From contig NZ_FNQK01000002.1 of the NCBI RefSeq assembly GCF_900107625.1, forward strand, positions 1 to 64,000: DNA of 64,000 bases, given 5' to 3'. Position 1 is the stretch's first letter; each line of letters starts with the position of its first letter. The notes under the pieces were generated by a model. It was not told where the DNA came from. It saw only the letters and a list, made by a program, of their open reading frames with translations, and ran no database searches. Positions 1 to 64,000 of the stretch are shown in pieces. The position numbers were made by a program, and so were the translations under genes. Source of the DNA: Bizionia paragorgiae (GTDB taxonomy: Bacteria > Bacteroidota > Bacteroidia > Flavobacteriales > Flavobacteriaceae).

Positions 1-768
1 AATTGAATCACACTTAATTTAGTGTTAGTATCTTCGTTCTTCTCGTACATATTGTCAAAGAAGCTCTCACGAGAGAAATACATAGTGTTTCCATCTGGAG
101 AGAAGGATACGATACCTTCGTGGTATTTCGTATTGATTTTTCCTTTTATTAAATTAGGCTCAGAGTAAGTTCCATCTTCAGCTAAAGTTAACTCGTAGAT
201 GTCTAAAAACGGTTGGTCATTCCAGCCGTAAGTACGTCTTGAATCGTTTCTTGCAGAAGTAAAGTATAATTTACCATCTTTTAAAGTCCCTCCAAAATCT
301 GAAGCTTCAGAGTTAAACTCTAAGTTTTTGGCTGTATACTTTTCTTCTTTAGCTAAAATATCATTTAGATAATTAGGGTTTGCTAAAAAAGCTTTCGCGC
401 GCTCATCGCTAGGGTTAGCGGCAGCAAACTTTTGCATTTGTTGGTTTGAAGCGTCATACTTTCCGTTAGCTTTTAGCATTTCAGAGTACTTAAATCTCAT
501 TTCAGGATCTGTACTAGATTCTAAAGCTTTAGCATACCATTTTTCGGCGTCTACAGTATTAAAAATATTGTAGTTCGCTTCGGCTAATTGACCGTACACA
601 TAAGCATCGGCTTCTCCTTTGTCTACAAGTTTAGCATAAGCTTCGGCAGCTTCTACAAACTGCAACTTCGCAAAATGTTTGTCGGCTTTTTCAGTCGATT
701 TATTTTGAGCAGTCACACTAAAGCTACTCAGGATAATTAGTGTTAATAATAATTTTATATTTTTCATA
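1..768 (-). CDS. OmpA-family type IX secretion-associated protein, TPR/PD40 N-terminal part (3' truncated by window edge)
   Basis: An open frame runs from an ATG at 768 to the left edge without a stop, so only the N-terminal 256 codons are present. The start MKNIKLLLTLIILSSFSVTAQ is a signal peptide. A helical TPR-like part follows (about residues 25-110; motifs such as FVEAAEAYAKL and WYAKALESS). After that comes the start of a PD40/WD40-like beta-propeller, with NSEASDFGGTLKDGKLYFTS and FSPDGNTMYFSR. In Bacteroidota this order (TPR, PD40, a carboxypeptidase-like domain, then OmpA) is typical of PorE-like peptidoglycan-anchoring proteins next to PorP/SprF. The missing OmpA end is inferred. 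It lies 19 bp downstream of the PorP/SprF gene on the same strand, so co-transcription is likely. Confidence 0.8.
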
Positions 769-787
769 GTTGATTTAGCTTAACTGA

Positions 788-1696
788 TTAGAAATAACGA
801 GGTGAACGCGATACTTTCTTTGGTAAGAAAATGTCGAAGTTTATAAATATTTCGTGTGATGAACTGGTATCGATATTTAAGTCAGATTGAATGCTATCGT
901 AAGCATATCCTATTCTTAAATTTGGAGATACCATAAAGTTTATCATACCACTAAACGAATCGTCTAAACGGTAACCTGCACCTACTTCTACTAAGTCGTA
1001 CATAAATAAGTTTAGGTTAGCATCATAAGATACGGGTGCATCGAAAGCAAACTTAGCAAGCACGTGTGGCTTTAATTTAAAGTTTGGTGATAAATCGAAT
1101 ACGTAACCTGCAGCTGCAAATAAATGCTCTGATTCTGATCCTATTTTACGACCATCAACATCTAAATGTGTTGCATTTAAAATGTTTGGCATAGAGGCAG
1201 AAATGTAGTATTTGTTTGGCTTGTAGAAATACGCTCCAGCACCAACATTTGGTGTGGTTTCGTTAATATCTTGACTGTAAAATGGATCTCCTGGATCTAA
1301 AGTCACTACCGAACCGGTTCCGATATCATGAAATGTAGCTCCCGCTTTTAAACCTAAAGCTAATTTAGTCTCTGTTCCCATTGGCAAGGTGTATGAGAAA
1401 TCGATGTAAGCATTAGTTTCACTTACAGGACCAACTTCGTCACTAATAAGTGAGAAACCTAATCCTACACGATTCCCTACCGGAGAGTGAATAGAAAGTG
1501 TTCCTGTAGTAGGAGCACCTTCTATTCCAACCCATTGGCTCCTGTAGAGTGCTCCAATAGAAACACTCTCGCTAGAACCAGCATAGGCCGGGTTAATAAT
1601 ATTCATATTATACATGTACTGTGTGTACTGTGGGTCTTGTTGTGCATAACTGTTTAAAGCAAACAAAACGGCGAAAAGGATATATATTTTTTTCAT
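788..1696 (-). CDS. Type IX secretion system membrane protein, PorP/SprF family
   Basis: 302 aa. A signal peptide (MKKIYILFAVLFALNSYAQQ) is followed by QDPQYTQYMYNMNIINPAYAGS, the diagnostic N-terminus of the PorP/SprF family, and then by alternating beta strands of a predicted outer-membrane barrel. Family members pair with large gliding or type B sorting-domain proteins and help their secretion or surface attachment. Here the gene sits 31 bp downstream of such a giant protein and 19 bp upstream of an OmpA-family gene, the usual three-gene order (compare sprC/sprB-sprF). Whether this copy is SprF itself or one of the many paralogues cannot be decided here. It is more probably a paralogue dedicated to its neighbour. 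Confidence 0.93.
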   Translation of the reverse strand: MKKIYILFAVLFALNSYAQQDPQYTQYMYNMNIINPAYAGSSESVSIGALYRSQWVGIEGAPTTGTLSIHSPVGNRVGLGFSLISDEVGPVSETNAYIDFSYTLPMGTETKLALGLKAGATFHDIGTGSVVTLDPGDPFYSQDINETTPNVGAGAYFYKPNKYYISASMPNILNATHLDVDGRKIGSESEHLFAAAGYVFDLSPNFKLKPHVLAKFAFDAPVSYDANLNLFMYDLVEVGAGYRLDDSFSGMINFMVSPNLRIGYAYDSIQSDLNIDTSSSHEIFINFDIFLPKKVSRSPRYF

Positions 1697-1727
1697 TCTT
1701 TTATTTTAGTTGATGTTTGTAATGCTA

Positions 1728-4700
1728 TTATCTGTTAATGTAAACCCAAGCTGTTTTTACTTTTCCGCCTTGGTATTTCATTACATAGTAGTAGGTTCCT
1801 ACTGGTAACTCATCACCATCGTTAGATTGTCCAAACCATTCGTTTGTATAGTTTGTCTTAGAATATACTTTAGTTCCATATCTATTAAAGATCTCTAAAC
1901 TCTGTACATCAAAACTACTTAAATCGAAGTTGTCGTTTAAGTTATCGCCGTTCGGTGAAATACCTTGAGGGATAACACAAGATTCTAGCTCATAAACTTC
2001 TACTTCTTCTGTAGTTGATGGACATGAACTGTTATTAAAGCTCACTGTAATTTCATAAGTACCAGCAGTATAAACAGAGTTTAAAACTAAACTTGTAGCT
2101 CCAGGAATAACAACACCGTCTTTAGTCCATGAAATAGTAACTTCAGACTCCGAGTAATTGTTTCCAATAGCTGTAATCGCTATTGGCGATGTTGCATTAG
2201 GGCACACCTCGTAAACATTACTTGTATCTATAGTTGTATTTGGTAACGGATTAACCACTAAGTCTAAAGCAGTCGTTGCATAACAATCTGCAGACGCATT
2301 ATTTTCTACGCGCACATAAACTGTTTGTGGATTAGAAATGTTCGTATAAGGAGATACTAGAGCATTTGCTCCTGCATCAGCATCAACTTGTGATAAATAG
2401 TAAGACACGTTATAAGTCGCTGGGTTTTGACCATCTAAAACTGCCGCCGAATGCGAGTCTAAGTCAAACAACTCCGTTTCATCTTCCGCATCTTCAGCAC
2501 AAAGCTCAAAGTCTACACTTGTCGCCACAGGAATAGCTCCTGTTATTAATAAGTCGAATGACGTGTTTGTACTTGCACAACCTGAACCTGAACCAACAGC
2601 ATCGAAATCTTCAACTCTAACGTAAATTGTAGTTCCATCTACAGCATTATAAGGAGAAGCTAAAGCATTTGTTCCTGCTTGTGCATCACCTAAAGTTTCA
2701 TGATATGTTACCACAAATTCTGTCTCACTTTGAGCACCTAAAATAACAGGTGTTTGAGCTTCCAAGTTAAAATCCTCAGTACCATCACCAGAAATATCAC
2801 ACGTCACCATATCTGGTGCCGCATTTGCTACTGCTGAGTCATAAAAATTAAGAAGGACATCATACTGTGAGTATACCTCACAATCACTATCATATGCAAT
2901 AACACTATAAAAATCAGATTCTGTTACCACTAACGACCCTGAAGTCTCATTATCTAAGATAATCCCATTTTGAAACCACTCGTAAGTATCTGCAAATGGA
3001 GATTCAGCAGTTAAAGTTGTCGAACTGAACCCACATAAATTAGCTACTGCAGGTGTAGTTTCATCGTTATCTTCGTCTACGAATACCGTATCATTAGAAG
3101 TTATTTCCACATCTAATTCAGCAACAGTAGATCCTGCACCTGTTCCACCAGAATTGGTTTGTTGTATTTGAATATCTCCAGGTTGGTTTGCGTAGTTAGT
3201 AACTAACAGTACATAAACCTCTCCTGAAATGGCATTATCAATAGTCATATTTTCTACTGAATTGATACTATAACTACAATCCATAATATTTCCTGATGGA
3301 TAGAAATTCGAGTTTGAAGTATTGTTAGGACAATCTCCAGGTGTAGGACACCCTTCATCTAACACGTTAGCTTCACAAAAATCGGTTGCCGTATCAAAAG
3401 GTCCCCATAATACGAAATCGACATCTAATCCATTTCCTGTATCTGAAGTTTGGGTAATTTGAATTTCAATAGTTCCAGATTCTCCAATTTGGATAATATT
3501 CCAAGATGGATTTGGAGTTGTATATAAACAAGCTATTTGCCCTCCACTTGGGAAGTTAGTCAGGTTTGGTGATGTTTGAACCCCATTATTATTACAGAAT
3601 GTTCCCGCATTGTCACAAGATGTTCCACTTGGCGCCTCTGTAATACATAAATCGAATGAACTAGACTCAGAAGAAGAACCTCCAGAAAATACTCTAATAT
3701 AATACGTGTCACCAATAGTTAATGGCGGTGTTATACCTGAATCGGTAGTAAAACAATCCATTTCCACAAGGGCATCACAAGCACCTTCGTAAATTCCGAA
3801 ATCTAAGTTCGTTGTTCCTCCTTGAATATTTAATATTGAAATTATTTCAAGTTCATGTAATGCTGTAAACTCAAACCACACATCGTCGTTTGGATCACCG
3901 CCACAAGTTCCTGTTGGAACACCTGATGGTGTAGCTTCTAAAATTGTCCCTGGCGTTGTTACTGTACAACTACCATCGGTATTTACTTGAGCCACTGTAG
4001 CTCCAAGACAATTATCGTTAGCTGGAGGACATGCTAATAACTGAATAGCTGCACTCGTAATGACACAGTTAACATCTTGCTCATTAGCAACTGTAAAGAT
4101 AACATCTGTTGCAAAAGGGAAAGGTCCAAATTGCGTAGTACCTGCCTCAGAAACTGAAACTGGTGTACTTCCTTGGTTATCCGAAATTAAAACAGAAGTG
4201 GCATCTCCAAGAGACGTTACATTAACGTCTACTAAAAATTGATCGCCATTATCACAGTCATCTATTACCATAAAGGTAGCTTCTGGGTTAACACAAGTTG
4301 CACAAGACACTGTAATATCTAAAGTATCAAAAGCTGACACCGTAGAACATCCTGTAGAACCATCTGAATCAATCGTAAACGAAATCGTATCACCTGTAGA
4401 AACAAATGTTAATCCTGCTAAATTTCCGTTATTACCGTAAGGTGTAGCGACATTCATATTTGTACCGTCAGTATCAAACACTAAGAATTCATCCCAGTTA
4501 GATTCTACTGTACCTGCGTTTATAGCAAAATTAAGTGGCGTACCATCGGTACTTGTAAAAGTAAACACATTAGTATCGTTATTTTCATAACAGTATGTGA
4601 AGTTTACAGGACCTACAGAACAATCTACAGTATAGTTTACTTGAACCGTCGTTGTAAAGGTCACTGGACCAGACCATGCACTAAAACCATCAGTTCCACA

Positions 4701-7109
4701 GTCAGATCTTACATAAACTTCGTAATCTGTTTGGAAAGCTAATCCTGTTTCGTTAATTGTTGTTGTAGTCACAGCTGTCCCAGAAGTAGGCTCTCCTGTT
4801 CCTGCTGGTTGCACTACATACTCCCAAGCCGTCTCTCCTGCACCTGCCATCCATGACACATCAGCTGAAACGCCTGTTATATTTGTTACTTGAATTCCTC
4901 CTGGTTGCACACAAGAAGGTAACTCACCGAAAGTGACATCATCGATAGCGATATCGTCATAAAAATCACCAGGTGAAATAATCTCAGAAAATGTAAAACG
5001 CGCCTGAACTGGGCCTGTGATTGTTAACCCTCCTAAGTCTAAATATTTTAATTCCCACCCTGCGGTGTTTGTGTTATAAGTACCCATTAAATTCCATGCA
5101 GCACCATCCCAAACCTCTACATCTAATTGAGAGTTTGCATCACCTTCGTTATGACTTAATTCATAAAATGATAATGCCGGATTTACTAATCCTGAAACAT
5201 CTACTAGAGGAGATAATAAAACCGCTGGTGCATCTGTTCCTGACGCATCAACCCATGCAAAATAACCATTGGTAGCAGTAACCCCATCGATAACACCATT
5301 ATTACCTATATGGTTAAATCCTGGATCGTTATCAAAGTTCCAATCTTCACCACCACTCATTGACCAACATACAGGAATAGTTCCTCCGTTTTCAAAGCCT
5401 TCGGTGTACGGCGCTATAAATGTTACACATTCTGTAGTGAAAGAAATTGGACCCATCCAGTCGCTAAATTCACCAGTACAATCTGCTCTTACATAAGCTT
5501 CATAAGTTGTAGCAGCCGTTAAACCAGTAGCAACATAAGGATTTACCGTAGTCGCGTCTCCGTTTCCTGCAGGCACTCCTGTTCCTGGTACTTGCACTGC
5601 AACTTCCCAAGCTGTCTCTAAACCATTAGAAACCCAAGAAATAGTTGCTGTAGTATCGGTTGTATTAACTATACCCACGTTTGAAGGGTTTACACATGAT
5701 GGTAACTCATCGAAAGTTACATCATCAATAGCAATATCATCATAGAAATCTCCACCTACCGGTTCAGAGAAAATAAAACGTGCTTGCACGTCTCCTGTTA
5801 TAGTTAAGGTACTAATATTTATGACTTTCTTTTCCCAACCACTAGTATTGGTATTATAAGTACCCATTAAGTTCCATGCAGCACCATCCCAAACCTCTAC
5901 AACTAATTGAGAGTTCGCATTACCTTCGTTATCACTAAGTTCGTAAAATGAAATTGAAGGTGTTATTAAAGCTGACACATCTACAAGAGGTGTTGTTAAT
6001 GTTGATTCCCCGTCGTCACCAGTCGAATCCACCCAAGCAAAATAACCGTTAGTTACTGTATTACCTGTAATCGTACCATTATTTCCGATATGGTTTCCAG
6101 CTCCTGTATTACTAAAGCTCCAATCTTCACCACCACTCATTGTCCAACATAAAGGAATAGCTCCTCCATTTTCGAAACCTTCTGAATATGGGGCAACAAA
6201 CGTCACACATTCTGTTGCAAAATTAAACGGACCAACCCATGGGCTATATTCCGTTCCACAACTAGATCTTACATAAACCTCATAGTTAGAAGCCGGTGTT
6301 AATCCAGATGCTACATAAGCTGTATTTGAAGTTGCTGCATCTCCATTTCCTGTTGGAACACCTGTTCCCGCCGGTTGAGTTACTACTTCCCAAGCTGTTT
6401 CCGTTCCTCCTAAACCCCATGCTATATTTGCTGATGTTGCAGTAATATTCGACGCTGAAAGATTTAATGGTTCTGGACATGTTACTTCATATACAGATAC
6501 TGTATCGAAAGCAAAACCTTCATCGTTAACCGAACCATCTGCAGAAAACGCTATACGTAAACTTACTGCCGATTCTCCTGCTAATCCAATTAATGCATGT
6601 CTTGCAACAACCCATCCACCAGATCCGTTACCGGTACCTTGTCTTCCTGTCCAACCTTCTTGTTGTCCTCCAGGATTACTATTAATAGTATCATCATTAA
6701 ACCAATTATTAGCATCGCCAAATGCACCTACATTTTGCCATGTTGCTCCGCCGTCTATGGAAGATTGTAAGACCGCTCCATCCCAACTAAATTCTGAATT
6801 CCACCATACACTTAATTGTACTGCTGGTGCCGCAAGAGTAGTGAAATCAAATACAGGACTAACTACAGACGAGTCCTCGTTAGAGCTATAGGTACCTGTT
6901 AAATTCGTAACCCAAGCATTAGCACCTGAGTCGGCACTATTAATAACTGTGTTTGCCGGTGCTCCTAGAGCCCAAGAACCTCCATTGGCAGTCCAACCAC
7001 CAGCTCCCGCTTCAAAGTCCTCATTATAAGGAAAAGTGGCAATTTGTGCATTAGCTTGCAACCCTAATAAAATGGTTAACATCGCTAATAAATGAGTAAT
7101 TTTTTTCAT
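1728..7109 (-). CDS. Giant multidomain surface protein with gliding motility-associated C-terminal (type B sorting) domain
   Basis: About 1793 aa. The ATG at 7109 is chosen over one ten codons upstream because it begins a clean signal peptide (MKKITHLLAMLTILLGLQANAQ). Approximate order: a MAM/choice-of-anchor-J-like domain (25-205); FN3 (211-298); MAM-like (300-470); FN3 (471-558); MAM-like (560-730); FN3 (731-820); CUB-like and Ig-like regions (824-1020); a PPC-like domain (1031-1160); a Cys-rich module typical of these adhesins (1164-1310); two repeats with the signature YVRVE plus DLxxxxP; and a C-terminal CHU_C sorting domain (about 1716-1793) with ISPNGDNLNDNF, IFNRYGTKVY and GTYYYV. This domain directs type IX secretion and surface attachment, usually with a PorP/SprF partner, here the next gene. 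It probably acts as a cell-surface adhesin. Ligand unknown. Confidence 0.92.
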   Translation of the reverse strand: MKKITHLLAMLTILLGLQANAQIATFPYNEDFEAGAGGWTANGGSWALGAPANTVINSADSGANAWVTNLTGTYSSNEDSSVVSPVFDFTTLAAPAVQLSVWWNSEFSWDGAVLQSSIDGGATWQNVGAFGDANNWFNDDTINSNPGGQQEGWTGRQGTGNGSGGWVVARHALIGLAGESAVSLRIAFSADGSVNDEGFAFDTVSVYEVTCPEPLNLSASNITATSANIAWGLGGTETAWEVVTQPAGTGVPTGNGDAATSNTAYVASGLTPASNYEVYVRSSCGTEYSPWVGPFNFATECVTFVAPYSEGFENGGAIPLCWTMSGGEDWSFSNTGAGNHIGNNGTITGNTVTNGYFAWVDSTGDDGESTLTTPLVDVSALITPSISFYELSDNEGNANSQLVVEVWDGAAWNLMGTYNTNTSGWEKKVINISTLTITGDVQARFIFSEPVGGDFYDDIAIDDVTFDELPSCVNPSNVGIVNTTDTTATISWVSNGLETAWEVAVQVPGTGVPAGNGDATTVNPYVATGLTAATTYEAYVRADCTGEFSDWMGPISFTTECVTFIAPYTEGFENGGTIPVCWSMSGGEDWNFDNDPGFNHIGNNGVIDGVTATNGYFAWVDASGTDAPAVLLSPLVDVSGLVNPALSFYELSHNEGDANSQLDVEVWDGAAWNLMGTYNTNTAGWELKYLDLGGLTITGPVQARFTFSEIISPGDFYDDIAIDDVTFGELPSCVQPGGIQVTNITGVSADVSWMAGAGETAWEYVVQPAGTGEPTSGTAVTTTTINETGLAFQTDYEVYVRSDCGTDGFSAWSGPVTFTTTVQVNYTVDCSVGPVNFTYCYENNDTNVFTFTSTDGTPLNFAINAGTVESNWDEFLVFDTDGTNMNVATPYGNNGNLAGLTFVSTGDTISFTIDSDGSTGCSTVSAFDTLDITVSCATCVNPEATFMVIDDCDNGDQFLVDVNVTSLGDATSVLISDNQGSTPVSVSEAGTTQFGPFPFATDVIFTVANEQDVNCVITSAAIQLLACPPANDNCLGATVAQVNTDGSCTVTTPGTILEATPSGVPTGTCGGDPNDDVWFEFTALHELEIISILNIQGGTTNLDFGIYEGACDALVEMDCFTTDSGITPPLTIGDTYYIRVFSGGSSSESSSFDLCITEAPSGTSCDNAGTFCNNNGVQTSPNLTNFPSGGQIACLYTTPNPSWNIIQIGESGTIEIQITQTSDTGNGLDVDFVLWGPFDTATDFCEANVLDEGCPTPGDCPNNTSNSNFYPSGNIMDCSYSINSVENMTIDNAISGEVYVLLVTNYANQPGDIQIQQTNSGGTGAGSTVAELDVEITSNDTVFVDEDNDETTPAVANLCGFSSTTLTAESPFADTYEWFQNGIILDNETSGSLVVTESDFYSVIAYDSDCEVYSQYDVLLNFYDSAVANAAPDMVTCDISGDGTEDFNLEAQTPVILGAQSETEFVVTYHETLGDAQAGTNALASPYNAVDGTTIYVRVEDFDAVGSGSGCASTNTSFDLLITGAIPVATSVDFELCAEDAEDETELFDLDSHSAAVLDGQNPATYNVSYYLSQVDADAGANALVSPYTNISNPQTVYVRVENNASADCYATTALDLVVNPLPNTTIDTSNVYEVCPNATSPIAITAIGNNYSESEVTISWTKDGVVIPGATSLVLNSVYTAGTYEITVSFNNSSCPSTTEEVEVYELESCVIPQGISPNGDNLNDNFDLSSFDVQSLEIFNRYGTKVYSKTNYTNEWFGQSNDGDELPVGTYYYVMKYQGGKVKTAWVYINR
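4910..6470 (-). repeat. 780-bp tandem duplication (FN3 + MAM-like module) inside the adhesin gene
   Basis: Two adjacent units align with a period of exactly 780 bp (260 codons). For example, CAATCTTCACCACCACTCAT occurs at 5341 and again at 6121, and the segment around 5086-5160 matches 5866-5940 with scattered substitutions. Each unit encodes one fibronectin type III-like domain plus one MAM-like domain. The substitutions show the duplication is not a recent assembly artefact. Unit boundaries are approximate. Confidence 0.85.
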
Positions 7110-7286
7110 TATAGCTATTTTTCTTAGTTTATTAATCACCTAAACTATAAAAAATAATTATGACCTAAATACATTACTTTATTTTATAGACGAAAAGCGC
7201 ATTTCATCGACGAAATACCGTTTTCTTTAAGAATCACCCTTTAATGTTATTGTTTTCTTAACAAAAGCATAAATAAAGATTAAATT

Positions 7287-8324
7287 TTAAGGCGCAGGAT
7301 TAGGAATCACAGCATGTATCGCATTAATATCACTAATAATTTCTGGGCTTAAATTAAGCGTTATAGACCCTAAATTCTCCTTTAATTGTTCCAAATTTGT
7401 CGCTCCAATAATAGTGCTCGTCACAAAAGGCCTCTGAGTCACAAAAGCTAAGGCCATTTGTGCCAAAGACATTTGGTGTTTTTCTGCTAAATCTAAATAC
7501 ATTTTCACAGCCTTTGTAGACTGCTCACTACTGTACCTTGTATAGCGTGAAAACAAATTTAAACGTGAGTTTGCGGCATCAGTTTTTTTAAGGTACTTTC
7601 CCGACAACACCCCAAACGCCATAGGGGAATAGGCCAACAAGCCTATTTGCTCACGATGAGAAACCTCGGCTAAATCGCCTTCAAAAAGACGGTTTAATAA
7701 GGAGTAAGGATTTTGAATGGTGATTGGTTTTTTAAAATTGCTTTTTTCAGCCTCTTGTAGAAAGCGCATGGTGCCCCATGCTTTTTCATTAGACAGTCCG
7801 AAATTACCAATTTTCCCTTCTTTAATAATACCGTTTATCGATTCTAAAACTTCGGCAAAATTATCTTTCCACTCATCGGTCTCATCTGGAACATAATCCC
7901 GAACACCAAAAGTATTGGTATGTCGCTCAGGCCAATGCAATTGAAACAAATCGATATAATCTGTTTGTAATCGTTTTAACTCATTGTTTACAGCATCATG
8001 CAGACTTTGTTTACTAAAGCCTGTGGTTCTTATATGTGCGGTATAGTCTCCGGGCCCCGTAATTTTTGATGCGAGCACCACTTTATTGCGATGTCCAGAT
8101 TGCTTTAACCAAGTTCCAATAATTTCACTTGTTCGTCCTTGAGTATCTGCCGATGCCGGAACAGGGTACATTTCGGCGGTATCAATAAAATTTATACCGT
8201 GATCTAAAGCATAGTCTAGTTGCTTATGTCCTTCGGCCTCGGTATTTTGATTGCCCCAAGTCATAGAACCCAAGCAAAATTTACTTACTTTAATAGTGGT
8301 ATTTGGTAGTGTCGTATATAACAT
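7287..8324 (-). CDS. tas: NADP(H)-dependent aldo/keto reductase, Tas family
   Basis: 345 aa, the full length of E. coli Tas. Aldo/keto reductase (AKR) catalytic residues are visible: Asp48 and Tyr53 in FIDTAEMYP, Lys87 in LASKITGP and His130 in LFQLHWPER. The Tas-like segments CLGSMTWGNQNTEAEGHKQL, TIQNPYSLLNRLFEGDLAEV and STIIGATNLEQLKENL are conserved. The enzyme should be a soluble cytoplasmic carbonyl reductase. The physiological substrate is not known even for E. coli Tas. A strong terminator lies only 27 bp upstream of the start, so the promoter must be very close or inside that region. The gene is read in the same direction as the OmpA lipoprotein but is separated from it by the structured element and terminator. 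Confidence 0.92.
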   Translation of the reverse strand: MLYTTLPNTTIKVSKFCLGSMTWGNQNTEAEGHKQLDYALDHGINFIDTAEMYPVPASADTQGRTSEIIGTWLKQSGHRNKVVLASKITGPGDYTAHIRTTGFSKQSLHDAVNNELKRLQTDYIDLFQLHWPERHTNTFGVRDYVPDETDEWKDNFAEVLESINGIIKEGKIGNFGLSNEKAWGTMRFLQEAEKSNFKKPITIQNPYSLLNRLFEGDLAEVSHREQIGLLAYSPMAFGVLSGKYLKKTDAANSRLNLFSRYTRYSSEQSTKAVKMYLDLAEKHQMSLAQMALAFVTQRPFVTSTIIGATNLEQLKENLGSITLNLSPEIISDINAIHAVIPNPAP

Positions 8325-8350
8325 GCTTAATTTTTATTTAAATATAAAAA

Positions 8351-8380
8351 GACCTTTCGTTATATTGGTTACGAAAGGTC
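8351..8380 (-). terminator. Intrinsic terminator of the xth-OmpA lipoprotein unit
   Basis: A perfect ten-base inverted repeat, GACCTTTCGT / ACGAAAGGTC, with a ten-base loop, is followed on the minus strand by a short T-tract. It lies downstream of the structured element 8400-8485 and upstream of the aldo/keto reductase gene. Confidence 0.85.
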
Positions 8381-8399
8381 TAAATCTGTTTTCTGTATT

Positions 8400-8485
8400 G
8401 CGTTAAGGATGGAGCACCTGTTGGAGCTCTCCCGTTTTTTCACGGGAAGCGACTTGCGAGAGCCTGACCCGACAGGGTAACGCCC
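8400..8485 (-). ncRNA. Dispersed structured 3'-UTR element, copy A
   Basis: In minus-strand sense it starts GGGCGTTACC five bases after the stop of the OmpA lipoprotein gene and ends TCCTTAACGC, followed by a terminator. It shares the blocks GGTCAGGCTCTCG, GTCGCTTCCCG, AGAGCTCCAACA and CTCCATCCTTAACGC with copy B at 50826-50912. Predicted pairings: outer stem GCGTTA/TAACGC; hairpin CCC-TGTC-GGG; stem GCTCTC/GAGAGC; hairpin CCCGT-GAAAAA-ACGGG. In copy B the third pair of the small hairpin is T-A instead of C-G, and the pair after CCG is A-T instead of T-A, so pairing is kept. I recall similar sequences being common in flavobacterial genomes, but cannot confirm identity with any Rfam family (Flavo-1 would be one to test). 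Confidence 0.7.
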
Positions 8486-8490
8486 TAAAC

Positions 8491-9447
8491 TTAAATATCG
8501 TTTAACAATTTAGAAAGTTCGTCTAACTTAGGCGTTAAAATAATCTCTATTCTTCTATTTTTTGATTTACCTTCTACAGTTTCATTACTAGCAACGGGGG
8601 CATACTCACCGCGACCAGCAGCCGTTAAATTATCTGGTTTAATAGCACTATTTTCTTGTAAAATTTGGACTATCGCTGTAGCTCTTTTAGTCGATAAATC
8701 CCAGTTACCACTAATTTGAGAGGACCCTCTATATGGCGCGTTATCGGTATGGCCTTCTATCAAGACGGCAATCTCAGGGTTGTCTGCCAAAACACCTCCT
8801 AATTGTTTAACTGCTTTACGCCCTTCGACACCTACAGACCAGCTTCCTGAATGAAAAAGTAATTTATTTTCCATAGATACATACACCTTACCATTGCGTT
8901 GCTCTACCGTTAAACCTTTACCTTCAAAATCGGTTAAAGCACGAGAAACCGCATCTTTTAGCGCAGTCATTTCAGCTTCCTTAGCCGCAATAACGCTTTC
9001 TAACTCAGCCACACGTTGAGAACGTGCTTCTAGCTGTTGTTTTAAAGTTTCTAAGCGTTGGTTTTCGGCTTGAAGGGCCTGCTCTTTAGCCTCTAATTGT
9101 GCTAACAACTCTCTATTTCTCTTAGAATTAGCTGCAATTGCCGATGAACTATTGGCATCTAAAGCATCGTAAGACGCTTTTAAATTAGTATAACTAGATT
9201 TTGTGGCATCGTAATCACTTTGCAACTGATCGCGTTTAACCACAGCAGCATCATACTGTTTTTGAAGCGCATCTAAGGCGTTAGCCGCTTGATTTTTTGC
9301 TTTTAACAAATTATTATTTTCATCTTTTAAAGACTGATTCTCTTTTTTTAATGCAGCATATTTGTCCTCCAAATCTTTATAGACTTTAGGGGAAACACAC
9401 GCCGTTAAAGAGGCAATGACTAATGATAAAACAAGGATTTTTTTCAT
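8491..9447 (-). CDS. OmpA/MotB-domain lipoprotein with long coiled coil
   Basis: 318 aa. A lipoprotein signal ends at LTAC (Cys17). A long heptad-rich coiled coil follows (about 25-165, rich in Lys, Glu, Gln and Ala), then an OmpA-like peptidoglycan-binding domain (about 190-305) with IAVLIEGHTDN, NWDLSTKRATAIV, GRGEYAP and KNRRIEIILTPKL. The predicted job is an outer-membrane-anchored tether to peptidoglycan, with the coiled coil spanning the periplasm. It follows xth by 18 bp, so the two are probably one transcript. The product is not obviously related in function to exonuclease III. The mRNA ends in the structured element and terminator described separately. Confidence 0.9.
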   Translation of the reverse strand: MKKILVLSLVIASLTACVSPKVYKDLEDKYAALKKENQSLKDENNNLLKAKNQAANALDALQKQYDAAVVKRDQLQSDYDATKSSYTNLKASYDALDANSSSAIAANSKRNRELLAQLEAKEQALQAENQRLETLKQQLEARSQRVAELESVIAAKEAEMTALKDAVSRALTDFEGKGLTVEQRNGKVYVSMENKLLFHSGSWSVGVEGRKAVKQLGGVLADNPEIAVLIEGHTDNAPYRGSSQISGNWDLSTKRATAIVQILQENSAIKPDNLTAAGRGEYAPVASNETVEGKSKNRRIEIILTPKLDELSKLLNDI

Positions 9448-9465
9448 TGATTCTGTGATATAAGG

Positions 9466-10227
9466 TTATAGATTTAATTCTAGCAGTATTGGACAATGGT
9501 CACTATGTTTGGCTTCACTAAGTATAACGGCTCTTTTAATGTTTTCTTGTAGCGGTTCGCTAACCATAGCATAATCTAAGCGCCATCCTTTATTATTAGC
9601 ACGTGCATTTGCACGGTAACTCCACCAACTGTATTGCTGTAATTCGGGGTGTAAATACCTGAAGGAATCGGTAAATCCAGAATCGATAAACTCACCTAAC
9701 CACTGACGTTCTTCAGGTAAAAATCCTGAGACGTTTTTCATTTTAGGGTTATGAATATCTATTTCCTCATGACAAATATTATAATCCCCACAAACAACTA
9801 AGCTGGGTACGGTTTTTCGCAATTCGCTAAGGTAGTCTTGAATGCGATCCATATACTCGAATTTATGAGACAGACGTAAATCATTAGTTCCCGACGGCAA
9901 ATACATACTCATTACAGAAACCCCATCAAAATCGGCACGAATGTTACGCCCTTCAAAATCCATAGACTCTATTCCTGTTCCATATTCAACATGATTAGGC
10001 TCCGTCTTACTTAAAATAGCAACACCGCTATAGCCTTTTTTCTGTGCGCTAAACCAGTAGTTGTATTTATATCCAGCCTCTTCAAAAAGCGGTAGATCTA
10101 ACTGCTCTTTCATAGCCTTTATTTCCTGAAGACAAATGACATCGGGATTAGCACTTTTTAACCACTCTATAAAACCTTTATTTATTGCTGCACGTATTCC
10201 GTTGACGTTATATGAGATTATTTTCAT
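9466..10227 (-). CDS. xth: Exodeoxyribonuclease III (AP endonuclease)
   Basis: 253 aa, normal length for the ExoA/Xth family. Catalytic residues are in place: Glu35 in ICLQEIKAM, Asp148 and Asn150 in VVCGDYNICH, and Asp243-His244 in SDHCPILLEL. The N-terminal MKIISYNVNGIRAA is characteristic. The enzyme cleaves 5' of abasic sites and trims 3' ends during base excision repair in the cytoplasm. It is divergent from the large gene at 10352, with 124 bp between them. The start is the first Met of a motif normally at the N-terminus. Confidence 0.96.
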   Translation of the reverse strand: MKIISYNVNGIRAAINKGFIEWLKSANPDVICLQEIKAMKEQLDLPLFEEAGYKYNYWFSAQKKGYSGVAILSKTEPNHVEYGTGIESMDFEGRNIRADFDGVSVMSMYLPSGTNDLRLSHKFEYMDRIQDYLSELRKTVPSLVVCGDYNICHEEIDIHNPKMKNVSGFLPEERQWLGEFIDSGFTDSFRYLHPELQQYSWWSYRANARANNKGWRLDYAMVSEPLQENIKRAVILSEAKHSDHCPILLELNL

Positions 10228-10351
10228 TGTAAAGTTGAAGTTATTTCGGCTAAAATAAATAATGAGTTACTTTTACGCTATCTATTTAAGTATGTTTTAA
10301 CCAAAAACTATTAACAAAATATATTGACTTGTTTTTAGTTTATACTAGTAT

Positions 10352-13300
10352 ATGAAACTAATTATTACTCTTTCCTTTTTTATTTTGGGTGTTTTTGCCA
10401 CTGCGCAAGAGCAGAACCCAATCCATAAGAGTAAAACCGTAGCTTTTAAAACAGAGATGAAAATTGATAGCGTTAGCATAAACCCTAGTTTTTTTAATCT
10501 TCTGCTAAAAGACAACACGCCTATAGACTCTACCTTGTACACCGTAGATTTTGAGAAAGCGATACTGCGATTTCACAAACCTATTAGTAGCGATTCCCTT
10601 GTAATCAACTACACCAAGTACCCCGAGTTTTTAACTAGAACCTACCAGTTATTTGACCAATCTGTGATTGTTGAAAACAACGATAATATTAATACCATTT
10701 ACCAAATAAAGCAGCCCAACACCGAAAACACGTTTATGCCGTTCGACGGACTCACCACGTCGGGAAGCATATCGCGAGGGGTAACTATTGGAAACAACCA
10801 AAACTCGGTTTTAGACAGCGAGCTCGATTTACAAATTACCGGTAAGCTAAATGATAAGGTCTCTCTACGTGCTTCGATTCAAGATGCTAACATTCCCTTA
10901 CAAGAAAGTGGGTATTCTCAAAAACTAGACGAGTTTGATCAGGTGTTTATAGAACTCTTTAGTGACCAGTGGTCCATTCGAGCAGGAGATATAGACCTAG
11001 AAAACAACAACTCTTATTTTTCTAACTTTTCAAAACGCGTTCAGGGCTTATCTCTACAGGCTCAATTAGGTGACGACGATTCGCAAACAAACCTATTTGC
11101 CGCAGGAGCGCTAGTCCGCGGACAATTTACATCCAGCCAATTCACAGCACAAGAAGGTAATCAAGGACCCTATAAATTACAGGGTAAAAACGGGGAGCTT
11201 TTTGTTCTCATTGTATCTGGTAGTGAAACCGTATATGTTAACGGTATTGCTTTAGAGCGGGGTGAGAGCGCCGATTATATTATAGATTACAACGCCGGAG
11301 AAATTATTTTTAACGCTACTTTCCCTATCACTTCCGAAATGCGAATTCGCGTTGACTACCAATATAGCGAACGCAACTATTCACGCTTAGTCGCTTATGG
11401 CGGCGGTAATTACAAGAGCAACACACTAAGTCTTGGTGTCTCTGTCTATTCAGAAAACGATTCTAAAAACAATCCTTTACAGCTAAACCTCTCCCCAGAG
11501 CAAGCCGCTGTTCTTAGTGCTGCGGGAGACGACCGCTCGCAAATGGTAGCTCCTTCAAGTGTAGAGGAGGCCTATAATGAAAATCGGATTTTATATAAAA
11601 AAGAACTGATTAATGGCGTTGAAGCTTTTGTGTTTTCTAACAACCCCGAGGACACCTTATACAACGTAAAATTCACCAATGTTGGCGAACAACAAGGGCA
11701 TTATATAATAAGTAATACAAATGCTATTACAGTGATCTACGAATATATTGCACCCGTATTAGGCGTACCTCAAGGAAATTTCGAACCTGTAGTGCAGCTC
11801 GTTTCCCCGACGAAATTACAAATCGCTGTGGTAAACGGAAGCTACACCCCTACCGACAAAACCACTGTAAATTTTGAAGTTGCCGGAAGTAAAAACGATT
11901 TAAACTTATTTTCGGATATAGACGATAATGACAATGATGGCTACGCTGCAAAAGTAACCGTAGAGCAAGCCTTAATTAAAAATGATAGTTTATGGAATAT
12001 AAACGCCGTTTTTGATACCGATTATATTAATGAAAACTTTAGAAATATTGAAGGGCTTTATAATCCGGAGTTTAACAGGGATTGGAATTTAGCTCCTTCA
12101 ACAAGTGCTAATCAAATTATTAACGGATTAGGTAATCAAGCATTGCTTACCGGAGGACTCAAGGCTTTTCATCAAAAAAAAGGATTAGCAAGCTATCGGT
12201 TTGAGCACCTTAATTATTCGGAGGGCTTTAATGGAAACCGACATATCGCTTCAGCTCGCGTGTTTATAAACCGCTTTACCCTCGCTACCCAAACCAGTTT
12301 CTTGTCGGCGAACTCTTTTGAAAATAACTCCACATTTTTCAGGACCTATAATACAATCCGTTACGATCAAGAAAAATCGTGGATAGGCACAAAACTAGCC
12401 GCAGAAAACAACCAACAAGAAAATAAGATCACAAAGCTACTGACTGATATATCACAAAAATATAAGTCTTACGAAGTCTTTACAGGAATTGGAGACAGTA
12501 CTGGCGTATTCACGGAAATTGGTTATAAATATCGCGTTAATGATAGTATTAGAGATAATAGCTTAAAAAAAGTGAACACCTCTAATACCTACTATTTAGA
12601 TTCCCGATTAATTAAAAATGAACGCACTAATCTAGCCTTGTATGTAAATTATAGAACTTTAAAAAATGAAGATTCTACAAAAACCAAAGAGCAGTCTCTA
12701 AACTCCAGATTACAGTACAATCAGCAATTTTTAAGTAATTTAATACAGTGGAATACCGTTTTTGAAACCAATTCAGGAACTCTCCCTCAGCAGGACTTCA
12801 CTTACGTTGAAGTCGAACCCGGCCAAGGTGCCTATACATGGATAGACTACAATGGCAATAGCATACAAGAAATTGAAGAGTTCGAAATCGCTCAGTTTCA
12901 AGATCAAGGCAGCTATATTCGCGTGTTATTACCCAATCAAATATTTATAAAAACACATCAGAACAGACTAAGTCAAACGCTAACCTTAAATCCGAGCTCA
13001 TGGATTAATTCCGATTCTAAAACCGCTAAATTCTTATCCCATTTTTACAACCAAAGCTCGTATTTAATCGATAGAAAAATAAAACGAGACGGACAGTCTT
13101 TTAATTTAAATCCGTTTAAAAATAACAGTGAAACGGCCTTGGGCTTACAGTCTAATTTTAGAAATGTATTATTTTTTAACCGTGGTAAACAACAATACAC
13201 CACCTCCTATACTTTTTTAACAAACAACTCTAGAAACCAACTAACCGTTGGGTTTATTGCAAATTCACTTACAAGTCATCAACTACAATTTAATCATAAG

Positions 13301-13789
13301 TTCGCAACAAGCTGGTTGGTTAACTTTCAAACTAGCCTCGATACAAACACCAGTGAAAGCGAGAATTTTATTAGTAAAAATTACAAACTAGACGAACAGC
13401 GCCTAAACCCTAAACTCTCCTATTTGCTAAACGACACTATGCGTTTTGATGTGTTTTACCAATACACTGAAAAAGAAAATACGATTGGGGATTTAGAACG
13501 CTTAAACCAACAAAAATATGGGGTATCGTTTGCTGTGAATAGTAATCAAAAAGCGGCTATTTCAGGAGAATTCAACGTATTCTCTAACGCTTTTGAAGGC
13601 AATCAGAACACCCCAGTAGGCTATCAAATGCTCGAGGGATTACAACCCGGAAGAAACCTAACTTGGAGTGTATTGGCGCAAAAGAAAATTACTAAATACC
13701 TCGATTTAAATCTGACGTATTTTGGTCGAAAAAGCGAGACTAGCAAAACGATCCACACGGGTAACGTGCAGTTAAAGGCTTATTTTTAA
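10352..13789 (+). CDS. Large SprA-like outer-membrane protein of unknown function
   Basis: 1145 aa. A signal peptide (MKLIITLSFFILGVFATAQ) is followed by a long beta-strand-rich chain ending in KAYF, an aromatic terminal residue typical of outer-membrane barrels. Residues about 130-220 (GSISRGVTIGNNQNSVLDSE, QITGKLNDKVSLRASIQDAN, LDEFDQVFIELF, WSIRAGDIDL) and about 285-340 (SETVYVNGIALERG, DYIIDYNAGEIIF, RIRVDYQYSERNYSR) resemble, from memory, segments of the type IX translocon SprA. The protein is about half the length of SprA. I infer a surface or outer-membrane role, perhaps a SprA-derived accessory barrel. No enzymatic motif is seen. It is monocistronic or the first gene before the metal operon (54 bp gap, with its own putative -7 box). 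Confidence 0.72.
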   Translation: MKLIITLSFFILGVFATAQEQNPIHKSKTVAFKTEMKIDSVSINPSFFNLLLKDNTPIDSTLYTVDFEKAILRFHKPISSDSLVINYTKYPEFLTRTYQLFDQSVIVENNDNINTIYQIKQPNTENTFMPFDGLTTSGSISRGVTIGNNQNSVLDSELDLQITGKLNDKVSLRASIQDANIPLQESGYSQKLDEFDQVFIELFSDQWSIRAGDIDLENNNSYFSNFSKRVQGLSLQAQLGDDDSQTNLFAAGALVRGQFTSSQFTAQEGNQGPYKLQGKNGELFVLIVSGSETVYVNGIALERGESADYIIDYNAGEIIFNATFPITSEMRIRVDYQYSERNYSRLVAYGGGNYKSNTLSLGVSVYSENDSKNNPLQLNLSPEQAAVLSAAGDDRSQMVAPSSVEEAYNENRILYKKELINGVEAFVFSNNPEDTLYNVKFTNVGEQQGHYIISNTNAITVIYEYIAPVLGVPQGNFEPVVQLVSPTKLQIAVVNGSYTPTDKTTVNFEVAGSKNDLNLFSDIDDNDNDGYAAKVTVEQALIKNDSLWNINAVFDTDYINENFRNIEGLYNPEFNRDWNLAPSTSANQIINGLGNQALLTGGLKAFHQKKGLASYRFEHLNYSEGFNGNRHIASARVFINRFTLATQTSFLSANSFENNSTFFRTYNTIRYDQEKSWIGTKLAAENNQQENKITKLLTDISQKYKSYEVFTGIGDSTGVFTEIGYKYRVNDSIRDNSLKKVNTSNTYYLDSRLIKNERTNLALYVNYRTLKNEDSTKTKEQSLNSRLQYNQQFLSNLIQWNTVFETNSGTLPQQDFTYVEVEPGQGAYTWIDYNGNSIQEIEEFEIAQFQDQGSYIRVLLPNQIFIKTHQNRLSQTLTLNPSSWINSDSKTAKFLSHFYNQSSYLIDRKIKRDGQSFNLNPFKNNSETALGLQSNFRNVLFFNRGKQQYTTSYTFLTNNSRNQLTVGFIANSLTSHQLQFNHKFATSWLVNFQTSLDTNTSESENFISKNYKLDEQRLNPKLSYLLNDTMRFDVFYQYTEKENTIGDLERLNQQKYGVSFAVNSNQKAAISGEFNVFSNAFEGNQNTPVGYQMLEGLQPGRNLTWSVLAQKKITKYLDLNLTYFGRKSETSKTIHTGNVQLKAYF

Positions 13790-13829
13790 ACTCAGCAACT
13801 CTTGTTACACTATAACTTAATAAATTTCG

Positions 13830-13837
13830 TATTTTTG
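13830..13837 (+). promoter_or_regulatory. Candidate -7 box for the metal-efflux operon
   Basis: TATTTTTG fits the Bacteroidota -7 consensus TAnnTTTG. A TTG lies at 13802-13804, but the spacer (25) is longer than the usual 19-21. The box ends only seven bases before the preferred ATG (13844), so a transcript from it would be leaderless or nearly so. Confidence 0.4.
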
Positions 13838-13843
13838 TTAAGT

Positions 13844-14233
13844 ATGACACAAGTAACCTCTATAGCGTTTTCTTTTTTAATTCTTTTTCAAAGTTTCAAT
13901 ATTAGCTTTGAAGACTTCTCTCGCTTTGGTGTACTTTTAGAGCATGCAGAATACCACCAAGAACAGTATGGTGATTCGTTTTTTGAGTTTTTAGCTGAAC
14001 ATTATGGAGACTCCACATTCCATCCTGCTAGCGAACATTCAGAACACAACGAGCTTCCTTTTAAAGAACACCATCAAACGTGCACGCATGGTTTAACCTT
14101 GTTTACTTATACAACACAGGAGTATAGTATTGATAAAGTCCCCTTTATAGACATATCGGTTAATTTTTACTACAAAGATTCTGTTTCCCTTTTTGAAAAA
14201 CCAACGTTTTTTCAACCACCAAAACACGCATAA
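13844..14233 (+). CDS. Small His-rich exported protein heading the metal-efflux operon
   Basis: 129 aa from the ATG at 13844. A TTG 14 codons earlier is less likely because it lies upstream of a -7 box. A hydrophobic N-terminus (MTQVTSIAFSFLILFQS) suggests export or one membrane anchor. The rest is rich in His, Glu, Tyr and Phe, with clusters HAEYHQEQYGD, FLAEHYGDSTFH, EHSEHNE and KEHHQTCTHG, about a dozen His within 60 residues plus one Cys. I do not recognise a named family. Its position 70 bp before the CzcA-type pump and the metal-ligand-like composition suggest a periplasmic metal-binding or sensing helper. This is inference only. Confidence 0.72.
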   Translation: MTQVTSIAFSFLILFQSFNISFEDFSRFGVLLEHAEYHQEQYGDSFFEFLAEHYGDSTFHPASEHSEHNELPFKEHHQTCTHGLTLFTYTTQEYSIDKVPFIDISVNFYYKDSVSLFEKPTFFQPPKHA

Positions 14234-14303
14234 TTCTACACGCGTTTATTATTCCATAGCTTCTCAGTTTCTGATTGGCTAGTCACTTTAATTACATTGA
14301 ATT

Positions 14304-17300
14304 ATGTTAGAAAACATCATTAAATTCAGCTTGAAAAACAAGCTGATTATTCTGTTAGGTGCCTGTGCTATTATTGGTTTTGGCGTAGTATCACTAACCC
14401 AAATATCTATCGGTGCCGTACCGGATATTACCAATAACCAAGTACAAGTCATCACGACATCTCGAAATTTAGCGACTCAAGATGTAGAACAGTTTATTAC
14501 CTACCCTGTAGAGTTAGAAATGGCCAATTTACCGGGAGTTCAAGAAATCCGATCCGTTTCAAAATTTGGCCTTTCGGTAGTTACTATTGTATTTAACGAC
14601 GATATAGGCACCTACTTACCGAGACAGCTGATAGCCGAAAAAATCAAATCGGCATCCGAAAAAATACCTGCAGGTTTCGGATCCCCAGAAATGGGCCCCA
14701 TAACCACTGGGCTAGGAGAAATATATCAATATATTTTAGATGTAGAACCCGAATATAAAGACCAGTATTCCATTACCGAACTACGAACTATTCAAGATTG
14801 GATAGTAAAACGACAATTATCGGGAATCCCAGGCGTGGTCGAAGTCAATACTTGGGGTGGTTTTTTAAAACAATATGAAGTAGCGATTAATTCTCAAAAA
14901 TTAAACGCTATGAATATTACCGTCTCCTCTATTTACGACGCCCTAGAAAAAAATAATAGTATTGCAGGGGGTGGCTATATAGAAAAAAATAATAAAGCCT
15001 ATTTTATTCGTGGAGAAGGCCTCGTAAATTCATTACAAGACATTGAAAATATTGTCGTTAAAAACGACGGAGCTCCTATTTATATTAAGGATGTGGCAAC
15101 TGTAGGCTACGGACACGCCACACGCTTTGGGGCTATTACAGGAAATGGTGAAGGTGAAAAAGTCCTGGGCCAAGTGATGATGCTAAAAGGTGGAAACTCT
15201 AAGCAAATTATTGAAGCTGTTAAAGAGCGTGTTGCCAGCATTGAAAAAACACTACCAGAAGGCGTTTATATTAACGGCTTTTTAGAACGTAGTGAACTGA
15301 TAGGAAAAACAACTTATACCGTTGCCGAAAACCTTATTCTAGGCTCTCTAATTGTGATTTTTGTCGTGGTTTTACTCCTTGGTAATTGGCGTTCCGGTTT
15401 AGTCGTTGCCTCAGTAATCCCATTAAGTTTGCTCTTCGCTATTTCCCTAATGAATATTTTTGGTGTGGATGCCAATTTAATGAGTATGGGCGCTATCGAT
15501 TTCGGGATTATTATTGATGGTGCAGTAATAATCGTAGAATATATTGCATTTCAGATTACCACTCAAAGTGCCAAAATAAAGACAATCACCAAAGAAGCTA
15601 TAGATAGTATTACTTTGAAAAGCGCTTCCAAAATGATGAATTCAGCTATTTTCGGACAGCTTATTATTCTCATTGTTTTCATACCTATTCTCTCACTAAG
15701 CGGCATAGAAGGTAAAATGTTTAAGCCCATGGCTATGACCTTCAGTTTTGCTTTAATAGGTGCTATGATTTTATGCTTAACCTACGTCCCAGTAGTTTCT
15801 GCACTTTTTCTAAAACCTTCTAGTCAATCTCCAAAAAACGTGTCGGTTAAAATAATGAGTCGTCTTACCAAATGGTATGAACCTGTAATTACATGGGCCC
15901 TACATCACAAACGTTTGGTAATAGGGGTAGCCGCAGGACTATTAGTATTAAGCATTGGTATATTTAGTAAAATGGGCGGTGAATTTGTACCCACCTTAGA
16001 CGAAGGCGATTTTGTTATCCAACCTGTTTTAAAAACAGGGACCTCCTTAAGTAAAACTATAGAAATCACCACTAAAATCGAACGCATACTCCTCGAAAAC
16101 TTCCCGGAAGTGGATCAAGTTGTCACGCGTATTGGTGCTGCTGAAGTTCCTACCGACCCGATGTCTATGGAAGAGAGCGACGTGATTATTAAACTAAATC
16201 CAAGAAAAACCTGGGTTTCTGCCGAAAGCAAAGATGAATTGGCAGAAAAGTTTAAAGAAGCCTTAGCCATTATTCCTAATATGGAAGTTGAATTCACTCA
16301 ACCTATCGAAATGCGATTTAATGAACTTATCACCGGAGTTCGTGCGGATGTGGCAATTAAAATATTTGGTGATGATCTCAGTATTCTCGCATCGAAGGCA
16401 GAGGCTATAAAAAACGCCATTTCTAATGTGGAAGGGGCATCAGATATCATCGTTGAAAAAGTGGAAGGCTTACCGCAAATGAGCGTTTCTTTTAACCGCT
16501 TAAAAATTGCACGTTACGGACTTAATATTGCCGATATAAACCGTGTCATTTCTATGGGATTCGCTGGTGATGTTGTCGGTCAGGTTTTTGAAGGTGAAAA
16601 ACGCTTCGATTTAGCCATTCGTCTCGATGAAAATAACCGAAAAAATATAACGGATTTAGAGAACCTTTATGTCGACCTTCCTTCGGGAGGTAAAATACCA
16701 TTAAGTGAGTTAGCCACCATAACATACACCTCCGGTCCTGCTCAAATTTCTAGAGATGACACCAAACGACGTATTGTAGTTGGTGTTAATGTTAGAAACC
16801 GCGATTTACAATCGGTAGTTACCGAAGTACAAGATATTATTAATACTAAAATTGAAATCCCTGTAGGCTACAGTATCACTTATGGCGGTCAGTTTGAAAA
16901 TTTACAAAGCGCAAAAGACCGCTTACTTATAGCTGTACCAGTAGCCCTTATACTTATCTTCGTTATGCTTTATTTCGCTTTCAATTCTGTAAAAGATGCG
17001 CTCTTAGTTTACTCCGCCATTCCATTATCGGCTGTTGGTGGTATCCTATTATTATGGACACGTGATTTACCGTTTAGTATATCGGCAGGTGTTGGCTTTA
17101 TTGCCCTATTTGGTATTGCCGTATTAAACGGTATCGTTCTTATAGAACATTTTAAGGAACTAAAATCTCAAGGCATTACAGATATTGAAACCCGAATTAA
17201 ACGCGGTACGATCGAGCGTTTACGACCTGTTTTACTAACGGCTTCTGCTGCTGCCCTTGGGTTTTTACCTATGGCCATCTCTACAAATGCTGGTGCCGAA

Positions 17301-18611
17301 GTGCAACGTCCTTTAGCAACGGTTGTTATTGGCGGGTTAATTACAGCAACTATTTTAACTTTAATAGTGCTCCCGGTATTATACGCGTGGATGGAAGAAA
17401 AAAAATCAAAGACCATGAATAAGACTTCTTTTGCAACACTTATCGTCTTTCTAATTTCAGTTTCAGGATTTTCTCAACAACAACCGCCGCTAAGCGTTGT
17501 CGAAACCTATGAACTAGCTTTGAACAATAATGCGCAATTAAAAACATCACGCCTACAAGTTGATGAAGCCGATGCACGTATTTCTAGCGCTTTCGATTTT
17601 GACAAGACTCATATTTACTATACTTACGACGAGAATAATCTTGCTATTAATAATGAGCCATTAAAAATATATGGGATATCTCAAGACTTTTTATTTCCAA
17701 CGCGTTATTTTGCACAAAAACGAGCTCACCAAGCCGCTCGCGATCTGAAAGCTTCAGAAAATACCGTTCTATTATTACGTTTTAAACGCGAAATCTATGC
17801 GAATTATTATGAACTAAGCTATGCAAAAAGCAAAGCAAAAACTTACCAATATCTCGATAGCCTGTATTCTAAATTTGCTCACAACGCCAAACGGCGTTTT
17901 GAATTAGGAGAAAGTAATTATTTAGAAATGCTAACGGCGAAATCTAAAGAAAAACAAATACAAACCCAGTACAACCAAGCCAAACAGGACGTTTTTATTA
18001 AAACCGAGCAATTAAAGAAAATGGTACAGGTGGATAGCATAAAAACCAGCGACGCTCCTTTAAAAAAGCTCTCATTAACAGCTATAACAGCCTCTGAAGG
18101 CAATCCGGGATTATTGTATTTCGACGCTTCTAAGCGCTATTATAAAGCCCTAAAAAACAAAGAAAAGCAAGCGCTTTTACCTGATATTACGGTCGACTAT
18201 TTTGTAGGTACAAATAGCACTCTTGATACGAATGTAAAAGGCTACCAGATTGGGTTAAAAATCCCGTTATTTTTCTCAGGTAATGCCTCTCGGATAAAAG
18301 CATCTAAAATTGCTGAAGATATCGTTAGCATGCAAAAAAACGATTATAAATATAAACTCAACGGAGAATACCAGCGCTTATTAGGACTATTAGAGCAACA
18401 TCAAGAAGCCATAGACTACTATGAATCGCAAGGCCAACAATTACAAGAACAGATTATTAAAACCGCAAACCGTTCTTTCCAAGAAGGTGAAATTGACTTC
18501 TTTCAATATATCCAAAGTTTAGAAACAGCTAAGGATATGGAATTGGAGTATTTAAACAATTTAAATAGTTATAATCAAACTGTAATTACATTAAATCATT
18601 TAACTTTATAA
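14304..18611 (+). CDS. czcA: CzcA-type heavy-metal RND transporter fused to a CzcC/TolC-like outer-membrane factor
   Basis: 1435 aa. Residues 1 to about 1035 are a complete heavy-metal efflux RND pump. TM4 has the proton-relay signature DFG...DG...E (Asp399, Asp405, Glu412 in AIDFGIIIDGAVIIVEY), as in Zn/Co/Cd pumps and unlike the Cu/Ag type. Residues about 1060-1435 are an outer-membrane efflux (TolC) domain with two helical halves (LSVVETYELALNNNAQLKTS; FQEGEIDFFQYIQSLETAKD). Between them lies a signal-peptide-like helix starting at an in-frame ATG (17415): MNKTSFATLIVFLISVSGFSQ. It serves proton-driven export of divalent metals across both membranes with CzcB, encoded 11 bp downstream. Such fusions are known in Flavobacteriia. 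The metal is inferred, not shown. Confidence 0.93.
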   Translation: MLENIIKFSLKNKLIILLGACAIIGFGVVSLTQISIGAVPDITNNQVQVITTSRNLATQDVEQFITYPVELEMANLPGVQEIRSVSKFGLSVVTIVFNDDIGTYLPRQLIAEKIKSASEKIPAGFGSPEMGPITTGLGEIYQYILDVEPEYKDQYSITELRTIQDWIVKRQLSGIPGVVEVNTWGGFLKQYEVAINSQKLNAMNITVSSIYDALEKNNSIAGGGYIEKNNKAYFIRGEGLVNSLQDIENIVVKNDGAPIYIKDVATVGYGHATRFGAITGNGEGEKVLGQVMMLKGGNSKQIIEAVKERVASIEKTLPEGVYINGFLERSELIGKTTYTVAENLILGSLIVIFVVVLLLGNWRSGLVVASVIPLSLLFAISLMNIFGVDANLMSMGAIDFGIIIDGAVIIVEYIAFQITTQSAKIKTITKEAIDSITLKSASKMMNSAIFGQLIILIVFIPILSLSGIEGKMFKPMAMTFSFALIGAMILCLTYVPVVSALFLKPSSQSPKNVSVKIMSRLTKWYEPVITWALHHKRLVIGVAAGLLVLSIGIFSKMGGEFVPTLDEGDFVIQPVLKTGTSLSKTIEITTKIERILLENFPEVDQVVTRIGAAEVPTDPMSMEESDVIIKLNPRKTWVSAESKDELAEKFKEALAIIPNMEVEFTQPIEMRFNELITGVRADVAIKIFGDDLSILASKAEAIKNAISNVEGASDIIVEKVEGLPQMSVSFNRLKIARYGLNIADINRVISMGFAGDVVGQVFEGEKRFDLAIRLDENNRKNITDLENLYVDLPSGGKIPLSELATITYTSGPAQISRDDTKRRIVVGVNVRNRDLQSVVTEVQDIINTKIEIPVGYSITYGGQFENLQSAKDRLLIAVPVALILIFVMLYFAFNSVKDALLVYSAIPLSAVGGILLLWTRDLPFSISAGVGFIALFGIAVLNGIVLIEHFKELKSQGITDIETRIKRGTIERLRPVLLTASAAALGFLPMAISTNAGAEVQRPLATVVIGGLITATILTLIVLPVLYAWMEEKKSKTMNKTSFATLIVFLISVSGFSQQQPPLSVVETYELALNNNAQLKTSRLQVDEADARISSAFDFDKTHIYYTYDENNLAINNEPLKIYGISQDFLFPTRYFAQKRAHQAARDLKASENTVLLLRFKREIYANYYELSYAKSKAKTYQYLDSLYSKFAHNAKRRFELGESNYLEMLTAKSKEKQIQTQYNQAKQDVFIKTEQLKKMVQVDSIKTSDAPLKKLSLTAITASEGNPGLLYFDASKRYYKALKNKEKQALLPDITVDYFVGTNSTLDTNVKGYQIGLKIPLFFSGNASRIKASKIAEDIVSMQKNDYKYKLNGEYQRLLGLLEQHQEAIDYYESQGQQLQEQIIKTANRSFQEGEIDFFQYIQSLETAKDMELEYLNNLNSYNQTVITLNHLTL

Positions 18612-18622
18612 CAACACATATT

Positions 18623-19768
18623 ATGAAATCACTATATATACTTGTTCTATTAACTTTGTTTACGGCATGCGGAAACAGTGATAATAAGACCATAGATAAA
18701 GCAGAACCAACAACGCACAACGATGAAATTAGCCTGTCGAAAGCACAATTTAAAAGTGAGAGCATGGTGTTAGGCCAGCTTACCGAACACACTTTTTATG
18801 AAACGGTAACGGTTAATGGGGTTATTGATGTGCCACCACAAAACAAGTCGCGCGTTACCACGCTAATGTCTGGCTATATTACCAAGACGCCTTTATTGGT
18901 TGGTGACAAAGTAAAAAAAGGACAACTTCTAGTAACCCTTGAGAACACAGAGTACATAGAGTTGCAACAAGAGTATTTGGAAGTTGCTGAACAGCTGAGC
19001 TATTTAAAAAACGAATTCACGCGTCAGAAAACATTATTCGATGAAAAAATAACATCTGAAAAAAACTATTTAAAGGCCGAAAGCACCTATAAGAGTAATC
19101 TTGCTTTTCACAACGGATTAGAGAAAAAACTGCGTATGTTAAACCTAAACCCGAAATCAGTTTTGGCAGGTAACATGTCTTCAACAATAAATATTTATGC
19201 CCCGATTACGGGCTACGTTTCAAAAGTAAACGTAAGTAATGGCGAATTTGTATCTGGTAGCGATGTGATATTAGAGCTTATAGACATTGACCACATTCAC
19301 TTGGAGCTTTCTGTTTTTGAGAAAGATATAATGAAATTAAAAAAAGGACAAACCATTGCGTTCACCATTCCTGAAGCTTCAGATGAGACCTTTAATGCCA
19401 CTGTGCATTTAGTAGGAACCACAATAGACCCTACAACCAGACGTGTTCAGGTTCACGCCCATATTGAAGAAGAGGAGACGCAGTTTATAGTCGGTATGTT
19501 TGCAGAAGCACAAATTCATATTTCCGAGGTTAAAAGTATGGCTTTACCTCAAGAGGCCGTTATCACCTTAGACGATGACCACTATGTATTGCTTTTAGAA
19601 GAAAATACGGCAGAAGGATATGTTTTTAAGAAAAAGGAGGTTAAGGTTGGCAAACAAACCGAGAACTTCATTGAACTATTAGACACCACAAACCTGGTTA
19701 ATAAACAGTTTATTACACAAGGCACCTCCATGCTTCTTAATGAAAGTGAAGGCGGCCACAGTCATTAA
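18623..19768 (+). CDS. czcB: Efflux RND periplasmic adaptor lipoprotein, CzcB family
   Basis: 381 aa. The lipoprotein signal ends at LFTAC (Cys16). A membrane-fusion-protein fold follows: first lipoyl half (SGYITKTPLLVGDKVKKGQLLVTLEN region, residues 75-110), a helical hairpin (about 112-165, LEVAEQLSYLKNEFTRQ), second lipoyl half (YAPITGYVSKVNVSNGEFV), then beta-barrel and membrane-proximal domains (VGTTIDPTTRRVQVHAHIEE; AVITLDDDHYVLLL). A C-terminal GGHSH and an N-terminal His could bind metal. It bridges the inner-membrane pump and the outer-membrane factor domain. Eleven bases separate it from czcA and 20 from the ATPase gene, indicating one operon. Confidence 0.93.
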   Translation: MKSLYILVLLTLFTACGNSDNKTIDKAEPTTHNDEISLSKAQFKSESMVLGQLTEHTFYETVTVNGVIDVPPQNKSRVTTLMSGYITKTPLLVGDKVKKGQLLVTLENTEYIELQQEYLEVAEQLSYLKNEFTRQKTLFDEKITSEKNYLKAESTYKSNLAFHNGLEKKLRMLNLNPKSVLAGNMSSTINIYAPITGYVSKVNVSNGEFVSGSDVILELIDIDHIHLELSVFEKDIMKLKKGQTIAFTIPEASDETFNATVHLVGTTIDPTTRRVQVHAHIEEEETQFIVGMFAEAQIHISEVKSMALPQEAVITLDDDHYVLLLEENTAEGYVFKKKEVKVGKQTENFIELLDTTNLVNKQFITQGTSMLLNESEGGHSH

Positions 19769-19788
19769 TAACTAACGAACACATTAAA

Positions 19789-21765
19789 ATGAGTAATCAC
19801 AATAACGACCCACATAGTCATAGTCATAATTTAATTTTCGGAAAAAACACAGAACTCTATTTCTCGATACTCTGTGGGGTATTTTTAATCGCTGGTTTTT
19901 TAATTAGCAAACTTACCGCCTTATCCAATTGGATACCGTTTATAAGCTATATAACAGCTTATTTCTTTGGCGGTTATTTTATTACCATCGAAGCGTATAA
20001 AAAAATTACTAAAGGCGGTTTTGATATTGATTTTTTAATGATTGCTGCTGCGGCAGGCGCTGCATATATTGACAGCTGGGCAGAAGGCGCGTTACTTTTG
20101 TTTTTGTTTAGTTTAGGCCATGCTTTAGAACATTACGCCATGAATAAAGCTAAAAAATCCATTGAAGCTTTAAGCGATTTATCGCCAAAAACAGCGCTGT
20201 TAAAACAAGGTAACACCTTAAAGGAAATCCCGATTGAAGACCTTAAAATCAATGATATTATTGTTGTTAGACCGCATACAAAAATTGCTGCCGATGGCGT
20301 AATAGTAACCGGAAACAGCAGTATAAACCAAGCTCCAATTACCGGAGAAAGCATGCCTGTAGATAAAACAGCTATTGCCTCAACAGAACACGTACCAGAA
20401 TTTAAAAACATAGATAAAAAACACATAGCGTTTACAGGAACTATTAATGGCGATAACTCTATCGAAATTCAAGTTTTAAAACTCAGTAAAGACTCTACTG
20501 TTGCACGATTAATTAATATGGTGAGTGCCGTCGAAACTCACAAATCACCAACACAACGCTTAACAAAAAAGTTTGAAAAATGGTATGTACCCATTGTAAT
20601 TATTGTCGTGACCTTGTTGTGTTTTGCTTATTTTATAATAGACGAATCGTTTAACGACAGCCTATACCGAGCCATAACAGTACTGGTAGCTGCAAGTCCG
20701 TGTGCACTAGCGATTTCCACACCAAGTGCGGTGCTTAGTGGCGTAGCAAGAGCAGCACAAAAAGGCGTTTTAATAAAAGGCGGAAAAGCTCTAGAAGATT
20801 TAGGTAGTATTACAACCATTGCCTTTGATAAAACAGGTACATTAACCGAAGGTAAGCCAAAACTTACCCATGTTATACCTTTAAACAATTTTGACGAAAA
20901 AGAATTTTTACAAATCGTTTTAGAAGTTGAAAGCTTAAGTAACCACTCTTTGGCGAAGGCTATCGCCAAAGATATTGAAGATCTCCATCATATAAATTTT
21001 AAAGGCCGCGCAGAAAATATTGAGGCCATTCAAGGAAAAGGGATAGTTGCTTTATATGACAAAGCTAAAGTAAGTATTGGAAACTTAAAACTAATGCAAG
21101 ATGATGGTATTACCGTCGAAGACACAGTCCTAGCGCAAATGGATAGTCTTTTACAAAACGGACATACAGCAATGCTTGTAGCCTTTAAAAATGAAGTTAT
21201 AGGCATTATTAGTGTTATGGATGTACCTAGAGAATCGGCTGCTAGCACACTTAAAAAGCTAACTTCTATTGGTATTAAACGCATGATTATGCTTACCGGA
21301 GACCATCAGAATGTTGGAGATTCGATTGCAAAACAAATTGGATTAACAGAAGCGAAAGGCGGTCTCTTACCAGAAGATAAAGTAACTGAAATTGAAAAGT
21401 TATTAGCGACTGACGGAAAAATAGCAATGGTGGGAGATGGTGTTAACGACGCTCCCGCTATGGCATTAAGCACGGTAAGTGTTGCTATGGGAGCTGCAGG
21501 AAGTGATGTAGCACTTGAAACAGCGGACGTCGCTCTAATGTCTGATAAGATTGAAAGACTTCCCTTTGTAATCGGATTAAGTAGAGCCTCGAAACGTATA
21601 ATTAAACAAAACCTATTTATCAGCTTAGGGGTGGTAATCATCCTTGTTCCTGTTACTATTTTAGGTCTTACCAATATCGGACTAGCTGTTTTATTTCATG
21701 AAGGATCAACCGTTGTTGTGGTAATAAATGCGCTGCGCTTGTTGGCTTACAAGGGTAATTTATAG
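19789..21765 (+). CDS. P1B-4-type heavy-metal translocating ATPase (Zn/Co/Cd-like)
   Basis: 658 aa. Motifs: actuator TGES (185-188); SPC in the ion-binding helix (303-305, AASPCALAIS) instead of CPC; phosphorylation loop DKTGTLTEG (Asp347); MLTGDHQNVGDSIAKQIG; GDGVNDAPAMA; and a last-helix motif HEGSTVVVVINALRLL. SPC plus HEGxT is the P1B-4 signature (CoaT/CtpD-like; Co, Zn, Cd or Fe). No HMA domain is present. Instead the N-terminus carries a short His tail (MSNHNNDPHSHSHN). The nucleotide-domain His-Pro motif reads NHSLAKAI, with Ser in place of Pro, which is unusual. It moves metal from cytoplasm to periplasm, where the RND system can take over. It is the last gene of the operon. Confidence 0.93.
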   Translation: MSNHNNDPHSHSHNLIFGKNTELYFSILCGVFLIAGFLISKLTALSNWIPFISYITAYFFGGYFITIEAYKKITKGGFDIDFLMIAAAAGAAYIDSWAEGALLLFLFSLGHALEHYAMNKAKKSIEALSDLSPKTALLKQGNTLKEIPIEDLKINDIIVVRPHTKIAADGVIVTGNSSINQAPITGESMPVDKTAIASTEHVPEFKNIDKKHIAFTGTINGDNSIEIQVLKLSKDSTVARLINMVSAVETHKSPTQRLTKKFEKWYVPIVIIVVTLLCFAYFIIDESFNDSLYRAITVLVAASPCALAISTPSAVLSGVARAAQKGVLIKGGKALEDLGSITTIAFDKTGTLTEGKPKLTHVIPLNNFDEKEFLQIVLEVESLSNHSLAKAIAKDIEDLHHINFKGRAENIEAIQGKGIVALYDKAKVSIGNLKLMQDDGITVEDTVLAQMDSLLQNGHTAMLVAFKNEVIGIISVMDVPRESAASTLKKLTSIGIKRMIMLTGDHQNVGDSIAKQIGLTEAKGGLLPEDKVTEIEKLLATDGKIAMVGDGVNDAPAMALSTVSVAMGAAGSDVALETADVALMSDKIERLPFVIGLSRASKRIIKQNLFISLGVVIILVPVTILGLTNIGLAVLFHEGSTVVVVINALRLLAYKGNL

Positions 21766-21872
21766 GTTTCATACTAGAGGAATTTAGTTTCTAAGAACTG
21801 CTTTCACTTTAGATTAAAACTTACATTAGAAGTACAAATGACAAGCTTCCTGTAGCATTTCAAACAAAAAAA

Positions 21873-21902
21873 ACACCCAAACTAAACAAATAGTTTGGGT
21901 GT
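21873..21902. terminator. Bidirectional intrinsic terminator between convergent genes
   Basis: An eleven-base inverted repeat, ACACCCAAACT / AGTTTGGGTGT, is flanked by an A-run on the left and a T-run on the right. It can stop both the metal operon (plus) and glyS (minus). Confidence 0.93.
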
Positions 21903-21928
21903 TTTTTTATTAATAATTATTCTTTTAA

Positions 21929-23470
21929 TTACATTTTTTTAAGCCATGTTTTAACATCCACTTCTTGTTTAATGATATCACGAAGATCTTCAATTTTAAC
22001 ACGTTTTTGCTCCATAGTGTCTCTATAACGAATCGTTACACTATTATCATTTAGCGTGTCGTGATCTACAGTAATACACAATGGTGTACCGTTGGCATCC
22101 TGGCGACGGTAACGTCTTCCTACAGCATCCTTTTCGTCGTATGCGATATTAAAATCCCATTTTAACTCGTCTACAATCTGCTGAGCAACTTCTGGTAAAC
22201 CGTCTTTTTTAACTAGTGGTAATACGGCAGCTTTAAAAGGCGCTAAAACAGCAGGTAGTTTTAAAACTGTACGCGTCGTATTATTCTCTAATTCCTCTTC
22301 TTGTAAGGCATTAGAAAAAACAGCTAAAAACATACGGTCTAAACCAATTGATGTTTCTAAAACGTAAGGTGTATAACTTGTATTCTCTTCATGATCGAAA
22401 TACTGTAATTTCTTTCCTGAGAATTCTTCATGTTGTTTTAAATCGAAATCAGTACGCGAGTGAATACCTTCTAATTCTTTAAATCCGAATGGGAACTTAA
22501 ATTCTATATCGGTAGCAGCATCGGCATAATGAGCTAATTTCTCATGATCGTGAAAACGGTAATTCTCTTCACCTAAACCAAGTGATTTATGCCATTTCAT
22601 ACGTGCGTCTTTCCAGTACTCAAACCATGTCTTTTGAGTTCCTGGTTTAATAAAGAATTGCATTTCCATTTGTTCAAACTCACGCATTCTAAAAATAAAC
22701 TGTCGTGCAACAATCTCATTTCTAAAGGCTTTTCCTGTTTGAGCGATTCCAAAAGGAATTTTCATACGTCCACTTTTCTGAACATTTAAAAAGTTCACAA
22801 AAATACCTTGAGCTGTTTCTGGTCGTAAATACAAATCCATTGCATGCTCGGCAGAAGCACCAAGTTTGGTTCCGAACATCAAGTTAAATTGCTTTACCTC
22901 GGTCCAATTTTTACTTCCCGTTAACGGATCGGCGATTTCTAATTCTTCGATTAATGCTTTTACATCGGCTAAATCTTCTTTTTCAAGAGATTTCCCCATA
23001 CGCTGCAAAATAGAATCGATTTTTTCTTGATATCCTACTACTCTTGGATTTGTAGAAACAAATTCTGCTTTATCAAAAGCCTCACCAAAGCGCTTGGCAG
23101 CCTTAGCAACTTCTTTATCAATTTTATTTTCAATTTTTGCGCAATAGTCTTCAATTAAAACATCGGCTCTATAACGCTTCTTAGAATCTTTGTTATCTAT
23201 TAAAGGGTCGTTAAACGCATCGACATGCCCAGAAGCTTTCCAAGTGGTAGGATGCATAAATATAGAGGCGTCTAAACCTACAATATTATCGTGCATTTGA
23301 ACCATTGCTCGCCACCAGTAGTCACGAATGTTTTTCTTTAACTCTACTCCGTTTTGTGCGTAATCATAAACAGCGCTCAGGCCGTCATAAATTTCACTAC
23401 TCTGAAATACGTAACCGTATTCTTTAGCGTGAGAGATTACTTTTTTAAATTTATCGTCTTGATTTGCCAT
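21929..23470 (-). CDS. glyS: Glycyl-tRNA synthetase (single-chain, alpha2 type)
   Basis: 513 aa from ATG 23470. A possible upstream start nine codons earlier would lie in the terminator of the preceding gene. Class II synthetase features: the N-terminal SHAKEYGYVFQSSEIYDGLS, motif-like RPETAQGIFVNF, FRNEIVARQFIFRMREFEQMEMQFF, ETSIGLDRMFLAVF, and an anticodon-binding domain (LPAVLAPFKAAVLPLVKKD, RRYRRQDANGTPLCITVD). It charges tRNA-Gly in the cytoplasm. The alpha2 form is the usual one in Bacteroidota, which lack the separate glyQ/glyS pair. A TATTTTTG -7-like sequence ends six bases before the ATG but overlaps the terminator, so promoter assignment is unsure. Confidence 0.96.
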   Translation of the reverse strand: MANQDDKFKKVISHAKEYGYVFQSSEIYDGLSAVYDYAQNGVELKKNIRDYWWRAMVQMHDNIVGLDASIFMHPTTWKASGHVDAFNDPLIDNKDSKKRYRADVLIEDYCAKIENKIDKEVAKAAKRFGEAFDKAEFVSTNPRVVGYQEKIDSILQRMGKSLEKEDLADVKALIEELEIADPLTGSKNWTEVKQFNLMFGTKLGASAEHAMDLYLRPETAQGIFVNFLNVQKSGRMKIPFGIAQTGKAFRNEIVARQFIFRMREFEQMEMQFFIKPGTQKTWFEYWKDARMKWHKSLGLGEENYRFHDHEKLAHYADAATDIEFKFPFGFKELEGIHSRTDFDLKQHEEFSGKKLQYFDHEENTSYTPYVLETSIGLDRMFLAVFSNALQEEELENNTTRTVLKLPAVLAPFKAAVLPLVKKDGLPEVAQQIVDELKWDFNIAYDEKDAVGRRYRRQDANGTPLCITVDHDTLNDNSVTIRYRDTMEQKRVKIEDLRDIIKQEVDVKTWLKKM

Positions 23471-23484
23471 AAGTACAAAAATAT

Positions 23485-23514
23485 AAAACCGCTCCAAACT
23501 AATGGAACGGTTTT
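23485..23514 (-). terminator. Intrinsic terminator after the coiled-coil membrane protein gene
   Basis: On the minus strand AAAACCGTTCC / GGAGCGGTTTT form an eleven-base stem (one G-T wobble) followed by a T-rich tract. It separates the coiled-coil gene from glyS. Confidence 0.8.
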
Positions 23515-23536
23515 GATAAAATTATAAGGGTTATTT

Positions 23537-24463
23537 TTATTTTAATTCTATGCTTGTGCTTCCTATAAGTTCGACGTCGTGAAAAACACTAACAAAATAA
23601 GTGCCTTTAACTAAATCTTTATCTTCATCGATGTCAATAAACGTTGAAACATCTAAGTTATTATTGCGATAATTTACAACTTCTTTCTGAGAATAAATTA
23701 ATGATTTCTCTTTAAAGCTTACCTCTGCTTTATTCGACACAATATTATTTTGTGGATCAAGCACTTGTATATAAATAACCTTATCTCCAGGCTCTGCAAA
23801 TTTATTAGCCACCATAGTAAAACTAATATGCAACTTTTTAGTTTTTGCTGCACGATTGGTACCTACTTTCCTTTTTCTAGTTACCCGCTTTAAACTTTCA
23901 GCATTCATATTTACAATAGCGATTCGCTTAGCTTCTTCCAACTGGCTTTTAAGCGTAACATTAGTTTTTTCTAATGTGTTATTTTCTGTTTTTAAAACTT
24001 TTGCTGTTGTACTCGTTTCTTGTAATTGCGTTTGTGTAAGCGCTAAACTCGTCTCTACTTTTTGATTCGTGTTTATTAACGAATCATTTTTTTTCTCTAA
24101 GCTTTTTACCAAAGCTCGAATGCTTTCATTCTCAGCCTTAAGCTTAATGAGTTGTGCTTTATATCTAGAAACTAATGCGATACTAGGCTCCAAGGTTTTC
24201 ACCGAGTCTAAAATACTACGTAACCGCTCCTTAGAGGCTTCCAATTGCGAGTTTAAAGTCCCGTTTTTGGTTTCTAAATCATCATACCGTCTAAGCATTT
24301 CCGATAATTCATTTTCTACAAGCTTATGTTCTTGTATTAGAAATGATTGCACTTGTTTTTGACTACTATAATTAACATAAGCAAAACCACTTAGCGCTAT
24401 TAAAGCTAGAACTAGTGAGCTCACAATTAATTTGTAATTAAAAAATTGCGGATTTACTACCAT
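23537..24463 (-). CDS. Membrane-anchored coiled-coil protein of unknown function
   Basis: 308 aa. A short cytoplasmic N-terminus and one transmembrane helix (about 12-30, LIVSSLVLALIALSGFAYV) are followed by a long periplasmic coiled coil (35-185, heptads rich in Leu, Glu, Lys and Asn), a basic linker (RKRKVGTNRAAKTKK) and a C-terminal beta domain (about 208-308, HISFTMVANKFAEPGDKVIY, YFVSVFHDVELIGS). No catalytic motif is visible. Homologues in Flavobacteriia are often loosely labelled chromosome partitioning proteins, which nothing in this sequence supports. It is divergent from comF. A candidate -7 element (CAAATTTA on plus, 24486-24493) lies 22 bp upstream. Confidence 0.8.
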   Translation of the reverse strand: MVVNPQFFNYKLIVSSLVLALIALSGFAYVNYSSQKQVQSFLIQEHKLVENELSEMLRRYDDLETKNGTLNSQLEASKERLRSILDSVKTLEPSIALVSRYKAQLIKLKAENESIRALVKSLEKKNDSLINTNQKVETSLALTQTQLQETSTTAKVLKTENNTLEKTNVTLKSQLEEAKRIAIVNMNAESLKRVTRKRKVGTNRAAKTKKLHISFTMVANKFAEPGDKVIYIQVLDPQNNIVSNKAEVSFKEKSLIYSQKEVVNYRNNNLDVSTFIDIDEDKDLVKGTYFVSVFHDVELIGSTSIELK

Positions 24464-24609
24464 AAAAAATTGCTATTAATACCAACAAATTTAAATATTC
24501 ACCTTGACAACTCACTTTATAATCGATGAAACGGTTAAAAACTTGTTAAATGAGTATGAAAATTGATTAAATTGTAAAATAATCCTTCATCCCTTTCAAA
24601 ATTGTATCT

Positions 24610-25287
24610 ATGCTCTCGTCTTTAATAAATTTAATTTTCCCCAAGGTATGCTATACTTGCACTATCATATTAAAAGACAATGAAGAACACCTCTGTACAC
24701 TATGTCGACATAAATTACCTGTCACCAATTTCCATAAAACAGACGACCCCACTGTAGAGAAAGTATTTTATGGCCGTGCAAAAGTGGAACGCGCCACGGC
24801 TTTACTGCGCTTTACTAAGAAAGGTATGGTTCAAAAGTTATTACACCAATTAAAATACAAAGGTCAAGAAGACATAGGTGTTTTCTTAGGGGAATGGTTG
24901 GGAGAAGAATTAAAACACATAGACCATTATAATACCGTAGACCTTATAATCCCTGTTCCTTTGCACAAACGTAAGAAACGACAACGTGGTTACAATCAAG
25001 TAGAGCGTTTTGGGCAACATTTAGCTCTAGCCTTGAATACAACTTACTGTGACGATGTCTTATTAAAAACAACCCATACGAGTTCTCAAGTGACTAAAAA
25101 TCGCTTTGCACGATGGAATGACAAAACAGAACTATTCACATTAGAAAACAGAGATAAACTCCATAATAAACACGTGCTATTGGTTGACGACATAATTACT
25201 ACTGGGGCAACGTTAGAAGCCTGTATTGTAGAGCTCAATAAAGCAAAAAATGTAAAGATAAGCATCGCAACGATGGCCATTGCCTAA
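24610..25287 (+). CDS. comF: ComF family phosphoribosyltransferase-like protein
   Basis: 225 aa. An N-terminal zinc-ribbon has four Cys (14, 17, 29, 32: CYTC and CTLC). The C-terminal type I phosphoribosyltransferase fold carries the PRPP-binding motif VLLVDDIITTGATLEAC and the family motifs LIIPVPLHKRKKRQRGYNQ and SQVTKNRFARW. ComF proteins are linked to DNA uptake during natural transformation in several bacteria. The biochemical activity is not established. The gene stands alone, divergent from the coiled-coil gene and 97 bp before the Ig-like lipoprotein gene. Confidence 0.93.
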   Translation: MLSSLINLIFPKVCYTCTIILKDNEEHLCTLCRHKLPVTNFHKTDDPTVEKVFYGRAKVERATALLRFTKKGMVQKLLHQLKYKGQEDIGVFLGEWLGEELKHIDHYNTVDLIIPVPLHKRKKRQRGYNQVERFGQHLALALNTTYCDDVLLKTTHTSSQVTKNRFARWNDKTELFTLENRDKLHNKHVLLVDDIITTGATLEACIVELNKAKNVKISIATMAIA

Positions 25288-25384
25288 CACTGTAAAACCG
25301 CATATTAACCACATCGAGAAATCGACCTGCTTTTTCGTTAGTAAATAAATAAGTTGTTACTTTGCTAAACATTAAAATTCTAGT

Positions 25385-26995
25385 ATGCAAACTCGTTTAT
25401 ATAACTTTCTTTTTATTGCCGTTATAGGCTTAATCATTGTTAGTTGCGCCAATCGTGGTTCGCCAAGTGGTGGTGAAATGGACATCACTCCCCCTAAAAT
25501 AGTAAAATCAATTCCAGAGAATTTTTCTACAAACTTCAAGAGTAAAGAGATAAAAATTTATTTTAATGAGTACATTAAGATAAAGAACTTATCAAAACAA
25601 CTAATTGTATCTCCTCCTATGGAGAACGCTCCAGAAATCACTCCTTTAGGTACTGCAAGCAAATACATCACCATAAAAATTCACGATACCTTAAAACCAA
25701 ACACAACCTACGCGTTTAATTTTGGAAATAGTATTGTTGATAATAACGAAGAAAACCCGTTTACCTATTACCGATATGTTTTGTCTACGGGAGACTATAT
25801 CGATTCGTTAACAGTAAAAGGAAGCATTAAAAACGCATTGGATTTTGAATCTGACACCTATGTTTCTGTGGCATTATATGAATATAATGACACGTATTCC
25901 GATTCGCTTATTTACAAAAGAACACCCGATTACGTCACCAATACTTTAGATAGCACAACTAATTTCACGATTGAAAACGTAAAAGCTGGAACCTACATGC
26001 TTCGTGCATTAAAAGATAAAAATAGCGACAATAAATTTCAACAAAAAACCGATAAAATCGCCTTTTACGAAACGCCAATCACAGTCCCTAACGACTCCGC
26101 GTTTTATAAATTGAATTTATTTTCTGAGGTTTCGCACTACAAAGCCAGTAAACCCAAATTAGTTTCTGGAGAAAAAATAGCTTTTGGTTTTGATGGTGAT
26201 TACAAGCACGCTAATATTACTTTACTCTCGCAAGCCCCAAACAGCTTTAAGGCACGCACTATGAAAGAAGAAGGTAAGGACACTATTAACTATTTCTACA
26301 GTCCGAAATTAGAAGTTGATTCTTTAATTTTTAAAGTAGCGAATAAAATGGTTGTCGACACCTTTACGGTTCGTATTAAAGACAATAAACGCGATTCTTT
26401 AGTAGTGACTCCTTTTCCCAAAAACGCAATAAAACCCAATGAGGATTTTACCTTATCGGCGAATATTCCGTTTAGCCGTTTTGATGAACAGAAAATGACG
26501 ATTCGCGATAAAGATTCGGTTGTTGTTCCGTACAAAGTTGCTTACGATAGCTTACAGAACACCTATCGATTTAACTTTGACAAAACAGAAGAAAACAAAT
26601 ACACTATTGAACTCTTACCAGAAGCCATTACGGATTTCTTTGAGAATAAAAACGATACTATAAAATACAGTTTACGCACGCTTGCTGCCAATAAATACGC
26701 GAATATTCGTGTCAATTTGTCGAATGCGGTTTACCCTATTATTCTTCAATTAACAAATAACAAAGGGGAAGTAAAAGCTGAAGCTTATGTTACCGAGCCT
26801 AAACCTGTAGATTTTGAATTTTTAGAGGCGAATACGTATTATTTACGCGCTATTTTTGACACGAATAAAAATGGTAAATACGATACTGGAAATTACTTAA
26901 AAGGCATTCAACCAGAACGTGTAAGCTATGCCGACAAAGTGGTTGAAGGCCGATCGGGATGGGATGAAATTGTCAACTTTACGTTATTAGACTAA
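25385..26995 (+). CDS. Ig-like (Big_5/SbsA-type) domain lipoprotein
   Basis: 536 aa. The lipoprotein signal ends IGLIIVSC (Cys near 21), followed by ANRGSPSGGEMDITPPKIV. An N-terminal Big_5-like domain (about 35-130) shows PPKIVKSIPEN, KEIKIYFNEYIKI and YAFNFGNSIVDN. The remainder is beta-rich with repeated FTIENVKAGTYMLRALKDKN and YYLRAIFDTNKNGKYD segments, the latter resembling Ca-binding DxNxNGxYD loops. It is widespread in Bacteroidota as an uncharacterised outer-membrane lipoprotein. Upstream, TTACTTTG (25357-25364) is a near-consensus -7 box. Its stop codon overlaps the convergent omega-amidase gene by 17 bp. Confidence 0.85.
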   Translation: MQTRLYNFLFIAVIGLIIVSCANRGSPSGGEMDITPPKIVKSIPENFSTNFKSKEIKIYFNEYIKIKNLSKQLIVSPPMENAPEITPLGTASKYITIKIHDTLKPNTTYAFNFGNSIVDNNEENPFTYYRYVLSTGDYIDSLTVKGSIKNALDFESDTYVSVALYEYNDTYSDSLIYKRTPDYVTNTLDSTTNFTIENVKAGTYMLRALKDKNSDNKFQQKTDKIAFYETPITVPNDSAFYKLNLFSEVSHYKASKPKLVSGEKIAFGFDGDYKHANITLLSQAPNSFKARTMKEEGKDTINYFYSPKLEVDSLIFKVANKMVVDTFTVRIKDNKRDSLVVTPFPKNAIKPNEDFTLSANIPFSRFDEQKMTIRDKDSVVVPYKVAYDSLQNTYRFNFDKTEENKYTIELLPEAITDFFENKNDTIKYSLRTLAANKYANIRVNLSNAVYPIILQLTNNKGEVKAEAYVTEPKPVDFEFLEANTYYLRAIFDTNKNGKYDTGNYLKGIQPERVSYADKVVEGRSGWDEIVNFTLLD

Positions 26996-27761
26996 ACCTA
27001 TCTTTATCATTTAAAAACCCTAGATGACGCCTGTTTTTTTCGATATGCGACTTGCTTAAAGTCACAATCTTAGTGGACGCTTCATGCGGTAATGATTGGG
27101 ATATTTTCTCACCTAGCACATTATAAACCGCCGTGTTACCAGAGTATTTAATATTTTTCTCGTCTAAGCCAATACGGTTTACCCCCACACAATAACTCAT
27201 ATTTTCTATGGCTCGTGCTTGTAATAAGGTATCCCATGCTTTGATTCTGACTTCCGGCCAATTGGCAACATAAATTAACAAATCATACTCTTGAGTATTT
27301 CTAGACCACACCGGAAACCGCAAATCATAACATACCAATGGGCAAATACGCCAATCTTTATAAGATACAATCAACTGTTTACTACCCTTAGAATAGGCTT
27401 TGTGTTCACCCGCCAATGTAAAGGCATGTCGTTTATTATAGCTGTCCACCGTTCCATTAGGATGCACAAAGACTAACCGATTGTAAAAGGTGTCATTTTC
27501 TTTTATCACTACACTCCCCGTAATAGCTGCTTCCTTTTCCTTAGCCCATGACTTTAACCACTGTATGGTTTTACCACTCATAGTCTCTGCCACGCGCTCT
27601 GGGTGCATGGTAAAACCAGAAGTAAACATTTCTGTCAACACAATAAGATCTACGGGTTCTGAAAGTGCTTTTATTTTTTTATCAAACAACAACCGGTTCT
27701 GTTCTGGGTTCTCCCAAACTAAATCCGATTGAATAGTTACTACTTTTAAACTATCAGGCAT
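26979..27761 (-). CDS. Omega-amidase / nitrilase-superfamily hydrolase, YafV-like
   Basis: 260 aa, family length. The catalytic triad is visible as Glu44 (LTEMFTSGF), Lys110 (YNKRHAFTLAGE) and Cys144 (PLVCYDLRFPVWSR). The FTLAGEH and WPEVRIKAWDTLLQARAIEN segments match YafV/NIT2-type omega-amidases. The enzyme probably hydrolyses 2-oxoglutaramate or 2-oxosuccinamate, repairing by-products of glutamine or asparagine transamination in the cytoplasm. It starts 1 bp after the stop of the Lys-rich protein gene, so the two are co-transcribed. The 3' end overlaps the opposite-strand Ig-like gene by 17 bp. Confidence 0.92.
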   Translation of the reverse strand: MPDSLKVVTIQSDLVWENPEQNRLLFDKKIKALSEPVDLIVLTEMFTSGFTMHPERVAETMSGKTIQWLKSWAKEKEAAITGSVVIKENDTFYNRLVFVHPNGTVDSYNKRHAFTLAGEHKAYSKGSKQLIVSYKDWRICPLVCYDLRFPVWSRNTQEYDLLIYVANWPEVRIKAWDTLLQARAIENMSYCVGVNRIGLDEKNIKYSGNTAVYNVLGEKISQSLPHEASTKIVTLSKSHIEKNRRHLGFLNDKDRFSLIT

Positions 27762-27762
27762 T

Positions 27763-28260
27763 TTAAATATCTTTCAGTTTCATTTGAGCGCGCTGAACCT
27801 TATGCTTTAGATTTAGAAGATTCTTTTCGTACTTGATGGTCGACTCTGGTGTTAATTTATCCTTACGCTTTAGTCTGTCAAATTTCTTTTGCTCCTTGGC
27901 TAATTTAGACTCGGCACGCTGTAAATTAGCTTGTGCTTTTTCTTTAGCCCGCACTAATTTCTCTTGTTTTTTTAAAGCCTTTTCACTTTGTCTCAGGCTT
28001 TTTTTGGCTGCTTTAGCTTCCTTTTGAGATTTTGCCAATGCCCGTTCATTCTTTTTTCTTAGCTTCTCGTCAGCTTTAAACTGAGAAAAAACAGCTTTCT
28101 TATCAGCTTCCGACAATGTTTCAGTCACATCCACTCCCCCTTTAAAAATAGCACCCTTGGATACCAAATACACGTCATTTTTATGCCATACCTCTTGAGC
28201 AAAGCCAAAGTTGAAAACGGCCAAAAAAAGCATCACAACTATAATTTTTACCTGTTTCAT
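27763..28260 (-). CDS. Secreted Lys-rich coiled-coil protein, paralogue of the 30613 gene
   Basis: 165 aa. A signal peptide (MKQVKIIVVMLFLAVFNFGFAQ) is followed by a short conserved head (VYLVSKGAIFKGGVDVTETLSEADKK) and then a highly charged coiled coil of Lys, Ala, Glu and Gln (70-165). The head matches the protein encoded at 30613-31122 (VYELKGSKFYSNGEEVTATLSREEK), including the VTxTLS motif. No known function. It lies 1 bp upstream of the omega-amidase gene and is divergent from the S46 peptidase gene. A candidate -7 box, CAAATCTA on plus (28284-28291), lies 24 bp upstream. Confidence 0.78.
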   Translation of the reverse strand: MKQVKIIVVMLFLAVFNFGFAQEVWHKNDVYLVSKGAIFKGGVDVTETLSEADKKAVFSQFKADEKLRKKNERALAKSQKEAKAAKKSLRQSEKALKKQEKLVRAKEKAQANLQRAESKLAKEQKKFDRLKRKDKLTPESTIKYEKNLLNLKHKVQRAQMKLKDI

Positions 28261-28439
28261 AATTTTAAAATTTTAATCCCTTTCAAATCTATTAATTAAA
28301 TTCTCCTCATTACTATTCGAATACCGAATTATTATCAAAAAGATACGTTAAAAAGATCACTTTTACACCTTTTAACACATCAAAAATGATGCTAATTATC
28401 ACGTCATTAATTATATTTGGTTCTTTAAAACTATATATA

Positions 28440-30536
28440 ATGAAATTCTTAAAATTCCTTTTACTTTTTATTACAGTTCAAGTGTCTGCCCAACAAGGTG
28501 GCATGTGGATTCCTTCGCTTTTAGAAGGGATGAACGAAACTGAAATGACAAATCTTGGTAGTAAACTTTCTGCACAAGACATTTACGATGTCAATAATTC
28601 CAGCTTAAAAGATGCCATCGGGCATTTTAATGGCGGGTGTACCAGTGAAATTATTTCTGACCAAGGGTTAATATTAACCAATCACCACTGTGGGTTTGGG
28701 CAAATCCAATCTCACTCTTCTCTTGAAAACGATTATTTAAAAGATGGTTTTTGGGCTATGAATTTAGATGAAGAGCTTCCCAATGAAGATTTATTTATCG
28801 AATTTATAGTAAGAATCGAGGATGTTACCGATCAGGTCCTTGCAGGTGTAACAGATACTATGACGAGTAAAGAGAAGCAGTCACAAATCTCAAAAAATAG
28901 TAATGCTTACGAAGCAACAGTAACTAAAGAAGCTTGGCAAGACACTAAAATCAAATCGTTTTACGAAGGCAATCAGTACTTTTTATTTGTAACAGAGCGT
29001 TTTGACGATATCCGTTTGGTAGGTGCTCCACCATCAAGCATTGGAAAATTTGGTAGTGATACCGATAACTGGGTATTTCCAAGACATACTGGAGATTTCG
29101 CATTATTCCGTATTTATGCCGATGAGAACAACCGTCCTGCTAAATACAGCAAAGACAACAAGCCTTACACTCCAAAACACTTTTTACCTGTCTCTTTAGA
29201 TGGTGTTGAAGAAGGGGATTTTACCCTTGTTTTTGGATTCCCTGGTCGTACTAACGAATATTTACCATCGGTAGCTATCGAACATATCACAAAAGAATTT
29301 AACCCTAGTAATATTGAAATTCGCGAAGCTGCCTTAAAGGTGATCGATGCGAAAATGAAGTCTAGTGATGATGTTAGAATTAAATATGCTTCTAAACAAG
29401 CTCGTATTGCAAATGCTTGGAAAAAGTGGATTGGTGAAAACTTAGGTATTGAAAAAAGTAATGCCATTGCAAACAGACGTGAATTTGAAGCTCAATTTAC
29501 TGAGGCTTTAAAACAAAAAGCCTTAGAGTCTAAATACGGTACTATTTTACCTGAATTTGAAAAGCTTTATAAAGATTTCGCTGCGGTTAACATTAAAAGA
29601 AGAAACTTTATTGAAGTTTTTATTGTGACTAACGAATTGATGCAAATGACTTTTAGAACGTATCAATTTGAACGCGCTATCTTAGAAAAGCCAGAACTTT
29701 TTGATCGCGCTAAAGCGTCTTTAGAGGAAACTTTTAAAGGGATACATCAAAACTATGATGTCGCTGTAGATCGTGGAGTTTTCGAAAACGTGATGCCTTT
29801 ATACACTGCAAAAGTAGATGCTTCTATTTATGACAAAACAGCTCTAACCGATTTAGAGGGTGCTTTAAAATTATTAAACGGAAAGCAAAAGGACGTGATT
29901 AAAAAGCTGAATAAAGATGCGGCTTACAAATACGCAAAACCTCTTATTGAAGGCTTTTACAATACGATAGACCCTGAGTTCCAAGAGAAAAATTTAGCAA
30001 TTTCTACGCTTCAAACACAATATATGACTGCCTTAATGGAGGCTTTACCAGAAGAGCGTTATTTCCCAGATGCGAACAGTACATTACGTGTGACTTACGG
30101 ACAAGTAAAAGGGTACTCTCCTAGAGATGCTGTTTATTACGAACCGGTAAGTTATTTAGATGGTGTGATTGAAAAATTCGTTCCTGGAGATTACGAGTTT
30201 GATGTGCCTAAAAAATTATTAGACCTTTATGAATCTAAGGATTACGGACAATACGCTGATAGCAACGGGAAAGTTCCTGTTTGCTTTTTGGGAACCAATC
30301 ATACAACAGGAGGAAACTCTGGAAGCCCTGCCATTGATGCTCACGGAAATCTTGTAGGATTAAACTTCGACCGTGTTTGGGAAGGAACTATGAGTGATAT
30401 GAATTACGATCCTGAAATTTGTCGTAATATTATGGTGGATGCGCGTTATATCTTGTTTATTATTGACAAATATGCCGGTGCAAAACACTTAATTGAAGAA
30501 ATGACTTTGGTACACCCGAAGAAAAATAAAGAGTAA
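28440..30536 (+). CDS. S46 family dipeptidyl-peptidase, DPP11-like
   Basis: 698 aa from ATG 28440, which begins a normal signal peptide (MKFLKFLLLFITVQVSAQQG). An upstream ATG would add 18 odd hydrophobic residues. The chymotrypsin-like triad is visible: His in ILTNHHCGFGQIQ (82/83), Asp in the middle part, Ser in TTGGNSGSPAIDAHGN. Eighteen residues after the Ser is an Arg (GLNFDRVWEG), the residue that in DPP11 selects Asp/Glu at P1; DPP7 has Gly there. The enzyme should release acidic-residue dipeptides from peptides in the periplasm, supporting amino-acid feeding. The gene is alone on its strand and ends at a bidirectional terminator. Confidence 0.94.
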   Translation: MKFLKFLLLFITVQVSAQQGGMWIPSLLEGMNETEMTNLGSKLSAQDIYDVNNSSLKDAIGHFNGGCTSEIISDQGLILTNHHCGFGQIQSHSSLENDYLKDGFWAMNLDEELPNEDLFIEFIVRIEDVTDQVLAGVTDTMTSKEKQSQISKNSNAYEATVTKEAWQDTKIKSFYEGNQYFLFVTERFDDIRLVGAPPSSIGKFGSDTDNWVFPRHTGDFALFRIYADENNRPAKYSKDNKPYTPKHFLPVSLDGVEEGDFTLVFGFPGRTNEYLPSVAIEHITKEFNPSNIEIREAALKVIDAKMKSSDDVRIKYASKQARIANAWKKWIGENLGIEKSNAIANRREFEAQFTEALKQKALESKYGTILPEFEKLYKDFAAVNIKRRNFIEVFIVTNELMQMTFRTYQFERAILEKPELFDRAKASLEETFKGIHQNYDVAVDRGVFENVMPLYTAKVDASIYDKTALTDLEGALKLLNGKQKDVIKKLNKDAAYKYAKPLIEGFYNTIDPEFQEKNLAISTLQTQYMTALMEALPEERYFPDANSTLRVTYGQVKGYSPRDAVYYEPVSYLDGVIEKFVPGDYEFDVPKKLLDLYESKDYGQYADSNGKVPVCFLGTNHTTGGNSGSPAIDAHGNLVGLNFDRVWEGTMSDMNYDPEICRNIMVDARYILFIIDKYAGAKHLIEEMTLVHPKKNKE

Positions 30537-30546
30537 AAAAGCAACT

Positions 30547-30580
30547 AAAAAGGCTAGAGTGTTTAACTCTAGCCTTTTTT
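30547..30580. terminator. Bidirectional terminator after the S46 peptidase
   Basis: The inverted repeat AGGCTAGAGT / ACTCTAGCCT has a four-to-five-base loop and is flanked by A and T runs. It lies between convergent genes (S46, plus; Lys-rich lipoprotein, minus). Confidence 0.93.
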
Positions 30581-30612
30581 ATTTGACACTATTTTATTTA
30601 AAATTCAATACA

Positions 30613-31122
30613 CTAAGAGCGGCTTAATTTTTCCTCCGCCTTTTTAACATCGTCTTCTAAATCCTTTAACCTCTTTTTCCAGTCTTCAATATCGTCTTGA
30701 GACAAATCCCCTCTATCTAAGCGCTTCTGATATTTTTCAGTTTTCTTTTTTAATTTTTCTTGTGCTTTAAAAAAATCTTCTCTTGCCTTTTCTTTGGCTT
30801 TAATTTCTTTTTCTAAGGCTTTCTGTTTTTTCTCGGCCTTCTTTCTTGCTGCTTCCGCTTTTTTCTGAGCTTCTTCTAGTTCGGCTTTCCTTTTTGCAGC
30901 CTCTTTCTCCAATTTAAGTCGGTCCTCTAGAATCTGATTGATTTTAGATTTCTCTTCTCGAGATAAAGTCGCCGTGACCTCTTCTCCGTTTGAATAGAAT
31001 TTACTTCCCTTTAATTCATAGACCTCACCTTCTGGGGTAATAACTTTTTCTGTACTACCACAAGACAAACAGAATACAAAAGTAAAAACGCTTGCTAACT
31101 TTAAAATGCTATGTCTTTTCAT
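30613..31122 (-). CDS. Lys-rich coiled-coil lipoprotein, paralogue of the 27763 gene
   Basis: 169 aa. The lipoprotein signal ends at CLSC (Cys about 21). The head domain (VYELKGSKFYSNGEEVTATL, about 35-60) corresponds to that of the gene at 27763. The rest is a Lys/Glu/Ala coiled coil (65-169; KKAEAARKKAEKKQKALEKE). It has a lipobox where the paralogue has a cleavable signal, so the two may sit in different periplasmic places. It is the third gene of a tight run (M28 peptidase, MutS-like ATPase, this gene; gaps 13 and 31 bp). Function unknown. High charge and low complexity make homology by composition a risk, but the head match is not low-complexity. Confidence 0.78.
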   Translation of the reverse strand: MKRHSILKLASVFTFVFCLSCGSTEKVITPEGEVYELKGSKFYSNGEEVTATLSREEKSKINQILEDRLKLEKEAAKRKAELEEAQKKAEAARKKAEKKQKALEKEIKAKEKAREDFFKAQEKLKKKTEKYQKRLDRGDLSQDDIEDWKKRLKDLEDDVKKAEEKLSRS

Positions 31123-31153
31123 ACTATATAATAGGTATTAAATAATTAGTTAT

Positions 31154-32923
31154 TTATATAATCTCCATTTTCTTTAATAAGAAACTCGCGTTCATATTTT
31201 GACAGATTCCTTTTTTAAACGTATAATCAAAATAGAGCTCATCGTTTATAATCTGCGCATCGAAATAGTAGTTTTTAACTTCGGGCAATGTTTTTTCGAT
31301 TTCGCACAAGCTCAAATCATGAGTCGCAATAATCCCAGTAGCTTTACTCGCCACTAACTTCTCTACAAACTTTCGCGAGCCTATCGCTTTATCTGTAGAA
31401 TTGGTTCCTTTAAGTATTTCATCTAATATAATAAAGTACTGATCCGTTTCAATAGCGTCTACAATGTATTTTAAACGCGTTAATTCCGAAAAGAAATAAC
31501 TACTATCATCGGTTAGCGAATCGCTGGTACGCATGCTTGTAATTAGTTTTACAGGATGATAGTGACTAGAAATTGCACACACAGGGAGACCAACATTGGC
31601 CATAACAATATGTAAAGAAACAGTACGTAAAAAGGTACTCTTTCCCGCCATATTAGCACCGGTAATAATAAAAAACTGCTCATTAGAAATCTCAAAAGTA
31701 TTATCCACACGCTTTTTAGAATCTAACATAGGATGTCCTAAGCTTGTTACCTTGGTTGTTTTAGAAGCGCCTACAATTTCAGGATAAACAAATTCCTGAT
31801 GATTAAAAGCATAATTACCAAAACTGTTGTACGCATCGAAAAAAGAAACAACTTCAAACCAATCGTCGACCAAATTCTTATAATCTCCTAACCACTTTTC
31901 AATGGCATAAGCGTTTTTAACATCGGTGATAAAATACCCATTACCAAAAAGTGCCGAAATAATATTGTTCCTATTGTCTAAGGCATCTAACGACTTGGAA
32001 AAGGTTCGTAAAATAGCCGATGCCTTTTTATCTTTTAATTGAATTTGTTGCTGTTTCTCTTGGAGCAACTCGGACGTAAAGGATTCTGTCTCGATAGCTT
32101 TTAACAGCTCAGAATACTGCCTAAAGGTATCTCTTAACTTATCCACTTTACTAGACAAATTATTGATTTGTTTAAAATACACCCCGGTAACAATTAAGCC
32201 CGCAAATAGCCAATAACCAACAAATTCGATACCGATTATACCGGTAAACCCTAAGGCTAATATTAACAGACTCGACACGGCAAATACTTTAGGTAGCCAA
32301 CCCATCACTTTCGGTAAAAAGGGGTGTTGCGAGTGAAGCCAGTGTTTTATATCCTTAATATCAGATTCTGTTTTTATGAGCTGGGCAGTCGCTTGAAAAT
32401 GCTGTCTCCAATGTGCTTTAGTACTTAATTCTTTAACAGCTTCCTGTCGTTTAGTAATACCCGCTACCTCGTTAGCTTTTAATGCATTGGCTAATGTTAA
32501 AGCGCCATCAGCAGTAGAAGTACGATCTATAAACTGAAAAAATGAACCCCGCCCAAACAAATCAATATCCAAACTGTATTGGTGTAAAGGGTCCTGAAAT
32601 GCACTACCGTCATTTTTATCAAAAAAATCTCCAGAAGCAATTTTTAACTCCTGCTCATTAATAGCAAGTAAAGCTTTTTTTAACTGGTGCTTTGATTTTA
32701 GGTTAGTATACCGATTAAGTAATACTAAAAATATAACGATTCCTAAAACGGCAATTCCAACCGCCAATTGCCAAGTACTAAAGGTAAAATATACCGCTGT
32801 ACCAGTTGCTAAAAACACAAAGAGCCTCGCTGTACTTAAAGCCGTCAATTTTTTATATAAGGACTTAACCTCGTATTGGTAGGTCTTTAAATTCGTGGTG
32901 TAAAAGCTATTTTGTTCTGACAT
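31154..32923 (-). CDS. Membrane-anchored MutS-like ATPase
   Basis: 589 aa. It lacks the mismatch-recognition domain I of MutS. Two pairs of predicted TM helices (about 31-49 with 52-70, and 211-230 with 233-250) flank a soluble part. A MutS lever/core-like helical region follows (255-380), then the MutS ATPase domain with Walker A GANMAGKST (422-430), SLTDDSSYFFSELTRLK, Walker B FIILDEILKGTNS and the His switch IIATHDLSLCEIE. The ATPase half is unmistakable; a canonical mismatch-repair role is unlikely because the protein is membrane-bound and lacks domain I. Similar genes occur in many Bacteroidota, usually called MutS. It sits between the M28 peptidase and Lys-rich lipoprotein genes. Confidence 0.88.
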   Translation of the reverse strand: MSEQNSFYTTNLKTYQYEVKSLYKKLTALSTARLFVFLATGTAVYFTFSTWQLAVGIAVLGIVIFLVLLNRYTNLKSKHQLKKALLAINEQELKIASGDFFDKNDGSAFQDPLHQYSLDIDLFGRGSFFQFIDRTSTADGALTLANALKANEVAGITKRQEAVKELSTKAHWRQHFQATAQLIKTESDIKDIKHWLHSQHPFLPKVMGWLPKVFAVSSLLILALGFTGIIGIEFVGYWLFAGLIVTGVYFKQINNLSSKVDKLRDTFRQYSELLKAIETESFTSELLQEKQQQIQLKDKKASAILRTFSKSLDALDNRNNIISALFGNGYFITDVKNAYAIEKWLGDYKNLVDDWFEVVSFFDAYNSFGNYAFNHQEFVYPEIVGASKTTKVTSLGHPMLDSKKRVDNTFEISNEQFFIITGANMAGKSTFLRTVSLHIVMANVGLPVCAISSHYHPVKLITSMRTSDSLTDDSSYFFSELTRLKYIVDAIETDQYFIILDEILKGTNSTDKAIGSRKFVEKLVASKATGIIATHDLSLCEIEKTLPEVKNYYFDAQIINDELYFDYTFKKGICQNMNASFLLKKMEII

Positions 32924-32936
32924 GGTTATATTATAA

Positions 32937-33887
32937 TTACAACTGTTTAGAATCTATTTGTGTAAAGACCGTAATTAATGTTTGAACCACATCTATTAAA
33001 AACTCCTGATCTATGTTTTCATAAACATCTGTAGGTTTATGATAATCTTTATGATCCGGAACTCCGAAATAGATAAAAGGAATGTTTTTATTATAAAAGG
33101 CTGCTTGATCACTAGCATTGGTCCAATCGTCCAATCCGTCTAATCCGTCATGTCCCATTACCAAATTAACTTGACCTCTATTTTCGAAAGCCGACACCGT
33201 TTCTTTTAACACTTCCGAATAGCGTGTGCCTACAGCATATAACTGCTGACTCTCACTTCTTGAAATCATATCGAAATTAAGGTTTAAGACCATATTTTCT
33301 AGGGCAACCACCGAACTATCAACAAAGTAATACGCCCCCTTTAAACCCAATTCTTCACCATCTAAAGCCGCTAAAATAACATTGTGTTTTGGTGGATTGG
33401 TTTTAAAATACTCAGCGAATGCGAATAAGGCCCCCACTCCCGAAGCGTTGTCATCGGCCCCATTATAAATCATTCCATTTTTTATTCCCTCGTGATCATA
33501 ATGAGCAGTTATAACAATATATTTATCGCTGTGATCTGTCCCTTTTACAAGTCCTAAAACATTTACGGCATCATAGGTTTTTACTGCTGATTTAAAACGA
33601 AATGGCTGCTCGTAGTTTTCAACTAAAGGCGAAACCCCTAACTCTTTAAAAGTCTCGATAATATAATTTTTAGCCTTTAAGGCTCCTGCTGTTCCTGTTC
33701 TTCTACCCTCGAAAGCATCAGAAGATAAGGTTTTAACATGTTTTAAAAGCGCTTCCTTAGTAAACGTATACGTTTCTATAGGTTGATATTGCTGTTTTAC
33801 ATTTGTGTTAGGCGCCTGTTTTTGTGATTGACATGATAATACCGAAACACAAATAGATAAGGCAAGAAAAAAATTTATAGTCTTCAT
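32937..33887 (-). CDS. M28 family zinc peptidase lipoprotein
   Basis: 316 aa. The lipoprotein signal ends at VLSC (Cys about 19). The peptidase fold carries the expected di-zinc ligands: His in VITAHYDHEG, Asp in NGADDNASGVGAL, Glu-Glu in ALDGEELGLKGAYYF, Asp in LNFDMISRS and His in PDHKDYHKPTDVYE. Also typical is LSSDAFEGRRTGTAG near the N-terminus. It is probably an aminopeptidase acting in the periplasm or at the surface on peptides. It is the first gene of the three-gene run with the MutS-like ATPase, 13 bp away. Confidence 0.93.
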   Translation of the reverse strand: MKTINFFLALSICVSVLSCQSQKQAPNTNVKQQYQPIETYTFTKEALLKHVKTLSSDAFEGRRTGTAGALKAKNYIIETFKELGVSPLVENYEQPFRFKSAVKTYDAVNVLGLVKGTDHSDKYIVITAHYDHEGIKNGMIYNGADDNASGVGALFAFAEYFKTNPPKHNVILAALDGEELGLKGAYYFVDSSVVALENMVLNLNFDMISRSESQQLYAVGTRYSEVLKETVSAFENRGQVNLVMGHDGLDGLDDWTNASDQAAFYNKNIPFIYFGVPDHKDYHKPTDVYENIDQEFLIDVVQTLITVFTQIDSKQL

Positions 33888-33923
33888 CGTAAATTATTAG
33901 AACTGGCTAAATTAAATAAAAAA

Positions 33924-33944
33924 ACCCAAGCAAAAAGCAAAGGT
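33924..33944 (-). terminator. Weak candidate terminator after the VCBS/ASPIC gene
   Basis: On the minus strand ACCTTTGC and GCTTGGGT can pair with two internal mismatches around a small loop, followed by seven Ts. It is a poor stem but well placed between the VCBS/ASPIC gene and the M28 gene. Confidence 0.4.
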
Positions 33945-34014
33945 CTTTTTATTTCAAAATGCCATTTATATTTACAGTAAACTGAATATTAAATTGAAAG
34001 TAATTTCTTATACT

Positions 34015-36027
34015 CTATTCTTTAATAATCTTGTGTTGGTAAATTTTATGACCTTGTTGTAAGGTTAAAATATAAGTTCCTGTTTGTAGATTGCTTATAT
34101 CAATACTATTCTCTGCTTTTTTAAAGTTAAAAACGCGTTGCCCATTAATAGTATGAATCATAACATTAGTAGTATTTAACTTATGATTCTTTATAAAAAC
34201 CGTTCCTTTTGAAGGGTTTGGATAAACAACTAAATCTTCACTTGAAAACTCATCTACACTTAACGTGGAGCCTTCCATAATGTTTAAAGTCGTGTTTATT
34301 GCAGGATTACTTATAACATCTACCAAGCCAGAAGGCCATGTTACTTTAATTTGTGTAATTGCTGTATCTGTTCCTAAACCAAAATGCGTTGTTAGCGAAC
34401 TCATGTGTCTAAAACCATCTCCCGATCTCACTTCTCTAATTTGTGTACCCAATGCGCTTTGAATTTCTACTCTTGCCCCTATACCATTTAAATTACTTCC
34501 TACTGGATTATTAACATCGCCCTGTGTGTTGATTTTAATCCAATTATTAGTATTCCCTTCGTTTCTATACCAATTTCCATTACTGTTAAAAACATCTAGA
34601 AATCCATCGTTATTTAAATCGCCAACAGCGCCAACAGAAAAATAAACATTGGTTTCTGTAAAAGTTAAATCTTGATTATTAATCAATATTTTATTTCCTG
34701 CCGTGAAGATATCCAAATACCCGTCATTATTAAAATCGTGAGTAATGTGCTCTATTCCGGTATCGGTAAAAGTACCTATTCCAGAACCGCTAGTAATATC
34801 GGTAAAGGTTCCATCTTGGTTATTATGCATCAATTTGTGTGCACCATCTACAAAAGTACTGGCACCAACAAAAACATCCATCCAGCCATCATTATCAAAA
34901 TCTCCCCAGGCAGAAGACCACGTTTGAATGGGATCGTATAATCCAGAGGCAACACTTACATCAGTAAAGTTACCAAATCCGTCATTTTGATGAAGTTCGT
35001 TGTATCGTGCCGAAGCCGACGCCCCTCCCCCATTACATTTAGAAATAAACAAATCTATATCACCATCATTATCATAATCGGTCCATAGCGAGGCATAGTT
35101 TCCTCCACTAGGAGCATCTCCCAAACCCCCTTGATTATGAGATAAATTCCCATTTCCATCGTTTAAATAGAATTGATTTGGACCAACATCGTGGCAAACA
35201 AAAGCATCTAAATGCCCGTCGTTATTAATGTCTACAAAATTTGTTCTCTGAGAAAACACATATTCTGGACCCGAAGTTTCTGTGTACCCCGTACCATCAT
35301 TATTGGCTTTCATAAAAGTCACTCCACTTCCAGCGCCATACATTAAATCATTATAACCATTATCGTCTATGTCTCCTGCTGCAATGCTCCAACTCGGTAA
35401 AAAATTTGCATTCGTCGTTGTAAAATTTTGAACTGTGAATGCTCCTGAGGGCTGCTGAAAATTAATATTTATGTTGGTCTCACTCACTGCAACGACATCG
35501 TCAAGAAAATCACCATTCATATCAACAACACAATTTTTATAGGTGCCTGTGCTTCCTATAGGGGTGGTTACAAAAGACACTAAGGGTACTTCGTAAGGCG
35601 CTTCGGTTAATTGAAAATCAAAACCATTAGACTCCCAACGGTTATCAAAAACAATATAATAAGTTGTTCCTGCAAGCACATTAAATGAAGCTACAGACAA
35701 AAAGCCTGAACCTCCATCATCGTCACCAGAATGGCAAACGAGTGCACCACAAGTTCCCGTATACACATGAAACCTTGTGTCACCTCCTGCGTTAACAGCA
35801 AGATCTGTTGTTACTGTCACCGTGTAGTTACTACTAGGTGTATAGGTAAACCACTCTGCATTTGAAGCGTTTTGACCACCTACACACACTAAGGTTACAC
35901 CCTCAGTGCCATCAATTGTCGCTACCGTATGCACCCCAGCAGTAATTGCTTGCGGATTACTGCAACTGTCTTGCGAATAAATTGTAACACTAAAAATTAG
36001 CGCTACTAGTAAAGTAATTTTTTTCAT
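34015..36027 (-). CDS. Secreted VCBS/FG-GAP repeat protein with ASPIC/UnbV domain and type A sorting domain
   Basis: 670 aa. Signal peptide (MKKITLLVALIFSVTIYSQ); N-terminal PPC-like domain (about 22-145, GTTYYIVFDN); about six FG-GAP/VCBS repeats (165-480) with Ca-binding-like loops such as DINNDGHLDAF, DYDNDGDIDLF, DFDNDGWMDVF and DLNNDGFLDVF; ASPIC/UnbV domain (about 500-575: GARVEIQS, REVRSGDGFRHMSSLTTHFG, VTWPSG); and a C-terminal type A sorting domain (about 597-670: VVYPNPSKGTVFI, LQTGTYIL, KIIKE). It is a type IX cargo folding as a beta-propeller at the cell surface. Its ligand is unknown. It is 20 bp downstream of the diheme cytochrome gene, implying one transcript. Confidence 0.92.
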   Translation of the reverse strand: MKKITLLVALIFSVTIYSQDSCSNPQAITAGVHTVATIDGTEGVTLVCVGGQNASNAEWFTYTPSSNYTVTVTTDLAVNAGGDTRFHVYTGTCGALVCHSGDDDGGSGFLSVASFNVLAGTTYYIVFDNRWESNGFDFQLTEAPYEVPLVSFVTTPIGSTGTYKNCVVDMNGDFLDDVVAVSETNININFQQPSGAFTVQNFTTTNANFLPSWSIAAGDIDDNGYNDLMYGAGSGVTFMKANNDGTGYTETSGPEYVFSQRTNFVDINNDGHLDAFVCHDVGPNQFYLNDGNGNLSHNQGGLGDAPSGGNYASLWTDYDNDGDIDLFISKCNGGGASASARYNELHQNDGFGNFTDVSVASGLYDPIQTWSSAWGDFDNDGWMDVFVGASTFVDGAHKLMHNNQDGTFTDITSGSGIGTFTDTGIEHITHDFNNDGYLDIFTAGNKILINNQDLTFTETNVYFSVGAVGDLNNDGFLDVFNSNGNWYRNEGNTNNWIKINTQGDVNNPVGSNLNGIGARVEIQSALGTQIREVRSGDGFRHMSSLTTHFGLGTDTAITQIKVTWPSGLVDVISNPAINTTLNIMEGSTLSVDEFSSEDLVVYPNPSKGTVFIKNHKLNTTNVMIHTINGQRVFNFKKAENSIDISNLQTGTYILTLQQGHKIYQHKIIKE

Positions 36028-36047
36028 ATTGATAAAATGGTTAGTGG

Positions 36048-37142
36048 TTATTCACAAACTTGGGTTAATCCCTCTATCCAGTCGTTAATTAAACTAACGG
36101 CTTGCTCATCGACTAAATTCCTACCGATAAGAGGCATTTTGGTACTTTCCTCTGTGGAATTCATTCTGTATGAGAGTACAGACCTTACAGATCTTCCCGG
36201 TGAAACAACGTGGGTTAGTGAGCTATTTACATCTTCATCTGGCACAACACATATCCCTAAATTAGTATCAGAGTTTTCTGTATCGTTAAATGAAAGTCTA
36301 ATGGGTCTATAAGAACAATGAGAATCGTCGGAATGACAATGCGCACAATTAATATCCAAATAGGACCGCGCTCTTAATTGAAGTGGTTGAGAAATATCTT
36401 TCCAATCTACAACAGTATTTACATTGGAATAATCGACAGGGTTTAAATACCCTACATTTATTAACTTTTGTAATTGATTGACCGACCCCTCTTGCGGGTA
36501 AGGGAAAGCAGCATTTAAATTTTGAGGCTTTACACCTATAGGAAAGGGTACATTACCTATTTTATGGCATGTTCGACATTCGGATTCGGAAGGAATTCTA
36601 TAATTTGTAGATTTACTTACACCAGCTTCAAGCCACTCGACTTGAACTGTACTACCTTCATTATCTAAAACCGCTTCAGTTTGATCTTCATTCCATACAT
36701 AGTCCGCAAATATCCATCCTGATGCTTTTTTAATTAAAAGTCTAGTTTCAATTAACTTTGTGGTATTAGACGGTAAGACATTGTTATAGTAGAATGTTTT
36801 TACAAGAATGGTTCCAACTGGAAAATCTAAAATTTCATAATCTGAAACAAAGTTTGCCGATGTATTCTCGGGCATCCAAAGAAACCTTTTCTTTTTAGCA
36901 TAATCGGTAAAAAGAGAAGAAATAGGTTTGTAGGGTATAACACCTAATACGGGCTTTTGATTCTGTAAATCACCCTCAAATAAATTATAATCAGATAATG
37001 TATTATATGGAAACGCCTCTAAATTGTAGTTTACTGGAGATACGGAAGGCGTATAATACTCATTAGTTTCATCATCAGAACATGACAATAAAACAGTTAA
37101 AAAACAAAGAATAATTAACTTTAATGCTGGTATATTTTTCAT
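36048..37142 (-). CDS. Diheme c-type cytochrome lipoprotein (SO2930-like)
   Basis: 364 aa. The lipoprotein signal ends at VLLSC (Cys21). Two heme-attachment motifs are present: CRTCH (189-193) and CAHCH (266-270). The N-terminal half is beta-rich (KKKRFLWMPENTSANF, DFPVGTILVKTFYY, YRIPSESECRTCH) and fits, from memory, the SO2930/HNE_0200 family of diheme lipoproteins. A C-terminal SRMN..STKMPLIGRNLVDEQAV segment offers Met as a possible axial ligand. The likely role is electron transfer or a redox reaction at the outer membrane or periplasm, not further defined. It is paired with the VCBS/ASPIC surface protein, which suggests joint action. Confidence 0.82.
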   Translation of the reverse strand: MKNIPALKLIILCFLTVLLSCSDDETNEYYTPSVSPVNYNLEAFPYNTLSDYNLFEGDLQNQKPVLGVIPYKPISSLFTDYAKKKRFLWMPENTSANFVSDYEILDFPVGTILVKTFYYNNVLPSNTTKLIETRLLIKKASGWIFADYVWNEDQTEAVLDNEGSTVQVEWLEAGVSKSTNYRIPSESECRTCHKIGNVPFPIGVKPQNLNAAFPYPQEGSVNQLQKLINVGYLNPVDYSNVNTVVDWKDISQPLQLRARSYLDINCAHCHSDDSHCSYRPIRLSFNDTENSDTNLGICVVPDEDVNSSLTHVVSPGRSVRSVLSYRMNSTEESTKMPLIGRNLVDEQAVSLINDWIEGLTQVCE

Positions 37143-37217
37143 TTAAATATAAATTTCCTGTACAATATAAGGAATTCATATAATTTAAATGAAAAATATA
37201 ATCCAACAATAAAATAT

Positions 37218-37964
37218 CTAGCCTTTTAAGGCTGCAGATAAATACTCACGGTTCATACGTGCTATATTTTCTAAAGAAATACCTTTAGGACATTCCACCT
37301 CACAGGCTCCAGTATTGGTACAGTTACCAAAACCTTCTTCGTCCATTTGCTTAACCATATTTAAAACACGGTCTGTTGCTTCAATTTTACCTTGAGGTAA
37401 TAATGCGAACTGAGAAACTTTAGCTCCAACATATAACATTGCTGAAGAGTTTTTACAGCTTGCTACACAAGCACCACAACCAATACAAGTTGCTGCACTA
37501 AAGGCATCGTCTGCATCGTGTTTGTTAACAGGGATAGCATTGGCATCGATAGTATTTCCAGACGTGTTTACCGAAATAAACCCTCCTGCATGTTGAATAC
37601 GATCGAAAGAACTTCTATCTACAATTAAATCCTTAATTACCGGGAATGCTTTTGCTCTAAATGGCTCGATATAGATCGTGTCACCATCTTTAAACATACG
37701 CATGTGCAGTTGACAGGTTGTTACCCCTCTATCTGGCCCGTGCGCTTCACCATTAATATAAAGAGAACACATACCACAAATTCCTTCACGACAGTCGTGA
37801 TCGAATGCTACAGGCTCTTCTCCTTTATTTACTAGTTGTTCGTTTAATACGTCTAACATTTCAAGGAAAGACATATCAGGAGAAATATCATTGACTTTAT
37901 AATCAACCATTTTCCCTTTATCGTTAGCGTTTTTTTGACGCCATATTTTTAACGTTAAATTCAT
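37218..37964 (-). CDS. sdhB: Succinate dehydrogenase/fumarate reductase iron-sulfur subunit
   Basis: 248 aa. The N-terminal [2Fe-2S] ferredoxin domain has Cys58, 63, 66 and 84 ([18 protein letters not shown]). The C-terminal clusters use Cys160, 163, 166, 170 ([11 protein letters not shown]) and Cys215, 221, 225 ([15 protein letters not shown]). It passes electrons from the FAD of SdhA to the membrane heme/quinone subunit. It is the last gene of sdhCAB, 8 bp after sdhA. The family form is the Bacteroidota type B enzyme with a single-chain cytochrome b. Confidence 0.96.
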
Positions 37965-37972
37965 AGCTTTCC

Positions 37973-39985
37973 TTATTTATAACTTCTTTGTTTTAATTCG
38001 ATATCCTTGAACTCTAATTGTTCTTTGTGTAATACGGCAGCACTTGGCTCTCCTTTATATTCCCACGCAGCAACGTAAGCAAAATTCTCATCATCTCTTT
38101 TTGCTTCTCCTTTTTGCTCGCCGTCTAATTCTACAGAGTCTTCTCTAAAGTGACCTCCACAAGATTCCTCACGTGCTAAAGCATCTTTTGCAAACAACTC
38201 ACCTAATTCTAGGTAATCTGCTACACGACCAGCTTTTGCTAATTCTTCGTTAAACTCATCATTAGTACCAGGAACTCTTACTTCTTTCCAGAATTCTTCA
38301 CGAAGGGCTTTAATTTCAGAAATAGCTTCCGTTAATCCTTGAACATTTCTAGACATCCCTACTTTATTCCACATGATCTTTCCTAATTTCTTGTGGAAAT
38401 AATCTACAGAGTGACTACCTTTATTAGAAATAAAGAAATTGATACGTTCTCTAACTTCTTTTTCAGCTTGCTCAAACTCTGGTGTATCGGTAGGAATAGC
38501 TCCTGTACGAATATCATCAGATAAATAGTCTCCTATTGTATAAGGTAATACAAAGTAACCATCGGCTAATCCTTGCATTAATGCCGAAGCTCCAAGTCTG
38601 TTAGCACCATGATCAGAGAAGTTAGCTTCACCAATAGCGTACAGTCCAGGGACGGTAGTCATTAAGTTATAATCTACCCAAAGACCTCCCATAGTATAGT
38701 GAACCGCTGGGTAAATCATCATTGGTGTGTTATACGGATCTTGATCTACGATTTTTTCGTACATCTGGAATAAGTTTCCGTATTTGTTTTTCACCACTTC
38801 TTGTCCTAGTTTTTTAACTAGTGCTTTATCGTTAACATCTAAGTGTTTGATTGTCGCTTGTTCTTTTCCGTAACGCTCGATAGCAGATGCGAAATCTAAG
38901 TACACCGCTTCACCAGTAGCATTAACACCGTAACCAGCATCACAACGCTCTTTAGCGGCACGAGAGGCAACATCACGAGGAACTAAGTTACCGAATGCAG
39001 GGTAACGACGCTCTAAGTAGTAATCTCTATTTTCTTCAGCAATTTCTGTTGGCTTTAATCGGCCTTCACGAATTGCTTTAACATCTTCAATATTTTTTGG
39101 CACCCAAATACGTCCGTCATTTCTTAACGACTCAGACATCAACGTTAGTTTAGACTGGTGATCTCCAGAAACAGGGATACAGGTTGGGTGAATTTGTGTA
39201 TAACATGGGTTAGCAAAGTAAGACCCACGTTTGTGCGCTTTCCATGCTGCCGTTACGTTACTTCCCATCGCATTTGTAGATAAGAAGAATACGTTACCGT
39301 AACCACCAGTTCCTAACACCACAGCGTGAGCTGAGTGACGTTCGATTTCTCCGGTAACTAAGTTACGTGTTATAATGCCTCGTGCTTTTCCATTAACGAC
39401 TACAACGTCTAACATTTCGTGACGGTTGTACATTTTAATTTTACCACGACCGATTTGACGGTTCATAGCAGAATACGCACCTAATAATAATTGTTGTCCT
39501 GTTTGTCCGGCAGCATAAAATGTTCTTGATACAAGAACACCACCAAACGAACGGTTGTCTAGTAATCCACCATACTCACGAGCAAAAGGAACTCCTTGCG
39601 CCACACATTGGTCGATAATATTTGCTGAAACCTCAGCTAAACGATATACGTTAGCTTCACGAGAACGGTAATCACCACCTTTTACAGTATCGTAAAATAA
39701 TCGGTAGGTAGAATCCCCATCTCCTTGGTAATTTTTTGCTGCATTAATTCCCCCTTGTGCTGCAATCGAGTGTGCACGACGTGGTGAATCTTGGAAGCAA
39801 AATGCTTTTACGTTATAACCTAGCTCTGCTAAAGTTGCAGCAGCAGAACCTCCAGCTAATCCTGTTCCAACAACAATCACGTCAATATTACGCTTGTTGG
39901 CTGGGTTAACCAGGTCTATGTTGTTTTTATAATTTGTCCATTTATCTGCAATTGGACCTTGAGGTATTTTTGAATCTAAAGCCAT
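37973..39985 (-). CDS. sdhA: Succinate dehydrogenase/fumarate reductase flavoprotein subunit
   Basis: 670 aa. The FAD-binding motif is [12 protein letters not shown] (38-49); the covalent FAD-binding His lies in [12 protein letters not shown] (72 onward). Catalytic and substrate segments include [30 protein letters not shown] and [20 protein letters not shown]. The C-terminal segment [12 protein letters not shown] is also typical. It oxidises succinate to fumarate in the citric acid cycle at the inner membrane and, like other type B enzymes, may run in reverse. It lies 14 bp downstream of sdhC. Confidence 0.97.
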
Positions 39986-39999
39986 TTTTAGATGTGTTT

Positions 40000-40674
40000 T
40001 TAGTGATTAAAATAGTGGAATAATGCTATGAATACAAAACCTAACGGAATTATGATAGCATAGGCCTTTCCAAAACCTTGTAATCCTTTTGTGTATTTGT
40101 TATTTGCTCCTGTAGACTGAAACGCAGAACTAAATCCGTGTAGTAAGTGAAGTGCTAAAAACACAAACGCTATACAGTATAAAACAACTCTCCAAACATC
40201 AACAAACTTGTGCTGAAGCTCTTCGAAATATCTGTACTCTCCGTTAGGAAGTAATCCAGACATATCCCCTTGAATAAACTTGGTGTTTATTTCTGGAAAC
40301 CAAAAATCGTAGAAGTGAAGACCAATAAAAGCTAAAATAGCCAACCCGCTCCAAATCATATTTCTACTCATCCAAGATGAGTTTGCACTTCCATTGTTTT
40401 TAGCATAGCTAATTTGTCTTGCATTACGGTTTTTTACTTCTAAAACAAAACCCATTACGAAGTGAAAAATGACACCAAAAATTAAAATTGGTTGAAATAC
40501 ATATTGTACCAACCAAAAGGTTCCCATAAAATGAGAAACGCTATTAAAAGTGTCTTCACTAAAAACAGATAGTAAATTAATTGTAAAATGTTGTAATAAA
40601 AAGATCATTAGAAAGAGTGCCGAAAGTGCCATGGCAAACTTTCTTCCTATTGAAGAATTTAAAATCCCGCTCAT
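40000..40674 (-). CDS. sdhC: Succinate dehydrogenase cytochrome b558 subunit
   Basis: 224 aa with five predicted membrane helices, matching the single-subunit diheme cytochrome b of type B succinate:quinone reductases. His residues for heme lie in the helices ([49 protein letters not shown]). It anchors SdhAB to the inner membrane and reduces menaquinone. It is the first gene of the operon, with a clear promoter at 40702-40732. Confidence 0.95.
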
Positions 40675-40701
40675 TATTTTGAAGTTATTTTATTTGTTAT
40701 A

Positions 40702-40732
40702 CAAAGATAAGGTACCGTAAGAAGTATACAAA
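40702..40732 (-). promoter_or_regulatory. sdhCAB promoter
   Basis: On the minus strand TTTG (complement of 40729-40732), a spacer of about 19 bases, and TATCTTTG (complement of 40702-40709) match the Bacteroidota housekeeping consensus closely. It would start transcription around 40696, some 22 bases before the sdhC ATG. Confidence 0.8.
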
Positions 40733-40778
40733 TTTTATACGTTTTTTAAAATTTATTTAGAATGGGTATAATTAATAA

Positions 40779-40813
40779 AGGCCTGCAAAATTTTAAAAAA
40801 ATCGTACAGGCCT
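40779..40813 (-). terminator. Intrinsic terminator after the 40834 lipoprotein gene
   Basis: The inverted repeat AGGCCTG / CAGGCCT has an A-rich loop of about 21 bases and a short T-rich tract on the minus strand. The long loop lowers confidence. Confidence 0.65.
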
Positions 40814-40833
40814 CAATAAAAACGTATATTTTC

Positions 40834-41706
40834 TTAGTCTACGCTAGGAATTAATCCGCGAAGCCCCATATCGACTACCTGTTCACCAGCACTAGGCTCG
40901 TATTTACCATCGTTATTAACTTCGGTCCATTCAAAACTAGTATTGGTGGAAAAAGATAAAGTAACAACCACATCTTCAGTTTCCTCTCCTGAAATTGTTA
41001 GTCCGTTTTCAAATTCACCGGTTACAACACAAGATCCTTGCGGAATAGGAGAAGAATTAAATAAGGGATTAGGGACTGTTGTCGCTCCTTCCGGCGCTTG
41101 ACCTTCCACTACAAAACCAGAAGACTCAAAAGCCCAAAACCCTTGTAACTTATTCGAATTTACAGGCAGCACACTTCCGTTTAAGCTAAACTCTGAAATA
41201 TAAGTATTGTACCCCACAAAACTTGCTAAGGTTCCGGTATACTCATTCCCGTCGGTATGTAAAAACTGAATATCCCCTTCTTGGTAAGCTAAAGAAACAC
41301 GAACCCATTCATAATGACCCGCACGCACCTGACTTAAGGGTATGCTTAAAAAAGTTTCATTATGACCTGCAAATATCGCATTCTGGAAATGTATTGCGCG
41401 CGCACCTCCTTCGGTAGTTTCTGCTCCTTCAAAAATAATCTCTCCCGTTCCCAGAGCCGTTAAAGCACTTGGAGCGAATTCAATATAGTTCGCACTCATT
41501 TTCGAAACATTAGGTGATTGCGCTGCGTTACCAACCTCAACACTTACAGGTTCTCCCAAATTCCCTAACCGTTCTTGCGTGGGATCGAATTTTAATTTAA
41601 TAATTAAGTTCTTTTCAACAGCGCCACTACTACTATCATCATTGTCCTCACTACAAGAAATTAACACGATTAAACAGCTACATACTAGTAATTTAAATAC
41701 ATTCAT
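40834..41706 (-). CDS. Lipoprotein of unknown function
   Basis: 290 aa. The lipoprotein signal ends at VLISC (Cys about 19), followed by an acidic stretch SEDNDDSSSG, a Bacteroidota surface-export-like acidic tether. The remainder is beta-rich with no recognised catalytic motif. Segments include LIIKLKFDPTQERLGNLGEP near the start, LSQVRAGHYEWVRVSLAYQE in the middle, and a C-terminal Asp/Asn-rich loop DGKYEPSAGEQVVDMG that could bind calcium. It follows the BNR-repeat gene (61 bp) on the same strand and could share its transcript. It looks like a surface-exposed jelly-roll lipoprotein. No function is proposed. Confidence 0.75.
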   Translation of the reverse strand: MNVFKLLVCSCLIVLISCSEDNDDSSSGAVEKNLIIKLKFDPTQERLGNLGEPVSVEVGNAAQSPNVSKMSANYIEFAPSALTALGTGEIIFEGAETTEGGARAIHFQNAIFAGHNETFLSIPLSQVRAGHYEWVRVSLAYQEGDIQFLHTDGNEYTGTLASFVGYNTYISEFSLNGSVLPVNSNKLQGFWAFESSGFVVEGQAPEGATTVPNPLFNSSPIPQGSCVVTGEFENGLTISGEETEDVVVTLSFSTNTSFEWTEVNNDGKYEPSAGEQVVDMGLRGLIPSVD

Positions 41707-41767
41707 TTTACTTCAGGGTGTTACTGGGCTAGATATATAATAACATAAAAACCAATAAGATAGTATG

Positions 41768-44620
41768 CTACTCGATTATAAAACTTGATTTATAATCACC
41801 TATTATTACACTATACACGCCCTTAGGTAAGTAATAGCTATTATTTTTAGCTTTTTCTATAGACAAGCTCTTGTCTTTTTTAACTAATTTATTTCTGATT
41901 TTTTCTGAAATCGTTAGATCGTAAGTCAGTTTATTATAGCCTTTATCAACCGTCTTCGAGAGGGTTTTTAATGTTTTACCATCTTCTGATGCTATACGAA
42001 TCGTTTTAACTCCGCCTTCCTTGGCATACAGCTCTATTTCTAATTCAGGCTCTAAAGTATTAGACCACTGACTGTAGGAATCTCCCCATCGTGAGGAGTG
42101 TTTTATCGTTTTTAGCGGAAAAATTTTAACCTCTCCCTCGAGACTATCAGCAGCCATTTTATAAAGGTGTTGCACATTGGTTTTATAAATACTGCGTCCG
42201 TGGGTCGCCAAAAGCAAATCGTTAGATTCCTTATGAATTACCATATCGTGAACAGCAACAGCCGGCAGGCCTTGAACAAAGGCCTCCCAAGACGCTCCGT
42301 TACTAAAACTCATATAAGCCCCATTATCGGTACCTAAATACAGAATCGCATCACTATTTTCATCTTCTACAATAACGTTTACTGCCGCATTAGGAAGGCT
42401 ACTTTCTATAGACTTCCATGTCTCGCCATAATTCTCAGAAACATACACGTAACTATTAAAGTCATCCCATCGGTAACCATTTAAAGTAACATACACACGC
42501 TCTTTTTTATGCTTTGAAGCGACAACGCGACTCACCCACAGATTTCTAGGTAACGCATCGCTAATACGCTCCCAGGTAGCACCTCCATTTTTAGAGACAT
42601 GAATTAGACCATCATCACTCCCCGCATACAACAATCCAAACTGAAAAGGCGACTCGCTTAAAGTGGTTAATGTGCCATAAGCCACATTACCCGTTTTTCC
42701 GCCTTGGGTTAAATCGGGACTTATTACTTCCCAATCGCTACCCTGATTTAAAGAGCGCAAGAGCTTGTTTGCTCCAAAATATAGAATATCCTGATTGTGT
42801 TTAGATAATAAAATTGGTGTTTGCCAATTAAAACGGTACGGCGCGGCATCAGCTTCCGGTTTTGGTTTTGGTTTTGGCTGAATATAAGTCTGTGATTTAG
42901 CATCACGATCTAATCGGAAATAATTTCCAAACTGATAGCCGGTATAAATAATATTAGCGTTTCGATTATCGATTTCGATTTTCATACCATCACCCCCCAT
43001 AATACTTTCCCACGGGTAGCGACCACTTTGATTCCAACTGCGATCATGCTTGGCATTATGCGGACCAAACCAAACGCCATTATCTTGTAAACCACCATAC
43101 ACATTGTAAGGCGATTGGTTATCGACATTTATCGCATAAAATTGCCCCACAGCATTTACATTTAACTTTTCCCAAGTCTCGCCGTCGTCATAACTCATAT
43201 TTAATCCCCCGTCATTCCCATCGATTAGATGACCTTCTTTATTAGGGTTTACCCACAACGCCTGATGATCGGCATGCACATTCTCTTTACTGATACTTGT
43301 AAAGGTTTTTCCTCCGTCTTTAGACTTTAAAATAGGAACTCCTAAAATATAAATACCATTTTCATTTTGTAAATCGACTCTAATTTCACCAAAATAATAC
43401 CCATAACTATAATATAGGTCGTCGATATAGTGATCATGTGTCTTTTTCCAAGTTTGTCCGCCATCACTACTTTTATACACCTCAGCACCAATTACTGGAG
43501 TTTCAAAAAGCATGGCATTTGTAGACTTTAAAAAATCTGCTAACTCTGAAGGTTCCGCCAATCCGCTTCTAATAATTTGCTTGACGTTTTCGGCTCTATA
43601 TTTCTCATGAAAACCATTCGTTTTTAAGAAGGCATTGATTTTTTTATCACTTAATTTTAAAAAATCTTCTCCCGGCATCGCCTGCGGCCCCATGGTATTA
43701 AAACTATTGTTTCCAATACTAGCATCTTCTGCCGGTCGGCGGTGCTGATTGTCTAACAAGGCGTAAATTACAGACTCACTAAACACAGCTAAACCAATTC
43801 TACCCACGCCATCATGAGTTGGAAAACCACTAGTTTCAGTACTAATTTTAGTCCAATGCTCACCCGCATCGCTACTTTTATAAATTGCAGAGCCTAATCC
43901 ACTACCATTAAAATTCCATGCTTTACGATCTCGCGTCCATGAAGAAGCGTATAAGACATCAGGATTATTTGGCGCATGATCGATATCTATAATCCCCGTA
44001 GAGTCGTTTATAAATAATTTTTGTTCCCAAGTACCCCCTCCATCGGTTGTTTTATAAATCCCACGTTCGGTATTAGTAGAGTACAAATGCCCTGCTACCC
44101 CCACAATTACAGTTTCAGGGTTTTTAGGGTCGATAATAATGCGCCCGATATGATGCGAGTCTTTCAACCCCATATTTTGCCACGTTTGCCCTTGGTCTGT
44201 AGACTTCAATATTCCAATTCCCGCATACGAAGACCGCGAACTATTATTCTCTCCAGTTCCCACCCAAATGGTTTTCGTAGGCCAATCAACAGCTATATCC
44301 CCCACATTTTGTGTTGGTGCCGAATCTAAAATAGGATTAAAAGAAGCCCCATTGTTTTTGGTATACCACACACCTCCAGACGCATAACCCACATAAAACT
44401 CACTGGTATTTTCTGGGTTAACTTCAATATCTACAACCCGACCACTCATCACTTTTGGGCCTATACTCTCAAAAGGCAGATTTTTTACCAATGAGGATTG
44501 TTGACCTTTTTCTTTTTGAATTAAAGCCTCTTGAACAGCTTCGGGTGCTGTTGACGGTTGTTGTGCCGAAACACGAAAACTAACAGCCAGCAGGAATGCA
44601 ATACACAGTCTAAATAACAT
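41768..44620 (-). CDS. Exported BNR/Asp-box beta-propeller protein (VPS10/sortilin-like repeats)
   Basis: 950 aa. Signal peptide MLFRLCIAFLLAVSFRVSAQ. Many Asp-box repeats, SxDxGxTW, are visible: STDQGQTWQN, TTDGGGTWEQ, SSDAGEHWTK, SSDGGQTWKK, SKDGGKTFTS, SYDDGETWEK, SKNGGATWER, SENYGETWKS. They form one or two large propellers. A C-terminal FlgD-like Ig domain (about 860-950, KTIRIASEDGKTLKTL, LPKGVYSVIIG) follows. Proteins of this form are often annotated as glycosyl hydrolases, but no sialidase catalytic residues can be assigned, so the activity is open. It is divergent from the Crp/Fnr gene, sharing a 120-bp regulatory interval. Confidence 0.88.
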   Translation of the reverse strand: MLFRLCIAFLLAVSFRVSAQQPSTAPEAVQEALIQKEKGQQSSLVKNLPFESIGPKVMSGRVVDIEVNPENTSEFYVGYASGGVWYTKNNGASFNPILDSAPTQNVGDIAVDWPTKTIWVGTGENNSSRSSYAGIGILKSTDQGQTWQNMGLKDSHHIGRIIIDPKNPETVIVGVAGHLYSTNTERGIYKTTDGGGTWEQKLFINDSTGIIDIDHAPNNPDVLYASSWTRDRKAWNFNGSGLGSAIYKSSDAGEHWTKISTETSGFPTHDGVGRIGLAVFSESVIYALLDNQHRRPAEDASIGNNSFNTMGPQAMPGEDFLKLSDKKINAFLKTNGFHEKYRAENVKQIIRSGLAEPSELADFLKSTNAMLFETPVIGAEVYKSSDGGQTWKKTHDHYIDDLYYSYGYYFGEIRVDLQNENGIYILGVPILKSKDGGKTFTSISKENVHADHQALWVNPNKEGHLIDGNDGGLNMSYDDGETWEKLNVNAVGQFYAINVDNQSPYNVYGGLQDNGVWFGPHNAKHDRSWNQSGRYPWESIMGGDGMKIEIDNRNANIIYTGYQFGNYFRLDRDAKSQTYIQPKPKPKPEADAAPYRFNWQTPILLSKHNQDILYFGANKLLRSLNQGSDWEVISPDLTQGGKTGNVAYGTLTTLSESPFQFGLLYAGSDDGLIHVSKNGGATWERISDALPRNLWVSRVVASKHKKERVYVTLNGYRWDDFNSYVYVSENYGETWKSIESSLPNAAVNVIVEDENSDAILYLGTDNGAYMSFSNGASWEAFVQGLPAVAVHDMVIHKESNDLLLATHGRSIYKTNVQHLYKMAADSLEGEVKIFPLKTIKHSSRWGDSYSQWSNTLEPELEIELYAKEGGVKTIRIASEDGKTLKTLSKTVDKGYNKLTYDLTISEKIRNKLVKKDKSLSIEKAKNNSYYLPKGVYSVIIGDYKSSFIIE

Positions 44621-44639
44621 AACACTAAAGATTAAGTAC

Positions 44640-44647
44640 CAAAACTA
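44640..44647 (-). promoter_or_regulatory. Candidate -7 box for the BNR-repeat gene
   Basis: CAAAACTA on plus reads TAGTTTTG on minus and fits TAnnTTTG, 20 bases upstream of the start codon. No matching -33 TTTG was found at the right spacing. Confidence 0.4.
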
Positions 44648-44701
44648 CTTAATATTTAAAAAACAGCGCTAAAATCCTCAAAGAGATTAATTATATAATC
44701 C

Positions 44702-44709
44702 TATTTTTG
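44702..44709 (+). promoter_or_regulatory. Candidate -7 box for the Crp/Fnr-family gene
   Basis: TATTTTTG, 31 bases before the ATG, fits the Bacteroidota -7 consensus. No clear -33 TTTG was found at the usual distance. Confidence 0.5.
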
Positions 44710-44740
44710 TTAGTAGCAGTCGCAACACACCCTTAAAACC

Positions 44741-45325
44741 ATGAAGGCTTCACAACACAATTTAGAACAGTATTTAAAAAGCTTGATTGATGATTCAGAA
44801 TTAGAGCATCAACTACCAGCTATTTTACAATGTTTCACGCATTTAAGACTTCAAAAGAATGACTTTTTCGTTGAGGAAGGGAACGTCTGTAAATACTTTT
44901 GCTACATCAACTCTGGTGTTTTACAACATGCTATTACGGTTCAAGGGGAAGAAAAAACCACATATTTAGGACTTAAAAATTCGTCAACCTCAGCCTTAAA
45001 TAGTTTTATGCAAAGCGTGCCGTCACGAAAAAACATTAAAGCCATTAGCGATTGTGATTTATGGATTATAAAGTCAGAAGACTTTTCGACCTTATTAAAA
45101 AACAACCGGGCTTTTAAAGCGTTTTACTATAAACTTATAGAAAAACAGATTTACAGAATCGACGATTATCGCATTGATTTACTAACACTTAGTCCCGAGG
45201 AACGCTACCATAAACTACTAGAAAACGAACCCAATTTACTACAAGAAGTCCCATTACATTACCTCGCTTCCTTTTTAGGAATCTCCAATCGCCATATGAG
45301 TCGCATAAGAAAAAACACAAAATAG
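44741..45325 (+). CDS. Crp/Fnr family transcriptional regulator
   Basis: 194 aa. The N-terminal cyclic-nucleotide-binding-like beta roll spans about 20-120 (LRLQKNDFFVEEGNVCKYF, CYINSGVLQHAITVQGEEKT). The linker helix (123-150) and a short winged-helix C-terminus (LSPEERYHKLLENEP, VPLHYLASFLGISNRHMSRI) follow the common flavobacterial form. No Fe-S Cys cluster of FNR is visible, and the RxS cAMP-contact motif is not evident, so the ligand is unknown. It may regulate itself, the divergent BNR gene, or pepP 73 bp downstream. None of this is shown by sequence alone. Confidence 0.9.
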   Translation: MKASQHNLEQYLKSLIDDSELEHQLPAILQCFTHLRLQKNDFFVEEGNVCKYFCYINSGVLQHAITVQGEEKTTYLGLKNSSTSALNSFMQSVPSRKNIKAISDCDLWIIKSEDFSTLLKNNRAFKAFYYKLIEKQIYRIDDYRIDLLTLSPEERYHKLLENEPNLLQEVPLHYLASFLGISNRHMSRIRKNTK

Positions 45326-45360
45326 CGCCAAATGGCCTCGTTTATTGGTGTTCGATTCTT

Positions 45361-45368
45361 TAATTTTG
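45361..45368 (+). promoter_or_regulatory. Candidate -7 box for pepP
   Basis: TAATTTTG matches TAnnTTTG and lies 30 bases before the preferred start codon of pepP (45399). It lies inside the longer TTG-started reading, which argues against that reading. The nearest TTG (45345) is too close for a -33 element. Confidence 0.5.
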
Positions 45369-45398
45369 GAGTGCAAACAGAAAAAACACAGATTTACT

Positions 45399-46691
45399 AT
45401 GAAATACCATAAAATAGACAACGCTCTTTTTATTAAAAACCGTAAAAACTTTGCGGCAAAAATGCAACCTAGCAGTTTAGCGGTTTTCAACTCTAACGAT
45501 ATTTATCCAATTAGTGCCGATAGCACCATGCCTTTTCAGCAACACCGAGATATTTTTTATCTAAGTGGTGTTGACCAAGAAGAAAGCATCCTTGTTATTT
45601 TCCCTGATTGTCCGAATCCTAAACACCGTGAAGTTTTATTTCTTAAAGAAACAAACGAACATATCGCTGTATGGGAAGGTGAAAAACTAACCAAAGAAGC
45701 GGCATTAGAAACTAGTGGAATAAAAACAGTGTACTGGTTACAAGACATGGAAAAAATCATGTTTGAAATGATGACACAGTGCGATACGGTTTACATTAAC
45801 ACTAACGAACACTATAGAGCTAATGTAGAAACAGAAACTCGTGAAGACCGTTTTACAAAGTGGTTAAAAGACAAATACCCTGCACACCGTGTTGCTAAAA
45901 GCAACCCGATACTACAACGTTTACGTTCGGTAAAGGATCAAATAGAAATCGATTTGATGCAACACGCTTGTGATATTACCGAAAAAGGATTCCGTCGTGT
46001 TTTAGACTTTGTAAAACCTGGAGTTTGGGAATATGAAATCGAGGCAGAATTCATGCACGAGTTTTTAAGAAACCGCTCTAAAGGATTTGCTTACACCCCA
46101 ATTATCGCAGCTGGAAACAACGCAAATGTTTTACATTATGTTGAAAACAACCAACAATGTAAAGATGGTGATTTAATCCTTTTTGATACGGCTGCAGAAT
46201 ACGCTAACTACTCTAGTGATTTAAGTAGAACAATTCCTGTGAATGGTCGTTTTACTAAACGCCAACGTGAAGTTTACGACGCGGTAAACAGAGTAAAAAA
46301 GGACGCCTCTAAATTATTAGTACCAGGAACATTATGGGCAGAATACCACGTAGAAGTTGGTCATTTAATGACTAGTGAATTATTAGGTTTAGGATTACTT
46401 GATAAAGCGGATGTGAAAAATGAAAACCCAGATTGGCCAGCATACAAAAAATACTTTATGCACGGAACGTCTCACCACATTGGATTAGACACACACGATT
46501 ATGGTATTTTAACCGAACCTATTCAAGAAAATATGGTGTTTACCGTAGAGCCTGGTATTTATATACCAGAAGAAGGTTTTGGTATTCGATTAGAAGATGA
46601 TCTTGTTGTACAAAAAACAGGAGAGCCATTTAATTTAATGGGTAATATTCCAATTGAAGCAGAAGAAATTGAAGAGTTAATGAATAAATAA
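45399..46691 (+). CDS. pepP: Xaa-Pro aminopeptidase (M24B)
   Basis: 430 aa from ATG 45399. A TTG 18 codons upstream overlaps the promoter region and is not used here. The N-terminal domain is creatinase-like (MKYHKIDNALFIKNRKNFAA, MPFQQHRDIFYLSGVDQEES). The C-terminal pita-bread domain carries five metal ligands: two Asp in LILFDTAAEYANYSSDLSRT, His in HGTSHHIGLDTHDYG, Glu in FTVEPGIYIP and Glu in GIRLEDDLVV. It removes N-terminal residues preceding Pro, in the cytoplasm, using manganese. It ends 19 bases before a strong terminator. Confidence 0.96.
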   Translation: MKYHKIDNALFIKNRKNFAAKMQPSSLAVFNSNDIYPISADSTMPFQQHRDIFYLSGVDQEESILVIFPDCPNPKHREVLFLKETNEHIAVWEGEKLTKEAALETSGIKTVYWLQDMEKIMFEMMTQCDTVYINTNEHYRANVETETREDRFTKWLKDKYPAHRVAKSNPILQRLRSVKDQIEIDLMQHACDITEKGFRRVLDFVKPGVWEYEIEAEFMHEFLRNRSKGFAYTPIIAAGNNANVLHYVENNQQCKDGDLILFDTAAEYANYSSDLSRTIPVNGRFTKRQREVYDAVNRVKKDASKLLVPGTLWAEYHVEVGHLMTSELLGLGLLDKADVKNENPDWPAYKKYFMHGTSHHIGLDTHDYGILTEPIQENMVFTVEPGIYIPEEGFGIRLEDDLVVQKTGEPFNLMGNIPIEAEEIEELMNK

Positions 46692-46710
46692 ATCATTACC
46701 TATACTTTTA

Positions 46711-46735
46711 AAAGGCGAGCTCAATGCTCGCCTTT
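46711..46735 (+). terminator. pepP intrinsic terminator
   Basis: A perfect ten-base stem AAAGGCGAGC / GCTCGCCTTT with a five-base loop is followed by a T-run. Confidence 0.95.
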
Positions 46736-46851
46736 TTTATGGCTTTACTTTTAATACCCCACACTTCTAGAGGCTAAAATTTAAATTTTAACACAGCCCT
46801 CCCACGCACAGCACACAACACACTCATTATCAACTCACAACTGTTAATGTC

Positions 46852-46883
46852 TTTGGATAGCTCTGTAAAATTCAGTAACTTTA
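46852..46883 (+). promoter_or_regulatory. Promoter of the CBS-domain gene
   Basis: TTTG (46852-46855), a 20-base spacer and TAACTTTA (46876-46883) match the Bacteroidota consensus except for the last base of the -7 box. It is 23 bases before the ATG. The 215-bp stretch between pepP and this gene holds only the pepP terminator and this promoter. Confidence 0.65.
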
Positions 46884-46906
46884 GGTAACTAAAAAAACAA
46901 AATATT

Positions 46907-47374
46907 ATGGGTATAAAAAGTTTCCAAGGCGCACGTAAAGAGCAGAATCAAGAGTTAGAACAAGACTTGTTTAAAGTGAGTGATTTTATGACTAAAGATC
47001 TCATTACGTTTAAAGCCAACCAAACTGTTGAAGAGGTAATAAACACCTTGATAAAACATAAAATTTCTGGAGGACCAGTAGTAAATGACAAAAATGAGCT
47101 CATCGGAATTATTTCTGAAGGGGATTGCATCAAGCAAATTAGTGAAAGCCGTTATCACAATATGCCTGTTAGCGATGACAGTATTGAACGCTATATGGCA
47201 AAAGATATCGAAACTATAGACGGTAATTTAAATGTGTTGGATGCCGCCAAACAGTTTTTAGATTCTAAAAGAAGACGTTTCCCAATTGTCGAAGACGGAA
47301 AATTAATTGGTCAAATTAGTCAGAAAGACATTCTCAAAGCAGCACTAAAATTAAAAGGTCAAAATTGGAAATAA
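46907..47374 (+). CDS. Stand-alone CBS-pair protein
   Basis: 155 aa. An N-terminal charged tail (GARKEQNQELEQDLFKVSDF) precedes two CBS motifs: residues about 25-80 (MTKDLITFKANQTVEEVINT, ISGGPVVNDKNELIGIISEG) and about 97-150 (MAKDIETIDGNLNVLDAAKQ, RRRFPIVEDGKLIGQISQKD). A Bateman pair like this usually binds adenosyl nucleotides and acts as an energy sensor. No attached effector domain is present, so it probably works through a partner protein that the sequence does not reveal. It is convergent with the Zn-ribbon gene. Confidence 0.92.
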   Translation: MGIKSFQGARKEQNQELEQDLFKVSDFMTKDLITFKANQTVEEVINTLIKHKISGGPVVNDKNELIGIISEGDCIKQISESRYHNMPVSDDSIERYMAKDIETIDGNLNVLDAAKQFLDSKRRRFPIVEDGKLIGQISQKDILKAALKLKGQNWK

Positions 47375-47392
47375 GCGCATTTCTAAATCGCT

Positions 47393-47740
47393 TTATTTTC
47401 GTTTTACCAGTGCATAATAATCGTTCTCCAAAGGCAGATAACCTTGATCATAAACAAAATAGTACACGGTACCCACTTTCGTGGTGTAAATACTAGTAAA
47501 GTAATTAAAATCAAACCCCTTTTCTATTAATTTAGTCTTGGAGGTTTTTGTTTTTTGATCAGGATTAAGCGCTTCTAAAATGCGCCAATTTTTTCGTAGT
47601 CGGTTGTTTATATTGCGAATTAAGTTCTTCGCATCCTTATTCATTTTATTATTATAGGCATTCCGGCAGCCGTCACTACAGAATTTTTTATCTATTCTAC
47701 CCACGATCTTATCGCCACACTCTGGACATAATTTGGTCAT
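47393..47740 (-). CDS. Small zinc-ribbon protein (DUF2116-like)
   Basis: 115 aa. The N-terminal treble-clef-like ribbon has four Cys in CPECGDKIVG and FCSDGCRNAYNNKMN, followed by a basic helical segment (LIRNINNRLRKNWRILE) and a C-terminal beta domain ending YYALVKRK. The spacing Cys-x2-Cys...Cys-x3-Cys resembles the DUF2116 ribbon seen in flavobacterial proteins of unknown role. It could bind nucleic acid or protein. Convergent with the CBS gene (18 bp between stops). Confidence 0.82.
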   Translation of the reverse strand: MTKLCPECGDKIVGRIDKKFCSDGCRNAYNNKMNKDAKNLIRNINNRLRKNWRILEALNPDQKTKTSKTKLIEKGFDFNYFTSIYTTKVGTVYYFVYDQGYLPLENDYYALVKRK

Positions 47741-48073
47741 AACTCCTGTTTTATAAATTAATTTTTAAGCCTTCAGGTATCCCCTAGCATGCCATAAAAA
47801 AATCGACATTCACAGCTCTACCACGATTACACTTTAAGCAATAGCCTTAAAATAATATACCACTAAAGACAGGGCGCATGCATTAAGTAACTACAAGACC
47901 ACCTGTCTCTACCTATTAAATATACAACTTATTCGTTTGCAAACGACTACAAACATTTACATACGACATTAAATAAGTAATAACCGACTAACATTGTGAT
48001 GGTGTTGCATCTTTGCCTTGTCGACGGTTAAGTCCTCGATAGTATTAACTGTTAAACCTTAAACTTTAAAATT
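47741..48073. other. 333-bp non-coding interval upstream of ssb
   Basis: No credible gene. It contains a perfect 14-bp palindrome at 47933-47946, a spaced inverted repeat AGACAGG (47867-47873) / CCTGTCT (47902-47908), and a -7-like CATCTTTG at 48008-48015 preceding the ssb start by about 60 bases. Confidence 0.6.
47933..47946. promoter_or_regulatory. Perfect 14-bp palindrome, candidate operator
   Basis: TCGTTTGCAAACGA is an uninterrupted palindrome about 130 bases before the ssb ATG and 190 bases before the Zn-ribbon start. Its form (CG, A/T, central TTGCAA) resembles operators of LacI/GalR-type repressors. No such regulator is encoded in the window, so the assignment is speculative. Confidence 0.4.
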
Positions 48074-48406
48074 ATGAACGCACTTAGAAACAAAGTACAG
48101 TTGATTGGTAACTTAGGAAACGATCCAGAAATTATTAATCTTGAATCAGGAAAAATGCTTGCAAAATTTTCGATTGCAACCAACGAGAATTACAAAAACG
48201 CCCAAGGCGAAAAAGTAACCGACACCCAATGGCACAATATCGTAGCTTGGGGAAGCTTAGCAACTCTAGCAGAGAAGTATTTACAAAAAGGTAAAGAAAT
48301 TGCTATAGAAGGCAAACTCACCACCCGATCATGGGAAGATAAGGAGGGCGTAAAACGCTACACTACAGAGGTGGTTTGTAACGAGCTGTTAATGCTTGGC
48401 AAATAA
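48074..48406 (+). CDS. ssb: Short single-stranded DNA-binding protein
   Basis: 110 aa. OB-fold SSB: MNALRNKVQLIGNLGNDPEI, KMLAKFSIATNENYKN, DTQWHNIVAWGSLATLAEKY, GKEIAIEGKLTTRSWEDKEG, VVCNELLMLGK. It ends right after the OB fold and lacks the Gly/Pro-rich linker and acidic DDDIPF-type tip of the main replicative SSB. It therefore cannot recruit partners through that tip. It is probably an accessory SSB, with the full-length one elsewhere in the genome. The long untranslated leader (about 60 bases) and own terminator mark a separate transcription unit. Confidence 0.93.
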   Translation: MNALRNKVQLIGNLGNDPEIINLESGKMLAKFSIATNENYKNAQGEKVTDTQWHNIVAWGSLATLAEKYLQKGKEIAIEGKLTTRSWEDKEGVKRYTTEVVCNELLMLGK

Positions 48407-48430
48407 GATTCGCTACAATAACCACTCACT

Positions 48431-48463
48431 AAGGGAAGCTCGTGATAAATCACAGCTTCCCTT
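48431..48463 (+). terminator. ssb intrinsic terminator
   Basis: Stem AAGGGAAGCT / AGCTTCCCTT with an extra inner GTGA/TCAC pairing, followed by an eight-base T-run. Confidence 0.95.
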
Positions 48464-48541
48464 TTTTTTATTTTAAGCACTTTAAAAAAGATTATAATAA
48501 GCCACTATAAATCTACAACTACACAAAAGACCGCTCCCGAT

Positions 48542-49558
48542 TTATTTTTTTGTTAAAGTAACATACACCGGAAAATGATCGCTAAACCCTCCAATATATC
48601 TACTTCCCGCATAAGTTCTAAAGGGTGTCCCTTCATACCTACCTCGTTTTTGCTTTAAGAAATCGGCATCAAAAATATCAGCTTTATAAAAACGTAAAGC
48701 TTCCTTTTTGCGTTCAAATAAATTAGGGGTAATTAAAATTTGATCAAACAAGTTCCAATTATCATTATGCACAGTGGTTCCGCGATCAATATCGAACAAG
48801 GTATCCATCGGGTTGTATAAGTTATGACTTTCTACTAACCGGGTGATACTTTTAGAGAAAGGATCGTCGTTAAAATCACCCATAACCATAATTTTTGCAT
48901 TAGCATCCTTTTCTTTAAGCTCGGTAATAATCTCTTCAACCTTGCTCGCCGCCATAAGACGTTTATACTCACTGCTATCCTCACCCAAACGACGCGAGGG
49001 CCAATGGTTTACAATAACATGCAATTCCAAACCATCAAGTAAGCCGCTAACTAGAAGAATATCTCTAGTATAATCTTGCACGCCGCGCTCATCGAGCAAT
49101 TCTAAGCGATAGGGCCTAGAATAGGCTACATCAAAAACATCTGCATTATAAAGTAACGCGACATCAATACCGCGCTCATCAGGAGAATTGTAATGAATGT
49201 ACTTATAATTATAGTCCTCTAAATGTTTAGACCCTATCAAATCGTTTAATACAGCGCCATTTTCTACTTCGGCCAGACCAACAATTGCTGGAGGGTTATC
49301 GGTTTGCTCTTTACCAATATTAGGTATGGTAAAAGACAGGTTTCTAATTTTATTATGGTATCTTTTAACGGTCCATCGTCGCGATGCCGTTGGGAGTAAA
49401 TCATTATCGCGTGTCACCTTATCATCATAAATATCGAATAGATTTTCAATATTATAAAAGGCGACTGTGTATTTCTTTAATTCGGATTTCAAAACGTTTA
49501 AATTCTTTAGAACTGTATTTATTGCGTTTACAAAATAGAGAAATATTTCTGATTTCAT
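48542..49558 (-). CDS. Endonuclease/exonuclease/phosphatase family protein
   Basis: 338 aa. EEP-fold motifs: VAFYNIENLFD (first metal Asn), GLAEVENGAVLNDL (catalytic Glu), VIVNHWPSRR, IMVMGDFNDDPFSK (Asp/Asn) and the terminal FSDHFPVYVTLTKK (Asp-His). This sub-group is predicted to cleave phosphodiester or phosphoester bonds; the substrate is unknown. No signal peptide is evident. The first 25 residues (MKSEIFLYFVNAINTVLKNL) precede the fold and the true start might be a TTG/GTG further in, but ATG 49558 is the only nearby ATG. It is divergent from hflX with 29 bp between start codons. Confidence 0.88.
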   Translation of the reverse strand: MKSEIFLYFVNAINTVLKNLNVLKSELKKYTVAFYNIENLFDIYDDKVTRDNDLLPTASRRWTVKRYHNKIRNLSFTIPNIGKEQTDNPPAIVGLAEVENGAVLNDLIGSKHLEDYNYKYIHYNSPDERGIDVALLYNADVFDVAYSRPYRLELLDERGVQDYTRDILLVSGLLDGLELHVIVNHWPSRRLGEDSSEYKRLMAASKVEEIITELKEKDANAKIMVMGDFNDDPFSKSITRLVESHNLYNPMDTLFDIDRGTTVHNDNWNLFDQILITPNLFERKKEALRFYKADIFDADFLKQKRGRYEGTPFRTYAGSRYIGGFSDHFPVYVTLTKK

Positions 49559-49563
49559 TTACG

Positions 49564-49571
49564 TAACTTTG
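49564..49571 (+). promoter_or_regulatory. Candidate -7 box of hflX
   Basis: TAACTTTG matches TAnnTTTG exactly, 16 bases before the hflX ATG. It lies in the 29-bp divergent gap with the EEP gene, so the -33 region is inside the first codons of that gene. No good TTTG is seen there. Confidence 0.55.
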
Positions 49572-49587
49572 CACTTTAAATTAATAT

Positions 49588-50817
49588 ATGTTAGAAAAAA
49601 AAGATACCGCTTTAGAAAAAGCAATTTTAATAGGAGTTATTACCAAAACCCAAGATGAAGAGAAGTCTGAAGAATATTTAGACGAGTTAGAATTCTTGAC
49701 TTACACTGCTGGTGGTGAAGTATTAAAACGCTTCACACAGAAAATGGATATGCCCAACCCTAAAACCTTTATCGGGACAGGAAAAATGGAAACCGTAAGG
49801 CAGTATATCGAAGAAAACAATGTTGGAACCGCTATTTTTGATGATGAGCTTTCGGCGGCACAAGAACGAAATATAAGTAAAATATTAAATTGTAAAGTCC
49901 TAGACCGCACCAATTTAATCTTAGATATTTTTGCACAACGCGCACAAACCAGCTATGCAAGAACGCAAGTAGAATTGGCACAATGCGAATATTTATTACC
50001 ACGATTAAAAGGAATGTGGACTCACCTTGAAAGACAAAAAGGGGGTATTGGAATGCGTGGACCTGGAGAAACAGAAATCGAAACCGATAGACGTATCGTT
50101 AGAGACCGTATTTCCTTGTTAAAAGACAAGATCAAGGTCATCGATAAGCAAATGTCGGTGCAACGCGGTAACCGCGGAAAAATGGTACGTGTAGCACTTG
50201 TTGGTTATACCAACGTTGGAAAATCCACACTGATGAATACCGTTAGTAAAAGTGAGGTCTTTGCCGAGAACAAACTTTTTGCCACCTTAGACACCACCGT
50301 TCGTAAAGTGGTAATACAAAACCTACCCTTTTTATTAACCGATACCGTAGGATTTATTAGAAAGCTACCCACACAATTAGTAGAGAGCTTTAAAAGTACT
50401 TTAGACGAGGTGCGGGAAGCCGATTTATTATTGCACGTTGTAGATATTTCTCATCCTAATTTTGAGGAACACATTGCGTCTGTAAATAAAATTTTAGGGG
50501 AAATTGATAGTAGTGACAAGCCTACAATTATGGTTTTTAATAAAATTGACGCGTATAAAGCCGAACCTTTTGACGCGACCGATCTTATTGCAGAACGCGG
50601 AGAAGAACACTATTCTCTAGCCGAATGGAAGCGCACGTGGATGAATCGTGTAGGAGAAAATAACGCGTTATTTATATCGGCCTTAAACAAAGACAATCTC
50701 GAAGACTTTAAAAAACGTATCTACGACGAGGTCCGCGATATTCATGTCACCCGTTTTCCATACAACCATTTTCTTTATCCCGATTACGATTACGAAAAAT
50801 TGGACGAGGAAGAATAA
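49588..50817 (+). CDS. hflX: GTPase HflX
   Basis: 409 aa. The N-terminal HflX domain (about 20-190) has FIGTGKMETVRQYIEENN, the FDDELSAAQERNIS segment and the Gly-rich GGIGMRGPGETEIETDRR. The GTPase domain has G1 GYTNVGKS (206-213), G3 DTVGFIRKLP and G4 FNKID. HflX binds the 50S ribosome and splits stalled or stress-hibernating 70S ribosomes. A 3'-terminal tail DYDYEKLDEEE is acidic. The structured RNA element begins eight bases after its stop codon, so it is part of the hflX mRNA. Confidence 0.96.
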   Translation: MLEKKDTALEKAILIGVITKTQDEEKSEEYLDELEFLTYTAGGEVLKRFTQKMDMPNPKTFIGTGKMETVRQYIEENNVGTAIFDDELSAAQERNISKILNCKVLDRTNLILDIFAQRAQTSYARTQVELAQCEYLLPRLKGMWTHLERQKGGIGMRGPGETEIETDRRIVRDRISLLKDKIKVIDKQMSVQRGNRGKMVRVALVGYTNVGKSTLMNTVSKSEVFAENKLFATLDTTVRKVVIQNLPFLLTDTVGFIRKLPTQLVESFKSTLDEVREADLLLHVVDISHPNFEEHIASVNKILGEIDSSDKPTIMVFNKIDAYKAEPFDATDLIAERGEEHYSLAEWKRTWMNRVGENNALFISALNKDNLEDFKKRIYDEVRDIHVTRFPYNHFLYPDYDYEKLDEEE

Positions 50818-50825
50818 AAGGATAA

Positions 50826-50912
50826 GGGCGTTACCTTACAGGTCAGGCTCTCGGCAGTCGCTTCCCGAAAACAAAATCGGTAGAGCTCCAACACAGCCTC
50901 CATCCTTAACGC
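50826..50912 (+). ncRNA. Dispersed structured 3'-UTR element, copy B
   Basis: It begins GGGCGTTACC eight bases after the hflX stop and ends TCCTTAACGC, just before a strong terminator. Same blocks and fold as copy A (8400-8485, minus): outer stem GCGTTA/TAACGC, hairpin CCT-TAC-AGG, stem GCTCT/AGAGC, hairpin CCGA-N8-TCGG. Relative to copy A the base pairs in the two hairpins change on both sides (C-G to T-A; T-A to A-T). A short reading frame that overlaps here (50744-51031) is an artefact. Function is unknown: RNA stability, processing to a small RNA, or termination support are possible. Confidence 0.7.
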
Positions 50913-50916
50913 AAAT

Positions 50917-50952
50917 AAAAAACGCGATACTTATTAAAGTATCGCGTTTTTT
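50917..50952. terminator. Bidirectional terminator between hflX and the DUF3078 gene
   Basis: Arms AAAAAACGCGATAC / GTATCGCGTTTTTT around an eight-base loop form a perfect 14-base stem with A and T runs on either side. It serves both convergent transcripts. Confidence 0.96.
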
Positions 50953-50975
50953 ATTAATTGTAGGTCATGAATACA

Positions 50976-51905
50976 CTAGAAAGCATAGCTTAAACCTAAT
51001 AACCAATATGTTTGTAATTCGTTGTCTATAGTATCAAAAGTCGGACTCGCCGGTGGCACCGCATTAGCTAAGGCATAATTTAAAGCCTCTTGCTTGTTTT
51101 GTCTTAAACCAAAGTCGAAACCAACACCAATCTTTTTCCATAATTTATAAGAAAAAGAGTTAATCCATGTGTAATTTGAATAATCAGCATCTTCATAGCT
51201 ATAAAATAAAGACAGGTTAGATTTAAAGTTTATTTTACCTATCTGTCTTGTATAGTCCGCAACAATTTTAGCTCCTAAAGACGATTCGAATACGGTATCG
51301 CCAGAACTAAAAACGAAGTTATAGTTTAAAGGGTGTATCACTACAAATAAATTTTCTGTTGGTGTCCAAGTCGCACCAATACCCGCATCTAAATACCCAG
51401 GATCATTAAAATTATTAAGTAATGTTGTACGGTATTCGCCCAAAGCAGAAATAGCAAATTTCTCACTTAATTTTCTTCCGTATAATGAAGAAATATTAAA
51501 CACATCGGTGGTTTCTCTAAACTCACTATTATCTGATGGGTTATCTTTATCATCAAACTTAACCCACGCCAAATTTACATTTAAGGCATTTCTCCAGAAA
51601 AACTTATCTTGTTTTAAGTTAGCGAATGCATTTACTGTAAACCCTAAATTTGCCGAACTGTTATTTGGTGACCCTTGAGAATACCAGTTATTAAATTCTG
51701 AAATACTTCCTCCAATAGTACCAAAAGCCCCTTTTCGCCACCCTGGAAGGGCATCTATTTGTGCTTGTAAAGCATCTGCTTCTGCTTGAAGTGCATTTGC
51801 TGCCGCTTGTTTTTCAGTTTTCTGAGCTTTTAACTCTTCTTTCGTTTGCGCCTGCATAGCAGTTATTCCAAATACTAATGCAGCACATAAAATAAGTTTC
51901 TTCAT
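50976..51905 (-). CDS. DUF3078 outer-membrane protein
   Basis: 309 aa. The signal peptide MKKLILCAALVFGITAMQAQ is followed by a short coiled coil (KAQKTEKQAAANALQAEADA, 25-52) and a beta-barrel-like DUF3078 domain (about 55-309) starting PGWRKGAFGTIGGSISEFNN. It includes WRNALNVNLAW, FAISALGEYRT, NLFVVIHPLNYNF and a terminal Phe (LLGLSYAF) as in outer-membrane barrels. Common in Bacteroidota, function unknown. It has its own transcript, convergent with hflX. Confidence 0.9.
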   Translation of the reverse strand: MKKLILCAALVFGITAMQAQTKEELKAQKTEKQAAANALQAEADALQAQIDALPGWRKGAFGTIGGSISEFNNWYSQGSPNNSSANLGFTVNAFANLKQDKFFWRNALNVNLAWVKFDDKDNPSDNSEFRETTDVFNISSLYGRKLSEKFAISALGEYRTTLLNNFNDPGYLDAGIGATWTPTENLFVVIHPLNYNFVFSSGDTVFESSLGAKIVADYTRQIGKINFKSNLSLFYSYEDADYSNYTWINSFSYKLWKKIGVGFDFGLRQNKQEALNYALANAVPPASPTFDTIDNELQTYWLLGLSYAF

Positions 51906-51984
51906 GTTATTTGTTTTTAATGGATAAATTAAATTGATAAGGTTTAATCACTATTTTAAAGATAATAAAAAAAGCAGCGAACTA

Positions 51985-52491
51985 CTATTTCCTCTTATAT
52001 AAAGGCACCGACGAGCAAGCTTCACCAAATAATATGGACTTAGCCACTGGTTTTAAAGCTTGTGAAAGCATAATATAAGCCGCAGTAGGTACAGGCTTTT
52101 TAGAACAGCCTTTTATAATTATAGGCTTATCTGCATAGTCACTAAGCTCCAACTGATTTATAATATCTTGATACAACTCGGTTTCTAATGCGTTTAAATC
52201 ACCCAGAACAGTACGTTTTACATAAGGCTCTAAAGCCATAGTTAATAACATATAGGCCCATGCTGGCACAATAGCATCAGAAGAACACGTTAGTGCCACA
52301 TATTCATCTTGATGTTCCGACCAATCGTAATTCTTTACCTGATCACGAAAGTCCTTTTCACGAAGTACAAACCCTTCGTATAACCACTCTTTTATATCAA
52401 AAAGGGTACGTTTTCCTTTCGGGTAGTAATCTTCTAAATCGAATACTACTAATTTGCTATTTGCGACTCTATTTACAATCTCTTCTGCCAT
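51985..52491 (-). CDS. DUF2480 family protein
   Basis: 168 aa, soluble, no signal peptide. Characteristic family segments are VVFDLEDYYPKGKRTLFDIK, LREKDFRDQVKNYDW, YVALTCSSDAIVPAWAYMLL and KPIIIKGCSKKPVPTAAYIM. The two conserved Cys (VALTCSSDA and KGCSKK) could be metal- or redox-related, but no activity is established. It is widespread in Bacteroidota. It lies 19 bp after the ABC transporter gene in a run downstream of sufE and the SufT-like gene, so a link to Fe-S metabolism is possible by position only. Confidence 0.88.
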   Translation of the reverse strand: MAEEIVNRVANSKLVVFDLEDYYPKGKRTLFDIKEWLYEGFVLREKDFRDQVKNYDWSEHQDEYVALTCSSDAIVPAWAYMLLTMALEPYVKRTVLGDLNALETELYQDIINQLELSDYADKPIIIKGCSKKPVPTAAYIMLSQALKPVAKSILFGEACSSVPLYKRK

Positions 52492-52510
52492 AGTACAAAG
52501 ATAATTATTT

Positions 52511-54346
52511 TTACTGATAGCCCTCGGCCTGAAGTGTAAACAATTCAGAATATAAGGCCTTGTTTAACATGAGTTCCTCATGGGTTCCAATTTCAACCAC
52601 ACGACCGTGCTCTAATACTAAAATCCTATCGGCTTGACGTACCGTACTAAATCTGTGGGATATAATTATACTCGTCTTACCTTCGGTTAAACCAATAAAG
52701 CGATCAAAAACTTCACTTTCAGCCCTAGCATCCAACGCCGATGTGGGTTCGTCAAGAATCATTACTTCAGCATCCTTCATATAGGCACGTGCTAAAGCCA
52801 CCTTTTGCCACTGCCCACCAGACAACTCTTGTCCGTTAGTAAAACGTTTTCCTAACTGTTGGTTATAACCATATTTTAAATCGTCCACCACCTCCTTAGC
52901 CAAACTTAACGCAGCGGCCTCTTCTATTTTATCCTGGTTCTCCAATTCATCAATATCACCAATCGCGATGTTTTCGCGCACCGTAAACTCATACCTAAAG
53001 AAATCCTGAAAAATAACCCCAAAAAATTCCTGATACTCAGCAATAGCATAACGGTTAATATTTACACCGTCCAAAAGAATTTCACCAGATGTAGGCTCAT
53101 AAAAACGCAATAGTAATTTTATTAAGGTAGTTTTACCAGCCCCATTTTGCCCTACAAAGGCTAGCTTCTCGCCTGCCTTTAGCGTAAAACTCACCCCTTT
53201 TAAAATGTCCTGTTCCGAATTAGGGTAAGCAAAATGCACGTCTTTAAACTCAAAACCCGTTTTGATGTGCTTGGGTAGCGGACAGTCTTCTTTAACTTTA
53301 GAGCTAATAGAAATGTCTATAAAATCGAAATAATCTTTTAGGTATAATGCACTCTCAGAAATCCGAGTGAATTTCGAAAAGAAATCCTGTAGATTTCGTG
53401 TAAGACGGTTGAAAGAAGCAGATAAAAAAGTTAATTCACCCAAGGTAATTACACCGGAAAGTACGCGATAGATAATAAAAACATAAGCCCCATAATAACT
53501 TAAAGTCCCCAAGACATTAAACAAAAAACCTAATGCCGAGCGCTTTATCGCTAGTGTTTTGTTGAGCTGATAATATTCTTCTGACAGATTTTTAAAGCGG
53601 TCTACAACAAAATCGGTTAAACCAAATAGCTTAATCTCTTTAGCGGTTTTATCATTGGCTCCTATAAACCGTAAATAATCCAACTCACGACGCTCCGAGG
53701 TCCAACTTCTTGCTAAAGAGTATTGCTGCTGACTGAAGCGTACTTCATTAATAAACGAAGGAATAATACTTAAAACTAGAAGTATAATTAAATAGGGTTC
53801 AAAATAAATTAAACCAGCAACGAGTGTCGCTATAGAAATGGCGCTTTGAGCCTGCCCTAAAACATTAGACATCAATCCCACGCGACTTGTAGTCTGGGTT
53901 CTCGCACGCTCTAACTTGTCATAAAATTCCGAATCTTCTAATAGACTAATATTAATCTGATTCGTTTTTTTTATAATCGTAATGGAGGTCGCAATATTAT
54001 ACTCGTCTCCCAACAAACCGTCGGTTAACGAAATAGCCCTACTCATTAAATCGGATACAATAATAAGTGCAAACTCTACCCCGACATAAGTCCATAGCAC
54101 TGTGTAATCTGGGAGTTCTAATGAAATTTGTAAGATAATTTCATCAATAATAAGCTTCCCTAGCCATAAAATAACAACGGGCAACAAGGCACCAATACCA
54201 CGACAAAAAGCGGCTAATAAGAAAAGACCTTTATTAACCTTCCAAATTTCTTTAAAAAAACGAGGAAGGTAAACCAAAGCATTAAATGAAGATTTAAGGC
54301 TTGTTTTATTTTTGTCTTTTATAGAAGTTGGCTTACGTCTTCGCAT
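52511..54346 (-). CDS. ABC transporter, fused permease and ATP-binding protein (exporter type)
   Basis: 611 aa. Basic N-terminus (MRRRKPTSIKDKNKTSLK), six membrane helices (about 35-345) and an ATPase domain (375-600): Walker A GQNGAGKTT, Q-loop VIFQDFFRY, signature LSGGQWQKVALARA, Walker B EVMILDEPTSALD, H-loop ISHRFSTV. This is a half-transporter that would work as a homodimer exporting lipid, peptide or other hydrophobic substrate; the substrate cannot be told. It lies between the SufT-like gene (12 bp) and the DUF2480 gene (19 bp), suggesting one transcript. Confidence 0.93.
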   Translation of the reverse strand: MRRRKPTSIKDKNKTSLKSSFNALVYLPRFFKEIWKVNKGLFLLAAFCRGIGALLPVVILWLGKLIIDEIILQISLELPDYTVLWTYVGVEFALIIVSDLMSRAISLTDGLLGDEYNIATSITIIKKTNQINISLLEDSEFYDKLERARTQTTSRVGLMSNVLGQAQSAISIATLVAGLIYFEPYLIILLVLSIIPSFINEVRFSQQQYSLARSWTSERRELDYLRFIGANDKTAKEIKLFGLTDFVVDRFKNLSEEYYQLNKTLAIKRSALGFLFNVLGTLSYYGAYVFIIYRVLSGVITLGELTFLSASFNRLTRNLQDFFSKFTRISESALYLKDYFDFIDISISSKVKEDCPLPKHIKTGFEFKDVHFAYPNSEQDILKGVSFTLKAGEKLAFVGQNGAGKTTLIKLLLRFYEPTSGEILLDGVNINRYAIAEYQEFFGVIFQDFFRYEFTVRENIAIGDIDELENQDKIEEAAALSLAKEVVDDLKYGYNQQLGKRFTNGQELSGGQWQKVALARAYMKDAEVMILDEPTSALDARAESEVFDRFIGLTEGKTSIIISHRFSTVRQADRILVLEHGRVVEIGTHEELMLNKALYSELFTLQAEGYQ

Positions 54347-54358
54347 AACAACGGTCTA

Positions 54359-54685
54359 CTAAAGCATCCCGAGTTCTAATTTTGCTTCCTCACTCATTAA
54401 TTCTTGAGACCATGGCGGATCGAAAGTTATTTCAACCTCGGCACTTTTCACTTCATTTAAGGACTTTACTTTCTCTTCTACTTCCATAGGTAGTGTTTCA
54501 GCCACTGGGCAGTTAGGAGTGGTTAATGTCATTAATATTTTCACATCGTAATCTTCATTTACGAATACATCGTAAATTAATCCCAATTCGTAAATATCTA
54601 CAGGAATCTCTGGATCATAAATGGTTTTAATAACCTTTACGATTTTTTCGCCTAAGGCTTGTGTATCTATTGTTGTATCGCTCAT
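54359..54685 (-). CDS. sufT: MIP18-family Fe-S assembly protein (SufT-like)
   Basis: 108 aa, one DUF59/MIP18 domain: KVIKTIYDPEIPVDIYELGL, IYDVFVNEDYDVKILMTLTT, PNCPVAETLPMEVEEKV, VEITFDPPWSQELMSEEAKL. The conserved Cys (TPNCPVAE) and the DPEIPVDIYELGLI signature identify the family, which helps mature Fe-S proteins. In Bacteroidota a gene like this travels with the suf genes. It is 69 bp after sufE. Confidence 0.88.
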   Translation of the reverse strand: MSDTTIDTQALGEKIVKVIKTIYDPEIPVDIYELGLIYDVFVNEDYDVKILMTLTTPNCPVAETLPMEVEEKVKSLNEVKSAEVEITFDPPWSQELMSEEAKLELGML

Positions 54686-54754
54686 TATATTCTATTTAAA
54701 CCTTCTCTTTTTTGAAAGCTGTTTTTTTTTATTTCTGGCAACAATTAAAAGGTA

Positions 54755-55180
54755 CTATTTTAATTGTGTTTGGTATGCTATGGCATACATTTTTAATTGC
54801 TTAATCATACTCACTAATCCATTCGCACGCGTTGGAGACAAGTGTTCTTTTAGTCCGATTTCGTCTATAAAATCGGTATTAGCTTCAATAATCTCGCTGG
54901 GTTGCTGATTAGAAAATACGCGGATTAATATCGCGATGATTCCTTTAGTAATAATAGCATCACTATCTGCAGTAAATGCAATTTTGTCATCTTGTAACTC
55001 AGCATGAACCCAAACTTTACTCTGACAGCCTTTAATAATATGATCTTCTGTTTTGTATTGCTCATCAATTAAAGGTAAATCTTTACCCAAATCAATCATA
55101 TATTGATAGCGCTCTTCCCAATCTTCAAACATTGAAAACTCATCAATAATCTCCTCTTGTATTTCTTTAATAGTTTGCAT
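54755..55180 (-). CDS. sufE: Cysteine desulfuration protein SufE
   Basis: 141 aa. The sulfur-accepting Cys is Cys52 in IIKGCQSKVWV. Other family segments are FEDWEERYQYMIDLGKDLPL near the N-terminus and EIGLKEHLSPTRANGLVSMI near the end. It takes sulfur from SufS, encoded about 2 kb upstream in the same orientation, and hands it to SufB in the SufBCD scaffold. A TAATTTTG -7-like box (55214-55221) and a palindrome precede it. Confidence 0.95.
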   Translation of the reverse strand: MQTIKEIQEEIIDEFSMFEDWEERYQYMIDLGKDLPLIDEQYKTEDHIIKGCQSKVWVHAELQDDKIAFTADSDAIITKGIIAILIRVFSNQQPSEIIEANTDFIDEIGLKEHLSPTRANGLVSMIKQLKMYAIAYQTQLK

Positions 55181-55213
55181 TTCTATCGATTAAATATTCG
55201 TCATTACAGATTA

Positions 55214-55238
55214 CAAAATTAAGCATTACAATTGTAAT
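55214..55238 (-). promoter_or_regulatory. Candidate sufE promoter with overlapping 14-bp palindrome
   Basis: CAAAATTA on plus (55214-55221) reads TAATTTTG on minus. Just upstream is the perfect palindrome ATTACAATTGTAAT (55225-55238), which would lie between the -33 and -7 boxes and could be an operator. No good -33 is found, so confidence is low. Confidence 0.35.
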
Positions 55239-55242
55239 ACCC

Positions 55243-55713
55243 TTATTTTTTACCGTTAGTTAATGCCATCATTTGCTCAATAACTTCTACAAGATCAGCA
55301 TGCGGATTTCCGGCATCAAAAGCTTGTGTTTTATAGGTCTCACCATTTTTGCTAACGGTTAGCGAACCTATAGGCGCCCCATCGTATTGATGTGCTTTAC
55401 TTGGTGCTTCTAACTTAGGAATTGAAGTCAAGTCAACAGCATTTACAAGGGTCACTAACGATTCCCATTGTTTATCGTCTAAACTTACAACCTGAGGTTT
55501 AGCATTGCGCTCATTTACCCATGACACCATTCTATTTTTAATAGTGATATTTTTATAAGTCCCACGCGTTACCGCTTCATACTCTAAACTAAGATCTTCA
55601 CTTTGTTCCATTTTTGCTTGTGTATCTGTTAATGCAGCTGCCTTTGAAGCCTCTGTAGAAGCACCACATGCATTTAAAATAATAGTAAATAATAGTATCG
55701 TTATTGTTTTCAT
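55243..55713 (-). CDS. Small lipoprotein of unknown function
   Basis: 156 aa. The lipoprotein signal ends at ILNACG (Cys16). The rest is a single small beta/alpha domain: LEYEAVTRGTYKNITIKNRM, KQWESLVTLVNAVDLTSIPK, GAPIGSLTVSKNGETYKTQA. No recognised motif. It resembles flavobacterial lipoproteins without assigned role. It sits between the M43 protease and sufE on the same strand (62 bp to sufE). Confidence 0.75.
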   Translation of the reverse strand: MKTITILLFTIILNACGASTEASKAAALTDTQAKMEQSEDLSLEYEAVTRGTYKNITIKNRMVSWVNERNAKPQVVSLDDKQWESLVTLVNAVDLTSIPKLEAPSKAHQYDGAPIGSLTVSKNGETYKTQAFDAGNPHADLVEVIEQMMALTNGKK

Positions 55714-55750
55714 TTCTATATGGTTTTAGTTTTATATCTATTATAATACA

Positions 55751-55778
55751 AAAAAGACGCCAAAAATGACGTCTTTTT
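55751..55778 (-). terminator. Terminator after the M43 protease gene
   Basis: Stem AAAAAGACG / CGTCTTTTT with a ten-base loop lies just 3' of the M43 stop codon on the minus strand, symmetrical with A and T runs. Confidence 0.85.
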
Positions 55779-55798
55779 AATTTAATATTAAAAAAGTA

Positions 55799-56863
55799 TT
55801 AGTTTGCTAAGCCTTCTCTTACACCTCCTGGTGCAAACAAAGCACGCATTCTATTTCGTTGTCCGTCAGAAAACATATACATACAAGCATCATCTACATA
55901 ATCCATATAGTTCATGGTCATGTCATTAGACTTACAATTATAAGTTGGATACGAAGGGCAGCCGTAATTTGGAGCATCTGATTTTGGTGTATCAGCAACA
56001 AAGTCATCTCTATTACATCTACCATCGCCCCAAATATGACGTAGGTTTAAATAATGTCCCACTTCATGAGTTGTCGTTCTACCACCATCAAAAGGAGCAG
56101 AAACATAACCTGTAGTCCCAAAATACTGAGCACCTACTACAACACCGTCCGTATTTGCCGGACCTCCTGGGAATTGAGCATATCCTAAAATTCCTCCCCC
56201 AATATTACATACCCAAATATTCAAGTGGGTCTCTGGAGTTACAGGTGGGTACGCATATTTTACAGCATCATTAGTTCCCCATGACCCTGTAGAATTGGCA
56301 TGTCTAAACGTCCCTGCCAAAGTAAATTCTATTTCTGTATCTGTAATATCATTACTGAATTCTGCTGGTAATTGACTAGCATCACTATTTGCTAATCTAA
56401 AATCTTCATTTAACACTGTGATTTGTGACGCTATTTGATTATCACTAATATTTTGAGCGCTATTACTATACACCACATGTACATAAACCGGGATATTTAA
56501 AACCCCTAAACCATCATCTATAGGCAAGATATCATCGCCTCCTGATCCGCCACCTCCTGGTCCGCCACCATTTCCTCCTGGCTTACCTTTTGCAGCAATA
56601 AAACTTCTTGATTGGTACTCTATATCATACATTGTTTTCTCTAGCCCCTTATCTTCGTTTAATAAACGATTTAAGTTCACCATGGTATGACAAACAGGTT
56701 TGCCTTCTGCCATTCTTAGAGACTCGTCGACATCTGCATCAGTATACAAATAAAAATCCGACATGTCGATGTTTGCCTCTTGTTGTAGTTCATCAGATTT
56801 GTCTTCATTACAAGCGGTAAAGAATAGCGTTAGTGCCAAAGCACTAAAAATTAATTTTTTCAT
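55799..56863 (-). CDS. M43 family (cytophagalysin-like) zinc metalloprotease lipoprotein
   Basis: 354 aa. The lipoprotein signal ends at FFTAC (Cys18). A Gly-rich linker follows (KPGGNGGGPGGGGSGGDDIL, about 94-113). The catalytic domain has the metzincin motif HEVGHYLNLRH (266-276) and a Met-turn in MTMNYMDYVDDACMYMFSDG. The segment LNEDFRLANSDASQLPAEF is typical of M43B pappalysin-like enzymes. It should cleave proteins outside or at the cell surface. It lies between sufS and the small lipoprotein gene but has its own terminator, so it is not functionally tied to SUF. Confidence 0.93.
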   Translation of the reverse strand: MKKLIFSALALTLFFTACNEDKSDELQQEANIDMSDFYLYTDADVDESLRMAEGKPVCHTMVNLNRLLNEDKGLEKTMYDIEYQSRSFIAAKGKPGGNGGGPGGGGSGGDDILPIDDGLGVLNIPVYVHVVYSNSAQNISDNQIASQITVLNEDFRLANSDASQLPAEFSNDITDTEIEFTLAGTFRHANSTGSWGTNDAVKYAYPPVTPETHLNIWVCNIGGGILGYAQFPGGPANTDGVVVGAQYFGTTGYVSAPFDGGRTTTHEVGHYLNLRHIWGDGRCNRDDFVADTPKSDAPNYGCPSYPTYNCKSNDMTMNYMDYVDDACMYMFSDGQRNRMRALFAPGGVREGLAN

Positions 56864-57030
56864 ATCTACTATATTTTTGTTAAGGAATTCCTAAATATAT
56901 AACTAATACAAAAAAAACTAACTAATTCTTTACTTAAAATACTAATTTTTCGATAAAATGCAAATACAGAAAATCGTTCGGTTAATTATAAAGAAGCCAA
57001 AAACCCTAAGATTACTACCTTTAAAATCCG

Positions 57031-58245
57031 TTATGATAACATCATTTTAGCCTTCTTTACACCTTCAACCAAAGCGTCGATTTCTGCTTTTGTATTATAG
57101 AAAGAAAAAGAAGCTCTTACCGTGCCTGGAATCTTAAAGAAGTCCATTATCGGTTGTGTGCAGTGGTGCCCTGTTCTTACAGCAATTCCCATTTTATCTA
57201 ATAAAGTTCCCACATCGTAAGGGTGAATGCCTTCTAAGTTAAACGATATTACCGAGGTTTTATTAGCACTAGTTCCGTAGATTTTCAAGCCTTCAATTTC
57301 TAAAAGACGTTGTGTTCCATAGGCTAACAACTCATTTTCATAGGTTGCAATAGCCTCAAAACCTATAGCGTTCATATAGTCTACAGCCGCTCCAAAAGCG
57401 ATACCACCACAAATATTTGGAGTTCCAGCTTCAAACTTATGAGGCAAGCCTGCATAGGTCGTTTTTTCGAAACTCACTTGATCTATCATTTCACCTCCTC
57501 CTTGGTACGGTGGTAATTTATTAAGCCATTCTTCTTTACCATATAATAGTCCTACACCTGTTGGACCGCACATTTTATGTGCCGAAGCCACATAAAAGTC
57601 GACATCCAAGGCCTGCACATCGGGTTTAATATGCGGACAAGATTGTGCGCCATCGATTAAAACAGCAGCGCCTACAGCATGTGCTTTTTCAATAATATAC
57701 TCTATGGGATTAATCGTCCCTAAAGCATTAGAAATATGATTTACAAATACTAATTTGGTACGATCACTCAACAACGCATTGTATGCTTCCATAATCAGCT
57801 CGCCCTCCAAATTCATAGGAATGACTTTTAAAACCGCTCCTGTACGCTCACATAACATTTGCCATGGTACAATATTACTATGATGCTCTAAAGCAGACAC
57901 TATAATTTCATCACCCTCTTTTAATAAGGACGTAAACCCTTGTGCCACAAGATTAATACTTTCGGTTGTTCCTGCGGTGAGTATAATTTCGTAATTGTGT
58001 TTTGCATTAAAATGCTTTTGTATGGTATTTCGAGCCGCCTCATATTTATCGGTAGCTTCTTGGCTTAACGTATGTACACCTCTATGAATATTAGCATTAT
58101 AATTACTGTAATAATCAACAATTACATCAATCACCTGTTGTGGAGTTTGAGATGTTGCAGCATTATCAAAATACACTAAAGGTTTACCATTGACTTGACG
58201 TGAAAGTATTGGAAAATCTTTTCTTATGTGATCTGCGTTTAGCAT
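57031..58245 (-). CDS. sufS: Cysteine desulfurase SufS
   Basis: 404 aa, family length. The PLP Lys224 lies in SAHKMCGPTGVG, His121 in ALEHHSNIVPW stacks on the cofactor, and the persulfide Cys362 in RTGHHCTQPIMDFF. The substrate-binding segments HTLSQEATDKYE and GGGEMIDQVSFE are also conserved. It converts cysteine to alanine and passes persulfide sulfur to SufE, then to SufBCD. Although close to sufD, it is separated from it by a terminator and has its own promoter, so it is a second transcription unit of the locus. Confidence 0.97.
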   Translation of the reverse strand: MLNADHIRKDFPILSRQVNGKPLVYFDNAATSQTPQQVIDVIVDYYSNYNANIHRGVHTLSQEATDKYEAARNTIQKHFNAKHNYEIILTAGTTESINLVAQGFTSLLKEGDEIIVSALEHHSNIVPWQMLCERTGAVLKVIPMNLEGELIMEAYNALLSDRTKLVFVNHISNALGTINPIEYIIEKAHAVGAAVLIDGAQSCPHIKPDVQALDVDFYVASAHKMCGPTGVGLLYGKEEWLNKLPPYQGGGEMIDQVSFEKTTYAGLPHKFEAGTPNICGGIAFGAAVDYMNAIGFEAIATYENELLAYGTQRLLEIEGLKIYGTSANKTSVISFNLEGIHPYDVGTLLDKMGIAVRTGHHCTQPIMDFFKIPGTVRASFSFYNTKAEIDALVEGVKKAKMMLS

Positions 58246-58306
58246 AGTTTTAAGGTCTATTAAAGTGTAAAATTGCCATTAAAGAAGGGGGTTCCTTAAC
58301 TACTGA

Positions 58307-58338
58307 CAAAAATACGAAACGTTTTTCATCTTGCTCAA
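58307..58338 (-). promoter_or_regulatory. sufS promoter
   Basis: On minus, TTG (complement of CAA, 58336-58338), a 21-base spacer and TATTTTTG (complement of CAAAAATA, 58307-58314) match the Bacteroidota consensus. The -33 element overlaps an inverted repeat (58331-58351). Confidence 0.72.
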
Positions 58339-58351
58339 CTCATTTGAGCAA
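58331..58351. promoter_or_regulatory. Inverted repeat overlapping the sufS -33 box
   Basis: TTGCTCAA (58331-58338), five bases CTCAT, then TTGAGCAA (58344-58351) form a perfect eight-base inverted repeat. It covers the -33 element and extends upstream of it, where a repressor or activator dimer could bind. It is not followed by a T-run, so it is not a terminator. Confidence 0.6.
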
Positions 58352-58388
58352 TATCGAACGCGGGGTTTAAAAAATCATTATTCGGTAT

Positions 58389-58427
58389 AAAAAAAGCCAT
58401 TTCTATTGGGATAGAAACGGCTTTTTT
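58389..58427 (-). terminator. Intrinsic terminator between sufD and sufS
   Basis: The A-run, GCC and TTTCTAT pair with ATAGAAA, GGC and the T-run around a GGG-type loop, giving a long nearly perfect stem with T-runs on either strand. It ends the sufA-sufD transcript on the minus strand. Confidence 0.92.
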
Positions 58428-58448
58428 GTATTATTTACGAGCGTAAAT

Positions 58449-59762
58449 CTATAAGTCGAAACCTATATTCACTCCTAATTTATTTGCTATAATTTTAGTG
58501 ATTCTAGTTTTAATTTCTGGAATTCTTACCGAACTTAAAACGTTATTACTAAAAGCATACATCAATAAAGCTTTAGCTTCTTTTTTTGGAATACCACGAG
58601 AGCGCATATAGAACATGGCACTTTCATCCAATTGCCCAATAGTACAACCGTGAGAACATTTTACATCATCTGCAAATATTTCAAGCTGTGGCTTGGTGTT
58701 TATCGACGCTTTATCACTTAACAAAATATTGTTGTTAGATTGAAAAGCGTTGGTTTTCTGAGCTAATTTTTCAACGACAATCTTTCCGTTAAAAACACCC
58801 GTTGCACTATCGCCAAAAATACCTTTATAATCTTGGTGACTTTCGCAATTAGGCTCGATATGATGCACTAAAGTGTTGTGATCTACGTGTTGTTTATCTC
58901 CAATAATAGTAATCCCTTTCATGGTCGATTCTATACGCTCACCATTTTGATAGAAATTAAGATTATTACGTGTTAATTTTCCTCCAAACGAAAAGGTGTG
59001 TACCAAACAGTGACTCTGCTCCTTTTGGTCGACAAAAGTATTATCGATTAAAGAGGCATTACTATTATCATTTTGCAGTTTATAATAATCTACAATTGCG
59101 CGTTTAGCGGTATAAATTTCGGTAACACTGTTTGTAAGGACTGGATTATCCGTTAAACTTTGGTGACGCTCAAAAATCTGCACTTCAGAATTCTCATCGG
59201 CAACAATTAAGTTACGAGGTTGCAACATTAAAGCCGCTTCGTTGCCCGTAGAAAAGTGTAGTATTTGAATAGGCTTATCTACCAATTTATTTTTTGGGAT
59301 ATGAATATAAGCACCTTCGCTAGAAAACGCTGTATTTAAAGCCGTTAAACTGTCTTTAGTTGCTACTTTATTAAAGTAGGTTTCGATAACCTGTTTGTAT
59401 TTAGGCTTATTTAAAGCCGACGACATTAAGCAAACATCAATTCCGTCGTGAGTTGTTTGTGATAAATGCGACGAGTATTTCCCATCTATAAAAATAATTT
59501 TATAGGTATCGATATCGTGTAAAAAGTACTTTTTAATGTCCTTATACTCTATAGAATTCTCTTGTTTAGGAAACACGCTATAATCGTGTTTTAAAACCGT
59601 ATTTAACGAGGTATATTTCCATGCTTCCTGCTTTTTGGTAGGAAAGCCTTCGGTTTCAAATGTTTTTATAGCTTCGCTTCTAATATCGTGAACAGGTGAA
59701 TGTACATCGATATCCTCTTCGAATGCTAAAAAGGATGATACCAATTTTTCTTTTAAATCCAT
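58449..59762 (-). CDS. sufD: Fe-S cluster assembly protein SufD
   Basis: 437 aa. The N-terminal helical part (EGFPTKKQEAWKYTSLNTVL) precedes the right-handed beta-helix core (about 140-390, with ENSEVQIFERHQ, NLNFYQNGERIESTMKGITI, HVDHNTLVHHIEPNCESHQD and FNGKIVVEKLAQKTNAFQSN). The C-terminal segment (DDVKCSHGCTIGQLDESAMF) is conserved with SufB, including Cys. It forms a scaffold with SufB and SufC that builds Fe-S clusters. It is the last gene of the sufA-B-lipoprotein-C-D unit, 73 bp after sufC. Confidence 0.95.
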   Translation of the reverse strand: MDLKEKLVSSFLAFEEDIDVHSPVHDIRSEAIKTFETEGFPTKKQEAWKYTSLNTVLKHDYSVFPKQENSIEYKDIKKYFLHDIDTYKIIFIDGKYSSHLSQTTHDGIDVCLMSSALNKPKYKQVIETYFNKVATKDSLTALNTAFSSEGAYIHIPKNKLVDKPIQILHFSTGNEAALMLQPRNLIVADENSEVQIFERHQSLTDNPVLTNSVTEIYTAKRAIVDYYKLQNDNSNASLIDNTFVDQKEQSHCLVHTFSFGGKLTRNNLNFYQNGERIESTMKGITIIGDKQHVDHNTLVHHIEPNCESHQDYKGIFGDSATGVFNGKIVVEKLAQKTNAFQSNNNILLSDKASINTKPQLEIFADDVKCSHGCTIGQLDESAMFYMRSRGIPKKEAKALLMYAFSNNVLSSVRIPEIKTRITKIIANKLGVNIGFDL

Positions 59763-59835
59763 TGTTGTTAAGTCTTTAGTGGTTGTTTTTATTAAGTCTA
59801 TACAGACCTCTTACTTTAAAACTACGCACTAAGTT

Positions 59836-60588
59836 TTACGCGTTTACTTCTTCTTTAATCCAATCGTAACCTTTTTCTTCTAACTCGTGAGCTAGTTCTT
59901 TACCACCAGACTTTACAATACGCCCTTCATATAATACATGTACAAAATCAGGAACGATATAGTCTAATAATCTTTGGTAGTGTGTAATAACGATTACCGC
60001 ATTATCTTTAGACTTTAATTTATTTACTCCATTAGCAACGATACGAAGCGCATCGATATCTAAACCAGAATCCGTTTCATCTAAGATGGCTAATTTTGGC
60101 TCTAACATCGCCATTTGGAATATTTCATTACGTTTTTTCTCTCCTCCAGAAAATCCTTCATTTAATGAACGCGATAAAAACTTTCTATCCATTTCTAAAA
60201 GTTCTGATTTCTCACGAATCAATTTTAGCATATCTTTTGCAGGCATATCCTCTAAACCTTTAGACTTGCGAGTTTCGTTAATCGCTGTTTTGATGAAGTT
60301 CGTTACAGAAACACCAGGTATCTCTACAGGATATTGAAAGGATAAGAAAATACCTTTGTGTGCTCTTTCTTCTGCTGAAAGCTCTTCGATATCTTCATTT
60401 TCTAAAATAATTTCTCCTTTAGTAACCTCGTATTCTTCCTTTCCAGAAATCACTGAAGCCAGTGTACTTTTACCAGAACCGTTAGGTCCCATAATAGCGT
60501 GTACTTCTCCAGCTTTAACCTCAAGGTTAATACCGTTTAAAATAGATTTATTTTCAACACTTGCGTGTAAGTCTTTAATCTTCAACAT
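59836..60588 (-). CDS. sufC: Fe-S cluster assembly ATPase SufC
   Basis: 250 aa ABC-type ATPase with no membrane part: Walker A GPNGSGKST (34-42), signature FSGGEKKRNEIFQ, Walker B KLAILDETDSGLDIDAL, H-loop VITHYQRL. The SufC-type insertion LSAEERAHKGIFLSFQYPVE is present. It powers the SufBCD scaffold. Its ATG overlaps the end of the lipoprotein gene by 14 bp, consistent with translational coupling. Confidence 0.97.
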   Translation of the reverse strand: MLKIKDLHASVENKSILNGINLEVKAGEVHAIMGPNGSGKSTLASVISGKEEYEVTKGEIILENEDIEELSAEERAHKGIFLSFQYPVEIPGVSVTNFIKTAINETRKSKGLEDMPAKDMLKLIREKSELLEMDRKFLSRSLNEGFSGGEKKRNEIFQMAMLEPKLAILDETDSGLDIDALRIVANGVNKLKSKDNAVIVITHYQRLLDYIVPDFVHVLYEGRIVKSGGKELAHELEEKGYDWIKEEVNA

Positions 60589-60994
60589 ATCCTTTTTGTT
60601 CTAAAATTACTGCTTTGTTAAGATCTGAATTTTGTTTCTTAACGCTAATTATTTCTTTAATTTCTATACTATTTGGCCAACCTTCTTCACCTTCCGGCTT
60701 CGGTACAATAAGACCTCTTACCTGGACTAAAACACCATCGGTAGGCTCTTCTTTGTACGTTTGGGCTAAGGCATTCAACTCTTTGGTTTTCTCATTTAAG
60801 ATCACACCGTAAATTGAACTACTCCCTATTTGTAACACTGCTGCATCTGCATAATAAATATACTCTCCAGCAAACAATGTTAATCCGTCGTTAGCAGAAA
60901 CGCCTGTGGTTGTTTCCTCAACTCCCGTTTCATTTTTAGTGTCTTTACAGCCTAGTAAAGCAAGACCCATACATAAAAGAAGTATTTTTTTCAT
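60575..60994 (-). CDS. Lipoprotein of unknown function encoded within the suf operon
   Basis: 139 aa. The lipoprotein signal MKKILLLCMGLALLGC (Cys16) is followed by an acidic linker (KDTKNETGVEETTTG) and one small domain with GEYIYYADAAVLQIGSSSIY, GVILNEKTKELNALAQTY and EIKEIISVKKQNSDLNKAVI. The look is of a small beta-barrel (OB/NlpE-like) fold, but I cannot assign a family. It sits 37 bp after sufB and overlaps sufC by 14 bp. A periplasmic or outer-membrane lipoprotein inside a cytoplasmic assembly operon is unusual. It might monitor envelope iron or redox state, but this is inference. Confidence 0.8.
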   Translation of the reverse strand: MKKILLLCMGLALLGCKDTKNETGVEETTTGVSANDGLTLFAGEYIYYADAAVLQIGSSSIYGVILNEKTKELNALAQTYKEEPTDGVLVQVRGLIVPKPEGEEGWPNSIEIKEIISVKKQNSDLNKAVILEQKGYVED

Positions 60995-61031
60995 TGTATT
61001 TCTATTTTAAGCTTTGCTTGATTTACTGCTA

Positions 61032-62480
61032 TTATCCTACAGACCCCTCTAAACTAATTTCTAATAGTTTTTGCGCTTCAACGGCAAATTCCATTGGTAA
61101 TTTATTAAGAACTTCTTTACTAAATCCGTTAACAATTAAAGCAATTGCTTTTTCGGTATCGATTCCACGTTGGTTACAGTAAAAAATTTGGTCCTCACCA
61201 ATTTTACTCGTTGTCGCCTCATGCTCGATTTGTGCAGATTTGTTTTTAACCTCAATATAAGGGAAGGTATGCGCTCCACATTCATTACCCATTAGCAAAC
61301 TATCACATTGTGAAAAGTTACGTGCATTTTCTGCTCGCGGACTTATTTGAACTAACCCACGGTATGAGTTTTGAGATTTACCTGCCGAAATCCCTTTAGA
61401 GATAATAGTCGACTTCGTATTTTTACCTAGGTGAATCATTTTTGTTCCGGTATCGGCTTGCTGGTAGTTATTAGTTACTGCAATCGAGTAAAACTCTCCT
61501 ACCGAGTTATCACCTTTTAATACACAACTTGGGTATTTCCAGGTTACGGCACTTCCTGTTTCTACTTGTGTCCATGAGATTTTTGCGTTTTTCTCACACA
61601 ATCCTCTTTTGGTTACAAAATTGTAAACACCACCTTTACCTTCGGCACTTCCTGGGAACCAGTTTTGAACCGTACTGTATTTTATTTCTGCATCGTCTAA
61701 AGCGATAAGCTCTACAACGGCTGCGTGTAATTGATTTTCGTCTCTACTAGGAGCGGTACATCCTTCAAGGTAACTCACGTAACTTCCTTCGTCTGCAATA
61801 ACCAAGGTTCTTTCAAACTGACCTGTTCCTGCTTGATTAATTCTAAAGTAAGTGGATAACTCCATAGGGCATCGTACCCCTTTTGGAATATAACAAAAAG
61901 ACCCATCGCTAAATACTGCAGAGTTTAAAGCAGCATAAAAGTTATCTTTTTGAGGAACAATAGTCCCTAAGTATTTTTTCACTAATTCTGGATGCTCTCT
62001 AATCGCTTCGGAAATAGAACAGAAAATAATTCCTTTTTCACCTAAGGTTTTCTTGAAGGTTGTGGCTACAGACACAGAGTCCACCACAACATCCATAGCA
62101 ACACCGGCTAATTTTTTCTGCTCATCTAAAGAGATTCCTAATTTAGCAAATGTTGCTAATAGCTCAGGATCAACCTCATCGATACTATCGTATTTAGGCT
62201 TGCTATTTGGTGCAGAGTAGTAAGAGATCGCTTGGAAATCTGGTTTTTCGTAATGTACGTTAGCCCATTCCGGCTCCACCATCTTTTCCCACGCTCTAAA
62301 CGCTTCCAATCTCCATTCGGTCATCCATTCTGGCTCTTCTTTTTTCAAAGAAATAGCACGAACAACATCCTCGTTTAATCCAATAGGAAACGTGTCGGAT
62401 TCTATATCAGTATAAAAACCATACTCGTATTCTTTGGTTTTTAATTCTTCTCTTAAATCGTCTTCAGTATACTTCGACAT
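61032..62480 (-). CDS. sufB: Fe-S cluster assembly protein SufB
   Basis: 482 aa, typical for SufB. Conserved segments: [140 protein letters not shown] and [20 protein letters not shown]. It accepts sulfur from SufE and, with SufC and SufD, assembles the cluster. Second gene of the operon, 24 bp after sufA. Confidence 0.97.
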
Positions 62481-62504
62481 AATTCAATCTTTCTTTTTAA
62501 AATA

Positions 62505-62834
62505 TTATAATGAAAATGATTCTCCGCAACCACAAGTTCTATTCGCATTAGGATTATTAAAAACGAAGCCCGCCCCGTTTAAACCTCCAGAATACTCTAA
62601 TGTAGTCCCGATTAAGTACAGAAAACTTTTTTTGTCGACAATAATTCTTACGCCGTTATCCTCAAATACTTTATCATCTTCAATTTGCTCTTTATCAAAC
62701 TTTAAATCGTACGATAAACCAGAGCACCCACCACTTTTAACGCTTACACGTATGTAGTGTTTTGTATAGTCTAACCCCTCTTCCGCCATGAGTTCTACGA
62801 CTTTCTTCTTAGCTGTTTCAGAAACTTTAATCAT
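62505..62834 (-). CDS. sufA: HesB/IscA-type Fe-S carrier (SufA)
   Basis: 109 aa. The three conserved Cys are Cys37 (SGGCSGLSY), Cys101 and Cys103 (CGCGESF). Also seen are IRVSVKSGGCSGL and GFVFNNPNANRTCGCG. It receives clusters from SufBCD and passes them to apo-proteins. First gene of the operon, starting 32 bases downstream of a -7 box. Confidence 0.95.
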   Translation of the reverse strand: MIKVSETAKKKVVELMAEEGLDYTKHYIRVSVKSGGCSGLSYDLKFDKEQIEDDKVFEDNGVRIIVDKKSFLYLIGTTLEYSGGLNGAGFVFNNPNANRTCGCGESFSL

Positions 62835-62865
62835 AATTAATATTAGAATTAATCTAAATAGAGTG

Positions 62866-62873
62866 CAAATATA
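62866..62873 (-). promoter_or_regulatory. Candidate -7 box of the sufA-sufB operon
   Basis: CAAATATA on plus reads TATATTTG on minus, matching TAnnTTTG, 32 bases before the sufA ATG. No TTTG is present 19-21 bases upstream, which could mean the promoter needs an activator. Confidence 0.55.
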
Positions 62874-62891
62874 CGATTTAAGTCCCTTTTT

Positions 62892-62924
62892 ACCATACTT
62901 ACTAACATTATATTAGCATATGGT
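62892..62924. repeat. Inverted repeat between sufA promoter and the cytochrome c peroxidase gene
   Basis: ACCATA (62892-62897) and TATGGT (62919-62924) enclose a smaller CTAA / TTAG pairing. It lies just upstream of the sufA -7 box, so it could be an operator, or it could be a hairpin at the 3' end of the cytochrome c peroxidase transcript. No T-run follows on the minus strand. Confidence 0.45.
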
Positions 62925-62941
62925 TTGATAGCTAAAATTTA

Positions 62942-64000
62942 TTAGTTAATAAAGTCCGGGTTATTAATAAAAGAAGGGTCTGAAAGAGAGAGAAGAAAAG
63001 CTTTTAGGTCTGCTTTATCCTGTGCAGATAATTGCACACCACCCTGACTCACTTTCTTCATTAAAGGGTCGATTGTTGACGAATTTTGTAAACCTTCACT
63101 ATAGTGATTTATTACCTCATCGAGGGTTTCAAAACGACCGTCGTGCATATAAGGTGCTGTATAGGCTAAATTACGTAGGGAAGGTGATTTAAATTTACCA
63201 TTATCGCTAGGATCACCAGTAACGGTCCCTAAACCTAAATCGGTAAATACCGCGTCCAATCCATTATTGTGAAACATATTATCTGTCCACAAAGGATTAC
63301 TAGGACTTCCGTGACAGTGAAAACAATCACCACGCGCTTCATCCATAAACACATTTAGTCCGTTTTGCTCCTGTGGGGACAAGTCCACCTCCCCCATAAG
63401 GTAGTTATCGAATTTTGAATTTCCAGAGATAAGAGTTCTTTCAAATTGAGCGATAGCCTTTGTAGTAAGCGTTTTTGAAATAGGAAGCTCCCCAAAGGCT
63501 TTTTTAAACAACTCTGGATACTCCGGGTGATCTTTTAGTTTAGCAATAACACCCTCCCAATTACTGTGCATTTCTATTGGGTTTTCGACTGGAGTTATAG
63601 CTTGGCGCTCGATACTAAGATCGCTGCCGTCCCAATTAAAACGCTCCCCATAATTCCAGGCTAAGTTAAATAAAGGCATTGTGTTCCGGGTGCCAAAATC
63701 ACCATCTATACCGGCACTTGTAGGTGTCACATCAGAAAATGCGTGTTGTGGCGAATGGCAAGTTGCACAGGATTGCGTTTCATCTCCTGATAAAATCGTA
63801 TCAAAAAACAGTTTTTTCCCTAAGGCCACACCTTCTACGGTTTGCGGATTGTTATTGGGAATTATCGGACCGAGTACGTTTTCTTGAAAAACAGGAGGTA
63901 TATTTAAAGGCAGCGGGGTTGGCATAGCTTCGTAAGAAACAGACCCTTTAGAATCGTCCGTGGAACACGAGCTCAACACCATTACAAACACCACAAATAC
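62942..64000 (-). CDS. Di-heme cytochrome c peroxidase family lipoprotein (5' truncated)
   Basis: Open to the right edge. The visible part begins inside a lipoprotein signal (VMVLSSC, Cys near residue 10 if a GTG at 63994 is counted as residue 1), so the true start lies beyond the window. Two heme motifs are present, CATCH (76-80) and CFHCH, with LGKKLFFDTILSGDETQSCA, NTMPLFNLAWNYGERFNWDG and TAPYMHDGRFETLDEVINHY (a Met/His-ligand region). This is the CCP/MauG architecture, which reduces H2O2 with electrons from cytochromes in the periplasm, or oxidises another substrate. It lies upstream of sufA on the same strand, 107 bp away. Confidence 0.9.
   Translation of the reverse strand, partial: VFVVFVMVLSSCSTDDSKGSVSYEAMPTPLPLNIPPVFQENVLGPIIPNNNPQTVEGVALGKKLFFDTILSGDETQSCATCHSPQHAFSDVTPTSAGIDGDFGTRNTMPLFNLAWNYGERFNWDGSDLSIERQAITPVENPIEMHSNWEGVIAKLKDHPEYPELFKKAFGELPISKTLTTKAIAQFERTLISGNSKFDNYLMGEVDLSPQEQNGLNVFMDEARGDCFHCHGSPSNPLWTDNMFHNNGLDAVFTDLGLGTVTGDPSDNGKFKSPSLRNLAYTAPYMHDGRFETLDEVINHYSEGLQNSSTIDPLMKKVSQGGVQLSAQDKADLKAFLLSLSDPSFINNPDFIN

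Follow-up and report, generated by a model that had tools for sequence, protein, structure and literature searches.

Type 1, an uncatalogued sister form of Flavo-1 that takes its place at shared gene ends in Flavobacteriaceae

Flavo-1 of the Flavobacteria has an uncatalogued sister form, which we named type 1, and each of the two takes the place of the other at shared gene ends. One outer frame, consisting of P1, P2, and P5, carries either of two interiors, that of Flavo-1 or that of type 1, and the elements together represent a family of folded structures behind genes that is widespread in Flavobacteria, lies mostly in one orientation and is inherited in place. Flavo-1 is the Rfam family RF01705 and is listed in Weinberg et al. 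(2010; PMC2864571). A review counts it among the most abundant small RNA families, and the passage concerned gives no function for it (PMC9029176). Only one transcriptome study that mentions Flavo-1 was found, and the relevant passage describes the Flavo-1 matches in F. psychrophilum as lying indistinctly in sense and antisense, many of them untranscribed (PMC9723704). Neither type 1 nor an exchange of interiors was found described in the open-licence literature, a scope outside which the supplementary descriptions of Weinberg et al. lie. A sister form that takes the place of Flavo-1 at the same gene ends offers an independent comparison for the latter, as the constant frame becomes separable from the swappable interior, the folding strand can be named and the element is tied to its upstream gene. 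Thereby, an open annotation is turned into simple questions, namely which strand is free in the cell and what binds there.

Two copies in the window and their fold

The window, which is the whole stretch of 64,000 nucleotides of Bizionia paragorgiae DNA analysed here, contains two type-1 copies, A and B, on opposite strands, both exactly where the original prediction had placed them. The likeness of the two copies is far beyond chance; with copy A as query, blastn retrieves copy B at E 2.1e-18 as well as eleven other genomic copies below 1e-6. Copy A lies 6 nt past the stop codon of an OmpA-like lipoprotein gene and copy B 9 nt past that of hflX, and a terminator-like hairpin with a T run is present downstream of both. 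An Rfam scan of the window at the gathering score gave no match, and around copy A a relaxed threshold gave nothing credible. All open reading frames are simple longest-ORF calls. The features are as follows:

8400-8485, plus strand: copy A, type-1 element; plus is the folding strand, GCGTTAAGG..GGTAACGCCC (covariance model R1, 95.4 bits at 8400-8484; strand from the counts of G-U versus A-C)
8400-8405, plus strand: 5' strand of P1 of copy A, GCGTTA, with its partner TAACGC at 8478-8483; P1 varies in step between copies
8406-8408, plus strand: P2 of copy A, AGG, with its partner CCT at 8463-8465; double changes at two of three pairs, other copies having GTG/CAC or GCG/CGC
8414-8416, plus strand: P3 of copy A, GCA, with its partner TGC at 8455-8457; double changes at all three pairs
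8423-8427, plus strand: internal motif GGAGC of copy A, opposite GCGAC at 8449-8453 (G-C, probable G-A/A-G tandem, GC/GC), conserved in alignment A2
8431-8446, plus strand: apical hairpin of copy A, CCCGT..ACGGG, with double changes
8468-8477, plus strand: side hairpin P5 of copy A, CCCGACAGGG; length and sequence are free, base pairs are kept
8353-8392, minus strand: terminator-like hairpin downstream of copy A (sequence reading and scan match)
8491-9447, minus strand: upstream gene of copy A, OmpA-like lipoprotein (ORF; name from the sequence and the original prediction)
50826-50912, minus strand: copy B, type-1 element; minus is the folding strand (R1, 95.5 bits at 50827-50912)
49588-50817, plus strand: upstream gene of copy B, hflX (ORF)
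50916-50954, plus strand: terminator-like hairpin downstream of copy B (sequence reading and scan match)

The folding strand begins with GCGTTA and is closed by P1 (GCGTTA/TAACGC), followed by the three pairs of P2, which read AGG/CCT, GGG/CCC, GCG/CGC, or GTG/CAC among the copies. The type-1 interior consists of P3, GC(N)/(N)GC, an outer pair of the internal motif that is G-C or U-G according to the alignment comparison, the probable G-A/A-G tandem, GC/GC, and an apical hairpin of free sequence; 3' of the interior, a GA precedes the CC..GG side hairpin of free length. The closing stem, the side hairpin and the apical hairpin had been predicted and are indeed conserved, whereas the stem GCTCT/AGAGC of the same prediction is exact in only 9 of 82 type-1 elements. 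In its place, the comparative pairs give a 3-bp stem next to the closing stem, the GC(N)/(N)GC stem, and GC/GC next to the G-A/A-G tandem.

The fold is supported by covariation. Counting sequences and not events, 95.8% of the cells pair in 58 type-1 sequences (57 distinct), and 216 cells are changed on both sides, where shuffles give 58.5 and slid partners no more than 44; for 49 Flavo-1 sequences, the corresponding numbers are 160, 40.4, and at most 19. The structures of R1 and of R2, the model of the Flavo-1 frame, were drawn from alignments, and since both models carry these structures, the alignments A5 and A6 lean toward them. The folding energies of single sequences do not stand out on either strand (z -1.1 to -2.2, six sequences) and are as such too weak as evidence, so that the structure rests on comparison. 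At the boundaries, GCGTTA is preceded by a conserved T and AACGCC is followed by a conserved C(A/T)AA in 91 elements read on the folding strand; these bases may be part of the element or a target motif.

Distribution and exchange of interiors

The source genome (3.14 Mb, 40 contigs) harbors 19 intact type-1 copies that score 56 to 103 bits with R1, which was built from 13 of them. The further copies that had been expected are therefore present, also beyond this genome, as 79 of 149 sampled Flavobacteriaceae genomes contain type 1 at 1e-8 and 70 of 149 at 1e-10, with 28 or 30 candidates scored per genome and family-wide counts thus being lower bounds. R1 cross-matches Flavo-1 up to about 1e-8 (for example in genomes G126 and G132), and therefore the weakest of the 79 may be cross-matches. 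In a sample of the phylum, type 1 occurs at 1e-6 in 14 of 247 genomes, 13 of them within the family and one, borderline, in the same order, and some of the weakest matches are cross-matches to Flavo-1. R2 matches 103 of 149 family genomes at 1e-5 and, at 1e-6, 30 of the 247 phylum genomes, including other families and classes. The source genome itself contains 20 Flavo-1 copies over the Rfam cut-off and two under it.

The original prediction had suspected Flavo-1 behind copies A and B. Both lie under the Rfam cut-off for that family, but the suspicion was right insofar as type 1 shares the outer frame of Flavo-1 and replaces it at the same loci. In the source genome, both forms have the same outer frame (GCGTTA/TAACGC, P2, GA, and the side hairpin), and they agree in folding strand, in their positions behind genes and in loci of other genera. 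In keeping with this common frame, nine of the eleven other R1 matches in this genome (30 to 44 bits) are Flavo-1 copies; the remaining two are L088, a degenerate type 1, and L061 (C39:99610), a type-1 interior within a different outer frame. The interiors differ, with GAGCNN..GTTGGAGCTCT..AAGCGACNNGC in type 1 and AGCGGCATCCTTT..AAAGATATAGCG in Flavo-1, and the Flavo-1 interior AGCGGCAUCC..GAUAUAGCG is absent from type 1 in alignments A2 and A3. At E 5 or better, Flavo-1 matches none of ten type-1 loci of the source genome; its Rfam gathering score is 42 bits. In 20 type-1 loci from other genera, the sole Flavo-1 match on an element reaches 31.1 bits (L347), under the gathering score, and a 39.3-bit match at L348 lies away from the type-1 element. 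The Rfam model of Flavo-1 starts inside the shared outer frame.

A second outer frame, TAGCCCTGATT..GCAGGA..TAGC, was observed in the source genome with the Flavo-1 interior in L041 (C13:68430) and with the type-1 interior in L061 (C39:99611). As this frame, too, carries either interior, frames and interiors combine freely.

Replacement at the same gene ends was followed in a set of 172 elements (85 type 1, 87 Flavo-1) from 39 genomes, which derives from best-hit lists and is thus non-random, its orthologous members being non-independent. At 27 loci, both neighbours are homologous in different genomes, and 14 of these loci are mixed across genera, type 1 being present in one genome and Flavo-1 in another; the 77 cross-genome pairs comprise 46 of the same and 31 of different type. 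When type 1 and Flavo-1 are compared, the outer arms, obtained from 169 of the 172 elements, are more alike at the same locus than at different loci (0.63 vs. 0.39; 0 of 5000), and so is P2 (5.41 vs. 4.32 of 6; 0 of 5000). With genome-matched and locus-averaged controls, available for 24 of 29 same-locus pairs (13 loci), the values are 0.61 vs. 0.41 for the arms (0 of 3000) and 5.36 vs. 4.50 for P2 (1 of 3000). The same arms would not result from independent re-insertion, and we read this as an inherited outer frame whose interior is apparently replaced in place. What counts against an inherited frame is that the arms of same-locus pairs of two Flavo-1 elements are not raised (0.35 vs. 0.35), whereas their P2 is (5.20 vs. 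4.19; 4 of 5000).

The gene hflX of copy B, behind which alone the empty site was looked at, served as query for such a locus. Out of 80 named hflX loci, four have a model match within about 20 nt behind the gene, namely L153, L154, L155, and L190. Type 1 is found in L153, a contig of a congeneric MAG, and Flavo-1 in L154 and L155 from two Lacinutrix, and both forms share the arms GGCGTTACC, GGTCAGGCT, and ATCCTTAACGC. The fourth, in Flavobacterium filum (L190:7678-7820), is a weak match to the Flavo-1 frame (34.6 bits) in the opposite orientation and possibly an independent arrival. Of the 36 hflX downstream sequences listed, 33 are without an element, many passing directly from the stop codon to a terminator.

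Inheritance, position, and folding strand

For 18 of the 19 intact copies of the source genome, the flanks match element-bearing loci of one or both of the congeners G001 and G002 with roughly 75 to 89% nucleotide identity; only L075 and the degenerate L088 have no matching locus in these two genomes. Behind the orthologues of the OmpA-like lipoprotein gene in G001, G002, and G046, type 1 is present each time. Orthologous elements are on average 89% identical compared to 67% and 72% in the adjacent 40 nt (31 pairs). In their paired columns, 643 cells are unchanged, 16 double changes keep the pair and three break it, and single changes keep the pair in 19 cases and gain or lose it in 25. Hence the elements are, as had been supposed, something other than an inert repeat, and the double changes in the alignments and between orthologues bear out the idea that structure is kept while the sequence drifts.

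Tight placement past stop codons, predicted from the two window copies, holds for many elements: in 84 of 172 elements (45 of 85 type 1, 39 of 87 Flavo-1), the GGCG end has a stop codon at a distance of -1 to 12 nt, compared to eight elements for the other end (2 of 85 and 6 of 87). The GGCG strand, opposite to the folding strand, mostly runs in the direction of the genes. Of the 169 elements that have a neighbour on both sides, 98 are located in co-directional spacers with the GGCG strand oriented like the genes, 28 in such spacers with the reverse orientation, 29 between convergent and 14 between divergent genes; an earlier set of 93 elements gave 54 vs. 14 (p 1.1e-6) and the source genome alone 21 vs. 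4. If only a single neighbour is shared by homology between genomes, the shared gene lies upstream in 33 pairs and downstream in nine (eight in a second listing). Fourteen of the 33 are distant paralogues with 30 to 36% identity, and the remaining ones correspond to about nine good loci compared to about three for the downstream gene. Among the good upstream loci are genes that we take from their sequences to be pyruvate kinase, queD, and hemE. The terminator predicted to follow the element is seen behind both window copies, but it is a minority trait overall: a strict scan finds a terminator-like hairpin within 90 nt downstream in 14 of 172 elements (0.5% in shuffles), a looser one in 28, and a relaxed one within 150 nt in 38.

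Which strand folds can be read from the G-U pairs. In type 1, 52 G-U compared to 4 A-C are counted on the GCGTTA strand, or 33 vs. 4 if one sub-family-specific pair is excluded. The count for Flavo-1 is 16 vs. 3 if an invariant C-A column, which would read G-U on the other strand, is left out. P1 alone is undecided (3 G-U and 2 A-C in type 1). P2 read by fixed anchors without a model, a count independent of the alignment though not of detection, gives 8 to 0 and 1 to 0. The excess of G-U over A-C on the GCGTTA strand indicates that it is this strand, complementary to the upstream mRNA, whose folding is maintained, and it agrees with the strand on which Rfam models Flavo-1. On these counts, selection acts on the antisense strand, the template of the upstream gene.

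Possible modes of action

We lean toward a folded single-stranded DNA, with an antisense RNA as a close second. As our tentative first choice, the elements could be folded single-stranded DNA sites on the template strand. Such an element would work as one folded strand recognised by a putative protein; it would be a once mobile hairpin element in single-stranded form, by now kept at gene ends, and its working principle would be like that of integron attC sites or REP elements while belonging to neither. We lean this way because a RAYT transposase is absent or unassociated, because no promoter signal precedes the folding strand (10 TAnnTTTG in 91 elements, not above the 7.6 in shuffles), because the F. 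psychrophilum transcriptome shows no strand preference for Flavo-1 in the passage mentioned, and because G-U pairs are rarer in the elements (1.6 to 4.1%) than in 23 tRNAs (5.9%), a small benchmark that is suggestive only. Moreover, a branched structure of 85 nt that recurs at dozens of loci must have been copied at some time in the past, which needs mobility, and its conservation in place requires selection after the copying. Several points speak against the single-stranded DNA: no enzyme is identified and RAYT is not associated, vertical stability across genera is unusual for a mobile element of this kind, the tolerance of G-U and the conserved internal loops would suit an RNA equally well, the template strand gives no obvious single-stranded moment, and the 25 single changes that gain or lose a pair do not fit the explanation. 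It is rather unlikely, and the more speculative part of this reading, that Flavo-1 and type 1 would both be non-RNA sites of an undescribed system, placed on the template strand at the 3' ends of chromosomal genes much as attC sites are on cassettes, and that a putative factor would spread copies to further gene ends and swap the interiors at existing sites.

Alternatively, read-through or pervasive antisense transcription might produce an RNA of the GCGTTA strand that folds before the polymerase enters the gene, thereby stopping, processing or buffering antisense transcription at gene ends. This is a real possibility, as the folding strand is the antisense strand, also in Rfam, as placement at gene ends is tight and linked to the upstream gene, and as covariation is strong and includes G-U pairs; the missing promoter signal and the missing strand preference of Flavo-1 transcripts (PMC9723704) argue against it, and dispersal and interior exchange are left unexplained. 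An mRNA-sense 3'-UTR structure or processed small RNA, as originally proposed, in which the GGCG strand protects or processes the mRNA 3' end or acts on terminating ribosomes, would suit the co-directional spacers (98 vs. 28), the 84 elements close to a stop codon and the tie to the upstream gene (33 vs. 9 pairs). However, the mRNA strand of type 1 would have 4 G-U compared to 52 A-C, which favors the opposite strand, and a terminator follows only a minority, so that we consider this role improbable.

Known systems of folded DNA share traits with the preferred single-stranded DNA site. Integron attC sites have the full core form RYYYAAC..GTTRRRY. Like them, type 1 and Flavo-1 lie right behind the gene with the template (bottom) strand folded, attC sites being described as fixed in orientation, recognised as folded bottom strand and conserved in structure more than in sequence (PMC4792948, PMC8876359). 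With GTTRRRY (PMC8876359) and a bottom-strand AAC (PMC4792948) as attC core, the core order of type 1 is reversed, having GTT at the 5' and AAC at the 3' side of the folding strand (GTTA..TAAC). Moreover, no arrays were seen, and the sites lie behind stable chromosomal genes such as hflX. Identity with attC was rejected for the wrong core polarity.

An origin as REP-like element mobilised by a RAYT (TnpA-REP) transposase was tested because a paper describes atypical structures flanking TnpA-REP genes of Bacteroidetes (subclass 2.6, in the part concerned; PMC6006769). REP and BIME sequences are likewise dispersed extragenic hairpins, and many of those in E. coli are described as lying near stop codons (PMC12306157); type 1 and Flavo-1 differ in being larger, branched and conserved in place across species and genera. 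The source genome has no PF01797 match, none of 40 Y1/RAYT-like regions of the family, hand-picked from a list, has an element at E 0.01 or better (best 0.018 with R2 and 0.016 with R1), and Rfam finds no Flavo-1 in 20 of them. The 11 listed genomes with at least 21 R2 matches either have no PF01797 among the matches listed or lie outside its 49 positives. We therefore regard this origin as unsupported and very improbable. An inert repeat or MITE, which the multiple intergenic copies and the degenerate L088 might suggest, is contradicted by conservation in place and pair-preserving changes between orthologues and hardly credible. With regard to carriage by plasmids or phages, blastn with copy A gave no match, and 13 viral contigs with an exact 15-mer contain no element by R1.

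Long type-1 copies occur at contig ends upstream of rRNA operons in the source genome (L070, L071) and in G001 (L118, L119, L121). The end of L070 reaches the start of the 16S rRNA, whose leader is shared by L071 and L119; the gene neighbours of L118 are those of L071 and the neighbours of L121 those of L070. Within one genome, these copies are nearly identical and have different flanks. In two genera, a type-1 element directly adjoins the tmRNA gene (L335:1721-2115, L351:1603-1995), and in the source genome, an S15-Flavobacteria ribosomal protein leader (70.2 bits) is found near a type-1 copy at L018:2791-2855.
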